Positions 1-61,965 of a stretch of DNA of 61,965 nt are shown piece after piece. Within the stretch, counting starts at the first letter, position 1. Each line of letters opens with the position of its first letter. The translations under genes and the position numbers were made by a program. The notes beneath the pieces are model-generated. The model had not been told where the DNA came from. It ran no database searches and was given only the letters and a program-made list of their open reading frames with translations. The DNA is from Myxococcales bacterium. GTDB lineage: Bacteria; Myxococcota_A; Polyangia; Polyangiales; Houyiibacteriaceae. Location of the stretch: the NCBI GenBank assembly GCA_019637115.1, contig JAHBWH010000028.1, positions 1-61,965 on the forward strand, read 5' to 3'.

Positions 1-80
1 GCCCGACCTCTCGCCCGTGGCGGAGCCGTCGCCAGCGGCGTGCATGCGCGAAGGCAGATCCTCGTCCTCGCCGTGTGTGC

Positions 81-905
81 TCAACGCGTGGCTCCGACGG
101 GCGTGAGGCCCTCGTCCGGGCGGACGTCGAACTCCGCCGAGGGCGCGTGGCATTGCGTGCAGCTCTGCCGCCAGGGGTGCGTCGTGCGCAGGCCGTCCGC
201 GAGCACGCCGTGGCAGCTCTCGCAGCGCTCGCGCATGTGCGTCGTGTGGGGGATGACCGGCGGCGCGCCGTCCCAGACGCGCGGCCCCTGGGTCGGCGCC
301 TCGAGCCCGGCGAAGGTGTTCTGCCAGGGTGGCCCGCTCTCCAGCGCTTGCGCCGCGCCGGGCATCGGCCCCTCTTCTCCCACGTGGCATTGCGTGCAGC
401 TCGTGAGGTGATCGTGGCTCATCATCGGCGCGACGCGCCCCTCGAGCACGAGGCCGTTCGTGTGACAGCCGACGCAGTCGAGGTCGCCTCGCTGCGTGAC
501 GGGGTGCGGGATGCGCGGGGGCGCGCCGTCGTACGAGCGTCGCGCGCTCCGCGCCTCGAGCGCTGCTCGGATCTCGGCCTCGGTCGGCACGGCGACCTCG
601 TCCTCGAGGCCCCGGCGCCCCTCCGCCGCGAGCGCGGCGAACGCCGCGCGCTGGCGCGCCGCCACGTCGACTCCGAGCGCTCCTTGCGCGAGATCCCCGT
701 GGCTCGGCGCGAGCGCCAGCGCCGACTCGACCCGGCGGCTCTCGCGCGCGCCGAAGGCGGGCTCCGGCGACCCGGCGATGCCAGTGAAGAAGCCGGCGAA
801 GGCCACGCCGATCACGGCGGCACCGACCAGCGGCACGACCCGCGAGGCGGGGGGCCGCTTCGGCGCGCCGTCGGGCGGCTCGGGCTTGGGCGTGTCCGCG
901 CTCAC
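81..905 (-). CDS. Tetraheme NapB-like periplasmic cytochrome c (duplicated di-heme module)
   Basis: Predicted electron carrier for nitrate reductase, last gene of the nap operon (274 aa). Residues about 23-44 form a hydrophobic N-terminal segment, a signal or membrane anchor. Four CxxCH haem c sites are visible: CVGCH (144-148), CTQCH (170-174), CESCH (228-232) and CTQCH (249-253). Each pair follows an APP-x-IPH stretch (residues 128-134 and 214-220), the hallmark just upstream of the haem sites in NapB. The protein therefore looks like two NapB di-haem units in tandem, whereas NapB normally has two haems. The GTG start overlaps the napA stop as GTGA, which implies translational coupling. The partner role to NapA is inferred from similarity and position. 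Confidence 0.85.
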   Translation of the reverse strand: MSADTPKPEPPDGAPKRPPASRVVPLVGAAVIGVAFAGFFTGIAGSPEPAFGARESRRVESALALAPSHGDLAQGALGVDVAARQRAAFAALAAEGRRGLEDEVAVPTEAEIRAALEARSARRSYDGAPPRIPHPVTQRGDLDCVGCHTNGLVLEGRVAPMMSHDHLTSCTQCHVGEEGPMPGAAQALESGPPWQNTFAGLEAPTQGPRVWDGAPPVIPHTTHMRERCESCHGVLADGLRTTHPWRQSCTQCHAPSAEFDVRPDEGLTPVGATR

Positions 906-3310
906 GACGCCGCTCCCCTTCCGACGCGGCGCAAGCGCACCGCGCACTTCTTGTAGTCGGGTTGCTTCGAGAAAGGATCGTACTCGTGGAGGGTCACGAG
1001 GTTGATGCGCAGGCGCTCGTCGAAGAAGGGCACGAAGACGCTGCCGCGCGGCGGCTGCCCGCGGCCGTCGATCCACGCGACCAGCTCGATCGCGCCGCGC
1101 CGCGACTCCACGCGCACCCGATCCCCGTTCGCGACGCCGAGCTGCGGCGCGTCCTCGCGGTGCAGCTCGAGGTACGCCTGCGGCATCGCGCGCCGCAGCG
1201 GCGGGATGCGCATCGTCATCGTGCCCGAGTGCCAATGCTCGAGCACGCGGCCGGTGCAGAGCCAGAACGGATACTCCGTGTCGGGCACCTCGGGCGGCGG
1301 CTCGTAGGGGTGGAACCAGATCTGCGCCCGGTCGTCGTTGCTCGTCGAGTGATAGAACTGGAAGCCCGCGCTCTCGGGCACGAAGGGATCCTCTCCTTCG
1401 ACGAACCGGTAGCGCGTCTCTTGCCACGTCCCGTCGGGCTTCTCGACGACGGGCCAGCGCAGGCCCCGGGCCGCGACGTACTCGCGGTAGGGCGCGAGGT
1501 TCTTGTGCTTGGTGGCGGTGAAGCCGCGGTACTCCTCGAAGAGGCGCTCGTCGACGTTCACGTCGTAGTAGCGGCGGAAGTCCCAGATGGGCACCTCGCG
1601 ACCGCGCTCGTCGGTCGTGTGGAAGAGGAAGCGTCCCTCCGCGTCGCGCATCCCCGGGTGGCCGCGGTCGAAGAGTCGCCGCGCGACCGCGATGGTCTGC
1701 CAGCAGTCGTCGCGCGCCTCGCCGGGCGGGTCGATCATCTTGAACCACTGCTGCGTGCGCCGCTCGCTGTTGCCGAACATGCCGTTCTTCTCGACCCACA
1801 TCGCCGAGGGCAGGACGAGGTCGGCGGCGCGTGTCGTCAGCGTCGGGTAGACGTCCGAGACGATCAGGAACTTGCCGGGGATCGTGCGCGAGCGATCGAA
1901 GTACTCGCTCGCGTTCGGGATCGTCTGGCCGGGGTTCGTGACCTGCACCCAGATCGTGTCGATGTTCCCGCCCTCCTCGGGGCGGAGCCCGAACTGGCGG
2001 AACATCTCCATCGTGTGCGGGCCGATCTGGTCGCTGATGCGCCCCTCCGGCAGGCTCCAGAGCCGCTCGGCCGCCGCGCGGTGCGCGGGGTTGGCGACCG
2101 CGCCTCCTCCCGGCAGAGCGTGGCAGAGCGTGCCGACCTCGCGGACCGTGCCGCAGGCCGAGGGCTGCCCCGTGAGGCTCGTCGGCCCGTCGCCCTCGCG
2201 GCCCCAATGGCCCGAGAGCAAGTGCACGCCGTGCACGAGGTTGTTCACCGCCGTGCCGCGCGTGTGCTGGTTCATGCCCATGCACCAGAGGCTGGTGATG
2301 CGCAGGTCGCGGTTGCCGAAGAGGCCCGCGAGCCGTCGGATCTCCGCCGCGGGGACGCCGCTCAGCTCCTGCACGCGCTCGGGCGTGTACTCCTCGACCC
2401 GGCGCTTCCAGGTCTCGAAGTCGATCGCCTCGCCCTGGAGGGTCGGGTTCGCCTCCTGGAGCGCGCGGAAGGCGCAGTGCCGCTCGACGAAGTTGCGGTC
2501 GTAGGTCCCCTCGCGGATGAGCAGGTGCATGATGCCGAGCGCGATCGCCAGATCGCCGTGCGGCTTCATCTCGAGGTAGTGCTGCGCGTAGCCCGTCGTG
2601 CGCGTGCGCCGCGTGCCGATGTCGATGAGCGTGACCTGCTCTCCCCGCGAGCGCCGATCGATGAAGCGCGAGAAGAGGACGGGGTGCATCTCCGCCGGGT
2701 TGTTGCCCCAGCAGATGACCACGTCGCAGCGCTCGAAGTCGTCGAAGCAGCTCGCGGGCTCGTCGACGCCGTACGTCGCGATGAAGCTCGTGACCGCCGA
2801 CGCCATGCACAGGCGCGCGTTCGCGTCGATGTTGTTCGTCCCGAGGCCGCCCTTGACGAACTTCGTCGCCGCGTAGCCCTCGGGGATGGTCCACTGGCCG
2901 CTGCCGTAGAAGCCGAAGCCTGCCGGGTTGGCCTGGATGCGGTCGGCGATGACGTCGATCGCCTGGTCCCAGGTGATCGGCACGAGCTCGCCGTTGCGCC
3001 GCAAGAGCGGCCGCGTGAGCCGATCGGGCCCGTAGGGCGCGAGGCCGACGTGGTAACCCTTCACGCAGAGGTGGCCGCGGTTGACGGCGGCGAGCGGGTC
3101 GCCCTGGATGGCGACGATGCGCCGATCGCGCACGCCGACCTGGACGTGGCAGCCCGTGCCGCAGAAACGACACGGCGCCTTCTGCCACGACACGCCGTCG
3201 CGCGGGCTCGTGCCGAGCTGCACCACGTTGCGCTGGGCCTCGGCCGCGCCGAGGACGGCGGCGCTCGCAGCGGACATCGCCATGCCGCGGAGGAGATCGC
3301 GTCGATTCAT
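902..3310 (-). CDS. napA: Periplasmic nitrate reductase catalytic subunit NapA
   Basis: Reduces nitrate to nitrite in the periplasm using a Mo-bis-MGD cofactor and one [4Fe-4S] cluster (802 aa, usual NapA length about 800-830). The N-terminus NRRDLLRG followed by an Ala-rich stretch ending near AEA is a twin-arginine signal. The cluster ligands are C47-x2-C50-x3-C54 and C82 (HLCVKG). The Mo-ligand cysteine is probably C168 in ARLCMASAV. The MGD-binding C-terminal domain ends near YKKCAVRL. The ATG overlaps the napD stop (ATGA). napD directly upstream separates this from formate dehydrogenases and assimilatory Nas enzymes. The operon lacks napC, napF, napG and napH, so the electron supply differs from the E. 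coli type. Confidence 0.96.
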   Translation of the reverse strand: MNRRDLLRGMAMSAASAAVLGAAEAQRNVVQLGTSPRDGVSWQKAPCRFCGTGCHVQVGVRDRRIVAIQGDPLAAVNRGHLCVKGYHVGLAPYGPDRLTRPLLRRNGELVPITWDQAIDVIADRIQANPAGFGFYGSGQWTIPEGYAATKFVKGGLGTNNIDANARLCMASAVTSFIATYGVDEPASCFDDFERCDVVICWGNNPAEMHPVLFSRFIDRRSRGEQVTLIDIGTRRTRTTGYAQHYLEMKPHGDLAIALGIMHLLIREGTYDRNFVERHCAFRALQEANPTLQGEAIDFETWKRRVEEYTPERVQELSGVPAAEIRRLAGLFGNRDLRITSLWCMGMNQHTRGTAVNNLVHGVHLLSGHWGREGDGPTSLTGQPSACGTVREVGTLCHALPGGGAVANPAHRAAAERLWSLPEGRISDQIGPHTMEMFRQFGLRPEEGGNIDTIWVQVTNPGQTIPNASEYFDRSRTIPGKFLIVSDVYPTLTTRAADLVLPSAMWVEKNGMFGNSERRTQQWFKMIDPPGEARDDCWQTIAVARRLFDRGHPGMRDAEGRFLFHTTDERGREVPIWDFRRYYDVNVDERLFEEYRGFTATKHKNLAPYREYVAARGLRWPVVEKPDGTWQETRYRFVEGEDPFVPESAGFQFYHSTSNDDRAQIWFHPYEPPPEVPDTEYPFWLCTGRVLEHWHSGTMTMRIPPLRRAMPQAYLELHREDAPQLGVANGDRVRVESRRGAIELVAWIDGRGQPPRGSVFVPFFDERLRINLVTLHEYDPFSKQPDYKKCAVRLRRVGRGAAS

Positions 3311-3594
3311 CGCTCGCTCCTTGCATCGCTCGGGCCCGCCTGGGCGTCACGAGCGTCGTGAAAATCGGAGAAGTCGTGGAAGACCGGGAGCACCGCGCCG
3401 ACGCCCTCGAGCGCCGAGAGCTCGTCGAAGAGGTTCGTGCACTCGCGCGTCGTCTCGGTCTCGACGACGAGCGCGAGCCGTCCCGCGGCCTCGATCCCGA
3501 GCTCGACCCGCGGGTCGCGTTCGAGCCGCTCGAAGAGCGCGCGCCGGGCAGGCTCCTCGGTCGGTAGCAAGATGACGGCTCCAGTGATCGGCAC
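3307..3594 (-). CDS. napD: NapD-type Tat proofreading chaperone
   Basis: Small cytoplasmic chaperone (95 aa) of the NapD family, which binds the Tat signal of NapA and holds back export until the Mo cofactor is loaded. The start VPITGAVILLP matches the beta-strand opening of NapD (I-T-G/S-x-V-V), and the end VGAVLPVFHDFSD matches the family's closing hydrophobic strand before a short acidic tail. A GTG start is used. A much longer open frame continues upstream but lies inside the NrfD gene in another frame and is not protein-like. It is coupled to napA by an ATGA overlap. The 71 bases between this gene and the NrfD gene carry a short imperfect CTCGTT/CTCGGT run. Confidence 0.87.
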   Translation of the reverse strand: MPITGAVILLPTEEPARRALFERLERDPRVELGIEAAGRLALVVETETTRECTNLFDELSALEGVGAVLPVFHDFSDFHDARDAQAGPSDARSER

Positions 3595-3665
3595 GGTGTC
3601 CTCGGTCTCTCGTTCTCGTTCTCGGTCTCGGCGGCCTCCGGGGCGCGCCGAGCTCACTCTGCAGC

Positions 3666-4973
3666 TCACTCGGCGGGGGCCGGCTCGGCCTCCACGTCGT
3701 CTGCGTCGGTGAGCGACGCGCCCACCCCCACCTCTCCCGAAAAGATTGGGAGGGCGACCTTGAGGGCGATGGTGAAGACCATCAGCCCGACGGCCCAGAG
3801 CCCCGCGGTGACCTTCCACTCGGTCAGCGTCGGGACGTACTCGACCAGCTCGTGCAGCGTGCTCGGCACGAAGCCCGGCACGATGAGGCCCATGCCCTTC
3901 TCGATCCAGACGCCCGCGAAGGCCGCGACGAGCGCCGCGTTCAGCACCGCGCGCTTCTCGTAGAAACGCGGCGTGTAGAGGACGACGACCACGAAGAGGT
4001 TGAGCGCGAGCGCGGACCAGATCCACGGCACCAGCGCCGAACCGCCGTGCAGGCCGAAGTAGAGGTACTTCGCCGCCGCGACGTGGCTGCTGCCCGTGTA
4101 GAACTCGGTGAAGACCTCGGCGCCCGCCATGAAGAGGTTGATGAGCACCGTGATGCGCATGATCTTGAGCAGCGTCTGGATCGGACCGTCCGGCACGCGG
4201 AAGGTCGTGAAGCGCTTGAGGATCTGCAGCGTGAGGATGATGAACGCGGGGCCCGTGACGAACGCCGAGGCGAGGAAGCGCGGCGCGAGCAGGGCGGAGT
4301 TCCAGAAGGGCCGACCGCCGAGGCCGCTGTAGAGGAAGGCGGTCACGGTGTGGACGCTGATTGCCCAGAAGACCGAGAGGAAGACGAAGGGGATGTACCA
4401 GCGCGGGTTGGGCTTGCGCCCGAGGAACCGCATGTAGAGCAGGTACCCGCAGATGTGCAGGTTCAAGAGCAGGTAGCCGTTGAGCACCACGACGTCCCAC
4501 GTGAGCATCGAGAGCGGCCAGTTGAAGCGGCCGATCCCTGGGAGCAGGTGCCAGAAACGATCGGGGCGGCCGAGGTCCGCGACGACGAAGCCGAGCGCGA
4601 GCACGAGCGCCGCGACGGCGAGGAGCTCACCGACGATGACGACGTCGTGCATCTCCTCGTCGTGGTAGAGGTACGCCGGGATGACCATCATCACGCCGCC
4701 GGCGGCGAGGCCCACCGCGAACGTGAAGTTCGCGATGTAGAGCCCCCAGCTGACGTGGTCGCTCATCCCCGTCAGGCCCATGCCGGTCGTGACCTGGTTC
4801 GCCCACGCGTTCGCGCCGACCAGCGCGATGGCCGTGAGCAGCGTCATCCACGCGTAGAACGTCCAGCTCCCGTCCGTCGCCAGCCGGAGCGAGCGCCACA
4901 AGAAACGCGGGTAGCTCACCCAATGGCGGGGTCGGTCCTGCTTCGCGCTGTTCGCTCGGGTCGCCACGGCCAC
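3666..4973 (-). CDS. NrfD/PsrC-family integral membrane quinol-oxidising subunit
   Basis: Polytopic membrane protein (435 aa) of the NrfD/PsrC/DsrP superfamily, which exchanges electrons between the quinone pool and a periplasmic ferredoxin subunit. About nine or ten hydrophobic helices are visible, from FYAWMTLLTAIALVGANAW near residue 40 to LWAVGLMVFTIALKVALPIF near 400. The family-like segment LYIANFTFAVGLAAGGVMM lies near residue 80 and DLGRPDRFWHLLPG near 135. The C-terminal tail is acidic. It begins one base after the end of the ferredoxin gene upstream, so the two are co-transcribed. It probably replaces NapC or NapGH as the menaquinol dehydrogenase for NapA. Direction of electron flow is inferred. 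Confidence 0.92.
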   Translation of the reverse strand: MAVATRANSAKQDRPRHWVSYPRFLWRSLRLATDGSWTFYAWMTLLTAIALVGANAWANQVTTGMGLTGMSDHVSWGLYIANFTFAVGLAAGGVMMVIPAYLYHDEEMHDVVIVGELLAVAALVLALGFVVADLGRPDRFWHLLPGIGRFNWPLSMLTWDVVVLNGYLLLNLHICGYLLYMRFLGRKPNPRWYIPFVFLSVFWAISVHTVTAFLYSGLGGRPFWNSALLAPRFLASAFVTGPAFIILTLQILKRFTTFRVPDGPIQTLLKIMRITVLINLFMAGAEVFTEFYTGSSHVAAAKYLYFGLHGGSALVPWIWSALALNLFVVVVLYTPRFYEKRAVLNAALVAAFAGVWIEKGMGLIVPGFVPSTLHELVEYVPTLTEWKVTAGLWAVGLMVFTIALKVALPIFSGEVGVGASLTDADDVEAEPAPAE

Positions 4974-4974
4974 C

Positions 4975-5877
4975 TCAGACGTCGAAGAAGTAGAAGAACC
5001 TCGGGCGTGCGCCGAGCTCCTCCTTGAGGACGAAGACCCGCTTGTTCTCGAGGACCCAGCGGATCTCCGAATTCGGATCGAGCAAGTTGCCGAAGACGCG
5101 CGCCCCGGTCGGGCACGCCTCGAGGCACGCCGGCAGCGCGCCCGTGCGGGTGCGGTGCAGGCAGAACGTGCACTTCTCGACCACGCCCTGCGGGCGGATT
5201 CGGTTCGAGAGGTACGACTGGTTCGGGTTGATCTCCTCGGCGGAGATCTCGGGCGCCTCCCAGTTGAAGCGGCGCGCGTGGTAAGGGCACGCGGCCTCGC
5301 AGTAGCGGCAGCCGATGCACCAGTTGTAGTCGACGACGACGATGCCGTCCTGCTCCTTCCAGGTGGCCTCGACCGGGCAGACCTTCACGCAGGGCGCGTT
5401 GTCGCATTGCTGACATTGCACCGGCATGTAGTAGCGGCCCGGCTGCGGCACCGGGTGGTCGTAGGTCGCGTCGCCGTGCTCCATGTCGATGGAGCCCTGC
5501 TGCATCTCGAGCACGCGGATGTAACTCTGGTGGGTCTTGCGGTCGTGGTTGTTCTCGACGTGGCAAGCCTCGGCGCAGCGGCGGCAGCCGATGCAGAGCG
5601 AGAGGTTCAGCGCGTAGCCGAACTGCACGCCCTCCTGCGGCCGGATGTCGCGGATCGTGACCTCCGCGCCGTACTTCTCCTTGGTCTCGGCCTCGAGCCG
5701 CGCGAGGACCTCGCGCATGTCCTCGGGCGAGAGCTCTCGGTAGTGACGCTGTAGGAACTCGTCGCCGCTCAGCTCGCTCGTGAAGTCGAGCACGGGCTCG
5801 ACCGCCTTCGCGAACGCGAGGGCGCCGAGGGTCGCGCCAGCGCCCTTCAAGAGGCGTCGTCGGGTCACGCCGTTCAT
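4975..5877 (-). CDS. Tat-exported four-cluster ferredoxin subunit (NrfC/PsrB/DmsB-like)
   Basis: Iron-sulfur electron-transfer protein of 300 aa. The N-terminus MNGVTRRRLLKG followed by GATLGALAFAKA is a twin-arginine signal, so the protein acts in the periplasm. Four cysteine groups typical of the 4x[4Fe-4S] DmsB/NrfC family follow: CIGCRRCAEAC, CQQCDNAPCVKVCP, CIGCRYCEAACP, and CTFC with a later CLEACP. It should sit on the NrfD-like subunit encoded next and pass quinol electrons to the operon's cytochromes or to NapA. The ATG overlaps the stop of the upstream cytochrome gene (ATGA). A longer in-frame extension upstream lies in the cytochrome coding sequence and is a shadow. Confidence 0.92.
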   Translation of the reverse strand: MNGVTRRRLLKGAGATLGALAFAKAVEPVLDFTSELSGDEFLQRHYRELSPEDMREVLARLEAETKEKYGAEVTIRDIRPQEGVQFGYALNLSLCIGCRRCAEACHVENNHDRKTHQSYIRVLEMQQGSIDMEHGDATYDHPVPQPGRYYMPVQCQQCDNAPCVKVCPVEATWKEQDGIVVVDYNWCIGCRYCEAACPYHARRFNWEAPEISAEEINPNQSYLSNRIRPQGVVEKCTFCLHRTRTGALPACLEACPTGARVFGNLLDPNSEIRWVLENKRVFVLKEELGARPRFFYFFDV

Positions 5878-6563
5878 GATCCGTCCTCCGAGGGCTCGGG
5901 CGCGGCCTCGTGCCGCGTTGGCGCGCCGTGATCGACCGGTCCGTTGCGATGCGGCGGGATGGGCGCGAAGCGATCGACCGGCGGCGGCAGCGGGCGGTAA
6001 CGCTGGAAGGCGGGCGCGTGCGGGTCGTGACAGTCGACGCAATGGTTGCGCTCGCGCGGGCCCGCCGCGCGATCCCAATGCCCGCGCATGCCGCCGTGCG
6101 CGCCATGCTGGAAGTCGCGCCACTGAAGGCCGTGGCATTGGGAGCAGAGCTCGATGGCCTCGGTGGTCGGCAGGGTGCGCGCGTCCGCGGTGCGCAGCTG
6201 GTGCGGGGCGGCGGCGTCGTGGCAATGCGCGCAATCGAGCGGGCCGTGCTCGAACGCGAGCCCGACGTGAGGCCCGCCGACCTGCGACTGCAGGCGCTCG
6301 GGGCCGCGGCGCGAGAGCTCGACGTCGAGGAGCCCATGGCACGTGTCGCACGCGATGCGGATCTCTTCGCCGTCGGGCCCTGCGGCCGCGATCCCGCGGA
6401 GCCGATCGGGGACTCGGACGTCGTCGAGCTGAAAGGAGGGCGCGTCGGCCGCGTCGGTGGAGCCCTGGAAGAGCTGCTCCCGCCACGCGCCGTGATCTTC
6501 GCGCGTTCCACATGCGGTGAGCACGACGGCTGCCAACATCATCACTGGGAGATTGCGTGGCAT
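5874..6563 (-). CDS. Tetraheme c-type cytochrome lipoprotein, first gene of the nap operon
   Basis: Exported cytochrome (229 aa) with a lipoprotein signal (MPRNLPVMMLAAVVLTACG, lipobox LTAC). Four CxxCH motifs are present: CDTCH, CAHCH, CSQCH and CVDCH. Extra histidines around them could be distal haem ligands, as in multihaem electron-transfer proteins. It leads the six-gene minus-strand operon and presumably carries electrons between the ferredoxin/NrfD pair and NapA or the terminal tetraheme protein. I do not recognise a specific named family. The start was chosen because the signal peptide begins here. The open frame upstream crosses the promoter palindrome at 6619-6636 and is unlikely to be translated. 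Confidence 0.85.
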   Translation of the reverse strand: MPRNLPVMMLAAVVLTACGTREDHGAWREQLFQGSTDAADAPSFQLDDVRVPDRLRGIAAAGPDGEEIRIACDTCHGLLDVELSRRGPERLQSQVGGPHVGLAFEHGPLDCAHCHDAAAPHQLRTADARTLPTTEAIELCSQCHGLQWRDFQHGAHGGMRGHWDRAAGPRERNHCVDCHDPHAPAFQRYRPLPPPVDRFAPIPPHRNGPVDHGAPTRHEAAPEPSEDGS

Positions 6564-6618
6564 GGCGTGTAGGGAACGTAGCGCGTCTGACGCCCCCACC
6601 AAGCGACGGGCTCGTTGT

Positions 6619-6636
6619 ACATGACGATCGTCATGT
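6619..6636. promoter_or_regulatory. 18-bp perfect palindrome in the nap promoter region
   Basis: The sequence acatgacgatcgtcatgt is self-complementary over 18 bases. It lies 56 bases upstream of the first nap-operon ATG, between the operon and the divergent porin. The TGAC-N4-GTCA layout has the half-site spacing of Crp/Fnr-family operators (TTGAT-N4-ATCAA for FNR). A Crp/Fnr-family gene lies 3 kb away at 9606. The operator role is inferred. Confidence 0.5.
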
Positions 6637-6828
6637 TCGATCGAAGCGAGCTCTGATCTCCGTCGCGCCGCCGCTCGACCCGCGCGCGACGGCTCGTATG
6701 TCGTCGTCGTGGCACCCACGACCGCTCCCCTTCCCCCGACGTCGGATGGCCCACGAAGGCTCCGTCCCCGTCCGAGCACGATGGGCCACGAGTATCAGCG
6801 CGAGCGCGCGCTCGCAAGGGAGTCCGAC

Positions 6829-8409
6829 ATGACGACGCGAGTCTCCTTCGCCTCGATCGTGGCGATCGCCTGGTTGGGATGGGCCATGCCCATCGACGCT
6901 CAGACGATCGACACGCCCGAGCCTCCCCCCACCGCCCCCCCCACCGCACCCTCCGACGACGCCTCCGACGTGGACGTCGACACCGACGCCGAAGACCTCG
7001 AGCCCCTCGAGGCCCCCCTGCCTCCGCCCCCACCGCCGCCCCCACCGCCGCCTCCACCCCCGCTCGTCGACACCCCCTCCGAGGCCGACGTCGACGACAC
7101 GGACGAAGAGGAGACCGCTGAGCCGCCTCCGCCCTCCGATCCTGGGACCATCCGCATCGGCGAGCTCGAGCTCACCCCGCACGTCGCGGCGCGCGCACGC
7201 CTCGAGGTCCGCTCGCGGCCCTTCGTGCCCTCGAACGACTACATCCGCCGAGGCAACTCGGGCTCCTTCGTCGAGTCGCGCGCGCGCCTCGGCCTCGACG
7301 CGAGCTGGCGCCAACTGCGCGTGAAGGTGCTGGCGCAGGACGCGCGTGTCTTCGGCGCGGTCGGCCCCGGCGTCCCGAGCGGCGGCACCACCGGCGTCCA
7401 CGAAGGCTTCTTCGAGATCGGCGGCGACCTCGGCTACGTCCGCGTCGGTCGACAGGAGTACACCCTCGGCGCCGAGCGCTTCATCGGCCCGCTGCCCTGG
7501 CTCGCCGTCGCGCGCTCCTTCGACGGCATGCGCCTGCACGGCAACTTCGGGAAGTTCCAACCCGACCTCTTCGTCTCGTGGAACCGCGCGCAGCGCGAGG
7601 TCGCGCCCGGCGAACGCTCCGAAGGCGACTTCCTCGGGATCGCCGCCTTCACGACCACGCTCGGGACACACGTGCTCGAGCCGTACATCCTCTTCCGCCA
7701 CGACGGCCCGACCGAGCTCGCGCCCGGTCGCCAGCGCGACATCCTGCACTTCGGCACCCGCGCCAACGGCCGCCACGGCGCGCTCGTCTACGACCTCGAG
7801 GGCGCCGTGCAGACCGGACGGACCCGCACCGATCGAGGCGGCGCGCCGCCCGCGGATCCCGCCCGACACCTCGCGTTCGCGGCGATCGCGGACCTCGGCT
7901 GGGCGATCGGCACCCCCGCCGGGCTGACCCTGACGCTCGGCGGCGCGTACGGCTCGGGTGCCTCGGCGAACGGCCGCGTGACCGAGCTCGACAACTTCTT
8001 CCCAACCAACCACCTCTTCTACGGGTACGCGGACTTCCACGGCCTCCGGAACACGATCGACGGCCGACTCCGGATGCTCTTCGCGCCCGAAGGCGCGACC
8101 TTCCGCGCGTGGGTCGACGCGCACGTGCTCGCGCTCGCGAACCCCGGCGCGCGCTGGTCCGACGTCGGCGGCAATACGATCGCCTTCGTCCCGACGAACG
8201 ACGAGCGCATCGCCGGCTACGAGGTCGACGTCGAGGTGCGCTGGACCCCGATCCCGCGCGTCTCGGTCTGGGCGGGCTACGCCGCGTACTTCCCCGGGCC
8301 GGCGGTGCGCGCGCTCTCGGACCCGACGGCGCCCGTCAGCAACCGTCCCACGCACTGGGCCTACGTGATGACGGGCGTCGCGCTGCCCTCGGGCGCGGCG
8401 GTCCCGTAG
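6829..8409 (+). CDS. Alginate-export-family outer membrane porin with proline-rich N-terminal linker
   Basis: Outer-membrane beta-barrel (526 aa). The signal peptide runs MTTRVSFASIVAIAWLGWA to about ...IDAQ. A long low-complexity linker follows (about residues 22-105), acidic and with a run of about fourteen prolines. The barrel part resembles the alginate-export porin family (PF13372): VRVGRQEYTLGAERFIG, VARSFDGMRLHG, and the diagnostic LDNFFPTNHLFYGYADF near the C-terminal third. A ribosome-binding site AAGGGAG precedes the ATG at 6829. Upstream in-frame ATGs lack one. Members of this family beside respiratory genes often act as anion or solute channels, so nitrate passage is an attractive but unproven role here. 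Divergent to the nap operon. Confidence 0.85.
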   Translation: MTTRVSFASIVAIAWLGWAMPIDAQTIDTPEPPPTAPPTAPSDDASDVDVDTDAEDLEPLEAPLPPPPPPPPPPPPPPLVDTPSEADVDDTDEEETAEPPPPSDPGTIRIGELELTPHVAARARLEVRSRPFVPSNDYIRRGNSGSFVESRARLGLDASWRQLRVKVLAQDARVFGAVGPGVPSGGTTGVHEGFFEIGGDLGYVRVGRQEYTLGAERFIGPLPWLAVARSFDGMRLHGNFGKFQPDLFVSWNRAQREVAPGERSEGDFLGIAAFTTTLGTHVLEPYILFRHDGPTELAPGRQRDILHFGTRANGRHGALVYDLEGAVQTGRTRTDRGGAPPADPARHLAFAAIADLGWAIGTPAGLTLTLGGAYGSGASANGRVTELDNFFPTNHLFYGYADFHGLRNTIDGRLRMLFAPEGATFRAWVDAHVLALANPGARWSDVGGNTIAFVPTNDERIAGYEVDVEVRWTPIPRVSVWAGYAAYFPGPAVRALSDPTAPVSNRPTHWAYVMTGVALPSGAAVP

Positions 8410-8420
8410 GCCTCACCATG

Positions 8421-8455
8421 CTTCGCGGAGTGGGAGGGCTTCCCGCTCCGCGAAG
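8421..8455. terminator. Bidirectional terminator-like hairpin
   Basis: The arms cttcgcggag and ctccgcgaag are exact complements, and the stem extends inward through a T-G wobble and GGGA/TCCC around a short loop. It lies between the convergent porin and di-iron protein genes. No T-tract follows, which is common in very G+C-rich genomes. Confidence 0.5.
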
Positions 8456-8510
8456 CGGTGCTCGACGCCGCGTGGCCGCGCCCCACGTGACCCGAGGACG
8501 GCAGCGCGGA

Positions 8511-9212
8511 TCAGACGATGCCGAGCTCGACCTCGAGCGCCAGGGCCAGGGGGAAGAGCACGCCGTCCTCGAGGAGCATGTGCTGCCCGAGATCCGCGTC
8601 GAGGAGTCGAAGCCCGTCGTAGAGCTCGCGCCACGCCTCGTCCGCGTCAGGTGGGACGCCATAGGATCCGGTCGCTTCGCGAAGCGCCTCGAGCAGCGAC
8701 TCCTCCACCGCGTGCTCCGCGCTCATGATCTTCAGCGGGTTGCGGAGGGTGCGGAACTTCGGGGCGGGGCGCGGCCCGTCGCCTCGCGCGGCCTTCTCGA
8801 GCTCGACGAGGTAGGGGAAGAGCACCCGCTCCTCCCGCGCGAGGTGCGCCTCGAGCTCGTCCTCGAGGTTGCCGACGAGGTCGGCGACCTGGTGCAGCTC
8901 GGGGTGTCCGTCCCCGTGCCGGCGGGCCGCTCCGACCGCCAAGCCCCGCAGGCGCGGCAGCTCGCGGCGCTCGAAGTCGTGATGCACCCGCAAGATGTAG
9001 CGCACGAGGCCCTGCAAGCCGGTCGTGCTCTCCTCCTCCGCGGCGCGGTGCAGCGCGGCCATGACGCCGTCGATGGCGACGCCTTCGCGGGAGCAGAGCT
9101 GTCGGAGCGTCTCGTGCTCGGCGACCGGCAGGTCATGGGCTCGCACGGTCTCGAGCACCCCGGACACCCTCAACGCCAGCTCACCCAGTCTCAGATCGGG
9201 ATCGAGGTACAT
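8511..9212 (-). CDS. YtfE/ScdA (RIC)-like hemerythrin-type di-iron protein
   Basis: Cytoplasmic di-iron protein (233 aa) of the RIC family, associated with repair of iron-sulfur clusters damaged by nitric oxide or oxidants. The N-terminal 60 residues match the ScdA_N region, but the usual Cys-Cys-Gly-Gly is absent (the corresponding part reads HDLPVAEHETL). The hemerythrin-like bundle follows with HHDFERRELP, LEAHLAREERVLFP, MSAEHAVEE and LGQHMLLEDGVLFP, which supply the His/Glu ligands. A good ribosome-binding site (AGGAGGG) precedes the ATG. Its place between the nap genes and a Crp/Fnr regulator fits a nitrosative-stress role, since nitrite made by NapA can give rise to NO. Confidence 0.83.
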   Translation of the reverse strand: MYLDPDLRLGELALRVSGVLETVRAHDLPVAEHETLRQLCSREGVAIDGVMAALHRAAEEESTTGLQGLVRYILRVHHDFERRELPRLRGLAVGAARRHGDGHPELHQVADLVGNLEDELEAHLAREERVLFPYLVELEKAARGDGPRPAPKFRTLRNPLKIMSAEHAVEESLLEALREATGSYGVPPDADEAWRELYDGLRLLDADLGQHMLLEDGVLFPLALALEVELGIV

Positions 9213-9605
9213 CGGCCCTCCTCATCGTGACGATCGTGGCCTCGAGTCAACCGGCGATCTCGCTCGCTCCGGCGGCGACCACATCCCCAACCTGGTAGTG
9301 GCGTTGCGCGCCAGCAATGACCTCGATCAGGTCGACGTACGAATTGCACCGAAAGTCGGCTCGGGGCGACGCAAGCTTTGCGCGCGCACCCTCCGCGACG
9401 CACCCGCTGCGCGCCGGTGCGCGCCCGCTGCGCTCGAGGAGAAGACGCGAGCAGCGTTCCGCTGACCGCGGAATTCAGCGCCCAGCAGCAAATACCTCGA
9501 CGGATCGAGGCTTCCCTCGCCGCGGACGCCCAGTCTGGGACCGGCCGGCCGGCCGGTGCGGGCCATCAGGGCATTCCGGCACGCTTGGTGCTTCAATGCC
9601 CGACC
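9213..9605. promoter_or_regulatory. Divergent intergenic region with a partial copy of the nap palindrome
   Basis: This 393-base stretch separates the divergent di-iron protein and Crp/Fnr genes and should hold both promoters. TGACGATCGT at 9228-9237 repeats 10 bases of the palindrome at 6619-6636. It lies 16-25 bases upstream of the di-iron protein start, so a regulator bound there could block transcription. A GGCC-rich run (about 9541-9560) precedes the regulator gene. No open frame here looks like a gene. Confidence 0.4.
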
Positions 9606-10331
9606 ATGCAACCCCAACACGCTTCGGTCCATCGCCTCGACGGAGAGTCCCTGCTCCGAAGCATGCGCGGCTGTCGACTCTTCCGAGAGTTCGAGGAGCG
9701 CGAGCTCCACGAGCTGATGCCTTGGTGCTCGCTCGTGCGATTGAACCAAGGCGAGCCGCTCTGGCGCGTCGGAGACGACACCTTCGCCTTCCACCACATC
9801 GTGCGTGGGCTCGTCGAGCTTCGCCGAATGAAGGGCGCCGAGCTCACGCTAATGGCGTTCTTCGGCCCGACTGAGTGCCCAGCCGTCTCCGCGGTGCTCG
9901 AGCGCAAGCGCTACGGCGCCGACGCCGTCGTCGCGAGCGCCGACCTCGTCGCGCTCTCGATCCGCGCCGAGCCGCTCCTCGCGCGCATGAAGACCGACCC
10001 GCGCATCGCGATCGCGATGAACCACGCGCTCCTCGCGCAGATGCGCCTGCTCCACGGCAAGGTCGACGTGATGAGCGCTGGAACGGTGGCGCAGCGCCTC
10101 GCGCTCTTCTTCCTCAACCTCGCCGATCGCTTTGGCGACGAGCACGAAGACGGCGAGACGGTCATCCCCTTCGGCCTCAGCCGTCAGCAGGTGGCGACCT
10201 ACATCAACGCGCGCGTCGAGACCGTCATCCGCGCGCTCAGCGTCTGGCGCCGCGAGGGCCTGCTGCTGACGCACCGAGACCGCATCGTGCTCCCGCACGC
10301 GCAGGCGCTCACCGACTCCCTCGCGGCCTGA
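9606..10331 (+). CDS. Crp/Fnr-family transcriptional regulator
   Basis: Regulator of 241 aa: an N-terminal cyclic-nucleotide-binding-like beta-roll (about residues 20-140), a dimerisation helix, and a C-terminal winged helix with LSRQQVATYINARVETVIRAL as the helix-turn-helix. In the recognition helix, E-T-V-I-R keeps the Glu and Arg that read the G/C of the half-site in FNR and CRP, but has Ile where FNR has its specificity Ser. The few cysteines are not arranged as in FNR, so an oxygen-labile cluster is unlikely. A haem/NO-sensing DNR-like or other effector is possible. The ATG at 9606 starts the recognisable domain. An in-frame extension to 9378 looks non-coding. It probably controls the nap region. 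Confidence 0.87.
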   Translation: MQPQHASVHRLDGESLLRSMRGCRLFREFEERELHELMPWCSLVRLNQGEPLWRVGDDTFAFHHIVRGLVELRRMKGAELTLMAFFGPTECPAVSAVLERKRYGADAVVASADLVALSIRAEPLLARMKTDPRIAIAMNHALLAQMRLLHGKVDVMSAGTVAQRLALFFLNLADRFGDEHEDGETVIPFGLSRQQVATYINARVETVIRALSVWRREGLLLTHRDRIVLPHAQALTDSLAA

Positions 10332-10511
10332 GCCCTCAACGGCGCGTTGGTCGCGCCGTCATCCCCCGCCGCGCCATCCCGACCCACGCTCGCGTCCGGA
10401 GCGCTCGCGTCGACGCGATCCCGCTCGCCCGAGACGCAAGCCGTCGCCACCAACCATGCGAACGACGAGCTCAGCGCCAAGCTCCGCCCCCACCGCGGAG
10501 CAGAACCCCGC

Positions 10512-11798
10512 TCAGTCCTCGCCGGGCTCGTCGACCTGTTGGTCCGCCGGCGGGGCGTCGATCAGCGGGGTGAGCTCGCTCGTCGGCTCTTCGCCTTCGG
10601 CGGGTCCCTCGGGCTCTCGCGCCTCCTCGGAGGCCTCGTCGTCGCCATCCGCTGCCTCGTCGGTCGCGCTCTCCTCCGCGTCGGCCGCCGCGGCGGCGCG
10701 CGCCCGCGCGGCGCGTTCGCGCTCCGCCTGCTCCGCGGCCTCGGCGGCGGCCGCAGCCTCGGCCTCTTCCTCTTGGATGGCGCGGATCGTCTCGTCGTCG
10801 AGCGCCTCCCAGGGCACGTACTTCGCGACTTCTTCACCCGGCGCGACGAGGCCGACGCCCGCGTCACGGAGCTCTGGTGCCTCCTGCTCGAGGGCGGTCT
10901 GCAGCCACCGCTCGAAGCGGCGGTTCATCGCCTCCGAGACCACGTGCGCGACGCCCGGCTCTTCGACCCAGTCGATCTCGTAGCCGAGCGCGCGGAGCGA
11001 GCGGATGAGCTGTCGGGTCGGCTGGATGCGCACCACGGGATCTGCGCTCCCGTGGATGGAGCGGATCCGCGGGCGCCGCTGGGGCGGCGGGGGCCTCAGC
11101 GGCAGGAGCTGCGGCGGCAACCAACCGGCGATCGGCATCGAGACCTTCACGACGTCCGGGTGGAGGATCGTGAGCGCGAAGGTCAGCATGGCGCCCTGCG
11201 AGAACCCCGTGACGATCGGCTCGCCCAGCGTCGGGCGCATCTCGCGGAAGCGGAGGATGACCTGGCGCAGCTGCGCCGCGCGCTCCTGAAGCGTCGCCGC
11301 GAGCACGTCGTGGCGGCCTTCGGTGACGCTCACGGGCAACCACGTGAAGCCGTTGCCGAGCGGCTTGGGCGCGCGCGGGAGCAGCAGGCGCATCGGCATC
11401 GAGGTGCCGCCGAAGGGACCGCCGGGGACGCGCGGCCGATCGCCGCGCCCGTGCAGCATCACGACGAGCGGCAGCGCCGCGTCGATGTCGACGTGGCCGA
11501 GCACGACCTCGAGCACGTAGAGCCCGGCGATGCGGTGCTCCCGAGCCTGGACCCCAGGCACGCCCTCGGGCAGCGGCTCACCGGGTTGACTCGGATCTGC
11601 CTCCTCGGTGAGCGGCGGCGCGGCCATCGTGGTGACGGTGCCGACGGGACGCGCGAGGACGCGCCCGAGCTCCACCTGCGAGGCGGGCCACCGGATCTCG
11701 GGGGCCGCCCGACGCTCGGGCCGGACGTCCGACGATCGAGAGCCGCAAGCGAGGACCGAGGCGAGGGAGGCAACGAGCAGCAGACACTTCGAGCGCAC
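10512..11798 (-). CDS. Lipoprotein alpha/beta-hydrolase (phospholipase/carboxylesterase family) with acidic Ala-rich tail
   Basis: Predicted exported esterase of 428 aa. A GTG start gives the lipoprotein signal VRSKCLLLVASLASVLACG (lipobox VLAC). The hydrolase core runs from LPLVVMLHGRGD through the nucleophile elbow GFSQGAML (Ser), the acid HGSADPVV (Asp) and the base GVAHVV (His), in the order of the Abhydrolase_2 family. After about residue 320 comes a Glu/Ala-rich, probably helical tail (EEEAEAAAAAEAAEQAE) and an acidic Pro-containing end, which is unusual for the family and may be a surface or coiled-coil extension. It stands alone between a plus-strand regulator and a plus-strand transferase. 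The substrate is unknown. Confidence 0.8.
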   Translation of the reverse strand: MRSKCLLLVASLASVLACGSRSSDVRPERRAAPEIRWPASQVELGRVLARPVGTVTTMAAPPLTEEADPSQPGEPLPEGVPGVQAREHRIAGLYVLEVVLGHVDIDAALPLVVMLHGRGDRPRVPGGPFGGTSMPMRLLLPRAPKPLGNGFTWLPVSVTEGRHDVLAATLQERAAQLRQVILRFREMRPTLGEPIVTGFSQGAMLTFALTILHPDVVKVSMPIAGWLPPQLLPLRPPPPQRRPRIRSIHGSADPVVRIQPTRQLIRSLRALGYEIDWVEEPGVAHVVSEAMNRRFERWLQTALEQEAPELRDAGVGLVAPGEEVAKYVPWEALDDETIRAIQEEEAEAAAAAEAAEQAERERAARARAAAAADAEESATDEAADGDDEASEEAREPEGPAEGEEPTSELTPLIDAPPADQQVDEPGED

Positions 11799-11905
11799 GG
11801 CGGACAGCGTAGCAGTCGATCTCCGCTTTTGGTGGTGTCGCTTCGTCGTGGATCGAACGTGGACGGCCGCTCGGACGGCAGGCACGGCTTGCGCCGCGTC
11901 ACGTG

Positions 11906-12042
11906 GAGCTGAAGCTCGGCCGTTTTCGCAAGCCCGCCCTACCGCAACGGCCCGCAGCGAGCGAAGTGAGCAACGGCACGTGGGAGGAGGCCCGCGGGCT
12001 CGCGTCGCGGGGAGGACTTGCGACCCCTTCGATGAGAAGCTG
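11906..12042 (+). repeat. Dispersed noncoding repeat, copy 1
   Basis: About 137 bases that align by eye with two tandem copies at 40301-40543. Shared blocks are GCCGTTTTCGCAAGCC, CCCTACCG, a purine-rich GGGAGGxGGCCCGCGGGGCT-type block, and a closing GGGxCTTGCGACxCCCCTCGA. The order of blocks is the same in all copies. It lies between the esterase and gamma-glutamyltransferase genes, so it is not part of a gene. Confidence 0.6.
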
Positions 12043-12096
12043 GCTTGAACTTCTGGGCAGGGGTAGTAGCACCCCCGGGTGAGTCGGGTGACCGAC

Positions 12097-13659
12097 ATGG
12101 TGGACGGGGCGGAGGCCGCCGAGGTCCGCGAGCGGGGCGGGATGGTCGTGACGAGCCACCCGCTGGCGGTGCGCGCGGGCCTCGACGCGCTGGAAGCGGG
12201 AGGCAGCGCCGTGGACGCCGCCGTCGCGGCGGCTTGCGTGCTCGGCGTGGTCGACCCGATGAGCACGAGCCTCGGCGGCGACGCCTTCGCGCTCGTCTGG
12301 GACGCCTCAGACCATACACTCCACGCCTACAACGGCAGCGGACGCGCACCCGCCGCGGCGTCGGCGGCGGCGCTGCGCGCGCGCGGGCACGCGACGACGC
12401 CCGAGCGAGGCTGGGCGAGCGTGACCGTCCCCGGCGCGCTCGAGGCCTTCGACGCGCTCCTGCGCCGCTTCGGTCGCCGGAGCCTCGGGGACGCCGTGGG
12501 TCCCGCCGCCCGCCTCGCGCGCGAGGGCTTCGAGGTCACCCCCGTCGTCGCGCGCGATTGGGCGAAGGCAGCCGCCGCGCTCGGCGACGCGACCGGCGAT
12601 CTCGGGGCGTTCTTCCCGCCGCCCGCGGAGGGCAGCCGCTTTCGCCACCCCGCGCTCGCCGCCACGCTCGACGCCATCGCCGTCGGCGGCGTCGACGCCT
12701 TCTACCGTGGGCCCTTCGCCGCCGCGGTCGACGCGGCGTCGCGCGCCGCCGGGGGCTGGATCCGCGCGGAGGACTTCGCCGCGCACGAGGGCGAGTGGGT
12801 CGTGCCGCTCGAGGGGTTCTACCGCGGGCACCCCGTCTACCAGCTCCCGCCGAACACCCAGGGCGTCGTCGTGCTCGAGGCGCTCGCGCTGCTCGAGGAG
12901 CACCCGCTCGCGGATCTCCCGGAGGACGAGCGAGTCCACCTTCAGATCGAGGCGCTCAAGCTCGCCTTCGCCGACGCCCTCGCGCACGTCGGCGACCCGG
13001 ACGAGAGCGACGTGCTCCGGCTGCTCGACCCGATCTACCTCGCCGATCGCGCCGAAGACCTCGAGGCCTGGATCGAGCGCGCCAACCCCGCGCCGACCAC
13101 GGGGCTCCCGCGAGGAGGCGACACCGTCTACGTCGCGGCGGTCGATCGCGAGGGAAACGCCTGCTCGCTCATCGCCTCGACCTACGCGCACTTCGGCGCG
13201 GGGCTCGCGGTCGACGGCGTCGTCCTCCAGAACCGCGGCGCGCTCTTCGTGCTCGACGACGCGCACCCACGCGGGCTCGCGCCCCACCGCCGCCCCTACC
13301 ACACGATCCTGCCAGCGATGGTCTTCCGCCACGACGCGCCCTGGCTCATCTTCGGCGTCGTCGGTGGCTACCAGCAGCCGCAGGCGCAGGTGCAGATCCT
13401 CTCGCGCCTCATCGACCTCGGCGCGCCGCTCGACGAAGCGCTCGCGGCGCCGCGCTTCCGATGGATCGAGGGGAGCGCGATCGCGTGCGAGCCGGGCATG
13501 GATCCCGCGCTCGTCTCGGCGCTGCAGGCCCGCGGGCACACGCTCGTCGGCGACGAGCGCCACGGCGGCTTCGGCGGCGCGCAGGCGATCTTGATCGAGC
13601 CCGACGATCTCGTCGGCGCGAGCGATCCCCGCAAGGACGGCACGGTCGGGCGGACCTGA
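12097..13659 (+). CDS. ggt: Gamma-glutamyltransferase family protein
   Basis: N-terminal-nucleophile hydrolase of the gamma-glutamyltranspeptidase family (520 aa), which hydrolyses or transfers the gamma-glutamyl group of glutathione-like compounds. The large-subunit start GGMVVTSHPLAVRAGLDALEAGGSAVDAAVA is typical, as is GGDAFALVW. The self-processing site is probably the Thr of GGDTVYVAAVD, followed by GNACSLI, with the substrate loops MVFRHDAPWLIFGVVGGYQQPQ after it. No convincing signal peptide is seen, so it may be cytoplasmic, like many short family members. An upstream GTG at 12079 would add six residues. Neither start has a strong ribosome-binding site. Confidence 0.88.
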   Translation: MVDGAEAAEVRERGGMVVTSHPLAVRAGLDALEAGGSAVDAAVAAACVLGVVDPMSTSLGGDAFALVWDASDHTLHAYNGSGRAPAAASAAALRARGHATTPERGWASVTVPGALEAFDALLRRFGRRSLGDAVGPAARLAREGFEVTPVVARDWAKAAAALGDATGDLGAFFPPPAEGSRFRHPALAATLDAIAVGGVDAFYRGPFAAAVDAASRAAGGWIRAEDFAAHEGEWVVPLEGFYRGHPVYQLPPNTQGVVVLEALALLEEHPLADLPEDERVHLQIEALKLAFADALAHVGDPDESDVLRLLDPIYLADRAEDLEAWIERANPAPTTGLPRGGDTVYVAAVDREGNACSLIASTYAHFGAGLAVDGVVLQNRGALFVLDDAHPRGLAPHRRPYHTILPAMVFRHDAPWLIFGVVGGYQQPQAQVQILSRLIDLGAPLDEALAAPRFRWIEGSAIACEPGMDPALVSALQARGHTLVGDERHGGFGGAQAILIEPDDLVGASDPRKDGTVGRT

Positions 13660-13929
13660 GACGCGATCGGGCCGATCGCGTGACGGCGCGACGCTCGGCT
13701 CGAGGCCTCGCGAGCGGTCTCAGTGAGCGGGCGGTTTGTTGAAACGCACCGTGACGCGGCAGGGTGTCGTCGCGGAGGTTCCAATCGACTCTGCCGAGGG
13801 TCTTTCGAGCGCAGCCCGCTGAGACCCTCGGAGAGCATTCAATGGTCGGGTCAGCCCCCGAGGGCGCTCGCCGACGGTTCGTGCGGCATCGAATCGACGA
13901 GCGGCGGGATTCGGGCCAACGTCCGGCCG

Positions 13930-14793
13930 ATGCAGCGAGACCTCGGGCTCACCTTCGCCGGCGGCGGCAGCCGCGCCTTCTATCAGCTCGGCCTCTTGGA
14001 GCGCTGGGGCGACGCCGTCCTGCCGCGCGTCGCGGGCGTCGCCGGCTGCAGCGCCGGGGGCGCGATGGCGGTGTTGCTCTTCTCCGGCCACATCGAGCGC
14101 GCGAGAACGTTCTTCGCGGCGCAGCGCCGAGGCGTCCAAGGCCACCTGCAGTGGTCGCGCGTGCTGAAGGGTCGGCGGCCCTTTCCGCACCACGACATCT
14201 ACCGCGCGACCTTGCTCGACGCGCTGGCGGACGGCGGCCTCGAGCGGATCCGCGCGCAGCCCTTCCCCATCCGCATCCTCTGCGCGGCGTTCCCTCGCGC
14301 GCTGCCGAGCGTGGCTGGCGTCGCGCTCGGCCTCGGCGTCTACCAGCTCGAGAAGGCGGTACGGCCGAAGATGCTCCACCCGACCTTCCCGCGTCGGCTC
14401 GGCTTCTCGCCGCGGTGGTGGGACGCGCGCGACTGCCGCACGGCCGAAGAGCTCACGGAGCTCGTGCTCGCGTCGTCGTCGACGCCGCCCTTCACACGCC
14501 GCGGACGCTATGGGCGCGAGCTGCTCCTCGACGGGAGCATGGTCGACAACGCGCCGGCCTATCTGCTGGAGGACGTGCCGGAGGTGCGGCGTCACCTCGT
14601 GCTGCTCACGCGCCCCTATCGCCCGGAGCTGATCGGCGCGCGCGGCGATCGGTACTACGTGGCGCCGACGCGGCCGCTGCCGATCTCGCGCTGGGACTAC
14701 CGGCAAGACGCGCCGGTGGACGAGACCTTCGACATCGGCCGCGCCGAGGCGAGCGTGCACGGCGTCCCGCTCGAACGCTTCCTGTCCGAGTGA
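13930..14793 (+). CDS. Patatin-like phospholipase
   Basis: Predicted acyl hydrolase (287 aa) of the patatin family, which uses a Ser-Asp dyad. The oxyanion-hole motif GGGSRAFYQLG is at residues about 10-20, the nucleophile motif G-C-S-A-G-G near 42, and the catalytic Asp is in LLLDGSMVDNAP near 205. There is no signal peptide. The ATG at 13930 places the oxyanion loop at the usual distance from the N-terminus. An in-frame extension to 13723 reads as non-protein sequence. Substrate, and whether it acts on the cell's own lipids or on prey, cannot be told from sequence. Confidence 0.86.
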   Translation: MQRDLGLTFAGGGSRAFYQLGLLERWGDAVLPRVAGVAGCSAGGAMAVLLFSGHIERARTFFAAQRRGVQGHLQWSRVLKGRRPFPHHDIYRATLLDALADGGLERIRAQPFPIRILCAAFPRALPSVAGVALGLGVYQLEKAVRPKMLHPTFPRRLGFSPRWWDARDCRTAEELTELVLASSSTPPFTRRGRYGRELLLDGSMVDNAPAYLLEDVPEVRRHLVLLTRPYRPELIGARGDRYYVAPTRPLPISRWDYRQDAPVDETFDIGRAEASVHGVPLERFLSE

Positions 14794-14899
14794 GGGCACC
14801 GAGATTACGTCGCGATCACCGGCGGGACCGCGATGACCTCGGCCCGTCGATCCGAGTGCACGGCGAGGACGCGGCCGTCGCGGGGCGTGATCAGCGTGG

Positions 14900-15055
14900 C
14901 TGGAGCTGCCCGTGATCTTCGTGAGCGGCTTCGCGGACGCATTCGACCCGACGCTCGGACCCTTCGTCGCGAAGCCTTGTGACGCGGGCACCCTGCTCCG
15001 CGAGGTGCGCGCGCTGCTCGACCGCGCCAACGAGCGACGGACCATCGCCTCGTGA
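14900..15055 (+). pseudogene. C-terminal remnant of a response-regulator receiver domain
   Basis: A 52-codon frame reads LELPVIFVSGFADAF, then FVAKPCDAGTLLREVRALLDRA, and stops. That is the last third of a receiver (REC) domain: the beta-4 strand with its conserved Ser, and the beta-5 K-P motif with its following helix. The phosphoacceptor Asp and the N-terminal half are missing, and upstream sequence (14794-14899) does not restore them in any frame. This is best read as a gene relic. Nothing else is recognisable between 14794 and 15129. Confidence 0.55.
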
Positions 15056-15129
15056 TAAGACTGTCGACCGTGCCCGCCCCTACGCCCCGCGCACGCTCGA
15101 CACGCCCTCGACCGGGACGGAGGCACGCG

Positions 15130-16227
15130 ATGCTCCTCGCGCTCCTCGCCCTCGGCGTCGGCTGTACCCCGGAGGGGGGCTACGTCTGGGATCTCCCCTC
15201 GGGCTTCCCCGAGCCGCGCGTCCCGCCCGACAACCCCATGAGCGAAGCCAAGGTCGAGCTCGGGCGCCATCTCTTCTACGACGTCCGCCTCAGCGGGAAC
15301 GAGACGCAGAGCTGCGCGAGCTGCCACCTGCAGGAGCTCGCGTTCACCGACGGCCTGCCGCGGTCGCTGGGCTCGACGGGCGAAGTGCACCCACGCGGCG
15401 CGATGTCGCTCGTGAACGTGGCCTACGCGCCGACCTTGACCTGGGCGAGCCCGGTCTTGCGGCACCTCGAGGTGCAGGCGCTGGTCCCGCTCTTCGGCGA
15501 GGATCCCGTCGAGCTCGGGCTCGCCGGGCGTGAGGACGAGCTGCTCGCGCGGCTACGCGCGGACGCGCGCTACCCCGAGCTCTTCCTGGCGGCGTTCCCG
15601 GGCGAGCGCGAGCCGATCACCATCGATCACGTCTCGAAGGCGCTCGCGAGCTTCCAGCGCGCGCTCGTCTCGGCGCGCTCGCCGTGGGACCGCTACGTCG
15701 CCGGCGACGAGGGCGCGGTGTCGGACGCGGCGCGGCGCGGGAGCGAGTTCTTCCTCTCCGAGACGGGCGAGTGCTTCCACTGCCACGGGGGCTTCCTCTT
15801 CTCGAGCTCGGTCGACCACCAAGGCAACGTCTTCGACCAAGCGACCTTCCAGAACAACGGCCTCTACGACCTCGACGGACGTGGCGCCTACCCACCGGAC
15901 AACACCGGCCTCTACGAGCACACCGGCGAGCCCCGGGACATGGGGCGCTTCAAGCCCCCCACCTTGCGCAACATCGCGCTGACCGCCCCCTACATGCACG
16001 ACGGATCGCTGCCGACCCTCGAGGCCGTCGTCGAGCACTACGCAGCAGGCGGCACCGTCACGACCGAAGGCCCCAACGCGGGCGACGGACGGCTCAGCCC
16101 CAACAAGAGCATCTTCGTCCCCGGGTTCGAGCTCACCGACGAGACGCGCGAAGACCTGCTCGCCTTCCTCCACGCGCTCACCGACGACGCGCTCGTGAAC
16201 GATCCACGCTTCTCGGACCCGTGGTGA
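15130..16227 (+). CDS. MbnH-like di-heme c-type cytochrome (cytochrome c peroxidase/MauG superfamily)
   Basis: Exported di-haem protein (365 aa) with a lipoprotein signal (MLLALLALGVGC). The two haem sites are CASCH near residue 70 and CFHCH near 212. The flanking sequences (PPDNPMSEAKVELGRHLFYD, LVPLFGEDPVELGLAG, MGRFKPPTLRNIALTAPYMHDGS, and the end DPRFSDPW) look like the MbnH branch rather than classical cytochrome c peroxidase. MbnH enzymes oxidise a tryptophan of the partner MbnP to kynurenine to build a copper site. No MbnP-like gene is next to it. The nearest upstream sequence is the response-regulator relic. Family assignment is from memory of motifs; substrate is inferred. Confidence 0.83.
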   Translation: MLLALLALGVGCTPEGGYVWDLPSGFPEPRVPPDNPMSEAKVELGRHLFYDVRLSGNETQSCASCHLQELAFTDGLPRSLGSTGEVHPRGAMSLVNVAYAPTLTWASPVLRHLEVQALVPLFGEDPVELGLAGREDELLARLRADARYPELFLAAFPGEREPITIDHVSKALASFQRALVSARSPWDRYVAGDEGAVSDAARRGSEFFLSETGECFHCHGGFLFSSSVDHQGNVFDQATFQNNGLYDLDGRGAYPPDNTGLYEHTGEPRDMGRFKPPTLRNIALTAPYMHDGSLPTLEAVVEHYAAGGTVTTEGPNAGDGRLSPNKSIFVPGFELTDETREDLLAFLHALTDDALVNDPRFSDPW

Positions 16228-16501
16228 CTGCCGTCCGTCGCCTCGGCCTCGCTCAGACCACGTGCTCGCCAGGGCGTACGACTGCCGAGGGACTTCGCGC
16301 GGTCCGCATGTGCTCGGCGAAGCACGAGCCCCTTGAACGATCCTCTGCGAGCGCAGCGTCGACCGGATCGCTGGAGGCGCGTCTCCGGAAACCTGCCGGA
16401 AACAGCGACCCACTCCGCGCGAACGACCGTTGTGCGCGGGCCCCGGACCGCGTTACGAGAGGGCTCGCGCGCGACCAACGCGCGCAGAGGATGGAGCCCC
16501 G

Positions 16502-19852
<3,351 letters not shown>

Positions 19853-19922
19853 CGACGCGCCGCGAAACGCGCCCGTCACCGGGCTCGCGCGAGCTCGGCG
19901 CGCGGCGGGAAGGTCCTCGGCG

Positions 19923-21089
<1,167 letters not shown>

Positions 21090-21207
21090 CGGGCGCGAGC
21101 ATAGCTGGTGCGCCTGCCCCCCTCCAGCGGCCAAGAGACGGGCCGAGGGCCCGACACGTGGACGTCACGTGGGCGCGCAGGCGCTCCAAGGGCCGTCGAG
21201 AGCAGCC

Positions 21208-21410
21208 ACTCGAACCACCGAACCGCCGACTCGAACCGCCCACTCGAACCGCCGACTCGAAACGCCGACTCGAAACGCCGACTCGAACCGCCGGCTCGAA
21301 CCGCCGACTCGAACCGCCGACTCGAACCGCCGACTCGAAACGCCGACTCGAACCGCCGACTCGAAACGCCGACTCGAAACGCCGACTCGAAACGCCGACT
21401 CGAAACGCCG
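21208..21410. repeat. 13-bp tandem repeat array
   Basis: About fifteen head-to-tail copies of ACTCGAA(C/A)CGCCG fill most of the gap between the divergent-end of lysC and the convergent end of the CehA-like gene. Because 13 is not a multiple of three, all frames stay open and give false 13-residue protein repeats. I see no gene in it. Confidence 0.9.
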
Positions 21411-21424
21411 GGAGGCCCGACCCA

Positions 21425-23992
21425 TCAGGGCACGAAGAAGATCGGCTGGGTGACGCCGAAGGGCGCCCGGCCGGGGAAGATCGGCGCGAGATCCCCCTCG
21501 CCCTTCGCGTGGAAGAGCACCCACCCACCAGACACCTCGATCTCCTCGTCGAAGCGCACGACCTCGGTCGTCGGCTCCAGGGCGATGCTCTCCGCGAGCG
21601 CGCCGTCGATCCAGACCTCCAGTACGTCGGCGGCCACCCACGGCGCCGCCTGGACCCGGACACGGACGGTCTCGGCGGCCATCGCGCCCGTGACCTCGCC
21701 GCCGGGGCCGACCCCGCCGCGCGCCTCCGCGTCGACGTAGATGCCACCGCTGACGGTGAAGCGGCCGCTCGCGGTCGCGTCACGCACGGCGTTCGCGCCG
21801 CCCGCCGCGCGGAGCGCCTCGGGGTCGTCCACGCCGAGGTGCAGGCACGTCCGCGGGTAGCCGACGGGTGAGCCGCGGCGCGTGTTGTGCGAGTCGGACG
21901 AGCCTACGCCCCAGACGCGGCGACCGCTGCGGAGCATCGAGAACCAATCCGCGACGATGTTCGACGACTCGTCGAAGCTCGAGTTGTTGAAGACCTCGAT
22001 CGCGCCGAAGCCCTCGTCCCAATACTCGGGCCGGCCGACCGAGCCCGTCGCGTTGTCGTAGCGCACCGCGCTGAAATAGCCGCCGACGGCGGTGGCGCGC
22101 GGGTGGTTGATGATGATCAGCGGCTCCTCGGGGCGCTCGCGCACCTCTTGGAAGACCTCCGGCGGCAGCCGCTCGAACCAGCCGATCGCGCCAGCGTTGA
22201 TCTCGTCGGGTCGCGGCGTGAGCGGGAGCACCCCGAAGTGGCCCCAGGCGAAGGTCGTGAGCTCGAGCGAGGTCACGCCGAAGACGTGGCCCGCGAGCCC
22301 CTCTTCTTGGACCAGGTCGTCCCACGCGCTGACCCACTCGTGCTCCGAGCGGCACGGGATCTCGAGCCCGTCGGCGGCGGCGGTGTGGAGCTTGAAGCGC
22401 GCCGGATCCTCGGAGTCCGGCGAGCGGTTCGTGTGGATGTGGTAGTCCGCGCACATCGCGCCCGTCGTGTCGACCACGCGCTCGAGCACGATCGGCAACT
22501 CGACGGTCTCGCCGGCCACGATGGACACGTCCGACTCGAAGAGCTCGTACTCGAAGCCGCGCGAGACGTAGATGCGGTGGGTGCCCGGCGCGAGCGGGAG
22601 CCGCGCGCGCCCGTCGCTCGGGAAGACGACGTGCGTGCGACGCCCGACCCGGGCCAGCTCGCCCCAGCGGCGCGGGACCGCGGGCTCGGCGTACGAGCGC
22701 GGCTCGGTCTGGATCCGAACTGGGATCGGGCCGACGCCGTCGGTGACCGAGATGTCGACGAAGCCGACCGCGGGGAGGTCGAGATCGGCGGCGCCTGCCG
22801 GGAAGTCCACGATGCCCTCGCCGACGCGGAACGCGCGCAAGCGCACGTCCGCTTCGGACGCCGCGACGCGGAGCGCGTAGCGACCGTCCGCATCGGTGAG
22901 CGCGCGGCTCAGCCAGCGCGCGCCGTCCGCCGATTCGGCGTGGACACGGACTCCCGCGGCGGGCGCGCCGGATCCGTCACGCACGACGCCCTCGATCATC
23001 CGCTGCGCGACGCCCGCTTCCGCGCGCATCGCCGCCTGGAGGCCGTCCGCGCCGGGGCCGCCGAGGTGGACCCGGAGCATCGGCACCTCGGTGATGGCGC
23101 AGCCGTCGAGCTCGTGGCGGGGCCCGTTGAAGACCATGACGCCGCTCTGCTCGAGGAGGAGCGTGAGTGTGCCCCCGCTTGCCTCGGTCGCGTAGCTCGT
23201 GAGGTCGGCGCGCTCGTAGCCGATCCACGGCAGCGCCATGCCAGTGGGCACGTCGAAGCCGCGCTCGGGGACGAAGCCGCTCATGCGGTAGGTCTGGAGC
23301 CCGAGGAGATAGAGCTGCGCGCGCGTGGGGCCGCGGCGGGGGCTCGCGACGTGGAAGACGACGTCCACGTGCGTCGCGCCGGGCGCGAGCACGTAGTCGA
23401 CGGCCACCACGAGATCGTCATACTCGCCGGGGATGAGCGCGCGCCCGAGCTCCGCCACCGCCGGGATCGGGCGCAGGGGCCCCACCGCGCGGATGATCGC
23501 GGGCCCGCCGTCGCTGCCGTCCGCGAAGACACCAACGACCTCGGGGTCGAGCGTGAAGCGACCGAGGCCCGGGACGAGCTCGTTGAAGTCCGCGGGCGCG
23601 ACCAGCGCCCCGGCCTCGACCAGGGCGAAGCCCGCGACCTTGCCGCCGTGCGGGTCGTAGCCGTCCGAGGGCCGCGCCGCCTCGACGACGACGGCGACGC
23701 GATCGTTCGCGAGCACGAGATCACCCACGCGCCACGTGAGCAGCCGCTCGGGATCGGGCGGAAGGTCCGTCGCGCGCAGGATCCCTGCCCGCGCCTCGCC
23801 GACGCCCGCGCGAAGCGGCTCCGCATGCGGAGCGCCGGTCGGCCGCTCCAACGCAGGCGGCCCCTCGCATTCCGGCGGCGCGTCGACGCCGTCGTCCGCC
23901 TCGCCCGCGTCGTCCGCGACGACATCATTCCCACCGCAACCCACGCCCAAGGCGAGCACTGCGAGCCCGATCACCCGTGTAAGCCACCACAC
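21425..23992 (-). CDS. Lipoprotein with CehA/McbA-type PHP metallohydrolase domain
   Basis: Exported protein of 855 aa. The lipoprotein signal MWWLTRVIGLAVLALGVGC is followed by an Asp-rich linker. Residues about 60-330 form an uncharacterised beta-rich region. Near 340-400 a carboxypeptidase-regulatory-like fold is visible (DGSGAPAAGVRVHAE, TDADGRYALRV). The PHP-type metallohydrolase part follows with DYHIHTNRSPDSEDP (metal His pair), CRSEHEW, INHPRA and GSSDSHN, matching CehA/McbA-family proteins. Members include carbamate hydrolases, but the substrate here is unknown. It ends right next to the 13-bp repeat array. A start further upstream is excluded by the signal peptide. Confidence 0.82.
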   Translation of the reverse strand: MWWLTRVIGLAVLALGVGCGGNDVVADDAGEADDGVDAPPECEGPPALERPTGAPHAEPLRAGVGEARAGILRATDLPPDPERLLTWRVGDLVLANDRVAVVVEAARPSDGYDPHGGKVAGFALVEAGALVAPADFNELVPGLGRFTLDPEVVGVFADGSDGGPAIIRAVGPLRPIPAVAELGRALIPGEYDDLVVAVDYVLAPGATHVDVVFHVASPRRGPTRAQLYLLGLQTYRMSGFVPERGFDVPTGMALPWIGYERADLTSYATEASGGTLTLLLEQSGVMVFNGPRHELDGCAITEVPMLRVHLGGPGADGLQAAMRAEAGVAQRMIEGVVRDGSGAPAAGVRVHAESADGARWLSRALTDADGRYALRVAASEADVRLRAFRVGEGIVDFPAGAADLDLPAVGFVDISVTDGVGPIPVRIQTEPRSYAEPAVPRRWGELARVGRRTHVVFPSDGRARLPLAPGTHRIYVSRGFEYELFESDVSIVAGETVELPIVLERVVDTTGAMCADYHIHTNRSPDSEDPARFKLHTAAADGLEIPCRSEHEWVSAWDDLVQEEGLAGHVFGVTSLELTTFAWGHFGVLPLTPRPDEINAGAIGWFERLPPEVFQEVRERPEEPLIIINHPRATAVGGYFSAVRYDNATGSVGRPEYWDEGFGAIEVFNNSSFDESSNIVADWFSMLRSGRRVWGVGSSDSHNTRRGSPVGYPRTCLHLGVDDPEALRAAGGANAVRDATASGRFTVSGGIYVDAEARGGVGPGGEVTGAMAAETVRVRVQAAPWVAADVLEVWIDGALAESIALEPTTEVVRFDEEIEVSGGWVLFHAKGEGDLAPIFPGRAPFGVTQPIFFVP

Positions 23993-24117
23993 GGGCAGGA
24001 AGCGTAGTTTTCGTGACGATTGGGTTACAACAAGAAACAGACGATGTAAGGCGCGCGCGTGTCGGCTCCCCTCGCGAGCGCCGCTCCCGCGGCTCGCGAG
24101 ACTCGGCGGACGCCGCT

Positions 24118-24846
24118 TCAGCGCCGCTCGAAGACGAAGGCGATCGTGCCCTGGCGTACGATGAGGCGCGTGGTGCCGCCTTCAGTGGTGACGGTGTAGC
24201 CGTTCATGAACGACATCCCGTCGTCGGGGCAGGAGGCGTTTCGGGTCAGCTGGTTCCCCGAGGTGGACCACGCAAACGTCCGCGGGACGACCGCGCCGGG
24301 GGCGGGGAGCGAGATCTGCTGAATCTGATCGATTGTCGTCGCGTCGAAATGCCACGTGGCGCGGAAGGAGCCCGTCGTCGTGCCGGCGATGAGCGCATCC
24401 ACCGCGTCGTAGGTGCCAGACGTGATCGTCCCGCCCGTGGCGGGCGGGAGCTCTGCGGCGGAGACCTGACGGATCGGCACGGCGGCGCGGCCGAAGTCCA
24501 GGTCGTGGCACGCGCCGGGTCCGGCGTCGACGCCGGGCCCGCCGTCGGCGCCCGCGTCCGAAGCCCCCGCGTCCGCCGCCCCCGAGTCCTCGGCGCCGGC
24601 GTCGCTCTCGACATCTGCGTCCGTCACGTCGGCGTCCGTCACGTCGGCGTCCGTCACGTCGGCGTCCGTCGCGTCGGCGTCCGTCGCGTCGGCGTCCGTC
24701 GCGTCGGCGTCCTGACCCGAAGCGGCATCGAGTCCTGCGTCGACTGCGCTCGCGTCGAGCGCCGCCATCGCGTCCGGCGCGCCGTCGTCGTCCCCAGCAC
24801 AGCCCACGACCGCGAGCATCGCCCCGAGCAAGATCCAGCGTGACAT
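24118..24846 (-). CDS. Hypothetical lipoprotein with Asp-Ala-Thr repeat linker
   Basis: Exported protein of 242 aa not assigned to a family. The signal MSRWILLGAMLAVVGC has a clear lipobox. It is followed by a roughly 75-residue linker built of DADATDADATDADVTDADV repeats (a 12-base DNA unit, GACGCGACGGAC-like, at about 24612-24712) and a Gly/Ala/Asp stretch. The C-terminal 120 residues (CHDLDFGRAAVPI to FVFERR) look globular and beta-rich, with one Cys pair that could form a disulfide. The linker style recurs in other lipoproteins of this window. It probably acts at the outer membrane or cell surface. Confidence 0.75.
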   Translation of the reverse strand: MSRWILLGAMLAVVGCAGDDDGAPDAMAALDASAVDAGLDAASGQDADATDADATDADATDADVTDADVTDADVTDADVESDAGAEDSGAADAGASDAGADGGPGVDAGPGACHDLDFGRAAVPIRQVSAAELPPATGGTITSGTYDAVDALIAGTTTGSFRATWHFDATTIDQIQQISLPAPGAVVPRTFAWSTSGNQLTRNASCPDDGMSFMNGYTVTTEGGTTRLIVRQGTIAFVFERR

Positions 24847-24970
24847 CCGGCGGCTCTACGACGGGACGCGCGGCTCGGCCAGTCCCCGGCTCAACGGTCT
24901 GGTCCTCGTAGATGATGTCGGCGTCGAAGCACCAACGAGCGCGGTCGAATCGACCAAGCACCCGCGCGGC

Positions 24971-25360
24971 TCAGAGCGAGTCGGCGCGTAGCTCGAGAGG
25001 CTCGCCGTCGCCCCCAGTGCACGTGCAGGCGACGAAGCGGGTCTGCGGGTCCCGATCGAGAGAAGGGCCGATGCGCCCCTCTGCGTAGCCCTCCGCACCG
25101 CAGCGCTCGACGCAGCGATCGGCCCGCGCCGCGTCCATCGAGGTGACGCCCGCGAAGCTGGTGCACATGCCGAGACCGAGGCAGCCCAGGGCGATCCACG
25201 TGATCACGCGGCGGCCCCCGCCGCGCTCGCCGCGGAAGAGCTGTCCGAGCACCGTGAGCTGACGCGATTTGGCGGCGCCACCGCTGCCGAAGAGCACCCC
25301 CATGAAGGTCAGTCCGCCGAGGAAGAAGAGCGCGAGGCCGACGACGAGGATGGGTGACAC
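24971..25360 (-). CDS. Small membrane protein with Cys-rich C-terminus
   Basis: Hypothetical protein of 129 aa with a GTG start. Two hydrophobic helices are visible: VSPILVVGLALFFLGGLTFMGVLF (1-24) and VITWIALGCLGLGMCTSFAGV (about 52-72). The C-terminal 55 residues carry CVERCG and ACTCTGG, which could form disulfides outside the membrane. The frame upstream of 25360 overlaps the start of the divergent galT-like gene and is not protein-like. No family was recognised. Confidence 0.65.
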   Translation of the reverse strand: MSPILVVGLALFFLGGLTFMGVLFGSGGAAKSRQLTVLGQLFRGERGGGRRVITWIALGCLGLGMCTSFAGVTSMDAARADRCVERCGAEGYAEGRIGPSLDRDPQTRFVACTCTGGDGEPLELRADSL

Positions 25361-25437
25361 GGGCCGACGATACCCGAGGTTGTCGTCGGCTTCACGAACC
25401 GCTCGACCCCTCGCACCGAGGTGGCATCGTCCGCCCC

Positions 25438-26559
25438 GTGAGCTCGCCGACCTACCGGCTCGATCGTGTGACCGACACGTGGCGCCTCGTGGCCCCCACG
25501 CGAGCGAACGTGCCCATGCCGCTCGGCGCGCACGAGGACGAGCTCCCCGTCCCCCGCACGCGTTGCCCCTTCTGCCCCGGCCACGAGGCCGACGCGGAGC
25601 CCGAGGTCGCGTCGTGGCCGACGGGGGCGCCGTGGCAGGTGCGCGTCGTGCGCAACCGATACCCGCTCGTCGCCCCGCCGGGGGACGCGGGCGTGCCGCG
25701 GGACGCAACACCCGCACCGACCGACGAACACGCCGACGAACACGCCGACGAACACGCCGACGAACACGCCGACGAACACGCCGACGAACACGCCGACGAA
25801 CACGCCGACGAACACGCCGACGAACACGCCGACGAACGCGCCGTCGAACGCGCCGACGAACGCGCCGTCTTCGGCGCGCACGAGGTCGTGATCGAAGGCC
25901 GCGCGCACGAGGGCGACGTGCCCACCTTCGAGCCCAAGCTCTGGCGCGCCGTCTTCCGCACCTTCCGCGACCGCGTCGCCGCGCACGAGGCGGCCGGCGC
26001 CGCGGCGGTGCTCGTGTTCCGCAACCGCGGGCGGCGCGCTGGGAGCAGTCAGCCGCACCCCCATGCGCAGATCGTCGCGTCGAGCGTCGTGCCGAGCGCG
26101 ATCGCCCAACGTGCCGCGCTCGCGCGCAAGCACTTCGAGCGCGAAGGCCGTGCCCTCCTCGACGACGAGCGCGAGCGCGCCCGCGCAGGCGGCCGGCTCG
26201 TCGCCGAAGACGACGCCACGACGACGTTCTGCCCCTTCGCGCCCTCAGCGCCCTTCGAGACGTGGGTCATGCCACGCGCGCCGACGCCCGCGTCGTGCCT
26301 GGATGACGCGAGCGCCGACGCGTTCGCGGACGCACTCCAACGCGCAGCGTCGCGTGTGCTCGTCGCGAGCGGACGCCGCGCTTGGAACCTCATCCTCCAC
26401 CTGCCGCCGTGCGCCGAGCGCGACGCCCCTGCGTCGCGCTGGTATGCCTCGATCCTCCCACGCACGGGGCCTGGTGCGGGCTTCGAGCTCTCGAGCGGCA
26501 CCACCGTCGTCAGCATCGCTCCCGAGCAGGCCGCCGCTGCGCTGCGCGCGTCGACGTGA
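25438..26559 (+). CDS. galT: Galactose-1-phosphate uridylyltransferase-like protein with DEHA repeat insertion
   Basis: HIT-superfamily nucleotidyl transferase (373 aa, GTG start). The zinc-site motif RCPFCPGHE is near residue 42, followed by VRNRYPLVAP. The catalytic H-P-H-A-Q lies in SQPHPHAQIVAS near residue 205. The second domain includes CPFAPSAPFETWVMP and WNLILHLPP. GalT transfers UMP between UDP-glucose and galactose-1-phosphate, but standalone relatives can use other hexose phosphates, and no gal genes are nearby. Residues about 96-143 are an insertion of nine DEHA units followed by DERAVERADERAV, encoded by a 12-base tandem repeat. The flanking enzyme core is intact, so the loop appears to have expanded in frame. 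Confidence 0.8.
   Translation: MSSPTYRLDRVTDTWRLVAPTRANVPMPLGAHEDELPVPRTRCPFCPGHEADAEPEVASWPTGAPWQVRVVRNRYPLVAPPGDAGVPRDATPAPTDEHADEHADEHADEHADEHADEHADEHADEHADEHADERAVERADERAVFGAHEVVIEGRAHEGDVPTFEPKLWRAVFRTFRDRVAAHEAAGAAAVLVFRNRGRRAGSSQPHPHAQIVASSVVPSAIAQRAALARKHFEREGRALLDDERERARAGGRLVAEDDATTTFCPFAPSAPFETWVMPRAPTPASCLDDASADAFADALQRAASRVLVASGRRAWNLILHLPPCAERDAPASRWYASILPRTGPGAGFELSSGTTVVSIAPEQAAAALRAST
25723..25866 (+). repeat. 12-bp tandem repeat inside the galT-like gene
   Basis: Twelve consecutive 12-base units. The first nine are GACGAACACGCC or nearly so, and the last three are GACGAACGCGCC variants. They encode DEHA/DERA repeats and keep the reading frame. The location corresponds to a surface loop before GAHEVVIEG. 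Confidence 0.92.
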
Positions 26560-26679
26560 CCTCGGGCGCGACGTCACGGGGCGGAGACGCGACACGCGAT
26601 CCGGCGTGATCCGATCCGACGACGGGATCACTGGCCCCTCGCACACAGGACGCAGCTCCTGCGTCGTGCGACACGGGCG

Positions 26680-26747
26680 TTGCGTGTTCGACGCCTAAGG
26701 TTCCGCGGCACGGGGGCATTGCGTGTTCGACGCCACTTAGGTTCCGC
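26680..26747 (+). repeat. Pair of short direct repeats upstream of the holin-like gene
   Basis: TTGCGTGTTCGACGCC is followed by TAAGGTTCCGC at 26680-26706, and again by ACTTAGGTTCCGC at 26719-26747, a 39-base period with a 2-base insertion. They lie about 90-155 bases upstream of the start at 26835. They could be a regulatory repeat. The rest of 26560-26834 shows no gene. Confidence 0.5.
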
Positions 26748-26834
26748 ATGATGCTCACGTCCCGTTGGCCCGGAACCTGCTTTGGCCTCTCAGCCATCGG
26801 GGCACCTGCTCGAAGCCCCAAAGGGAAAGACATC

Positions 26835-27200
26835 ATGTTGACTCAGCTCCTCCTCGGTTGGTTGATCGTCGCTGTCGCGGTCCTCATCACGGGCGCCGTG
26901 CTCCCTGGCGTCCAGGTGCGCGGATTTGGCGGCGCGCTGATCACCTCTGCGCTCCTCGGCCTCCTGCACGTCCTCATCGGCTGGGTGCTCTTCGTGCTGC
27001 TCGGCCTCGCGACGCTCGGGCTCGGCTTCTTGTTGGCGTTCATCACCAAGCTCTTCGTCACGGCCATTCTGCTCCGCATCGTCGCGGCCATCACCGACTC
27101 GTTCCACGTACGCAGCTGGGGCTCGGCGTTCCTCGCCGCGCTCTTGATTTCCGTGCTCGGATCCGTTGGTGAGCTCGTGCTTCGCCTGCTCACCACGTGA
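26835..27200 (+). CDS. Holin-like small membrane protein (PF04020-type, phage holin family)
   Basis: Polytopic protein of 121 aa with four hydrophobic helices: LLLGWLIVAVAVLITGAVLPGV, ALITSALLGLLHVLIGWVLFVLL, TLGLGFLLAFITKLFVTAILLRIV and WGSAFLAALLISVLGSVGELVLRLL. The pattern, including the VLPGVQVRGFGGALI turn and the late FHVRSWGSAFLAALLIS, fits the four-helix family named after mycobacteriophage holins. It is common on bacterial chromosomes and probably not a lysis protein there. A strong ribosome-binding site (AAGGGAAAG) precedes the ATG. Longer upstream starts lack one. Physiological role is unknown. Confidence 0.83.
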   Translation: MLTQLLLGWLIVAVAVLITGAVLPGVQVRGFGGALITSALLGLLHVLIGWVLFVLLGLATLGLGFLLAFITKLFVTAILLRIVAAITDSFHVRSWGSAFLAALLISVLGSVGELVLRLLTT

Positions 27201-27352
27201 CGGCACCAGCCCGCCACGACCGCACGTCCCGCAGCTCCTGATCTCCCGGCCTGCGAAACGACGCCCCACGCCCCACGCAGACCTACGGCTGCCCTCAGCG
27301 GTGGCGATTTGCCACTCCATGAGGCGAGATGGTCCCTGCGAGGTGCCCGCAA

Positions 27353-27826
27353 GGATCCACGGTACGGATGCGAGGATCCACGGTACGGATGCGAGGATCC
27401 ACAGCTACGGATGCGAGGATCCACCAATCTTTCGGCGGCTGCCAATCCGAGGGTCCACGGTACGGATGCGAGGATCCACCAATCTTTCGGCGGGATCCGG
27501 TACGGATGCGAGGATCCACCAATCTTTCGGCGGCTGCCGAGGATCCACCAATCTTTCGGCGGCTGCCAATCCGGTGCCCGCGAGGATCCACCAATCTTTT
27601 GGCGCCTGCGGGATCCAGAGCCGCCCGCGAGGATCCAACCGGTGCCCGCGAGGATCCAACCGGTGCCCGCGAGGATCCGCCAATCTTTCGGCGCCCCGGA
27701 TCCAGAGCCGCCCGCGAGGATCCACCCGCCGCTAGATGCCACCCGCCGCTAGCCGATGGTGGCCGATGGTGCCCGCGAGGATCTGGCCGATGGTGCCCGC
27801 GAGGATCCACCAATCTTTCGGGCGGC
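27353..27826 (+). repeat. REP-like repeat array A (downstream of the RAYT gene)
   Basis: Seven copies of CCACCAATCTTTCGG (two with one or two base changes), most preceded by GAGGATCC, are mixed with GGTACGGATGCGAGGATCC and GGTGCCCGCGAGGATCC units. The last copy (about 27800-27826) lies 107 bases past the RAYT stop codon. The arrays keep several frames open without protein-like content. The rest of 27201-27932 has no gene. Confidence 0.85.
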
Positions 27827-27932
27827 CCCGACGGGTTGCCCGGTGGACGACAGCCCTGTTTCGCCAACGCCCGGCGCATGGCTGCGCGGCCCCGACGGGA
27901 GCCGACGGCGCTTGGGCACGCGGCGTCGACGT

Positions 27933-28991
27933 CTACGCGGCGACGGCCCCGCCGGGGGCGTACATCCCCTCGGGCCACTGCGCGGGCTCGCCGCGCGCGA
28001 AGCGGGCGCGTGCCTCGTCGTACGCCTCGTAGCGTAGGAGCGTCGCGCGGCGATGCGCGGCGATCTGGTCACGCGTGCCGAACGCGTAGGGGCGTGGACT
28101 CCGCTTGGGTTGCCTTGGGCGCTGGTGGACGTCGGCGTCCAAGACGCCGACCACGCCGAGGCAATGCGGCGTTGCCGGCGTATCACACCAGGCCTTCAAG
28201 GTCGCGAAGTACGTGTGGGTGGCGACCGACTCCATCCCGGGCAGCTGGCTGAGCATCAGCCGGTGTGTCCGCCAGAAGGCAGCGCGGTCGGGTGGTCGCT
28301 TCGCTTGCTGCCAGGCGGTGCGGTCGAAGAAGGTCGTCGTCAGCTCGTCGTCGTCGCACATCCCCGCGACGGCGATGAACCCTGGCCACTCCTCGAAGCC
28401 GCGGACGAGCCCCGCCTTCTTCGGGTTCTCGAGCACATACCGGACACGCGCCGCCGCCGCGTCCTCATCGAGGATCGGCTGCGCGTCGTAGCGCCGGGGA
28501 AAGACGGGGCCCGTGCGCCCGAGGAGGAGGTTCAGGGACTGCGCGACTCGCGCCAGGAAGTAGCTCATGAACGCGGCGAGGTTCTTGCCGCGCGCCCGGA
28601 TGACGAGATGGATGTGGTTGCTCATCACGACGACCGCGAAGATCTCCACCGCCGGACGCCCCTCCTTCGCGCAGCGTGCCTGAGCCCGCGCGAGCGCCGA
28701 GCTCACGAGGTCGGCCGCCAGCTTCTCGGCCTCGTCGACCGTGAGCTGCATCTGACCCGGCGGTCGCCGCGCGTTGGCGCGTTCAACCAACCGCGCGAGC
28801 TTCTTGCGGAGCCCCGCGCGCTTGGCCTCGACTGCCCGCCGCGCCTCTCGGTTCGGTGGCCTCAGGCGTGAGCACAACAGCGGATGGAGCCAGAAGCGTT
28901 CTTCCATCGTTCGCGTCGTCACGAAGAAGAGTTGGTCCGAGTCTTCGCATCGCAGGGGTCGCGAGCGACGGGCGGGGCGATCTGAGTCCAT
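27933..28991 (-). CDS. REP-associated tyrosine transposase (RAYT, IS200/IS605-like Y1 HUH family)
   Basis: Single-strand DNA transposase-like protein of 352 aa. The HUH metal motif is H126-I-H128 in VVVMSNHIHLVI. The likely nucleophile is Y185 in RVRYVLENPKKAGLV, the usual Y-x3-NP-x-(R/K)-AGL site of RAYTs. PVFPRRYDAQPIL between them is also typical. An insertion-like basic, helical stretch (about 45-110) and a roughly 130-residue C-terminal extension make it longer than the usual 150-250 aa. The ATG at 28991 was chosen because the frame upstream runs into a REP copy. It is flanked on both sides by inverted REP-like repeats (27800-27826 and 29033-29055), as expected for a RAYT with its cognate REPs. 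Confidence 0.87.
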   Translation of the reverse strand: MDSDRPARRSRPLRCEDSDQLFFVTTRTMEERFWLHPLLCSRLRPPNREARRAVEAKRAGLRKKLARLVERANARRPPGQMQLTVDEAEKLAADLVSSALARAQARCAKEGRPAVEIFAVVVMSNHIHLVIRARGKNLAAFMSYFLARVAQSLNLLLGRTGPVFPRRYDAQPILDEDAAAARVRYVLENPKKAGLVRGFEEWPGFIAVAGMCDDDELTTTFFDRTAWQQAKRPPDRAAFWRTHRLMLSQLPGMESVATHTYFATLKAWCDTPATPHCLGVVGVLDADVHQRPRQPKRSPRPYAFGTRDQIAAHRRATLLRYEAYDEARARFARGEPAQWPEGMYAPGGAVAA

Positions 28992-29032
28992 CCCCCCTCT
29001 TCGCGCGGTCGCGCCCGTGGTTGCTCTTCGGC

Positions 29033-29055
29033 AGTCGGAAAGATTGGTGGATCCT
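29033..29055 (-). repeat. REP-like copy B, 42 bases upstream of the RAYT start
   Basis: The plus strand reads agtcggaaagattggtgg followed by atcct, the reverse complement of the array D unit (GGATCCACCAATCTTTCCGACT). It is inverted with respect to the copies downstream of the RAYT gene and lies in the RAYT leader or promoter. Confidence 0.85.
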
Positions 29056-29059
29056 GATC

Positions 29060-29260
29060 GGTGGTGGAATCTGCGCGCCGCTCGTCTGTGGCGGTGGCGT
29101 AGGCGCCCCCTGCGAACCAGGGACCTGCATCGATGACCTCCTCCGCCACGAAGAGAAAGACCGCTGTGAGCCACGCGGCGAGCCCTGCGACGACGTCAGC
29201 CCCACCTGCGCCGGTGAGACCTACTGCGCGGGCACCACCCGAACCTGCCAGAGCCGTTAG
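29060..29260 (+). pseudogene. Possible remnant of a Cys-rich secreted protein
   Basis: A frame just after REP copy B reads GGVGAPCEPGTCIDDLL, then CEPRGEPCDDVSPTCAG and YCAGTTRTCQSR before a stop. The regular Cys spacing resembles secreted Cys-rich proteins and the next gene is also Cys-rich. No start codon or signal peptide lies in frame downstream of the repeat, so the 5' end seems to be lost or was displaced by the repeat. This is tentative. The rest of 28992-29367 shows nothing else. Confidence 0.3.
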
Positions 29261-29367
29261 CACGTGAAGATTTCGAGGAGGATCGGCCGCGTACAGAGAT
29301 CCCCCGCGGATTGCGCTTGGGCACTCGCCGCGATACCAACCCCTTCGTGCGTAGCACCCGCACCTCG

Positions 29368-30084
29368 ATGCGTGATCGGAGCCTCTCCGCGCTGGCCGGC
29401 TTCGCGGGGGCGTGGCTGGTGGTCGTAGTGCTGGCCTGCGTGACCACACCTTCCGAGGAGGAGTGCTCGGTCGGTTCGGCCGGTTGCTCCTGCACGCCGG
29501 GCGGCGGCTGCGATCCCGGGCTGGCGTGCGCGATGAATATCTGCCGCGCCGAGGGCTGCTCCTGCGACGTGGACGCCACCTGCACCGCGGGCTGCACGTG
29601 CGACGTCGATTGTCCGGGAGACGGCGGGGTGCGAGACGCGGGGGCGCCCCCGAGCGCGACCTGCGAAGGCACCATCGACGGCTGCTGGCAGAGCTGTATC
29701 TCGACCGGGACCAGCACCTCGGCGTGTAGCGGTGCGTGCCCCATCGGGAACGGCTACGGCTGCTATGCAGTCTGCGCCAGCCGCGGCGAGCCGATCTCCA
29801 CTTGCCGAGGAATCTGCGGGATCGCCGGGCCGCTCGCGGAGCTCGGTTGCGCCGAGGCGTGCGCGGCGCGCGGCGAGTCGACGCCGACCTGCAAGGCGAC
29901 CTGCGGGCTCGCCACCGACTGCGGCGAGGTCGGCTGCGCAGGTGTGTGCGTGCAGCGTGGAGACTCGACTTCGGCCTGCAAGAACACCTGCGTCCTGACC
30001 ACCGCGCGCGGCCGCGAGGCCTGCTACTCGGTCTGCGCAAGCCGCGGCGAGCCCGCGGCAAGCTGCGCCGCCATCTGCGGCTGA
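29368..30084 (+). CDS. Lipoprotein with five C-x3-C-x9-C-x3-C repeats
   Basis: Exported Cys-rich protein of 238 aa with lipobox VLAC (lipidated C24). Residues 32-82 hold many Cys in short spacings (GCSCTPGGGC, GCSCDVDATCTAGCTC). From residue 106 five 19-residue modules repeat: 106-124, 132-150, 161-179, 190-208 and 219-237. Each is C-x3-C-x9-C-x3-C, often with A-S/A-R-G-E-P/S after the second Cys. The repeat period is 29 residues for the last four. Even Cys numbers per module suggest internal disulfides, and the protein ends right after the fifth module. I do not recognise the repeat. The start at ATG 29368 gives the signal peptide; an earlier in-frame ATG lacks one. Confidence 0.8.
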   Translation: MRDRSLSALAGFAGAWLVVVVLACVTTPSEEECSVGSAGCSCTPGGGCDPGLACAMNICRAEGCSCDVDATCTAGCTCDVDCPGDGGVRDAGAPPSATCEGTIDGCWQSCISTGTSTSACSGACPIGNGYGCYAVCASRGEPISTCRGICGIAGPLAELGCAEACAARGESTPTCKATCGLATDCGEVGCAGVCVQRGDSTSACKNTCVLTTARGREACYSVCASRGEPAASCAAICG

Positions 30085-30190
30085 GCGATCCGCCGCTGCG
30101 TCCCTCGCGTTGGACCCCCCTCGGAAGCTGCTCGAGCCTGGGCACCTCGCCGTACACCCCGCGACGGATCCTCCCGGCCGGATGGGTGGC

Positions 30191-30363
30191 GATCCACCAA
30201 TCCGAAAGATTGGTGGATCCTCCCCCTCGGCTCCGGCGGTGGATCCTCCCGGCCGGATGGGTGGCGATCCACCAATCCGAAAGATTGGTGGATCCTCCCC
30301 CTCGTCAGCGATCCAGATCCTCCCCCTCGTCAGCGATCCACCAATCCGAAAGATTGGTGGATC
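30191..30363. repeat. REP-like locus C: three identical perfect hairpins
   Basis: At 30191-30219, 30266-30294 and 30335-30363 the arms GATCCACCAATC and GATTGGTGGATC enclose a CGAAA loop. The right half of each hairpin is the unit found singly in arrays A, B and D. CCTCCC(GGCCGG/GGTGGGG) and CCCCTCG(TCAG) spacers repeat between them. The locus fills the gap between the Cys-rich lipoprotein and the DUF2126 gene (30085-30474), which holds no gene. Confidence 0.92.
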
Positions 30364-30474
30364 CTCCCGGTGGGGCCAGGATCCTCCCGGTGGGGCCAGA
30401 TCCTCATGACCGCGTCGAGAGGTGCGCCGTCGGATTGACCGACCGCGCCGCGGGGCTGGTAGGCTCCGCGGCGA

Positions 30475-32679
30475 ATGGCCCCCACGGACGACGAGGCTCT
30501 CCTCCGCGCACACGACACGAAGCTCCGCGCCGCCAACCTCGAGCTCTGGCTTGGCGCCGAGCCGACGTTCACGAACGCCACGTCGAGCGAGGCCGAGTGG
30601 ATCGGCGGCGCGCTCGGACCGACCAAGCTCGCGAGGGCCGAGGCGCTCTGGGCGCGCCTCCACCGGCCCGGCGACCTCACGCTGCGCACCCTTGGCCGCC
30701 AGTACCCCGGCGAGGACGCCCCGCGCTTCTCGCTCGGGCTCTACGGCCTCCGCGAGGTCGCGGCGGCGAGCGCGCGGGGGCGGGTTCCCAGCCCGCTCTG
30801 GCGCGGACCCCTCGACCCCGCAATGAGCGCCGACGCCGCGTCGAACGAGCCAGAGTCCGAGGGTGCGTCCGCGGGCGCTCCCGAGGGTGCGTCCGATGGC
30901 GCGCCCGAGCGCGCGCCCGAGCGCGCGCCCGAGCGCGCACATGCGCTCGCGCGCGCCCTCCGGGACGTGCTGGCGACGGCGCTCGACGGCGAAGCGCTCG
31001 ACCTCCTCGGCGACCGCTTCCCCTACCGCGTCGTCGTCGGCGGCGCGGCGGACGATCCGCGCTGCCGTCGTCCCCCGCTCGACGGCCAGGCGATCCCCGA
31101 GGAGGGCCTCGTCGACCCGCTCTCCGCCGAGGGCGCCCGCCTCTTCTGCGTCGGCGTCGAGCACGGCGCGCCCTCGCTCGAGCTACCAGCCTTCGACGAC
31201 GTCGATCTCTTCCTGGCGTTCCTCGGTGTCCTCGAGGCGGCGTGCGCGAAGGCGGAGGTCGGCGCGCTCGTCCTCCGCGGGCACCCTCCTCCGGTCGACG
31301 CCCGCGTCCGCTTCACGACGCTCACCCCCGACCCAGGCGTGGTCGAGGTGAACATGGCGCCCTGTCGCGACCTCACCGAGCTCGAGCGAGACATGCGCGC
31401 CATCCACGACGCGGCGCACGCGGTCGGCCTCTCGCCCGAGCGGCGTCACTTCAACGGCGAGGTCACCGACAGCGGCGGCGGCGGCCACCTCACCTTCGGC
31501 GCTAGCACCCCGGCGCGCAGCCCCTTCTTCCGGCACCCCGCGCTGCTCCCGCGCCTGCTCGCCTACCTCAACCAACACCCCTCGCTGAGCTACTTCTTCG
31601 GCGGCCACGCGGCGGGCAGCGCAGGCCAGGCGCCGCGCAGCGACGAGAGCACCCCCGAGCTCTTCGGCGAGCTCGACCTCGCGCTCGACCGGCTCGTCCG
31701 CAAGGCACACGCCCCGCTCGAGACCGACGCCGAGCGCGAGCACCTCTGGGCGGAGCTCGCCCCCTTCCTCGCCGACCGTTTCGGCAACACCCACCGCAGC
31801 GAGGTGAACGTCGAGAAGCTCTGGAACCCTTGGTTGCCCGGTCGCGGCAAGCTCGGGCTGATCGAGCTGCGCGCGCTGCGGCAGGCACCGAGCGCGCGAC
31901 ACGCGGTGGCGCGCGCCGCCCTCTTCCGGTGCCTCCTCGCGCGGCTCGCGACGCACGAGCTCCCGGTCGCGCTGCGGAGCTGGGGCGCGACGCTTCACGA
32001 TCGCTTCGCCCTGCCCTACTACCTCGAGGCCGATCTCCGCGAGGTCCTCGGCGACCTCGCGCGCGCGGGCTTCGCGTTGCCAGCCCCCTTCGAGGCCGAG
32101 CTCTTCGACGACCGCCACCGCGTCCTCGGCCAAGTCGACCTGGGCGACCCCGACGCGCCCGTCACGCTCACGGTGCGCCGCGCCCTCGAGCACTGGCCGC
32201 TCGTCGGCGACCTCTCGAAGCAGGCCGGCACCTCTCGCCTCGTCGACGCCTCCACGCAGCGCCTCGAGCTCCGGGTCGAGGGCCCGAGCGAGCGCGTCGG
32301 CCGCGTGCGGCTCGGCGTGCGAGACGGCGACGCGACTGTCGCGCTGCCCGCCGTGCTCGTGGAGGACGGCGCCCACGCCCGCGCCGTCGTGGGCATCCGC
32401 TACCGCGCCTTCATCCCTTCGGTCGGCCTCCATCCGGGGCTGGCGGCGCGCGACCCCCTCGCGCTCGTCATCGCGACCCACGCGCAGAGCTACGCGCTGA
32501 CGATCCACTCGTGGATCCCCGGCGGCGGCGTCTACGCAGGTTTGCCCGCGGACGACGACGACGCCGCCGCGCGCCGCATCGAGCGCTTCGTGCTGACGCT
32601 GCTCGACGCCGCGCCGACGTTCACCCCCGCGCCGCGCGGCGCCGCGACACGGCACACGCTCGATACGCGCCGACTCTGA
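30475..32679 (+). CDS. Stand-alone DUF2126 protein, paralogue of the C-terminal part of the 16502-19852 protein
   Basis: Protein of 734 aa that begins directly with the DUF2126 opening (LWLGAEPTFTN, GALGPTKLA, LGRQYPGEDAPRFS) and lacks the transglutaminase domain. Conserved landmarks match the larger protein: TTLTPDPGVVEVNM, TDSGGGGHLTFG, GNTHRSEVNVEKLW and LIELRALRQAP. Residues about 125-160 form a Gly/Ala/Pro/Glu repeat (PERAPERAPERA), a linker the paralogue lacks, in place of the longer middle region. There is no signal peptide. The family's biochemical activity is not established. An amidoligase-type role has been suggested on structural-similarity and neighbourhood grounds, which I cannot check here. 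Confidence 0.87.
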   Translation: MAPTDDEALLRAHDTKLRAANLELWLGAEPTFTNATSSEAEWIGGALGPTKLARAEALWARLHRPGDLTLRTLGRQYPGEDAPRFSLGLYGLREVAAASARGRVPSPLWRGPLDPAMSADAASNEPESEGASAGAPEGASDGAPERAPERAPERAHALARALRDVLATALDGEALDLLGDRFPYRVVVGGAADDPRCRRPPLDGQAIPEEGLVDPLSAEGARLFCVGVEHGAPSLELPAFDDVDLFLAFLGVLEAACAKAEVGALVLRGHPPPVDARVRFTTLTPDPGVVEVNMAPCRDLTELERDMRAIHDAAHAVGLSPERRHFNGEVTDSGGGGHLTFGASTPARSPFFRHPALLPRLLAYLNQHPSLSYFFGGHAAGSAGQAPRSDESTPELFGELDLALDRLVRKAHAPLETDAEREHLWAELAPFLADRFGNTHRSEVNVEKLWNPWLPGRGKLGLIELRALRQAPSARHAVARAALFRCLLARLATHELPVALRSWGATLHDRFALPYYLEADLREVLGDLARAGFALPAPFEAELFDDRHRVLGQVDLGDPDAPVTLTVRRALEHWPLVGDLSKQAGTSRLVDASTQRLELRVEGPSERVGRVRLGVRDGDATVALPAVLVEDGAHARAVVGIRYRAFIPSVGLHPGLAARDPLALVIATHAQSYALTIHSWIPGGGVYAGLPADDDDAAARRIERFVLTLLDAAPTFTPAPRGAATRHTLDTRRL

Positions 32680-32848
32680 CGGTGGCTTCGCCGCCGCCCT
32701 CGGGCCGGGTGGGCACCTCGTCGCGCTCGACGAGGTGCGCTGGCTCGGAGGGGGACTGGACCCCGAGACGCTCGACGACCCGAGCTGGACCTTCGAAGGC
32801 CTGCCACGCCCGAGACACAACCGACGCCGAACCGTGTCCGCTCGATGA
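32678..32848 (+). other. Short protein-like reading frame, possible gene remnant
   Basis: Directly after the DUF2126 stop, another frame reads GPGGHLVALDEVRWLGG followed by LDPETLDDPSWTFEGLP and stops at 32846-32848. The composition is protein-like, but there is no start codon or ribosome-binding site. It may be the end of a lost gene. Nothing else is visible up to 32889. Confidence 0.2.
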
Positions 32849-32889
32849 TTCGCAGCGCGCCGAAGCGCCAAGGGGAAGCTGACGTCGCC

Positions 32890-33756
32890 TCACTCGTACG
32901 AGCGTGGCCCGACCCCGAGGGCCGAGAGCGTGTTCGCGATCTCGGTGGCTCGACCCTTCTCGAGCGCGCCCGTCTCGCCGAGCCAGCGGTAGTAGGCCCC
33001 GACGGTGAGGAAGAGGTCCTGGTTGGTCTCGTCCAACCCCGCCCCATCCGACATCTCGAGCACGTCCGCGATGAACTGCGCTGGGTCGAGCGAGCCCACG
33101 GGCGGCTCCTTGCCTGGCCCGAGCTGCATCTCGAGGTGGGCCCGAAGGACACGCAACACGCCCTCCGCGCCGGCCTGGCGGACGGGATGCCCGAGCGTCC
33201 CCGCGAAGTCACGCACGGCGGTCTGCATCGCCCACTCGCTGAGACAGGTCTCGGGACAGCACCGCGGGTTCTCGACGTGTTGAAAGCTCGAGCGGCGCGC
33301 GGTGTCCAGCGCAGCGAGGAGGACGTCGCGTTGCCAAGTACAGATCTCGCCGGCGCGGTGGAGCCAGACCACGAACCGCTCGATCAGGCGATGCGTCCGC
33401 GCCGGGCCGAAACCACGCACGCCGGACGTGTAGATGCGCGTGCTGGCCAGGCGGAGCCAGGAGCCACCGAGGAAGTCCGCCCAGCTTCGCGCGCCGCTGA
33501 GGACGATCGCGAGCACCTGGACGTCGACGGGCTTGGCCGAGGTCTCCCGCGCGAAAGCTTCGGCGACGTCGACCCAGCTCTCCCACTCGGAGACGGCTCG
33601 GCGGGGCCGACCCGGCGTCGGCTGTGGCGCGACGGGCGCGGCGCGCGCTCGGCGCGGACGCTTCGTCTCCTCGCTCGAACCCGAGGTCGCGTCGCGAGCT
33701 TTTCGAGGGTTGGTGCGTTTCATGGCCTGGGTCCCGACGGCGTGTCGTTGCGTCAT
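32890..33756 (-). CDS. Hypothetical protein
   Basis: Protein of 288 aa without a recognised domain. The first 75 residues are basic and Pro/Ala-rich (KRPRRARAAPVAPQPTPGRPRR), probably disordered. The rest looks helical and globular (WESWVDVAEAFARETS to SALGVGPRSYE), with a CCPETC cluster near residue 190 that might bind metal. There is no signal peptide or membrane segment. ATG at 33756 is preceded by GAAGGG at good spacing. An alternative ATG at 33723 would remove 11 residues, and longer frames read as non-protein. It is transcribed toward the DUF2126 gene and away from nothing obvious. Confidence 0.6.
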   Translation of the reverse strand: MTQRHAVGTQAMKRTNPRKARDATSGSSEETKRPRRARAAPVAPQPTPGRPRRAVSEWESWVDVAEAFARETSAKPVDVQVLAIVLSGARSWADFLGGSWLRLASTRIYTSGVRGFGPARTHRLIERFVVWLHRAGEICTWQRDVLLAALDTARRSSFQHVENPRCCPETCLSEWAMQTAVRDFAGTLGHPVRQAGAEGVLRVLRAHLEMQLGPGKEPPVGSLDPAQFIADVLEMSDGAGLDETNQDLFLTVGAYYRWLGETGALEKGRATEIANTLSALGVGPRSYE

Positions 33757-33933
33757 GGTGCCCTTCTCGGAGCCAACTTGCAGCAGTTGCGCTCCATCGC
33801 TGGGCGTCGGGTGCCCAGGCAGTCGTGCCGGCCGCGGCCCCGCCCTCCATGGCCCTGCCTCCGGGACCCGCCGTGGTGAGCCGCCGCCATGACGGCCCGC
33901 CATGCCCACCGCGGTCACGCCCGCGCGCCCCCG

Positions 33934-35277
33934 TCAATCGATGAGACGCGCCTGCCGCATCAGCTCGCGGAAGCTCGGGCGCGAGCCCGTGAGCAGGAGT
34001 CCCACGCGAAAGAGCCGCGCGCCGAGCCGGATGGCCACCCACGTGCTCACGATGAGCATCCCGATGGCGCCGAAGATCTCGGCGACGCTGATGCCCTCGG
34101 GCGCGATCGACATTCGGACGATGACCGTGAGCGGCGCGCTGAAGGGGATCCACGTCAGCAGCTTGCCGATGCTGCCGTGAGGCTCCTCGAGCAGGATGAT
34201 CATCATCATCAGCGGCAGCACCGCGAGGAGCGCCCACCCGAGCGTGAGCTTCTGGCTCTCGGGGACGCTGCTCCCAAGGGAGCCGGTGCAGAGCATCAGG
34301 CTACCGAAGAAGAGGTAGCCGAGCACGAAGAAGAGCGGCGAGATCGCGATCGCCGACCACGGCACGGGGACGTCGAGCGATGAGGCGAGCGCGGTGGCGG
34401 CGAGGGCCCCGCCGACGACCATGCCCGCCCACACGAAGAACTGCAGTAGGCCCGCCGCGCCGAGGCCGAGCAGCTTGCCCGTGAGCAGCTCGTCGGGATC
34501 GGCGCTCGAGAGCAACACCTCGACGACCTTGCTCTCTTTGTCGAGCGCGATGGTCTGCACGAGGTAGCCGCTCGCGCTGAGGAGGGCCGTCAGGAGCAGC
34601 ACACCGAGCAGGAAGGGGATGCCGGTGCGCACGATGAGCTCGAGCGCGCGGTTCTGGGTGGAGCGGTGGTCCCCCCTCGCCGAGGTGGTGACGCGCTCGA
34701 GGATCATGGGCTCGAGCGCCCGCGCGACGATCGCCTCGTCGACGTTCCCGCGGAGCATGCGGTCGATGAGGAGGCGCTCGAGCACGGGCTCGACGGTCGC
34801 GCTCCGCACGCTGATGACGGGGCCGGTCTCCGACTCGTAGACCGTGACCGCGCCTGTCGCGAGGTAGTCGTCGCCGACCACGTAGACGGCCCCCAACCGG
34901 TCCTCGCGGAGCAGCGCGAGCGCGTCGGCCTCGTCCGCGAAGCGCGTGAAGACGACGGCGTCGAGCGTCATGAAGCGCCGCTCGTCCGCGGTCAGCTCGG
35001 CGGCGAGCACGGCCGCGCGCGCCCTAGAGCCGTCGAGCCCGGCGTAGTCGGTCCAGATGGCCTCGCTGTCGACCAGGCCAGCTCGGTCGACGAGGCCGTA
35101 GACGGTCGTCTGCTCGGCGCGCTCGACGAGGAACTTCCCTTGCAGCGTCAGCATGCCGCCGCTGAGGCCGCTGAAGAAGATCGGCAGGCCGAAGGTGACG
35201 AGCAGGTAGCTCCAGCGCTTCGCGATGTTCGCGAACTCGAAGCGCGCGATCGCGGCGACCTTCGACGGACGGATCAC
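33934..35277 (-). CDS. ABC-2-type (NatB-like) transporter permease
   Basis: Membrane subunit (447 aa) of an ABC exporter. One helix near the N-terminus (WSYLLVTFGLPIFFSGLSGG) is followed by a large soluble loop of about 170 residues, then five or six helices from PFLLGVLLLTALLSASGYLVQ to the C-terminus, the NatB/ABC2_membrane_3 layout. ALDKESKVVEVLLSSADPDELLTGKLLG after the second helix is the conserved cytoplasmic stretch of this family. The GTG start overlaps the ATPase stop (GTGA), so the pair is translationally coupled. NatAB exports sodium in Bacillus; the substrate here is unknown. Confidence 0.9.
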   Translation of the reverse strand: MIRPSKVAAIARFEFANIAKRWSYLLVTFGLPIFFSGLSGGMLTLQGKFLVERAEQTTVYGLVDRAGLVDSEAIWTDYAGLDGSRARAAVLAAELTADERRFMTLDAVVFTRFADEADALALLREDRLGAVYVVGDDYLATGAVTVYESETGPVISVRSATVEPVLERLLIDRMLRGNVDEAIVARALEPMILERVTTSARGDHRSTQNRALELIVRTGIPFLLGVLLLTALLSASGYLVQTIALDKESKVVEVLLSSADPDELLTGKLLGLGAAGLLQFFVWAGMVVGGALAATALASSLDVPVPWSAIAISPLFFVLGYLFFGSLMLCTGSLGSSVPESQKLTLGWALLAVLPLMMMIILLEEPHGSIGKLLTWIPFSAPLTVIVRMSIAPEGISVAEIFGAIGMLIVSTWVAIRLGARLFRVGLLLTGSRPSFRELMRQARLID

Positions 35278-36227
35278 TCCGCGGCCTCCTCGGCGGGCGC
35301 ACTCACCTCGTGCCCCGTGCCCCGCACCGCGCGCAAAAAGATCTCCTCCATGGTGGCGAGCACCTCCTCGAAGTGGTGCACGCGCGCGCGGGCGCCGACG
35401 AGCGCGTCGAGCAGCTCGGCCGGCGTGCCGCCGGCCGCGAGGTGCAGCGCGAGCAAGGGGAGCTCGCGGTCGTTCCCGGGCTCCTCCTCGACCACGCGCG
35501 CGACCTGCGGGAGCTCTGGGAGGTCACCCTCGACGCGCACGCGGACGACGGGCGCCGAGCTGCTGCGCCGCACCTCGCGGAGCGTACCGTAGACCACGCG
35601 CTCACCGGCGTGGATGACGGCGACGCGATCACAGAGCTGCTCGACCTGGTTCATCATGTGCGTCGAGAGGATGGTCGCGCGGCCGCTGGCCCGGCGCTCG
35701 CGGATGAGCTGCTTGACCATGTCGACGCCGACGGGGTCGAGACCGCTGAAGGGCTCGTCGAGCACGCAGAGCTCCGGCTCGCTGAGCAGCGCGCCAGCGA
35801 TCTGCACCTTCTGGCTCATGCCCTTCGAGAGCGTCTCGACGTTCCGCTTGGCGACGTGGCCCATGCCGACCTTGTCGAGCCAGCGCTCGGAGGCCCGCCG
35901 CGCGTCCTTGCGACCGAGGCCCTTGAGGCGCGCGAAATACGTCAGCGCGTCGAGCACCTTCACCTTCTTGTAGAGCCCGCGCTCCTCGGGGAGGTAGCTG
36001 ACGCGGTCGAGCCCATCGCGGTGGAGCGGCGCACCGAAGAGGCGCACCTCGCCGGCGTCCGGACGCAAGATGTCGAGCCCGATGCGGATCAGCGTCGTCT
36101 TGCCAGCGCCGTTCGGGCCGAGCAGCCCGAAGACCTCCCCCGGCTGCACCTCGAGCGAGACGTCACGCAACGCGACGGTGCGCCCATAACTCTTGCGCAC
36201 CCCATGGTAAGCGAGGACCGCGGTCAT
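35274..36227 (-). CDS. ABC transporter ATP-binding protein (NatA-like)
   Basis: ATPase partner (317 aa) of the permease encoded next. Walker A is GPNGAGKT (near 40), the signature is LSKGMSQKVQ (near 133), Walker B is LCVLDEPFSGLDP (near 157), and the switch His is in ILSTHMMNQ (near 190). A C-terminal domain of about 90 residues after the ATPase core is typical for NatA-type exporters. MTAVLAYHGVRKSYGR is the expected N-terminus. The longer in-frame start at 36263 adds a non-conserved segment. First gene of the two-gene operon. Confidence 0.92.
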   Translation of the reverse strand: MTAVLAYHGVRKSYGRTVALRDVSLEVQPGEVFGLLGPNGAGKTTLIRIGLDILRPDAGEVRLFGAPLHRDGLDRVSYLPEERGLYKKVKVLDALTYFARLKGLGRKDARRASERWLDKVGMGHVAKRNVETLSKGMSQKVQIAGALLSEPELCVLDEPFSGLDPVGVDMVKQLIRERRASGRATILSTHMMNQVEQLCDRVAVIHAGERVVYGTLREVRRSSSAPVVRVRVEGDLPELPQVARVVEEEPGNDRELPLLALHLAAGGTPAELLDALVGARARVHHFEEVLATMEEIFLRAVRGTGHEVSAPAEEAAE

Positions 36228-36392
36228 CGAGGCTCCGGCCGGCGCACCGAGGTGGTGTAGCACGGACGGGCCGCGACCGTCGCGGCATGCGACGCGCCAA
36301 CCGACCGCGCACTTGGCCGGTCCAAGCTCGGATCCTGCGACGGCGCTGCGGCTCCCGTCGCCGAGCTGCTACCCTCTCCCTCGGGGTGGAAG

Positions 36393-36773
36393 ATGATCGC
36401 ACGAACGACTTGGGTGTGCCTGGTGATCGCGATGCTCGCCGGGCCGGGGTGCTGCAAATGTGGAGAAGAGCCGCCGCCGATCTTCTCGGCGACGAGTGGT
36501 GACGAGGCCGACGACGAGGCCAGCGGCGGCGCCACCGCCCAGCCCGCGCCGGCGCCGCGCGGCGTGACCGAGGGACGCGCGGTCGAGATCGCGATGAACA
36601 CCGCGGTCGAGCAGGGCGTCGACATCGACGGCTTCGACGACATCGTCGTGCACGGGACCTCCGACGGCCGCTCGTGGGAGGTCCAGCTCCGGCGCCCTCG
36701 CATCCTCCGCTACTACGTCATCACGATCGACAAGCAGAGCGGCAGCGCCGCGCTCGAAGAGCGCATGCAATGA
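36393..36773 (+). CDS. Hypothetical small lipoprotein
   Basis: Exported protein of 126 aa with the signal MIARTTWVCLVIAMLAGPGC (lipobox GPGC), then a 35-residue Asp/Ala/Pro linker. The C-terminal part (GVTEGRAVEIAMNTAVEQG to YYVITIDKQSGSAALEERM) resembles one small alpha-beta unit, somewhat like a PepSY domain, which often regulates proteases, but the match is weak. Divergent to the ABC exporter operon. Confidence 0.68.
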   Translation: MIARTTWVCLVIAMLAGPGCCKCGEEPPPIFSATSGDEADDEASGGATAQPAPAPRGVTEGRAVEIAMNTAVEQGVDIDGFDDIVVHGTSDGRSWEVQLRRPRILRYYVITIDKQSGSAALEERMQ

Positions 36774-36807
36774 GCTCTCGGCGCCACGCGGTCTCCCCGC
36801 GGGCGCT

Positions 36808-36987
36808 GGTCCGGAGGCCCGCGCCGCGTTCGTGCATGACGAGCAACGCTGAACGCGCGTGGGCGCCGGTCCCGAGCCCAGCGCCGCGTTCGTGCTCGAT
36901 GAGCAACGTCGAACGCGCATGATCGCCGGTCCCGAGGCCAGCGCCGCGTTCGTGCACGACGAGCAACGTCGAACGCGCGTGCTCGCC
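36808..36987. repeat. 60-bp tandem repeat, three copies
   Basis: Three copies with a 60-base period start at 36808, 36868 and 36928 (GGTCC(G/C)GAG...CGCCGCGTTCGTGC...GAGCAACG(C/T)(T/C)GAACGCGC). A partial fourth copy (CATGCACGACGAGCAGCCGC) follows. The array lies between the lipoprotein and iscA genes (36774-37051). 60 is a multiple of three so frames stay open, but the translation is not protein-like. Confidence 0.88.
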
Positions 36988-37051
36988 GGTCCTTCATGCA
37001 CGACGAGCAGCCGCGCCGCCGTGCACGGCGAGGCGGCACCGGCGGAAGCGG

Positions 37052-37444
37052 TCAGTCGGTCGTGAAGCTCGCGCCGCAGCCGCAATCACCCGTCGCGTTC
37101 GGGTTCTGCCACTTGAAGCCGTAGCCGAGCAGCCGGGTCTCCCAATCGAGCACGCCGCCCTTCAACAGCTCGGCGCTGCGGTCGTCGATGAAGACGCGCA
37201 GGCCACCGAAGTCGAAGACCATGTCGCGCTTCCGCTGCTTCGTGGCGACGTCGTAGACGTAATAATAGCCGCTGCATCCGCCGCCCTTCACCCCGATCCG
37301 GAGGCCGAGGATCAGCTCGGGCGTGTCGGCCTGCGCCTCGACGATGCGCTTCTTGCCCATCTCGACGGCGCGGGGCGTGAGGGTGATGGGTGGCTCGCCC
37401 TGGGAGAGGGTGACGTCTCGGGTGTCCGTGTCGACCTGGGTCAT
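37052..37444 (-). CDS. iscA: IscA/ErpA-type iron-sulfur cluster carrier
   Basis: A-type carrier (130 aa) that receives nascent Fe-S clusters and passes them to apoproteins. The three conserved cysteines are present: C57 in GGCSGYYYV and C121/C123 in GDCGCGASF. ITLTPRAVEMGKKRI marks the domain start and LLKGGVLDWETRLLGYGFKWQNPNA the central part. It is divergent to the cysteine desulfurase at 38221, so sulfur donor and carrier genes face away from a 776-base region packed with repeats. IscA, ErpA and SufA cannot be told apart by sequence alone. Confidence 0.93.
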   Translation of the reverse strand: MTQVDTDTRDVTLSQGEPPITLTPRAVEMGKKRIVEAQADTPELILGLRIGVKGGGCSGYYYVYDVATKQRKRDMVFDFGGLRVFIDDRSAELLKGGVLDWETRLLGYGFKWQNPNATGDCGCGASFTTD

Positions 37445-37597
37445 GCGCGAGAGAGGTTGTAAGGCCGAGATGGCTCGAACGCCAATCTTGCGGAGGGCGA
37501 AGTCCCTGCCCTTGCCCTCGACCCGTGCCCCCTACGCCTGCCTCAACCGGCCAGGAACCCAGGGGGGCAGGGGGATGCGTTGCTGAAGCTCATGACG

Positions 37598-38080
37598 GGA
37601 TCCGCGGGGCGGGATCGGCGAGGATCCACCAGTCTTTCCGACTCCTGCGCGCGGGATCCGCGAGGATCCACCAATCTTTCCGACTCCTGCGCGCGGGATC
37701 CGCGAGGATCCACCAATCTTTCCGACTCCTGCGCGGGATCCGCGGGGCGGGATCGGCGAGGATCCACAGTCTTTCCGACTCGACTCCTGCGGGATCCGCG
37801 AGGATCCACCAATCTTTCCGACTCCTGCCTGGGATCCGCGAGGATCCACCAATCTTTCCGACTCCTGCCCGGGATCCGCGAGGATCCACCAATCTTTCCG
37901 ACTCCTGCCCGGGATCCGCGAGGATCCAATCTTTCCGACTCCTGCGCGCGGGATCCGCGAGGATCCAATCTTTCCGCCGCGAGGATCCACCAATCTTTCC
38001 GACTCCTGCCCGGGATCCGCGAGGATCCACCAATCTTTCCGACTCCTGCGCGGGATCCGCGAGGATCCGCGGGGCGGGGC
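37598..38080 (+). repeat. REP-like repeat array D between iscA and iscS
   Basis: About eleven units of GAGGATCCACCAATCTTTCC followed by GACTCCTGC and (C/G)CGGGATCCGC. Two units lack CACC, one lacks CAC, and two read CAGTC instead of CAATC. Unit length is about 38-42 bases. The whole divergent intergenic region between iscA and iscS is built from this array plus the GGGGCA run that follows. Confidence 0.9.
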
Positions 38081-38114
38081 AGAGGCACTTCCTCCCTTGG
38101 GGATCCGTGCAGCG

Positions 38115-38197
38115 AGGGCAGGGGCAGGGGCAGGGGCAGCGGCAGAGGCAGGGGCAGAGGCAGGGGCAGGGGCAGGGGCAGGGGCAGGGGCAGGGGA
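38115..38197 (+). repeat. GGGGCA hexamer repeat in the iscS leader
   Basis: About fourteen GGGGCA units with occasional AGAGGCA or AGCGGCA variants end 23 bases before the iscS ATG. G-runs of four every six bases on the coding strand form a strong G-quadruplex motif, which would be present in the mRNA leader. The same hexamer occurs upstream of hutU. Confidence 0.88.
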
Positions 38198-38220
38198 CAT
38201 TGTTGCTATCGTTTGTACTG

Positions 38221-39399
38221 ATGCCCCTCTACCTCGATCATCACGCCACGACGCCTCTCGATCCGCGGGTGCTCGAGGCGATGCTGCCCTTCTTCGGGGA
38301 GCGCTTCGGCAACGCCGGGAGCGCGCACCTGCACGGGCGCGACGTGAAGCGGGCCGTCGAAGAAGCGCGCGACGCGGTGGCCGCGCTGGTCGGCGGGAGC
38401 GCGCGCGAGCTGATCTTCACGAGCGGCGCCACCGAGAGCGACAACCTCGCGCTCGCGGGCGTGATGCGCTGGCGGCGCGCCCGCGAGGGCCGCGACCACC
38501 TCGTCGTCACCGAGATCGAGCACGACGCCGTGCGCCTCCCCGCCGAGCGGCTGGCGCGCGAGGGTTTTCGCGTGAGCACCCTCCCCGTCGACGCCCGCGG
38601 CTACGTCTCGCCGGAGGCGCTGGCCGAGGTCTGCGACGAGAAGACCGCGCTCGTGAGCGTGTGCTTCACGCAGAGCGAGGTCGGCGCCATCCAAGACCTC
38701 GACGCGCTCGGCGCGATCGCGCGCGCGAAGGGCGCGTGGCTCCACTCCGACGCCGCGCAGGGCGTGGGCTACGCGCCGCTCGACGCGCGCGCGATGCCCG
38801 TCGACCTGCTCAGCCTGTCGGCGCACAAGATGTACGGCCCCAAGGGGGTCGGCGCGCTCTGGGTCCGGCGCGACGGCCCGCGCGTACGCCTCGAGCCCTT
38901 GCTCGAGGGCGGGGGTCAGGAGAACGGGCTGCGGAGCGGCACGACCAACGTCCCCGGGGTCGTGGGCTTCGGCGCGGCCGCGGCGCTGATGTCTGCCGAA
39001 GGCGCAGACGAAGCGCGCCGACTGCGCGCGCTGCGGGACGCGCTCCATGCCGAGCTCTCGACGCTCGAGGGCGTGCACCTGCACGGGCCACCCCTCGACC
39101 ACCCTCGCCACCCAGGCAACCTCAACCTCGGCTTCGACGGCGTCGAAGGCGAAGGTCTCTTGCTCGCGCTGATGCCCGCGGTCTCGCTCTCGAGCGGCTC
39201 AGCCTGCGCGAGCGCCAAACCGGGCCCGAGCCGGACCCTCCTCGCCCTCGGCGTGCCGCGCGACCGCGCGTCGGCGAGCCTGCGCTTCGGCCTCGGCCGC
39301 GAGACGAGCGATCGCGACGTCGCGCAGGTCGCGGCCGCGGTCCGCGACGCGCTGTGCCGGTTACGCGCGCGCTCACCACGTCGACCCGAAGCCGGCTGA
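38221..39399 (+). CDS. iscS: Cysteine desulfurase (NifS/IscS type)
   Basis: PLP enzyme (392 aa) that removes sulfur from cysteine for Fe-S clusters and other thio-compounds. The N-terminus MPLYLDHHATTPLDP is typical. H101 (EIEHDAV) stacks on the PLP, K203 (LSAHKMYGPKG) forms the internal aldimine, and the persulfide Cys is C329 in SSGSACAS. The short loop around the catalytic Cys is of group I (NifS/IscS) type. It is divergent to iscA. The ATG is preceded by no obvious purine-rich site except the GGGGCA run, so translation initiation may depend on leader structure. Confidence 0.92.
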   Translation: MPLYLDHHATTPLDPRVLEAMLPFFGERFGNAGSAHLHGRDVKRAVEEARDAVAALVGGSARELIFTSGATESDNLALAGVMRWRRAREGRDHLVVTEIEHDAVRLPAERLAREGFRVSTLPVDARGYVSPEALAEVCDEKTALVSVCFTQSEVGAIQDLDALGAIARAKGAWLHSDAAQGVGYAPLDARAMPVDLLSLSAHKMYGPKGVGALWVRRDGPRVRLEPLLEGGGQENGLRSGTTNVPGVVGFGAAAALMSAEGADEARRLRALRDALHAELSTLEGVHLHGPPLDHPRHPGNLNLGFDGVEGEGLLLALMPAVSLSSGSACASAKPGPSRTLLALGVPRDRASASLRFGLGRETSDRDVAQVAAAVRDALCRLRARSPRRPEAG

Positions 39400-39440
39400 G
39401 GGCCCGCCTCCGCATCGCCCGAGCCCGCACGCCATCACTG

Positions 39441-39589
39441 AGTACAGCCAGGAGTTCGTGACCAGGTGCAAAGAGGCGCGTGTCCAGCAAGGCGGCGACG
39501 AAGGAGCGGGTTGTTGGCCCGTGACTGAGGAGCAACGCAGCTGGACGGGATGGATCTGCCGCGGTCACGAACTCCTGGGGAACTGTACT
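39441..39589. mobile_element. MITE-like element with about 23-bp terminal inverted repeats
   Basis: The left end reads AGTACAG then CCAGGAGTTCGTGACC. The right end, read on the other strand, is AGTACAGTTCC then CCAGGAGTTCGTGACC, identical except for four extra bases. ACTGAG occurs at both edges (39437-39442 and 39587-39592), a possible target duplication overlapping the first bases of the inverted repeat. No gene is inside the 149 bases. The flanks within 39400-39756 also have no gene. Confidence 0.55.
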
Positions 39590-39756
39590 GAGCGCGGCTC
39601 GACTCCGCACGCCCCGCTGCTGGCCGCTCGGGCCACCTCGCTAGGTCGGCCGAACCACCGCGGGGGCGGGCGCTGCTCGACGCGGACCCCGCCTCTCACA
39701 TCGGCGCCGCAGGAGGGGGGCGGCGTCCCGCCGGCGTGCCGGCGGGACCGCGACGC

Positions 39757-40023
39757 TCAGTCGGCGTCCTCTTCGTCGTCCTCGTCGTCCTCCCACTCGC
39801 CCTCTTCCTCTTCGTCCCACTCCTCCTCGTCGCTCAGGCTCTCCATCAGATCTTCGATGGCCATCACGACGTCACGGACGGACTCCTCGACCGCGAGCTC
39901 GCGGCCCGCGACGAGCACGCGCGCCTTCCCGTCGTCGCCGGGGAGCACGGCTGCGAGGTGCTCGATGCTGACGAGCAGCGGCTCGTCGCCCTTGGCCCCC
40001 TGAGGGGTCAGCAAGATGAACAT
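39757..40023 (-). CDS. Small acidic protein with FlbD-like N-terminus
   Basis: Hypothetical protein of 88 aa. The first 60 residues (MFILLTPQGAKGDEPLLVSIEHLAAVLPGDD to VREVVMAIEDLME-like) resemble the single small domain of FlbD-like proteins, in which a beta meander is followed by one helix. The last 25 residues are almost entirely Glu/Asp. There is no flagellar gene nearby, so the FlbD role is unlikely; the similarity is by pattern only. The start was chosen at ATG 40023. The longer frame upstream runs into repeats. Confidence 0.55.
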   Translation of the reverse strand: MFILLTPQGAKGDEPLLVSIEHLAAVLPGDDGKARVLVAGRELAVEESVRDVVMAIEDLMESLSDEEEWDEEEEGEWEDDEDDEEDAD

Positions 40024-40300
40024 GGTGCCTCCACGCCGCGGAGTTCGTAGGTCGCGACGTCGGCGGACCCTAGTACACCCGCCCGGAAGTTCGAGCCCTG
40101 TTCGAGCGCTCGCGCCGACCAGTCGGCGACCAGCACCCGACGAGGCCGGCTCGGCGGTGGGCTTCCAGAGGCCCGCGGTCGGCCCAAGCCGGCCCGCACA
40201 CATCGAGCGCTCACCGCAGCAGACAGCACAGCCGCGTAGCCCTCGGCGTCCTCATACGAGGACTCTCGGTCCCGCCCCGAAGAGACCCGGCAAAAAGGGG

Positions 40301-40543
40301 GTCGCCGTTTTCGCAAGCCGCCCCTCCGCACGGCTCGTGGGAGGGGCCCGCGGGGCTTTGCCCGGTGGGGGAGGGGCCAGCGGCAGCCCCTCGAAAGAGC
40401 TGAAGAGCAGCTCCGCCGTTTTGGCAAGCCGCCCTACCGGACGGCGCGCAGCTCGCGGAGCGAGCGTAGGCTCGCGGGAGGGGGCCCCGCGGGGCTTCAT
40501 GCCTCGTGGAGGAGGGGCTGGCGACAGCCCCTCGAAAGAGCTG
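40301..40543 (+). repeat. Dispersed noncoding repeat, two tandem copies
   Basis: Copy 1 spans about 40301-40404 and copy 2 about 40405-40543. Both read GCCGTTTTxGCAAGCCG, a GGGAGGGGxCCCGCGGGGCTT block, GGAGGGGC and finally CAGCCCCTCGAAAGAGCTG. They match the element at 11906-12042. They end 8 bases before the MerR gene start, so the second copy forms its promoter or leader. The remaining part of 40024-40300 shows no gene. Confidence 0.7.
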
Positions 40544-40551
40544 TCTAGATC

Positions 40552-41526
40552 TTGTGGAAATCCAGCGAGGTCAGCACCACACTCCCGGACGTGGACCGTG
40601 GAGAGTACCGAATCGGGACCGTCTCGAAGCTGACGGGCGTCGACCCTCACACCATTCGCGCGTGGGAGCGACGCTACGGCGCGATCGTCCCGAAGCGGAC
40701 GGACGGCGGCACGCGGCTCTACGGTGACGAGGACGTCCGTCGCCTCCGGCTCCTCAAGGCGGTCACGGATGCTGGCGACGCAATCGGAGTCGTCGCGAAC
40801 CTCGAGGACGGCGACCTACGCGCGCGGCTCTCGGCCCTCGCTGGCGTGAGCCCCGAGCCGGCAGCCCCGAGCGGCCCTCCGCGTCTCGGCCTCCTCGGCC
40901 GCGGCCTCGTCACGCGTGTCAGCGACCGCGACGGCTTGAACATCGTGCTCGACGCGGAGCGCGTCGACGAGCTCCTCCGGCTCGGGAAGGAGCAGCCCAT
41001 CGACGTCCTCGTCGCCCACCTGCCCGCGCTCGAGCCCGCGCCCGCCATCAACCTCGAGCGCGTCGTCGGCGCGCTCGGCGTCAGCGGCGTGATCGTCCTC
41101 TACGAGTTCGCCTCCCGCCGCGCGCTGGCCGAGCTCTCGCGCCGTGGGGCGACGCTGCTCCGCGGTCCGCTCCCGACCCACGAGCTCGAGACCTCGCTGC
41201 AGGACCTGCTCGCCGTCAAGCGCGCGCCGCGCCCGAGCGCGAGCGCGCGCAGCGACGACGAAGAGCCCCCCGAGCGCCTCTTCGACGACCTGCAGCTCAC
41301 GCGCCTGCGCGACATCGCGTCGTCCGTGCAGTGCGAGTGCCCCAACCACCTCGCGACCTTGGTCGAGAGCCTGGTCGCGTTCGAGGAGTACTCGCGCCGC
41401 TGCGAGAGCGCCGACCCCGAGGACGAGGCCCTGCACGGTCGCCTTCGCCGAGGCACCGGGCGCGCGCGTGCAGTCGTCGAAGCCCTGCTCGTCGATCTGA
41501 TCGAGTACGACGACCTCACGCTCTGA
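40552..41526 (+). CDS. MerR-family regulator with degenerate CarH-like sensor region
   Basis: DNA-binding regulator of 324 aa. The winged helix runs YRIGTVSKLTGVDPHTIRAWERRYGAIVPKRTDGGTRLYGDEDVRRLRLL (about 18-68), the MerR/MlrA/CarH type with a WERRYG recognition helix. The C-terminal 230 residues look like a Rossmann-type fold (RLGLLGRGLV to THELETSLQDLL) and a helical end. In CarH/LitR-type photoreceptors this part binds B12 through an E/D-x-H-x2-G motif, which I do not find. It therefore probably does not bind B12. A TTG start is given. A GTG at 40591 would drop 13 residues. Confidence 0.8.
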   Translation: MWKSSEVSTTLPDVDRGEYRIGTVSKLTGVDPHTIRAWERRYGAIVPKRTDGGTRLYGDEDVRRLRLLKAVTDAGDAIGVVANLEDGDLRARLSALAGVSPEPAAPSGPPRLGLLGRGLVTRVSDRDGLNIVLDAERVDELLRLGKEQPIDVLVAHLPALEPAPAINLERVVGALGVSGVIVLYEFASRRALAELSRRGATLLRGPLPTHELETSLQDLLAVKRAPRPSASARSDDEEPPERLFDDLQLTRLRDIASSVQCECPNHLATLVESLVAFEEYSRRCESADPEDEALHGRLRRGTGRARAVVEALLVDLIEYDDLTL

Positions 41527-41796
41527 GCTCGCGAGCCGAGCCCTGCCCAAGCGGCGCGCAGCGAGCCCGATCGTCGCGCCACGCTCTCGCATGATCTCGA
41601 TCGCCTGGTGCACCTCGGTGGATTGCGCCCAAGACTCCGCCTTCGGAAACATGCAGCTCTTCGGGAATTGTGGGGATTGTGGGGATGGCGAAGGTCGAGA
41701 GCCACGAGAAAACGGAAAACCACCTTCGAGAGAGCCGAAGGATCAGTCTTGCGCTCTCGCCGTATCGCCCCATGAATTCGCATTTTGGGAGGGACG

Positions 41797-42456
41797 ATGC
41801 TGGGCTGGATGAGAGACCCTCGAAAGATCCCGATGCCTCCTCGCGAGGAGGCGCCCGTGGGGCGGAGCGCTCCTGCCTTCGCGATCCCCAAGGCGCACTT
41901 CTCGAATGGAAACCAGCTCGTCCCCCCGTGGCCCGAAGGGCACGAGGTAGCGATGTTCGGTATGGGCTGCTTCTGGGGTGCAGAGCGCCGCATGTGGCAT
42001 ACGCGCGGCGTGTACTCGACCCACGTCGGCTACGCTGGCGGCTACACCCCGCACCCGACCTACGAGGAGGTCTGCACCGGGCGCACCGGCCACAACGAGG
42101 TCGTGCGCGTCGTCTTCGACCCCGCCGTGCTCCCCTACGCCCAGCTCCTGCGCGTCTTCTGGGAGTCCCACGACCCGACGCAGGGCATGCGGCAGGGCAA
42201 CGACGTCGGCACGCAATACCGCAGCGGCATCTACGTCTTCGACGAGGCGCAGCGCGCGATCGCCGAGCGCACCAAAGAAGACTACGCCGCGCGCCTCGAA
42301 GAGGCGGGCTACGACACGATCACCACCGAGATCGTCGACGCGCCGACGTTCTACTACGCGGAGCCCTACCACCAGCAGTACCTCGCCAAGAACCCGCACG
42401 GCTATTGCGGGCTCGGCGGCACCGGGGTGAGCTGCCCCGTGGGGCCATCGCTTTGA
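41797..42456 (+). CDS. msrA: Peptide methionine-S-sulfoxide reductase MsrA
   Basis: Repairs methionine-S-sulfoxide in proteins (219 aa, cytoplasmic). The catalytic Cys is C58 in [36 protein letters not shown] and [19 protein letters not shown] are the family core. [24 protein letters not shown] carries the resolving cysteines at the C-terminus. A strong ribosome-binding site (GGGAGGGAC) precedes the ATG. It is translationally coupled to the flavin reductase downstream (TTGA overlap). The 270 bases upstream (41527-41796) have no clear gene. Confidence 0.95.
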
Positions 42457-42992
42457 CCGCGCTCCTAGGCTTCAGCGGCAGCCTCCGCCGCCGCTCCTTC
42501 AACACCGCCCTCTTGCGCGCGACGGCCGAGCTCGCGCCGGAGGGCGTCACGCTCACGCTCGCGGACTACCGCGACGTGCCGCTCTACGACGGAGACCTGG
42601 AGACCCCCGCGTCCGTCGAGCGATTGAAGGCCGAGGTCGCCGCCGCCGACGGCGTGATCATCGCGACCCCCGAGTACAACTACGGCATCCCAGGCCCGCT
42701 GAAGAACGTGCTCGACTGGCTCTCTCGGCCCGCCTACCAGAGCGTCTTCCGCGACAAGCCCGTCGCGATCCTCGGCGCCGCGCCGGGCGTGGTCGGCACC
42801 GCGCGGGCTCAGGGGCAGCTCAAGCAGGTGCTGCTGGGCATGGCCAGCGAGGTCTTCCCCTGGCCCGAGGTCCTCGTCGGCAGCTGCGCCGCTCGCTTCG
42901 ACGACTCCCTCGCGCTGACGGACGAGAAGACCCGCGAGGTCGTCGGCGCGATGGTCGCGGCCTTCGCGATGCGCGTCGCGCGTGGCCGCTGA
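42453..42992 (+). CDS. NADPH-dependent FMN reductase family protein
   Basis: Flavodoxin-fold oxidoreductase of 179 aa. The FMN phosphate loop is [18 protein letters not shown] at the N-terminus, and [21 protein letters not shown] is the second family motif. A TTG start overlapping the msrA stop (TTGA) gives the exact domain start. No earlier start in this frame outside msrA is plausible. Relatives reduce quinones, azo dyes or chromate. Coupling to msrA suggests a role in oxidative or electrophile stress. Confidence 0.9.
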
Positions 42993-43017
42993 TCGCACGT
43001 CACCGCTCGGCCGCCAA

Positions 43018-43842
43018 TCAGTCGATGGGGTACGGCGGGAAGCGCGGGACGTCGTCCGGGATCGGCCACTGATCGCCCCAGAGGCTCGCACCTCCATCGA
43101 TCGTGAAGGTCTGCCCCGTGACGAAGTCCGCCTGCGTCGAGCAGAGGTAGACGATGAGGTGACCGACCTCCTCGGCGCTGCCAAGACGCTTGAGCGGCGC
43201 GCTGCGCTCGGCCGTCTCGAGGAGCTGCGGGGGGTATTGCTTGGTGCCCGAGGTCTTGATGACGCCGGGGGCGACCGCGTTGACGCGGATGCCGAATTGC
43301 GCCCACTCGACCGCGAGCGACTTCGTGAGGTTCTCCACACCCGCGCGCGCGGCCCCGGTGTGGGCCATGCCCGGGAAGCCTCGCGCGATCTGGGCGATGA
43401 CGTTCACGATCCGCCCGCGGCGCTGCGGAATGAACGCCTTGGTCGCGGTCGCGTGGGTGAAGTTCCACGTGCCGATGAGGTTGTTGCGGATGACGGCCTC
43501 GAAGCCGCGCGGCGAGAGATGCTGCGCGGTCGAGGGGAACTGGCCGCCGGCGTTGTTGACCAGCACGTCGAGGCGGCCGAGCTCGGCGATCGCGCCGTCG
43601 AGGAAGCTCCCGACGGCGTCGTAGTCGCGGATGTCACACGGCGCCGCGTAGACTTTGGCGCCCTCACGCAGCGTTCGGAGCGCATCGGCCGCCGCGTCGA
43701 GCGGCTCCTTGCGCCTCGCGCAGAGGGCGACGTCGGCCCCGAGGCGCACCAGCTCGGACGCCACCGCGAAGCCGATGCCGGTTCCACCGCCCGTCACGAG
43801 CGCGGTAGTGTCGGCGAAGAGCCCGGGAGCAAAGATCGTCAT
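43018..43842 (-). CDS. Short-chain dehydrogenase/reductase (DECR/PECR-like)
   Basis: NAD(P)-dependent SDR of 274 aa. The cofactor loop is TGGGTGIG, with NNAGG next and the Ser-bearing strand VNVIAQ. The usual Y-x3-K active site is not present in standard form. The corresponding segment is MAHTGAARAGVENLTKSLAVEW, in which the Tyr is replaced while the Lys is kept. This is the pattern of dienoyl-CoA and trans-enoyl-CoA reductases and related acyl-CoA/terpene enzymes, so a C=C reduction on an acyl-CoA is likely. The end PDDVPRFPPYPID also fits that branch. Start MTIFAPGLF gives the canonical distance to the cofactor loop. Confidence 0.87.
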   Translation of the reverse strand: MTIFAPGLFADTTALVTGGGTGIGFAVASELVRLGADVALCARRKEPLDAAADALRTLREGAKVYAAPCDIRDYDAVGSFLDGAIAELGRLDVLVNNAGGQFPSTAQHLSPRGFEAVIRNNLIGTWNFTHATATKAFIPQRRGRIVNVIAQIARGFPGMAHTGAARAGVENLTKSLAVEWAQFGIRVNAVAPGVIKTSGTKQYPPQLLETAERSAPLKRLGSAEEVGHLIVYLCSTQADFVTGQTFTIDGGASLWGDQWPIPDDVPRFPPYPID

Positions 43843-44048
43843 CGCCGCGCGTTCTAGCACGGGCCCCCCGCCGACGGTGCTGGATGTGAAGCGTTTTACT
43901 TCCGACGTGCGATAACCCGCGAACAACGCTCGCGTTTTTCGTGCGTGCAGCGGGCGGGGCCGTCAGACAGGCCGACGCCGGTCTGCGAACGTCCGGCCGT
44001 TTCGGCCGAAAGTCGGCGCGTCGCGACCGAGACGCTACGATCCGGAGC

Positions 44049-45893
44049 GTGGAACCGGCCGACGAGAAGCGAGGAGGAGCGTGGCCCGCCCTCGGGCGAG
44101 CCTACCGACGCGCCCTCCGACCACGGCCGACGCTCGCGGGTCGCGACGCGCGACGACCGCGAGGTGGGTGGCTCGCGATCCGAGACACGCCTCCGACCCG
44201 AGACGCAGCGCAGCCGACGCTCGCAGTCCGAGACACGCCGCGACGTTCGCGGACGCTCGCGTCCCGAAGCGCGGTGCGTCCGCGAGGTTGGCCAGCGCAC
44301 GCGATCCGAGGCGCGATCCGAGGGTGGCTCGCGCTCGGGCTCGCCGCGACGTGGGCGATCGGGGCCTACGTGTCCTTCGGAGAAGCCCAGCGCCCCCACG
44401 CGGAAGCACGACGCCCCGTCACGCGCACGGTCGAGATCCTCAACGCCGACGCCGCCGTCTACGTCGCACCCCGCGCGGACGCGGCCCGACGCGGCACGCT
44501 CGCGCTCGCGGCGCGCTTCACCCCGCTCGCGCGGGTGGCCGGCCAGGGCTGCGACGGCGAGTGGATCTCGGTCGACGACGGCGCGTGGGTCTGCGGGCGG
44601 CACGTCCGCGCCGTCGGAGCGCCCCCGCATCGACCCGTCGTTCCCACGCTCGAGCCCGGAAAGCACCTCCCCTACGACTACGCCTTCGTCCGCTTCGACG
44701 GGACCCGCGCGTTCATCCACCCCCGCGACGCCGACGTCGACGAGTACTTCACCGCGCTCGGGGACGGGTTCGGCATCGTAGTGACGGGCTTCGAGCGCTA
44801 CGGGGGTCAGCGCTGGGCGCGGACACGTCGGGGTCTCTACGTCGACGCGGACGCGATCGGTATGGCGCGCGGGAGTGAATTCGTCGGGGTCGAGATCCGT
44901 TCGGTGTCCGGGTCCGCTTCTGACGCTGGGGCTGGGGCCGGGGCTGGGTCTGTTTCCGGGTCCGTTTCCGGGTCCGTTTCCGGGTCCGCTTCCGGGTCCG
45001 CTTCCGGGTCCGCTTCCGTTTCCGCTTCCGTTTCCGCTTCCGGGTCCGCTTCCGCTTCCGGGTCCGTTTCCGGGTCCGGGTCCGCTTCCGGGTCCGCTTC
45101 CGGGTCCGCTTCCGGGTCCGCTTCCGGGTCCGCTTCTGGGTCCGCGTCCGCTTCCGGGTCTGGGTCTGGACCTGCCGGGTCCGGGTCCGGGGCCCGGGCC
45201 GTCTCCACGTTGGGCGCGGCGGTCGTTTCGGCGCCCTTGCGCCGAGAGGGGGAGCTGCTCGCCGTCCCCGTGGGCTGGGTTCGACGTCCCGGCGCGACGG
45301 TGCACGCGCGTCGCGGTGGGCCCGTGGTCCGGCGCGCGGGGGGGCGCGAGCTGGTCGAGATCGCGCGGACCGACCGCGGCTGGGCCGAGCTCGTGAGCGG
45401 CGAGTGGATCCGCGTCGCGCACCTCCACCTCGCCCGCCCCACCCGCCGGCCCGGCGAGGTCCCGGCGGGCGGCACCTGGATCGACGTCGACGTCCGCGCC
45501 CAGACCCTCGTCTTCTGGCGCGGCGAGCGCCCCGAGTACGCGACGCTGACGAGCACGGGCCGGCCGGGGCCGAGCGCCACGCCGCCCGGTGTCCACCGCA
45601 TCTGGGTCAAGCTCGCCTTCAGCGACATGGACGACCTCGAGCGCGTCGACGCCGAGCGCAATTACGCGATCGAGCAGGTGCCGTGGGTGCAGTACTTCGA
45701 GCGCGGCAACGGGATCCACGCGGCCTTCTGGCACGACGACTTCGGCCGCCGCCGCAGCCACGGCTGCGTCAACCTCTCCCCCGCCGACGCCCGCGCCCTC
45801 TACCTTCTGACCGACCCCCCGGTCCCTCCCGGTTGGACGGCGATCTTTCCCCGCGACGACGAGCCGACGACCTACGTCCAGGTCCGCGACTGA
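44049..45893 (+). CDS. L,D-transpeptidase (YkuD) with SH3-like region and Ser-Gly repeat linker
   Basis: Predicted periplasmic cell-wall enzyme of 614 aa that forms 3-3 peptidoglycan cross-links or attaches proteins. After a basic, Arg-rich N-terminus one membrane segment (WLALGLAATWAIGAYVSFG) anchors it. An SH3-like region follows (VEILNADAAVYVAPRADAARRGTLALAARFTPLARV). Then comes a roughly 95-residue S-G/S-A/S-V repeat linker encoded by 44911-45200. The catalytic YkuD domain is C-terminal with SHGCVNLSP, His/Gly/Cys active site, in HDDFGRRRSHGCVN. GTG 44049 has GGAG upstream. A GTG at 43941 is an alternative start. Confidence 0.85.
   Translation: MEPADEKRGGAWPALGRAYRRALRPRPTLAGRDARRPRGGWLAIRDTPPTRDAAQPTLAVRDTPRRSRTLASRSAVRPRGWPAHAIRGAIRGWLALGLAATWAIGAYVSFGEAQRPHAEARRPVTRTVEILNADAAVYVAPRADAARRGTLALAARFTPLARVAGQGCDGEWISVDDGAWVCGRHVRAVGAPPHRPVVPTLEPGKHLPYDYAFVRFDGTRAFIHPRDADVDEYFTALGDGFGIVVTGFERYGGQRWARTRRGLYVDADAIGMARGSEFVGVEIRSVSGSASDAGAGAGAGSVSGSVSGSVSGSASGSASGSASVSASVSASGSASASGSVSGSGSASGSASGSASGSASGSASGSASASGSGSGPAGSGSGARAVSTLGAAVVSAPLRREGELLAVPVGWVRRPGATVHARRGGPVVRRAGGRELVEIARTDRGWAELVSGEWIRVAHLHLARPTRRPGEVPAGGTWIDVDVRAQTLVFWRGERPEYATLTSTGRPGPSATPPGVHRIWVKLAFSDMDDLERVDAERNYAIEQVPWVQYFERGNGIHAAFWHDDFGRRRSHGCVNLSPADARALYLLTDPPVPPGWTAIFPRDDEPTTYVQVRD
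44911..45200 (+). repeat. 6/12-bp tandem repeat inside the L,D-transpeptidase gene
   Basis: TTCCGGGTCCG(C/T) units (12 bases, with TTCCG(C/T) six-base variants) run for about 290 bases and encode alternating S-G-S and S-A/V residues. The frame is preserved. The sequence has almost no other information content, so the linker length is probably variable between strains. Confidence 0.88.
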
Positions 45894-45995
45894 CCGTCAA
45901 TCCCCGAATGGCCATTTGACCCACCGGTCTACGTGACGCAGGGTGCCGGCCTTCACGCGCCGGTCGTGGATGTCGGCGCGCCAAGGAGAGATAGA

Positions 45996-46586
45996 ATGCG
46001 CTCGATGATGATCGCCACGATGGTGGCACTGATGGCCGTGGGATGCGGCGATGATGACGTCACGCCCGGGACGGACGGCGGGATGACGGGCACCGACTCC
46101 GGCATGACCGACACCGACTCCGGCATGACCGACACCGACTCCGGCATGATGACGACGGACCCCTGCGCGGCCTCCGACGCGAACGCGGTCTCGACCGTGG
46201 GCTGCAACGGCGGCTTCGTGAGCGGCGAGCCCGTCGCGAACGGACCGCTCGGCGAGTGCACCCCGGGCGGTGAGGCGATGCCCGCGGGCACCTGCACGAC
46301 GCCGAACACTGTCTGCGCCGCAGGCGAGGGCGAGACCACCGGCGAGTGTGTTTCGGTCTGCGCGCCCGCCAGCACGTACGTCTCGACCGGCGTTTGCCCG
46401 ACGGGCTTCCGTTGCTTCACGCTGAGCGCGGAGGTCGGGATCTGTTTCCGCGACTGTGACGCCACCAACGCCTGCCCGACTGGGATGGAGTGCGACAGCG
46501 AGGGCTCGTGCGTCCCCGCGGACGACGAGGAAGAAGAGGAGGAGGAAGAAGAAGAGGGCGAGGACGACGCGGACCCCGCGGCCTGA
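45996..46586 (+). CDS. Hypothetical Cys-rich lipoprotein
   Basis: Exported protein of 196 aa. The signal MRSMMIATMVALMAVGC has a lipobox. A Thr/Asp/Ser/Gly/Met linker (TDSGMTDTDSGMTDTDSGMM, from a 24-base DNA repeat) is followed by a Cys-rich body with CTPGG, CTTPNTVC, GVCPTGFRC, CFRDC and CPTGMECDSEGSC. It ends in a run of about twelve Glu residues. CPTGMECDSEGSC resembles small disulfide-rich domains of secreted bacterial proteins. A strong ribosome-binding site (AAGGAGAG) precedes the ATG. Function is unknown. Confidence 0.75.
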   Translation: MRSMMIATMVALMAVGCGDDDVTPGTDGGMTGTDSGMTDTDSGMTDTDSGMMTTDPCAASDANAVSTVGCNGGFVSGEPVANGPLGECTPGGEAMPAGTCTTPNTVCAAGEGETTGECVSVCAPASTYVSTGVCPTGFRCFTLSAEVGICFRDCDATNACPTGMECDSEGSCVPADDEEEEEEEEEEGEDDADPAA

Positions 46587-46696
46587 ACCTCACCTTCGCC
46601 CGAACGAGCCGTGCGACCCGCGCCCTGCGCGCTGGGTTGCGCGGCTTCTTCATGAGCGTCATACGCTCGATCCATCGAGTCTCGAGGGGGATTGAA

Positions 46697-47089
46697 ATGA
46701 ACCAACCTCGCACGATGGTCATCTTGGGTCTCGCCATGATCGCCATGGGGCTCGTCACGACGGTGAGGACCGACGGACCCTGGACGGCGCCCCTGCTCTT
46801 CGCTGCCCTCGGCGCGGTCACCGCGCTCGGCGCACTCCGAACGCGCAAGTTGGAACACCCGGTCGGTTTGCCCCGGATGGTGGCGGCGCTGCGCGCGCGA
46901 CCCAGCGTCGCGGTCTGCGGTCTCGTGCTCGTCACCATCGGGCTCTGGACCTGCTCACGTGACGTGGAGAGCGGGTTGCTCCTCGCGGCGCTGGGGGTCT
47001 GCAGCCTCGGTTGGGCAGCGCGCCTGAGGGTCGTGAGGGACGACGCCAACACGACCGCCAGCGGAGAAGAAGCCCGTACGATTTCGTAA
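46697..47089 (+). CDS. Small polytopic membrane protein
   Basis: Hypothetical protein of 130 aa with four hydrophobic segments (MVILGLAMIAMGLVTTV, APLLFAALGAVTALGAL, PSVAVCGLVLVTIGLWTC, SGLLLAALGVCSLGWAA) arranged as two similar pairs, suggesting an internal duplication. AGGGGGAT upstream of the ATG is a plausible ribosome-binding site. No family was recognised. The 12-bp array begins 19 bases after its stop. Confidence 0.65.
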   Translation: MNQPRTMVILGLAMIAMGLVTTVRTDGPWTAPLLFAALGAVTALGALRTRKLEHPVGLPRMVAALRARPSVAVCGLVLVTIGLWTCSRDVESGLLLAALGVCSLGWAARLRVVRDDANTTASGEEARTIS

Positions 47090-47107
47090 CGTACGCTGAG
47101 CAGGAAC

Positions 47108-47237
47108 GGTCTCGGACACCGTCTCGGACACCGTCTCGGACACCGTCTCGGACACCGTCTCGGACACCGTCTCGGACACCGTCTCGGACACCGTCTCGGA
47201 CACCGTCTCGGACACCGTCTCGGACACCGTCTCGGAC
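47108..47237 (+). repeat. 12-bp tandem array between the membrane protein gene and dnaK
   Basis: Nearly eleven perfect copies of TCTCGGACACCG end about 260 bases before dnaK. No gene is present here. Frames through it read as SRTPSRTPS or SETVSETVS and are artefacts. Confidence 0.92.
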
Positions 47238-47388
47238 GACCGCACTGGGAAGCAAGCGTGGAGCAGACCGCGCTCGGCGCAGCGCACGGGCTCGCGCCAT
47301 CGGCCTCGCTTTTTTTCCCCTGCGCGGCCACGCTCCCGCCTTCACGGTTGACCCGCGGAGCGCGGTGCTTATCGTGCGCCTGTCAGCC

Positions 47389-47404
47389 GGGGGCTACAGC
47401 CCCC
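47389..47404 (+). promoter_or_regulatory. GC-rich hairpin in the dnaK leader
   Basis: GGGGGCT and AGCCCCC pair around a two-base AC turn, 94 bases before the dnaK ATG. TTGACC at 47348-47353 and TTATCG at 47369-47374 are a weak sigma-70-like candidate promoter just upstream. No CIRCE operator or clear heat-shock-sigma promoter was seen. The role (terminator of read-through or leader control) is unknown. Confidence 0.35.
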
Positions 47405-47497
47405 AAACGGACACATCAGCCAACGGCCTGCGCCCATCGGCGCGGGCCTTCCCTGTGGGCGCGAAGGCAGCCCCCACCGAGAGAGGACGCAGACATC

Positions 47498-49381
<1,884 letters not shown>

Positions 49382-49487
49382 TCACGGCGCCCACGCCAGG
49401 GCCATCCACCCCGACGCCCTGCGGCTTGCGCCGCGGGGCGTCGACGCGTCGCGCGCCTCCGAAATCGGAAGCTGATAGGATGAGCCC

Positions 49488-49942
49488 TTGGACGAGGCCT
49501 CAGACGCTTGGCGGCACCTCGGGACGTCGAGGCGGGAGGTGGCCTTCGAGGCGCTGGAGGCGCTCGGCGATGAGGCGCTGGACGTCGTTCTGACCTGGAT
49601 GGAGGCAGGCAGAGCGACGAACGCCCACCCAGTCGACTACCTCGACGACCTGAGTGTCGCCCTGTCGCTCGCCGCGCGGAACGCTCCCCAACGCTTCTTC
49701 CGGGCCTGCGCCTCGAGCGCGTCGAGATCCCCTGCGACCTTTCCGGAGTCCCGGTTCGACACGAGCTGCGAGTGTCGGTGGCCGAACGAGTCACGGCCGG
49801 CGCGCCGCTGGTCGATCTCTTCGGACCCGGCGCAGCCGTGCTCGACGTGCCCGCGCCATGCGATGGTGTCGTCGCCGCCATCGATCATGGTCCGCCTCTG
49901 GTGATCACCCTCCGGCGGATCATCGCTGGCGCGACGAGCTGA
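49488..49942 (+). pseudogene. Small gene apparently interrupted by a frameshift
   Basis: From a TTG at 49488 one frame is protein-like for about 72 codons (AFEALEALGDEALDVVLTWMEAG, DYLDDLSVALSLAARNAPQRFFR). Near 49700 the protein-like signal jumps to another frame, which reads LERVEIPCDLSGVPVRHELRV, then AGAPLVDLFGPGAAVLDVPAPCDGVVAAI, and ends at 49942. The second part vaguely resembles a biotinyl/lipoyl-like beta barrel (VPAPCDGVV). Either a one-base indel broke a single gene, or two tiny genes adjoin. The original frame after 49705 is Ser/Arg/Pro-rich noise. Confidence 0.35.
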
Positions 49943-50020
49943 GGGCGACGAAGGTCGACGCGAGGCGCCGCAACCCCCTGGCCGACCTGGCCCCGTGGCC
50001 GAGGGAGTCAGCCGCGTCGC

Positions 50021-50899
50021 TCAGGGCCAGGAGCTCACGATGCGCTCGAGCTCCTGGCGCAGGCGCCCGATCATCGGCTCGTCTCGCGAGCGCGGGTGCA
50101 CCGCGAGCCAGACGTCGACACGCTCGACGGGCTCGGTCAGCGCGACCAGCGCCCGTCCGCGCACCATCATGTCGGGGACGATGCCGACGCCAAGCCCCCG
50201 CTCCACCGCGGAGAGCACGGTGAGCAAGCTGGACGCGATCAGAACGGGCCTGGGCGCGCTCGGCAATGCGTCCAGCCAGTCCCTGGCCGGAACGAAGGGC
50301 GCGCGGCTGCTGTATCCGATCCACGGCAAGCGCTCCCAGCGCGGCGGCTGACCCCGCTCGACGAGCGCCGGGGCACCATAGACGGACCATCCTAGGCTCG
50401 CGACGCGCTTGCAGACCACGTCGGCCTCGCCAGGGACCGTCCCCTTTCTCCAGATCCGCAACGCGATGTCGGCCTCCCGTCGCGTGAGGCTCACGAGCCG
50501 CGAGCCGGTCAAGAGGTCGAGGACGAGGTCCGGATGCTCCGCCAAAAACGGCCCGAGAGCTTCGAGGAGCCGCTCTCCGATCGGCTCGGGGATGGCAACG
50601 CGCACGTGGACGCGGGCGCGCGACCGATCGACGAGCACGTCGTGGATCGAGGCCATGCCTGCGCGCATCGATTGGGCGCCGGGCAGCAGGCTCTGACCCA
50701 GCGGGGTCAGCGCGTAGCCTTCGGTGCGCTCGAAGAGGCGGCCGATGCTCTCCTCGAGGTTTGCCAGGCGCCGCCCGACGGTCACGTGGCTGACGCCGAG
50801 CTCGCGCGCCGCCGCGGCGACGCTGCCCGACTCGTGAATCGCGAGGAAAAAACGGAGGTCGTCCCACGCGATGTTCAGCCCCGCACCTCCGACGTTCAT
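50021..50899 (-). CDS. LysR-family transcriptional regulator
   Basis: Regulator of 292 aa. The N-terminal helix-turn-helix is WDDLRFFLAIHESGSVAAAARELGVSHVTVGRRLANLE (about 10-47). The effector-binding domain follows from about residue 88 (VHVRVAIPEPIGERLLEAL) to the C-terminus, with the LLTGSRLVSLTRREADIALRI stretch typical of this group. The end RLRQELERIVSSWP is complete. The ATG at 50899 gives the standard N-terminal length. It is divergent to the secreted protein gene at 51027 (127 bases between), which it may control, as LysR regulators often do. Confidence 0.92.
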   Translation of the reverse strand: MNVGGAGLNIAWDDLRFFLAIHESGSVAAAARELGVSHVTVGRRLANLEESIGRLFERTEGYALTPLGQSLLPGAQSMRAGMASIHDVLVDRSRARVHVRVAIPEPIGERLLEALGPFLAEHPDLVLDLLTGSRLVSLTRREADIALRIWRKGTVPGEADVVCKRVASLGWSVYGAPALVERGQPPRWERLPWIGYSSRAPFVPARDWLDALPSAPRPVLIASSLLTVLSAVERGLGVGIVPDMMVRGRALVALTEPVERVDVWLAVHPRSRDEPMIGRLRQELERIVSSWP

Positions 50900-51026
50900 C
50901 GATGTGCATTGTACGCGAAGCGTCCCTTCGGAATCCTCGGTGTCCGGGAGAGCCCGAACGCGCCGATAGGTCTGGTGTCGAGGCTCGGGCGGCGCGGGCT
51001 TTCCCGCGGCCGATGGGAGGACACGG

Positions 51027-52853
51027 ATGATGATTCGAAGACTCTTGCTCGCCTGTCTCGCCTTCACGTCCCTCGCCGGGCTCGCTGAGGCGCAGCGGCC
51101 TGGCTTCACGCGAGCGGCCCCCGAGGGTGGACGGCTCGCCCCCGAGTCCCTCTTGAACCGCTCGGTCACGAGCCGCGCCGTTCGTCGCTCGGGACGCATC
51201 GCGGACCTCCGCACCCTCGAGGTCGTGGTGGGGCCCGAGGGCGGCCGCCAGACCATCGGCGCGATCGCCCAGGAGGTCTTCCGTGAGCACGACGAGGTGA
51301 CGAGTCGACTCCGCGGTAGCCGTGGCATCGTGGGCAACCCGCGCAGCACCGACGAAGCCTACGAGCTCGACGATCGCGTGATCCTCGTTCGGACGACCAG
51401 CGCGATCGTCTCGAACCCCGCGGAGGTCGCGCGGGTAGCCCCTGGTCTCGTGAGCCGTCGAGGCCGAGGCCCGGCGACCGCGCTCGCCTCGCTCGACGCC
51501 GAGAGCCGCGCGGGCCTGACGGCTTTCCGAGCCGAGGCCCTCGCCTACCCAGCCGGGCACCCGCTCCAAGCCGCAGCCGCGCAGGGCGAAGAGGCGCTCT
51601 ATCACGCGATCGAAGCGGGCCTCGGCGAGATCGAGATCGTCGACACCTACGTGATGCCGAAGGTCGCGGTGCCGCTGTCGAACGGTCGTGTGGTCGTCCC
51701 ACGGCGCGGCGATGGGACGTTCGACCTCCCGCGCGCCCCGGGCGGCCCCGGGACGGGGCGCGGGTCTGCGCAAGGGACGACGAGCTCATCGATGGGCAAC
51801 GCGGCGCAGGGCGCGATCCCGAACCTGCCGCAGACCTCCGCTGGGACGGTGAGCCTGACGAACGTGGAGACGAGCGGGACGCATACGACGAGCGCGCGTC
51901 TGCTGAACGGCTTCACCCACGGGCGCGTGTGGCAGTGGGAGCGCCGATGGAACTTCCCCTCTGGCCACCTCGAGGTGGGCGCCTCGGCGACGTACGGGAT
52001 CGGGATCCGCATCCCGATCCTCATCGAGACGACGACGACCCCCTCGCTCATCGAGCGCTGGGGTCCGATGGCGGGCGGCGGCGACACCGCCGAGGTCCAG
52101 ATCACCGCGCGAACGCTCGACGGCAACGCTTCGCACTACACGGCCGCTGGGCTCGCCAGCTCGCAGGTCTTCAGCGGCCACGAGTTCGTCCTGCAGCTCG
52201 GCTTCGGCTACAAGCTGCAGTTCCGCGCGCTCTGGAAGAACTGGATCGACATCAACGAGGAGCGCGATCTCGTCAACCGCAACACGAGCTTCGTGCCCCC
52301 ACAGTCGCCGCAGTGGCAGACGGTGCTCGAGTATTGGGTGCCAGCAAACATCACCCGCACCGAGATCGCCCTGCCAGGGATCATCTCCGGACGGATCCAG
52401 GCAGGCGCGCGGCTCGACGCGATGGGAAGCATCGATCTCACCATCGAGGGCCGAATGGATGGACAGCCCATCCCGGTCTCTCAGGGTCAGAGCGGGCCGC
52501 AGTCGTCACGCACGCTCAACTTCCCGAGCGCCACGACGACGCGCACGGTGCGTGTGCACGTGCCGCCCGCGACGAGCTCCGGCGATCGACGCCGGTTCGG
52601 CTTCGAGATCCGAGACATCCGCTACAACGCGGAGCTCAGCGTCGTCCCCGGGGCGAAGGTCACGCTCGAGTCGCTCGTGCCGGGCTTCCGCGGACACAGC
52701 TGGTCGACGACCGTGTGGCTCGATCAGTTCCGCGTGAACGTCGGCGGCGCGAGCTTCGGGACCCACGAGGGCACGCAGGCGACGCATGGCCACGAGGCCG
52801 CGCGGGCCAACTACTTCACCGAGCGCCGCCAGACGCTGACGCGGCCGGATTAG
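51027..52853 (+). CDS. Large hypothetical secreted protein
   Basis: Exported protein of 608 aa with signal peptide MMIRRLLLACLAFTSLAGLAEAQ and no lipobox Cys. No domain was recognised. The first 220 residues are helical with a basic stretch. A Gly/Ser/Pro-rich linker (RAPGGPGTGRGSAQGTTSSS) leads to a beta-rich second half (about 270-590) with several Trp and aromatic residues. Almost no Cys is present after the signal. It is divergent to the LysR regulator and convergent with the IPT/TIG repeat protein at 53028. The neighbouring IPT protein may point to a shared surface role. ATG 51030 is an alternative start. Confidence 0.72.
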   Translation: MMIRRLLLACLAFTSLAGLAEAQRPGFTRAAPEGGRLAPESLLNRSVTSRAVRRSGRIADLRTLEVVVGPEGGRQTIGAIAQEVFREHDEVTSRLRGSRGIVGNPRSTDEAYELDDRVILVRTTSAIVSNPAEVARVAPGLVSRRGRGPATALASLDAESRAGLTAFRAEALAYPAGHPLQAAAAQGEEALYHAIEAGLGEIEIVDTYVMPKVAVPLSNGRVVVPRRGDGTFDLPRAPGGPGTGRGSAQGTTSSSMGNAAQGAIPNLPQTSAGTVSLTNVETSGTHTTSARLLNGFTHGRVWQWERRWNFPSGHLEVGASATYGIGIRIPILIETTTTPSLIERWGPMAGGGDTAEVQITARTLDGNASHYTAAGLASSQVFSGHEFVLQLGFGYKLQFRALWKNWIDINEERDLVNRNTSFVPPQSPQWQTVLEYWVPANITRTEIALPGIISGRIQAGARLDAMGSIDLTIEGRMDGQPIPVSQGQSGPQSSRTLNFPSATTTRTVRVHVPPATSSGDRRRFGFEIRDIRYNAELSVVPGAKVTLESLVPGFRGHSWSTTVWLDQFRVNVGGASFGTHEGTQATHGHEAARANYFTERRQTLTRPD

Positions 52854-53027
52854 TCGTCTGCGCTCCTCGAGACGGCGCGCATCGTACGGCTTCGAGGTCC
52901 CGCGCCACGAACCCCGACCGCGTCATTCACCAGGTCACGAAAGACGACCCGCGTCGTGCACCAGGCCGCGAACCGCGAGCGGGATCGCGAACCGTCACCG
53001 TCGCGAACCGCCGCACCGTCGCGTTCG

Positions 53028-55100
53028 TCAGCGCGGGGTCATCAAGAACGCGGGGCTCTGCGCGGTGAGGTTGCCCGGCAGCGTGAGCTCGAAGCGACCG
53101 TTGCCCACGCGGTTGGGGAGCTGGATCGTGATGGTCGTCGGCGTGATGCCGCGCACGCGGACAGGCTCGCCGAGGAAGCGCACCCGCGCCTGCTGCGGCG
53201 TGCCGCGGAAGCCGTAGCCTCGGAGGGTCGCGACGCAGCCCGCGTGGGTGCAGGTCGGCTCGACGCTGGTGATGGCGACGCCGTCCGGGGTGGCCACGAC
53301 CGTGAAGGTGCCGGCCGGCACGGAGCGGCGGCCGGGCAGGAGCACCATCACGGGGCCCGTCGTCGCGTCGGGCGGCACGTCGACGCGGAGCTCGACTGGC
53401 GAGACGCGTCGCGCCGGCATCGGGCGCGCTCCCGAGAACTGCACCTGGATTCCGCTCGCGGGGAAGCCGCGCCCGCGGACCACGACCTCGGTGCCCATGT
53501 AGCCGCTCGCGGGCTCGAGCGCGTAGACCGCGCGGTTCGGGTCGATCTGCAGCTCCTCGCCCGTCACGGTGCCGCCGCGCAGGCTGACGTTGACCGTGAT
53601 GCGGCCGCTGGTCGCGCCTTGCGGTACCGCGACCTCGATGAGGTCGTCCCGAAGGTTGAAGACCTGCATCGGGATGCCGTTGAGGGTCACGCTGAGGAGC
53701 CGCTGGTTGGTGCCGAAGTGGGCGCCGCGGATCGTGACGCGGTCTCCGGGCGCGGCGAGGCGCGGCTCGAGGCCCGCGATGAAGGGCGGCTGGGCCACGA
53801 CGAAGGGCTGCGACGTGCGCACCACCGCCGGCCCCACGCGGACCTCGAAGGGGCCGGCGGGCGCGCTCGGGGCGCGCACCTGCAGCGTCGTCGGCGTCGC
53901 CGACACGACCTGCGCGGGGACCCCCGAGAGCGAGACGACGTTGCTGGCGGCCGTGGGCGCGAAGCCCGCGCCGCGGATCACGACGACCGTGCCCACCGGT
54001 CCGCTGGTGGGCGCGAAGGAGTCGACGCGGAGCGTCCCGGTGCCCTCGAACTCGGGCTGCTGCTCGGCGGGCAGCTCGTGGACGCTCAGGACGAGTGGGC
54101 CCGACACGGTGCCGGCGACGACCTCGAACTGGACCACGCTCGGAGAGACGCTGCGCACGACCTGCGGGCGCCCCGCGATCGACACGCGCACGGCAGACGC
54201 GTCGGCGCCGAAGTGTTGGCCGCGCAGGGTCACGAGCGTGCCTGGCGGCCCGCCCGCGGGTTCGAGGCCGTGGAGGACGGGGCGCGGCTGGACGCGGAAG
54301 GCCATCGGCGAGGTCGCGCGACCGCCGCCGCGGACGTCGACGAGGATCGCTCCGGAGACGGCGCGCGGCGGGACGCGGACGACGAGCTGGGTGTCGCTCG
54401 CCGCCTCCACGCGCGCGCGCGTCCGCCCGAAGAAGACGGAGACGCGCCGAGGGTCGGTCGAGAAGCCGGTGCCGTGGATGGTGAGTTGGGTCCCGACGGG
54501 GCCGACGGCGGGCTCGAGGCTGGTGATCGCGGTGCCGAGCGCGACGGTGAAAACGGGCGTCGTGACCTCGGGCGCGCGCCCGACGCGGACGGTGAAGGCG
54601 CCGCTGGTCGCGTCCTGGGGGATGATGACGCGGAGCTCGCTCGGCGAGGCGCTGCGCAAGACGACCGGGCGACCCGCGAGGGTGACGACGTTCTGTGCGA
54701 GGACGGTGGAGAAGTTGGTGCCGGAGATCACGACCTCGGAGCCCGGCGGACCGCTCGCGGGGGACACCCCGGTCACGGTCGGCGCGGGGGGCGCGACGGT
54801 GACGCGGAAGAACGTGCCAACGAACTCTTCGCTGCGCGCGACGAGGAGGATGGGGCCGCTCGCTGCGCCCGTGGGGATCTCGGCGACGAGTCGGAAGGGG
54901 TGGCGCTCGTGCACGGGTAGGACGGCGTCGCCGAGGCGGACCTGCGAGACGTGGTTGAGCCCGCGACCGACGATGGTGACCAACGTGCCGGGAGGTCCGC
55001 TCGTCGGCTCGAGGCGCTCGAGGATCGGGCGGCCGCCGCGCTGGGCGCTGGCGAAGGCGGGGAACGCCACGAGGGCGACGAGGAGGAGTCGGGCGATCAT
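53028..55100 (-). CDS. Secreted protein of eight IPT/TIG repeats
   Basis: Exported protein of 690 aa with signal peptide MIARLLLVALVAFPAFASAQ and no other domain. Eight immunoglobulin-like IPT/TIG repeats of about 80-85 residues follow, each opening with an L/V-x-P-x-x-G-P-x-G-T motif: ERLEPTSGPPGT, GVSPASGPPGS, SLEPAVGPVGT, GLEPAGGPPGT, SFAPTSGPVGT, GLEPRLAAPGD, ALEPASGYMGT and SVEPTCTHAG. The last repeat is the most divergent and carries two Cys. It probably forms a rod-shaped surface or extracellular scaffold. Longer in-frame upstream sequence lies in GC-rich repeats. It is convergent with the secreted protein before it. Confidence 0.88.
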   Translation of the reverse strand: MIARLLLVALVAFPAFASAQRGGRPILERLEPTSGPPGTLVTIVGRGLNHVSQVRLGDAVLPVHERHPFRLVAEIPTGAASGPILLVARSEEFVGTFFRVTVAPPAPTVTGVSPASGPPGSEVVISGTNFSTVLAQNVVTLAGRPVVLRSASPSELRVIIPQDATSGAFTVRVGRAPEVTTPVFTVALGTAITSLEPAVGPVGTQLTIHGTGFSTDPRRVSVFFGRTRARVEAASDTQLVVRVPPRAVSGAILVDVRGGGRATSPMAFRVQPRPVLHGLEPAGGPPGTLVTLRGQHFGADASAVRVSIAGRPQVVRSVSPSVVQFEVVAGTVSGPLVLSVHELPAEQQPEFEGTGTLRVDSFAPTSGPVGTVVVIRGAGFAPTAASNVVSLSGVPAQVVSATPTTLQVRAPSAPAGPFEVRVGPAVVRTSQPFVVAQPPFIAGLEPRLAAPGDRVTIRGAHFGTNQRLLSVTLNGIPMQVFNLRDDLIEVAVPQGATSGRITVNVSLRGGTVTGEELQIDPNRAVYALEPASGYMGTEVVVRGRGFPASGIQVQFSGARPMPARRVSPVELRVDVPPDATTGPVMVLLPGRRSVPAGTFTVVATPDGVAITSVEPTCTHAGCVATLRGYGFRGTPQQARVRFLGEPVRVRGITPTTITIQLPNRVGNGRFELTLPGNLTAQSPAFLMTPR

Positions 55101-55294
55101 GGCAGGGCGAGGCTCCGTCAGGGGCGCGCGGGCGTCAACAAGCGGGCGCGTGGGTTGGACGGATGGGCGGGGCGAAGATTCGTGGTTGGGGGCGGGGTTG
55201 GTGGGGGCAGAGCGGACTTGGTGGACTTGGAGTCGGGTCGACTTTCGGATGCGGCTTGCGGATCGGGCGGGGACGGGGGCGTCGGGGGCGTCAG

Positions 55295-55485
55295 CGGGGA
55301 CGGGCGGGGACGGGCGGGGACGGGCGGGGACGGGCGGGGACGGGCGGGGACGGGCGGGGACGGGGTTGGACGGCATTGCGGCAGGGCAGGGGCAGGGGCA
55401 GGGGCAGGGGACGGGGCAGGGGACGGGGCAGGGGACGGGGTTGGACGGCATTGCGGCAGGGGCAGGGGCAGGGGCAGGGGACGGG
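55295..55485 (+). repeat. G-rich repeat region upstream of hutU
   Basis: About seven GGGGACGGGC units (10-base) are followed by (GGGGCA) hexamers, GGGGACGGGGCA units, and a direct repeat of TTGGACGGCATTGCGGCAGG at about 55365-55385 and 55441-55461. The region lies in the 449-base gap between the IPT protein gene and hutU (55101-55549), which holds no gene. The G-runs on the hutU coding strand could form G-quadruplexes, as in the iscS leader. Confidence 0.85.
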
Positions 55486-55549
55486 AGGACTTCTGGGCGG
55501 CGTGTGCGCGATCACGGCGGAGGCTTGGGAAAGCGGATAGCTCAGCGGG

Positions 55550-57220
55550 ATGATCCGCACTCTCCGCGCCCCTCGGGGTACCGAGCTTCGCTGCAAGGGC
55601 TGGCCGCAAGAGGCCGCGCTCCGGATGCTGATGAACAACCTCGACCCCGAGGTCGCTGAGCACCCCGAGCAGCTCGTCGTCTACGGCGGCACCGGCAAGG
55701 CGGCGCGGAGCTGGGAGTGCTTCGACGTGATCGTCCGAGAGCTCGAGGCGCTCGAGGGCGACGAGACGCTCCTCGTCCAGAGCGGTAAAGCGGTGGGCAA
55801 GTTCAAGACACACGCCGACGCGCCGCGCGTGCTGATCGCCAACTCGAACCTCGTCGGCCAGTGGGCGACGTGGGAGCACTTCCGCGAGCTCGAGAAGAAG
55901 GGCCTCATCATGTTCGGTCAGATGACCGCGGGCTCGTGGATCTACATCGGCACGCAAGGGATCCTGCAGGGCACCTACGAGACCTTCGTCGCGGCCGGCA
56001 AGCAGCACTTCGGAGGCCCCGACGTCGCGTCGGGCCGAGAGTGGCGCGGGCGCTGGATCCTGACGGCCGGGCTCGGCGGCATGGGCGGCGCGCAGCCGCT
56101 GGCCGCGACCATGGCGGGCGCGTGCATGCTGGCGGTCGAGGTCGACGAGACCCGCGTGAAGCGGCGGCTCGAGACCCGCTACGTCGACCGCATGAGCCAC
56201 GACCTCGGCGAAGCGCTCGCCTGGATCGACGAGGCGCGCGCCGCGGGCGAGGCGATCAGCGTCGGCCTCGTCGCGAACGCGGCCGACGTCTACCCCGAGC
56301 TCGTCCGGCGAGGCGTCACCCCCGACTTCGTCACCGAGCAGACCTCGGCGCACGATCCGCTGCGTGGCTACGTGCCGAAGGGGCTCGACCTCGCGCAGGC
56401 CGCCGCGCTCCGTGAAGACGACCCCGTCGCGTACGTCCAGCGGGCGCGCGAGAGCATGAAGGACGAGGTCGACGCGATGCTGACGATGGTCGCGCGTGGC
56501 GCCTTCGCCTGCGACTACGGCAACAACATCCGCGCCGAGGCCGAGCGGGTCGGCTGCGCGCGCGCCTTCGAGATCCCTGGGTTCGTCCCTGCGTACGTCC
56601 GCCCGCTCTTCTGCGAGGGCAAGGGGCCCTTCCGCTGGGTCGCGCTCTCGGGCGACCCCGCCGACATCGCGGTGACCGACGCAATCGTCAAGGAGGTCGT
56701 GCCGGACGATCCGCACCTGCACCACTGGCTCGACATGGCCGCCGAGCGCATCGCCTACCAGGGCCTGCCCGCGCGGATCTGCTGGCTCGGCTACGGCGAC
56801 CGGCACCGCGTCGGGCTCGCCTTCAACGAGGCGGTGCGGGACGGTCGGATCAAGGCGCCCATCGTGATCGGCCGCGACCACCTCGACTGCGGCTCGGTCG
56901 CGAGCCCGAACCGCGAGACCGAGGCGATGAAGGACGGCTCGGACGCCATCGCGGACTGGGCGATCCTCAACGCGCTCGTCAACACGGCGGGGGGCGCCAC
57001 GTGGGTGAGCTTCCACCACGGCGGCGGCGTCGGCATGGGCTACTCGCTGCACGCGGGCATGGTCATCGTGGCGGACGGCACCGACGAGGCCGCGCGCCGG
57101 CTCGGGCGTGTGCTCGTGAGCGACCCGGGGATGGGCGTCATCCGCCACGCCGACGCGGGCTACGAGCGCGCGATCGAGACGGCAGAGCGTAAGGGCGTGC
57201 ACGTCCCCCACCACATCTGA
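55550..57220 (+). CDS. hutU: Urocanate hydratase
   Basis: Histidine-catabolism enzyme (556 aa) that hydrates urocanate to 4-imidazolone-5-propionate with tightly bound NAD. Family motifs are prominent: [38 protein letters not shown] (NAD binding), TDQTSAHDP-like ([15 protein letters not shown]), [18 protein letters not shown] (Cys near the NAD site), and [15 protein letters not shown]. The length is normal. The other hut genes are not in the window, so it is solitary here. No typical ribosome-binding site precedes the ATG; the leader is G-rich (see the repeat entry). Confidence 0.97.
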
Positions 57221-57396
57221 TCGCTGGAACGCGCACGACCGCCGCGGGGTCGTCGTGCGCGACGCGGAGGTGAGGGCCAGACGAAGGCGGCGGAGCCCGA
57301 ATGTCGTCCGAAGCCGTTCGAAGCCCAGGGTGGGTAGACGACACGCCCGAGGAATCCCAGACCTCCGTCGAGCGTATCTCGTGATGGAGGGTCGCC

Positions 57397-57987
57397 ATGA
57401 GCACCTACCTGATCGTCCTCGTCCTCATGACCCTCTCCGCCGCGGTCGGCATCCCGCTCGCCTACGGTCGCGCACGCCAGGGGCGCTGGGGCTTCCGGCC
57501 GGGCCCTGGCGTGTCCACGGGAGACGCGCCTTACCGGGACGCACACGTCCACGCCGCCCTCCCCGTCGGAGCGCCTACCTCACTCCGCGCCGCCGCCGCG
57601 CTGAACGGCGCGTGGGCGATGCTCACGCTCCTCGTCTTCGCGCCGGGGGGGATCCTCTTCGCGATGATCCTCTCGAGCTGGGCGCCGGTGCCGATGCTCC
57701 TCTTTCTCGCCGTGAGCATCGACGGGTTCATCCTCCCTTTCGTGCTCTTGGGCGCCAGCCGGCGACTGCTCCAGCGCGAGGAGCTCGACGGCGCACGACA
57801 CGCGGTGACGTGGTCGCTCATCCACCACGCCGCCGTCTTCGGCGCCGCGGCCCTCACGGCGATCATCACGGGTCGTGACGGCATCGCGCTCGTCGTGCCG
57901 ACCGGAATCGCATGCGCCATCGGCGTGGGGCTCACCCTGCTCCTCGACCGGGCCTTGCGCGTCGCACGCGAGGCCCCCGCCGCCTGA
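57397..57987 (+). CDS. Hypothetical membrane protein
   Basis: Protein of 196 aa with about five hydrophobic segments: IVLVLMTLSAAVGIPLAYG at the N-terminus, then AMLTLLVFAPGGILFAMIL, MLLFLAVSIDGFILPFVLL, HHAAVFGAAALTAIITG and GIALVVPTGIACAIGVGLTLLL. A loop of about 40 residues separates the first two. GGAGGG precedes the ATG. No family was recognised. It is convergent with gyrB. Confidence 0.7.
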   Translation: MSTYLIVLVLMTLSAAVGIPLAYGRARQGRWGFRPGPGVSTGDAPYRDAHVHAALPVGAPTSLRAAAALNGAWAMLTLLVFAPGGILFAMILSSWAPVPMLLFLAVSIDGFILPFVLLGASRRLLQREELDGARHAVTWSLIHHAAVFGAAALTAIITGRDGIALVVPTGIACAIGVGLTLLLDRALRVAREAPAA

Positions 57988-58001
57988 CGTGCGTCGGTCG
58001 A

Positions 58002-61372
<3,371 letters not shown>

Positions 61373-61850
61373 CGGGGGAATGAAACCATGGGCTTACGTC
61401 GATCGCTATCCCCCGAACGGGGGATGCCCCGGCGCGCGCCTGCCCCCAACCCAAAGTTCGTTCCAGAGTCCGGCGCGAAACCGGGCGATCGCCAACCGAC
61501 CGAAACGGCGCGGTTTTTTCCGAGGGCCGCGCGCTACCCGGAGCGCTCCCAGCACGAACTCAGCATCGAGCGCACTCCCAGCGTCGTTGCCCGCCAGCAA
61601 CGGCCTGCTGAGGCGGCAGATCACCGGGGGCGGGCTCGCGAAGAAGCGACCGAAGGCGGCTGACGTCGAGCTCGGTGATGGCGCGGCGGCGCCCTCTTTC
61701 GACCGGGTTGTGTATGTGGGCGCATATCGGTGCGGAGGTGGGTTGCGTGGGGACGGGCGCGGGCAGCGACCTCTGCTCATTGCAGGTTCCTGTCAAGTTC
61801 AAATACCGCGCGCGTACCCCCTCAAAGAGGGTGTGGTCGCGCTCCCCCAT
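61373..61850. other. No confident gene
   Basis: The 478 bases after the LuxR-type regulator carry several short overlapping frames on both strands, none protein-like enough to call. An A/T-richer stretch around 61775-61810 (with TTGACA and TTGCAG-like hexamers on opposite strands) may be promoter DNA. Confidence 0.35.
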
Positions 61851-61892
61851 CTGGCGGCCGCCAGGGATTGGCGGCGGATCCGCCGCCAATCC
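61851..61892. repeat. Two adjacent perfect palindromes
   Basis: CTGGCGGCCGCCAG at 61851-61864 is a perfect 14-base palindrome. GGATTGGCGGCGGATC next to CGCCGCCAATCC (61865-61892) is a 28-base perfect palindrome centred on GGATCC. Its GGATCC-GCCGCCAATC half resembles the GGATCC-(A/G)CCAATC core of the REP-like arrays. Confidence 0.6.
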
Positions 61893-61965
61893 GCCAGGGT
61901 CATCGCGTCCAAGTGGTTGAGATCATTCGAGCGCGATCCCTGGAACGGAAGTTGATCCTGGCGAA

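Follow-up and report, generated by a model that had tools for sequence, protein, structure and literature searches.

The spreading of repeats by RAYTs is known as far as cleavage and strand transfer in vitro, while the route of dissemination is still a question. TnpA-REP enzymes cut at C|T and one of them also at C|A (PMC8266576); the studied enzyme displayed cleavage at C|T and C|A, and at C|C when its motif was altered (PMC8266576). Cleavage leaves a 3'-OH, which according to the same authors can prime replication in related enzymes and might serve to disseminate REPs (PMC8266576). In other RAYTs a W-Q/E residue pair has been tied to recognition of GTAG (PMC6006769). Long RAYT-like proteins without REPs are known as well, under the designation TIRYT and as subclasses 2.1 and 2.3 (PMC6006769).

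The window considered here, the whole stretch of 61,965 nucleotides, was contig C201 of an 8.88-Mb genome assembled in 434 contigs. It contained a RAYT-type gene and a repeat with core GGATCCACCAATCTTTC. Within the core lies a CC|A site, at the boundary GGATCC / A. The relevant features were the following:

27353 to 27826, plus strand: array A, five exact and two one-mismatch cores, plus incomplete GGATCC units
27923 to 29055, minus strand: segment common to contigs C201 and C35 in a local alignment of both loci, the probable moved unit
27936 to 28991, minus strand: gene for a RAYT-type HUH/tyrosine transposase of 352 aa, stop codon at 27933-27935
29038 to 29054, minus strand: single upstream core, in the gene's orientation, at the left boundary of the shared segment
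30166 to 30402, minus strand: array B, three cores plus incomplete units
37596 to 38106, plus strand: array C, seven exact cores, one one-mismatch core, three indel variants and GGATCCGCGA units

The longest open reading frame begins further upstream, at GTG 29174. The ATG at 28991 is common to the homologues, including the paralogue, and yields the 352 residues numbered here, which is also the numbering of the active-site layout (H-I-H at 126-128 and Y185) recognized in the first-pass annotation. This layout was confirmed: H126, H128, Y185, N189 and P190 were invariant in an alignment of 14 homologues, drawn from this genome and from others, with no loss of the HUH/Tyr residues, and the Y---NP signature (Y185---N189-P190) was present. 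H126, H128 and Y185 were also invariant in a smaller set of six homologues. Profile scores remained below their cut-offs (NCBIfam NF047646, REP-associated tyrosine transposase, 59.8 bits against 80; Pfam Y1_Tnp, 14.6 against 23). The AlphaFold2 model (pLDDT 88.8) displayed its best fold match with 4ER8, the E. coli TnpA-REP with its REP hairpin bound (Z 13.0, rmsd 3.1 over 156 residues), followed by IS200/IS605 transposases (Z 6.8-8.6). This likeness to 4ER8 came from fold comparison only, a sequence search of solved structures having returned no match. Fold matches with Thg1 and parvovirus NS1 (Z 4-6) were taken to indicate a general arrangement in common only. Assignment of the 352-aa protein to the RAYT-type transposases by fold and catalytic residues is well supported.

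The two enlargements initially attributed to this protein were both retrieved. An N-terminal insertion of about 50 residues (roughly 46-95), mostly helical, was displayed by the clade of the window gene and was absent from more distant homologues, and a long C-terminal part was found in all aligned homologues and was confidently modelled. According to our reading of the alignment, the W-Q/E position is occupied by F-P or W-A in this lineage, which fits the lack of GTAG in the repeat. Homologues were present in 28 of 379 genomes of a phylum sample, and the named genomes with the nearest ones were MAGs of Myxococcales/Deltaproteobacteria.

Two distant RAYT-like genes of the same genome were accompanied by arrays of another kind. 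On C20 (L035:2530-3291), a CRISPR-like array was located downstream of such a gene, with a 36-37-nt repeat, GTCTCAATCCCCTGAGCGGGGCTCTGCCGTTTCCGGC, seen in 10 copies at 73-76-nt spacing and with differing spacers. On C414 (L037:2480-3100), GGTTCGCCAGCTTC and CGTCCTTCGGTTCG units formed an irregular array after the gene.

A second full copy of the window gene was encountered on C35 (62136-63191, 84% identical), with three cores upstream and three downstream, and a third copy was a fragment cut by the contig end (C164:1-111), followed by cores within 10 bp. Divergence between the two full copies (dN 0.093 against dS 0.49, dN/dS 0.19) indicated that the protein is maintained under purifying selection. 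The C201 and C35 loci were alike from A-GGATCC, which makes the core one end of the moved segment, to about 10 bp beyond the stop codon; the shared DNA took in no downstream core, and its right boundary displayed no recognizable motif that could mark a second end of the element. The window gene is flanked by cores at 27803-27819 (plus strand, downstream) and 29038-29054 (minus strand, upstream), inverted about the gene as had been noticed initially, and inverted flanking cores were also found at G040, G008 and L181. These could be the ends of a TIRYT-type mobile element, the arrays then being degraded copies of its ends. The protein is long and has a C-terminal extension, as in TIRYT/subclass 2.1 (PMC6006769), and the same-genus genome G001 holds several truncated gene copies. 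However, the cores flanking the C35 copy are direct rather than inverted, the shared DNA ends without a downstream core, and the units of the arrays are locus-specific and not remnants of an element; this explanation appears quite improbable.

In G001, on contigs C9 and C199 (L060, L064), the 5' part of the RAYT gene and its leader were repeated several times as fragments ending at new cores. As these fragments end at core copies, arrays can carry gene pieces too.

With up to three mismatches allowed, GGATCCACCAATCTTTC was matched 19 times in the window, compared with 0.09 expected from shuffles. All 19 matches fell within 27,417-38,039, at four places, and none elsewhere in the window; the array at 37.6-38.1 kb holds three indel variants besides, which raised the count to about 22, the number initially given. 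Pattern searches of the whole genome retrieved 40 core copies with at most one mismatch, on contigs C201, C35, C164, C357, C99 and C25, and these included the cores beside the second RAYT gene and the third fragment. The local clustering initially described thus holds within the window, but roughly half of the copies in the genome sit on the five other contigs. No RAYT match was found on the same contig for the arrays on C357, C99 and C25.

Copies of the core were arranged head-to-tail. Array A lies downstream of the gene and is inverted relative to it; in array B a partial core in inverted orientation comes after each core, giving GGATCCACCAATC-TTTCG-GATTGGTGGATC. Twelve arrays (see below) had GGATCCACCANTCTTTCC in common, and no conserved GTAG/GTGG was present in this segment and its adjoining bases in the twelve. 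Folding of 42 units uncovered a weak hairpin (mean z -0.83); arrays G, H and J displayed it clearly and the other arrays weakly. Compensation by locus-specific hairpins was rejected, own and swapped left flanks folding alike (-3.08 and -2.92). The description as a complete RAYT/REP system can therefore be kept for a RAYT with an apparently cognate repeat, versions of which lie beside homologues in related genomes, but not for a usual REP: the GTAG/GTGG foot is missing, the hairpin is weak, copies run head-to-tail and one array is intragenic.

Other repeats were observed in the same part of the window. GGCAGG-type 6-bp repeats occupied 38117-38208 (plus strand), directly after array C and before a cysteine-desulfurase-like gene. 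Three 60-bp tandem units, 83-88% alike and unrelated to the GGATCC core, were located between two genes at 36804-36992. A long ORF at 25354-26559 (plus strand), possibly encoding a galactose-1-phosphate uridylyltransferase, contained a 12-bp unit (DEHA... in the protein) that was repeated in frame about ten times.

The construction of the arrays was considered by splitting 12 GGATC arrays, nine from this genome and three from G001, at GGATC. The bases just 5' of GGATC repeated inside one array and differed among the 12, as illustrated by ...GATGCGA and ...CCCGCGA (array A), ...GCGA (array C), GAGCGCTGGAA (C99), CCGTTCGAA (G001 C301) and GCGCTCTCGAAA (G001 C341). After GGATC, units either continued through the full core or reverted to local sequence. 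The 123 GGATC anchors comprised 43 with a full core (at least 16 bases), 78 that exited at positions 5-9 and two in between; exits at positions 5, 6, 7, 8 and 9 numbered 13, 42, 9, 5 and 9, together 78 of the 80 incomplete anchors. When only distinct joints were counted, 55 out of 57 exited at positions 5-9, that is within GGATC-GGATCCACC (P 7e-17 against a uniform spread across positions 5-15), a value to be read with the partial dependence of joints of one array and with the bias towards joints after GGATC that anchoring at GGATC brings. The sixth base was C in 45 of these 55 joints, against a composition of 38%, which places most joints after GGATCC. Unanchored ends of exact repeats displayed the same peak, less sharp (42% of right against 28% of left ends in one 5-nt window). 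For 43 of the 78 incomplete units a donor of the rejoined sequence was located, on the upstream side of the joint in 29 cases and on the downstream side in 14, and microhomology at these joints was 0-3 nt. Recent short-range amplification, as initially proposed, fits each array, but overlooks the locus-specific unit, the near-fixed breakpoint and the arrays on other contigs.

The arrays thus preserve a record of a joining step, with a nearly fixed joint at a dinucleotide cut by a studied RAYT. Nicking at CC|A, as we infer it from these joints, suggests that the cut site of the enzyme would also be the place where repeats are copied and grow. In the mechanism proposed here, RAYT would bind the core on single-stranded DNA and nick it at or beside CC|A, the 5' end being held on Tyr185. 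The freed 3'-OH of ...GGATCC would re-anneal a short way upstream through 0-3 nt of microhomology and be extended again, so that local DNA together with GGATCC is added once more in tandem. New loci would be seeded when the core is occasionally transferred, either alone or together with the gene. Read from sequence comparison, the mechanism as a whole (nicking at or near CC|A driving local tandem re-copying, core transfer seeding new loci) is given about an even chance of being correct.

Some incomplete units from arrays H and I (GGATCCGAGCGCTGG, GGATCCGACGTCCGC) equal the exact loss of CACCATTCTTTC. Such units could be scars, namely donor joints left after RAYT cut out a core with its spacer as in IS200/IS605, so that the arrays would record loss as much as gain. 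Rare REPIN excisions were detected by sequencing (PMC3116915) and strand transfer by TnpA-REP has been obtained in vitro (PMC8266576). Most incomplete units, however, rejoin at many different local sites and not at a single right-hand cut site, and extended runs like that of tandem CCATGAGGGGTGCC in L186 require duplication. Excision was accordingly considered improbable as the general explanation.

Homologous genes in related genomes carried cores of their own. Among 56 relatives sampled outside the genus, none carried the exact core, whereas at the equivalent place the genes displayed AAGCTTCCAACACAAATTCC (G040), AAGCTTCCAGGATGAATT (G008) and AGCTTCCAGCACATATT (G011), and motifs beside homologues were AACGTGCCACCGTTTTTGCCC and AACGTTCCACCATTTTTGCCC in G001 and AACCTGCCAGGCCGTTTTCGCCC in L094. 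Cores of relatives further included AAGCTTCCA, AACGTGCCA, AACCTGCCA and GGTGCCA, as well as GGTGCCACCCACC, and in G008 and G001 the motif was found away from the gene too. The GGATCC position was occupied by AAGCTTCC, AACGTGCC, AACCTGCC or GGTGCC in these genomes, and the feature in common was CC|A. The BamHI-like appearance of the core, emphasized in the first-pass annotation, is thus accidental, and restriction of the BamHI type was rejected as the cause of GGATCC. Nearby repeats were enriched at RAYT genes: an 11-mer with at least four nearby copies was found at 13 of 35 RAYT loci and at none of the 13 control loci around prmC (P 0.016 for the copy numbers, Mann-Whitney).

Most joints were located at the matching place in these systems with different recognition sequences, namely AAGCTTC| (G040, G008), AAGCTTCC| (G008), AACCTGCC| (L094), AACGTGCC| and AACGTGCCA| (G001) and GGTGCC| (L186, L165). 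Incomplete units of relatives mostly exited the core around CC|A, the exceptions being L171 and L106 with joints elsewhere. This recurrence bears on passive growth, in which RAYT or an ancestor spread only the core and the arrays grew, enzyme-free, by replication slippage or unequal recombination, with fork stalling at GGATCC or at a weak hairpin fixing the joint. Short microhomology at the joints, hairpins in some units and arrays on contigs without a RAYT match are all in agreement with it, and known REP clusters with flanking DNA can be explained likewise (PMC3116915, PMC3733652). But the joint stays at CC|A though the preceding bases vary (AAGCTT, AACGTG, AACCTG, GGTGCC) and is therefore independent of the GGATCC palindrome, the hairpins of most units are weak, and RAYT genes are enriched for nearby repeats relative to control loci. 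Passive growth is consequently regarded as unlikely, if still worth consideration.

Extended to the relatives, copying from a nick at CC|A would make the Myxococcota RAYT lineage a local repeat-writing enzyme, in which the bases before CC|A changed along with the enzyme between lineages; this broader proposal is tentative and somewhat doubtful. If true, every target locus would grow its own tandem array, even inside a gene. The question of whether the 3'-OH left by a RAYT primes local copying can be reduced to one enzyme and one oligonucleotide.

The array on C357 lies in frame within a PrmC-like methyltransferase ORF of 474 aa (L045:6295-7719), where it is read as ...EERLVDPS... and lengthens the linker between two conserved parts. 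The G001 orthologue (374-aa frame) is devoid of the array; its linker does not align, which leaves the insertion point undefined. Neither genome yielded a close, intact copy when empty sites were sought through the G001 IS66-like genes with a leader copy (C9, C356), and a search for that of array C through the cysteine desulfurase gene gave no match at threshold in 13 relatives. RAYT systems extend beyond GTAG hairpins, and an array can be read in frame in a PrmC-like gene.

Among known systems, E. coli TnpA-REP and the REPtrons are similar in HUH/Tyr fold, Y---NP motif and best structural match (4ER8). As in RAYT/REP systems generally, a repeat family of its own flanks the gene, occurs elsewhere in the genome as well and is particular to the gene lineage. 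The present system differs from them by its protein of 352 aa, which carries an additional N-terminal block and has a long C-terminus, by the lack of GTAG, by the weak hairpin and by head-to-tail, locus-specific units amounting to about 40 copies in some ten places and not hundreds; canonical REPs are extragenic, dispersed and present in high copy number, whereas these copies are confined to six contigs and one array lies inside the PrmC-like ORF. IS200/IS605 TnpA has the HUH/Tyr fold in common, as well as one sharp boundary of the moved segment, but here the motif is Y---NP and not Y---Q, the protein is about twice as long and no subterminal hairpin pair was recognized. TIRYT and the TnpA-Y1 subclasses 2.1 and 2.3 (PMC3733652, PMC6006769) also comprise long proteins with C-terminal extensions, and inverted repeats surround the gene at several loci here; the flanks are not always inverted, however, and the motif builds large dispersed arrays. 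Tandem REP/REPIN clusters (PMC3116915, PMC3733652) likewise consist of repeats reiterated with flanking DNA, some of them beside RAYT genes. While such clusters are known, neither these cores nor a fixed joint within the motif were found described in the literature searched, which covered few subscription papers. The best explanation is that the system belongs to the RAYT family, as a long-protein lineage of Myxococcota with a non-canonical recognition motif, and it is distinguished from tandem REP/REPIN clusters by a single joint inside the motif, the position of which recurs across lineages with other motifs.

What the first reader, a model, noticed from the sequence alone, without database searches (positions are those of the whole stretch)
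29368..30084. Lipoprotein with five regular C-x3-C-x9-C-x3-C modules
Seen: five 19-residue modules, four of them with a 29-residue period, and nothing after the last one. The spacing is the same in every module. I do not recognise it as a named repeat. Inference: a disulfide-rich surface module, possibly metal-binding or a toxin-like or adhesive stalk.
Basis: seen in the sequence. Interest (0 to 1): 0.5.

Follow-up and report, generated by a model that had tools for sequence, protein, structure and literature searches.

The report
Lipoprotein built from disulfide-stapled helix hairpins
A bacterium related to myxobacteria makes a membrane-anchored protein that ends in a row of five tiny helix-turn-helix units, each probably stapled by two disulfide bonds in the same way as some scorpion toxins and plant defence peptides, but here apparently used as a rigid building block and not as a poison.

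Summary
The gene at 29368-30084 (+) encodes a 238-residue lipoprotein ending in five C-x3-C-x9-C-x3-C modules, starting at residues 106, 132, 161, 190 and 219. Pfam, NCBIfam and PDB sequence searches do not recognise it. Relatives occur in other Myxococcota. Three results suggest that each module is an antiparallel helix-loop-helix with C1-C4 and C2-C3 disulfides. (a) In 46 modules of seven near relatives every Cys loss is the pair C2+C3 (4 modules). (b) In cousin proteins the outer Cys move from 3 to 6 residues away on both sides together (42 of 45 hairpins symmetric), always with x9 between. (c) AlphaFold2 predicts one hairpin per module (window array pLDDT 87.5; 8-module Polyangium homologue 93.3). 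The same pattern defines alpha-hairpinins and kappa-hefutoxins, the best but weak PDB profile hits. All 23 module proteins read with an intact 5' end have a lipobox; some carry an enzyme-like or cytochrome-like part beside the hairpins. Best reading: a lipid-anchored, disulfide-stapled helical-repeat scaffold or stalk. Toxin-precursor and metal-binding readings are less likely. The partner is unknown. New variant of a known kind.

The parts
29368..30084 (+). whole gene, 238 aa lipoprotein
   Evidence: homologues
29368..29436 (+). signal peptide, residues 1-23
   Evidence: hydrophobic stretch before VLAC
29437..29439 (+). lipobox Cys24 (VLAC|VTTP)
   Evidence: same place ILAC in L002 and L003, VPAC in L116
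29464..29613 (+). N-terminal Cys-rich segment (residues 33-82, GSAGCSCTPGGGCDPGLAC...), shared with L002, L003 and L116 and, in part, hit in other genomes of the order
29662..29664 (+). Cys99, extra Cys seven residues before module 1, present in all 7 near-family proteins
29683..29739 (+). module 1 (residues 106-124)
   Evidence: model helices 11-19 and 23-29 (model numbering = residue minus 94)
29761..29817 (+). module 2 (residues 132-150)
   Evidence: helices 36-44 and 49-56
29848..29904 (+). module 3 (residues 161-179)
   Evidence: helices 61-73 and 78-85
29920..29922 (+). Cys185 in the linker before module 4; all 7 near-family proteins have at least one such linker Cys
29935..29991 (+). 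module 4 (residues 190-208)
   Evidence: helices 90-103 and 107-114
30022..30078 (+). module 5 (residues 219-237)
   Evidence: helices 119-131 and 136-143

Best explanation
A lipoprotein anchored by a lipidated Cys24. A Cys-rich N-terminal segment and a short linker carry a C-terminal array of five helix-loop-helix hairpins. In each hairpin two disulfides (C1-C4 outer, C2-C3 inner) rivet two antiparallel helices. The hairpins stack into a short helical-repeat rod (alpha-solenoid) in which disulfides do much of the work that a hydrophobic core does in TPR-type repeats. The rod serves as a rugged extracytoplasmic scaffold: a stalk, or a surface for binding another protein or a glycan. Shown: module pattern, conservation, lipobox, coupled Cys losses. 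Predicted: hairpin fold and stacking. Inferred: disulfide connectivity, cellular location, scaffold or binding role. Unknown: the partner.
For: Pattern, spacing and conservation. Coupled losses: 46 modules in 7 proteins, 42 with all four Cys, 4 lacking exactly C2 and C3 (two in L006, two in L116), none lacking only one; the four may be as few as three independent events. Symmetric spacing in cousins L089, L119, L120, L121: 45 hairpins, all with x9 between the inner Cys; 37 are x6-x9-x6, 5 are x3-x9-x3, 3 are x6-x9-x3, as expected for rungs one or two turns up paired helices; L119-L121 are close relatives of each other. Cysteines other than the lipidated one (and a signal-peptide Cys in L116) are even in number in all 5 full-length near-family proteins (34, 30, 30, 48, 46). 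AlphaFold2: window array pLDDT 87.5, pTM 0.80, ten helices, one hairpin per module; Polyangium 8-module array 93.3, 0.87, 16 helices. VIA-align's best matches are helical-repeat proteins: Z 5.8 (9hny_FX, rmsd 5.1, 124 aligned) and Z 10.9 (5iww_D, a PPR protein, rmsd 6.4, 212 aligned). ILVMFWY is only 14-19% of three arrays. Lipobox in 23 of 23 module ORFs read with an intact 5' end (18 by script; L085, L117, L118, L120, L089 by eye). Hairpins sit beside other domains elsewhere: CotH in L033, esterase in L092, a cytochrome-like C-x-GGYCHGGG segment in L085-L087 and L141 (by eye).
Against: No disulfide was observed. The AlphaFold alignments have only 4 rows; the other four models of the window array scored 79.3 to 65.4, and one of five L042 models scored 30.2. 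Foldseek found nothing at E<=0.001 in PDB or, for the window model, BFVD, and the tool warns that Z below about 13 may be only a common arrangement for helical repeats. In more distant relatives (L086, L100, L144) modules are joined by long Gly/Asp/Lys/Ser linkers, so stacking is not general to the module. No binding site stands out: of 13 non-Cys positions invariant in the near family, 6 are in modules 1-2 and 7 are spread over modules 3-5. No shared gene neighbour was seen that would point to a partner.
Confidence: 0.58

Rival explanations
1. Polyprotein precursor of small hairpin peptides with toxin, antimicrobial or inhibitor activity, cut out after export, as with plant alpha-hairpinin precursors of 5-12 tandem modules.
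For: Same Cys pattern as alpha-hairpinins and kappa-hefutoxins (PMC7191063 passages, which describe plant precursors with 5, 6, 7 or 12 modules). Myxobacteria are known predators (recalled).
Against: A lipid anchor would be an odd start for a peptide precursor; arrays are not cationic (net -2, -14, +2); linkers of the near family are 7 or 10 residues (19 before the last module of the longer arrays) and in the models the 10-residue ones are partly helix, leaving little room for cleavage; in L030, L033, L085-L087 and L092 modules sit on larger proteins.
Confidence: 0.12
2. Spacer only: a length-setting stalk between the membrane anchor and another domain or the exterior, with no ligand of its own.
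For: Copy number varies (1 to 8 C-x3-C-x9-C-x3-C modules); in L085-L087 and L092 the modules lie between lipobox and the C-terminal domain; no conserved patch stands out in the near family.
Against: In the window protein and its near homologues nothing follows the array but one or two residues, so it would hold nothing at its tip.
Confidence: 0.18
3. Metal-binding or thiol-redox protein: the CxxxC pairs hold metal or relay electrons.
For: Paired Cys in helices is also a feature of twin-Cys mitochondrial intermembrane proteins (recalled); cytochrome b-c1 complex subunit 6 is a weak profile hit (9f5x_1I, E 0.087).
Against: C2 and C3 vanish together while C1 and C4 stay (4 of 4 losses), which fits separate disulfides better than a four-ligand site; even Cys counts; export as a lipoprotein favours oxidation (inference).
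Confidence: 0.06

Closest known systems
kappa-KTx scorpion toxins (kappa-hefutoxin 1, OmTx1/2; Pfam PF08095 Toxin_25)
   Same: C-x3-C-x9-C-x3-C with Tyr after C1; best PDB profile hits; C1-C4/C2-C3 connectivity stated in PMC7191063 (passages)
   Different: 22-27-residue single secreted neurotoxins; here tandem modules on a bacterial lipoprotein. PF08095 does not match the window protein, reaches 24.0 bits against cut-off 25 in L086, and rang in 0 of 282 genomes at E<=0.001 (its 14 control genomes were also silent, so absence is not shown)
plant alpha-hairpinins and their multi-module precursors
   Same: motif CX3C-X(4-20)-CX3C (PMC11591084 passages), helix-loop-helix, two disulfides, tandem precursors of 5-12 modules (PMC7191063 passages)
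   Different: plant precursors are cut into peptides; a lipid anchor is a bacterial feature; no direct sequence comparison with plant hairpinins was made here beyond Pfam and PDB
plant thionin helical hairpin (Pfam PF00321)
   Same: 5 of 14 relatives scanned (L030, L085, L086, L087, L100) exceed the Pfam cut-off of 23.6 bits for the whole protein (26.9, 26.5, 50.0, 24.7, 31.7)
   Different: the best stretch covers only the hairpin (about 20 of 46 positions) and the score sums several modules; the window protein does not match; L033, L091 and L114 stay below the cut-off and L002, L005, L035, L090, L092 and L094 show no match; genome search: 1 of 282 genomes at E<=0.001, 22.1 bits, none over the cut-off
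Helicobacter Hcp proteins and Campylobacter Csep1P (disulfide-bridged alpha/alpha solenoids), CagY repeats
   Same: secreted or surface helical repeats with Cys: one disulfide in each hairpin of Hcp and Csep1P, regular Cys in CagY (PMC12904459 and PMC2581425, passages)
   Different: 36-residue SEL1-type repeats with one disulfide per hairpin (Hcp), 38-39-residue CagY motif; here 29-residue repeats with two. No SEL1 or TPR Pfam match at E<=10
TPR/PPR alpha-solenoids
   Same: predicted stacked helix pairs; VIA-align Z up to 10.9
   Different: 34-35-residue repeats with hydrophobic cores (recalled); no Pfam match; Z below the level that the tool treats as telling for helical repeats

Membership tests
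alpha-hairpinin / CS-alpha-alpha hairpin | C1-x3-C2-x(4-20)-C3-x3-C4 | tested here: met
   five of five modules, x9; definition in PMC11591084 (passages)
alpha-hairpinin / CS-alpha-alpha hairpin | helix-loop-helix structure | tested here: inconclusive
   predicted for all five modules, pLDDT 87.5, and all eight of L042, 93.3; predictions only
alpha-hairpinin / CS-alpha-alpha hairpin | disulfides C1-C4 and C2-C3 | tested here: inconclusive
   indirect: 4 of 4 Cys-loss modules lose exactly C2+C3; symmetric x6-x9-x6 cousins
alpha-hairpinin / CS-alpha-alpha hairpin | released as a short bioactive peptide | not testable with these tools
   lipobox and short linkers argue against
Pfam PF08095 Toxin_25 (hefutoxin) | profile score at or over cut-off 25 | tested here: not met
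   no match for the window protein at E<=10; best relative 24.0 (L086)
Pfam PF00321 Thionin | profile score at or over cut-off 23.6 | tested here: not met
   no match for the window protein at E<=10; met by 5 of 14 relatives, on whole-protein scores
SEL1-like / Hcp, TPR, PPR repeats | Pfam repeat profile match | tested here: not met
   0 Pfam families at E<=10 for the window protein
SEL1-like / Hcp, TPR, PPR repeats | alpha-solenoid fold | tested here: inconclusive
   Z 5.8 and 10.9 at best; Foldseek nothing at E<=0.001
bacterial lipoprotein | signal peptide with lipobox Cys | tested here: met
   VLAC at residues 21-24 after a hydrophobic stretch

The most novel reading that the evidence does not exclude
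An undescribed class of bacterial alpha-solenoid with a 29-residue repeat, in which each helix pair is held by two disulfide rungs in place of most of a hydrophobic core. It would have been built independently in Myxococcota from the same minimal hairpin that scorpions, cone snails and plants use for toxins and defence peptides, and be used as a general lipoprotein building block: stand-alone rods, and stalks or tails for esterases, CotH proteins and cytochrome-like domains.
Probability: 0.45. Interest if true: 0.65.

Novelty: new variant of a known kind. Interest (0 to 1): 0.5.

Why it matters
It would show that the disulfide-stapled helical hairpin, known mainly from venoms and seeds, also exists in bacteria as a stackable structural module, and that helical solenoids with few core hydrophobics can be held by disulfides. 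That would give protein designers a natural, very short, probably very stable repeat. It also warns annotators: some myxobacterial lipoproteins pass Pfam's plant thionin cut-off because they carry several such hairpins.

Tried and rejected
Named-family searches with the window protein: Pfam, NCBIfam and PDB phmmer all empty at E<=10. Phages and plasmids by tblastn: no match at E<=0.01 (plasmids also with L086). Viral contigs with A1: 33 pattern stretches, no relative. Genome contigs: the single protein found nothing; alignment A1 gave three relatives (Polyangium sp. 6x1, Polyangium sp. 15x6, Sandaracinaceae MAG Chersky_785), the same contigs, by length, as L005, L004 and L006. A DNA pattern search of the own genome was swamped by low-complexity repeats (167 + 163 matches, reversed control 572 + 655).

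Operon or conserved neighbour: none seen. Window neighbours include a DUF2126 gene downstream and, upstream, phage-holin-family and GalT-like genes; beside L075's copy lies a Tex-like gene (by eye), beside L150's acyl-CoA-dehydrogenase-like (by eye) and FG-GAP genes, beside L042's a kelch-like gene (by eye). I made no systematic comparison; L076, L151 and L152 were fetched and not read.

Module-by-module orthology of the 5-module and 8-module proteins: clear for modules 1 and 2 only; for 3-5 the best partner varies, so I do not claim that the window protein is a cut-down 8-module protein.

Bias of counts: the 83 of 87 hairpins with x9 (the other four x11 or x12) come from 19 ORFs picked by a pattern, the parser tries x9 first, and one of them, in L035, starts at the lipobox and is not a true module. 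In the 46-module count the walker required C1 and C4, but the arrays were accounted for end to end. In one search, 23 of 183 genomes matched; only 6 (own included) have two or more motifs in one frame at the locus. Of the other 17, 11 matches start in the N-terminal Cys-rich part and 6 are weak hits (E 0.002-0.009) over residues 94-232. Of the loci, L093 and L095 show no such hairpin array.

Literature: no paper held the strings CX3CX9CX3C, CXXXCX9CXXXC or C-X3-C-X9-C-X3-C; listings for hefutoxin family/PF08095, thionin with myxobacteria and lipoprotein and Myxococcota Cys-rich lipoproteins show no title on this module. Only this open-access library was searched.

L120 and L089 were added.

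Full report
What is there. The ORF at 29368-30084 (+) encodes 238 residues: a signal peptide with lipobox VLAC (Cys24), a Cys-rich segment (residues 33-82), a linker, and five C-x3-C-x9-C-x3-C modules starting at residues 106, 132, 161, 190 and 219, with one Gly after the last. Spacing is 26, 29, 29, 29. Shuffling the mature part reached five motifs in 1 of 100,000 trials. GC at codon positions 1-3 is 0.59, 0.72 and 0.87, in keeping with a coding frame in a GC-rich genome. In the own genome (8.88 Mb, 434 contigs) the only match at E<=0.001 is the gene itself. The finding's coordinates and description are correct.

Not a named family. The protein has no match at E<=10 in Pfam, NCBIfam or PDB sequences.

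Near relatives. In 183 genomes of the same order, 23 matched at E<=0.01, but only six, the own genome included, have two or more motifs in one frame at the matched locus. So the window's order contains Polyangium. A class-wide search (289 genomes, 12 with matches at E<=0.001) added L116, with the same kind of N-terminal Cys-rich segment and eight modules, and L118, with about four related hairpins, not counted here. L004 and L006 are cut off at their 5' ends.

Distant relatives. A three-module profile (A2) found matches in 17 of 377 Myxococcota genomes at E<=0.01; A4 found 7 of 52 in the class of G389 at E<=0.001. These sets overlap. In 84 strict motifs read, Tyr follows C1 in 57, Gly is at position 9 in 74, Ile follows C2 in 39. 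The modules sit in lipoproteins as beads on Gly/Ser/Asp/Lys linkers (L086, L100, L144), in front of a cytochrome-like C-terminal segment (L085-L087, L141; by eye), in front of an esterase (L092; Abhydrolase_2 35.6 bits, Esterase_PHB 26.1) and behind a CotH domain (L033; 154.1 bits). All 23 module ORFs that I read with an intact 5' end have a lipobox: 18 by script, and L085, L117, L118, L120 and L089 by eye. L004, L006 and L033 were left out because they start at a contig end, and L122 because its frame is broken into pieces.

Why disulfide hairpins. First, among 46 modules of seven near-family proteins, 42 have all four Cys and four lack exactly C2 and C3 (replaced by Ser/Ala, Ala/Gly, Ala/Ala, Ala/Ala). 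None lacks one alone, and none lacks C1 or C4 (the walker required both, but the arrays are accounted for end to end). If two losses per module fell at random on the six possible pairs, four modules with the same named pair would have probability 0.0008; with three independent events it is 0.005. Second, in cousins L119, L120 and L121 (13 hairpins each, close relatives of each other) and L089 (6 hairpins), all 45 hairpins keep x9 between the inner Cys, while the outer Cys lie 6 residues away on both sides in 37, 3 on both sides in 5, and mixed in 3. That is what one-turn and two-turn rungs on antiparallel helices would give. Third, AlphaFold2 gives one helix pair per module: the window array with mean pLDDT 87.5 and pTM 0.80, the Polyangium array with 93.3 and 0.87, from only four aligned sequences each. 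The other models of the window array scored 79.3 to 65.4, and one of five Polyangium models scored 30.2. Fourth, Cys counts outside the lipidated Cys are even in the five full-length near-family proteins (34, 30, 30, 48, 46, derived, with a signal-peptide Cys of L116 also set aside). All seven near-family proteins have an extra Cys seven residues before module 1 (Cys99 in the window) and at least one linker Cys (Cys185 in the window); that these two bond to each other is a guess.

Fold and neighbours in structure space. Foldseek found no match at E<=0.001 in PDB for either model or in BFVD for the window model. The second-look aligner ranks helical repeats first: Z 5.8 for the window array (9hny_FX, rmsd 5.1, 124 residues) and Z 10.9 for the Polyangium array (5iww_D, a PPR protein, rmsd 6.4, 212 residues; 16 of 321 chains at Z 8 or more). 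The tool warns that Z under about 13 may mean only a common arrangement for such folds. Three arrays measured have only 14-19% ILVMFWY and 14-16% Cys, so disulfides probably replace much of the hydrophobic core. This last step is inference.

Comparison with the known. The PDB profile hits are kappa-KTx scorpion toxins (6ats E 0.012; 1hp9 0.05; 1wqc and 1wqd 0.13) and cytochrome b-c1 subunit 6 (9f5x_1I 0.087; 8zno_H 1.4). All are weak and largely carried by the Cys pattern. PMC7191063 (passages) states that alpha-hairpinins, kappa-hefutoxins, OmTx1-3 and conotoxin vil14a share the motif and the Cys1-Cys4/Cys2-Cys3 bonds, that the motif is part of the thionin motif, and that plant precursors carry 2-4 or 5-12 tandem modules. 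PMC11591084 (passages) gives the plant motif as CX3CX4-20CX3C. PMC11722136 (passages) describes CS-alpha-alpha peptides of scorpions. Five of 14 relatives scanned pass Pfam's Thionin cut-off on the whole protein, but the window protein has no match, and a genome search found one stretch, at 22.1 bits, below the cut-off (1 of 282 genomes; its 14 control genomes were silent). PMC2581425 and PMC12904459 (passages) describe the nearest bacterial analogues that I found: CagY repeats, and Hcp/Csep1P solenoids with one disulfide per hairpin. So it works like a disulfide-stapled hairpin, and perhaps like a disulfide-bridged solenoid, but it is not shown to be a member of any of these families; convergence is the simplest reading.

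Function. I commit to a lipid-anchored scaffold or stalk, possibly with a binding role (0.58). The precursor-peptide rival (0.12) is weakened by the lipid anchor, short linkers, lack of positive charge and domain fusions. The pure-spacer rival (0.18) is weakened because nothing follows the array in the near family, but no conserved patch stands out either: of 13 invariant non-Cys positions, 6 lie in modules 1-2. The metal or redox rival (0.06) is weakened by the coupled Cys losses. No partner gene was found.

Novelty. The listings of the literature searches run show no title on this module in bacteria; the library is partial. I rate it a new variant of a known kind.

Noticed in passing
window 30192-30218, 30267-30293, 30336-30362: Three perfect copies of the 27-bp near-palindrome ATCCACCAATCCGAAAGATTGGTGGAT just downstream of the gene (none in 100 shuffles), with related-looking GATCC-rich repeats around 27.3-27.9 kb (by eye).
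   Followed up: partly
window 27933-29174 (-): Product looks like a REP-associated (IS200-type) transposase from recalled motifs such as SNHIHLV; Pfam returned no family at E<=0.001. It lies near the palindromes, as REP/RAYT pairs do (recalled).
   Followed up: partly
window 25354-26559 (+): GalT-like protein (PF01087, 45.5 bits) with an in-frame run of nine DEHA repeats from residue 124.
   Followed up: no
   Followed up: partly
L085, L086, L087, L141: Module lipoproteins share a DAG[ED]WW-x-VD motif after the lipobox and a C-terminal C-x-GGYCHGGG segment that looks cytochrome-like; Pfam names neither part in L085-L087.
   Followed up: no
L030, L085, L086, L087, L100: Lipoproteins that pass Pfam's plant Thionin cut-off on whole-protein scores: a likely source of misannotation.
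   Followed up: partly
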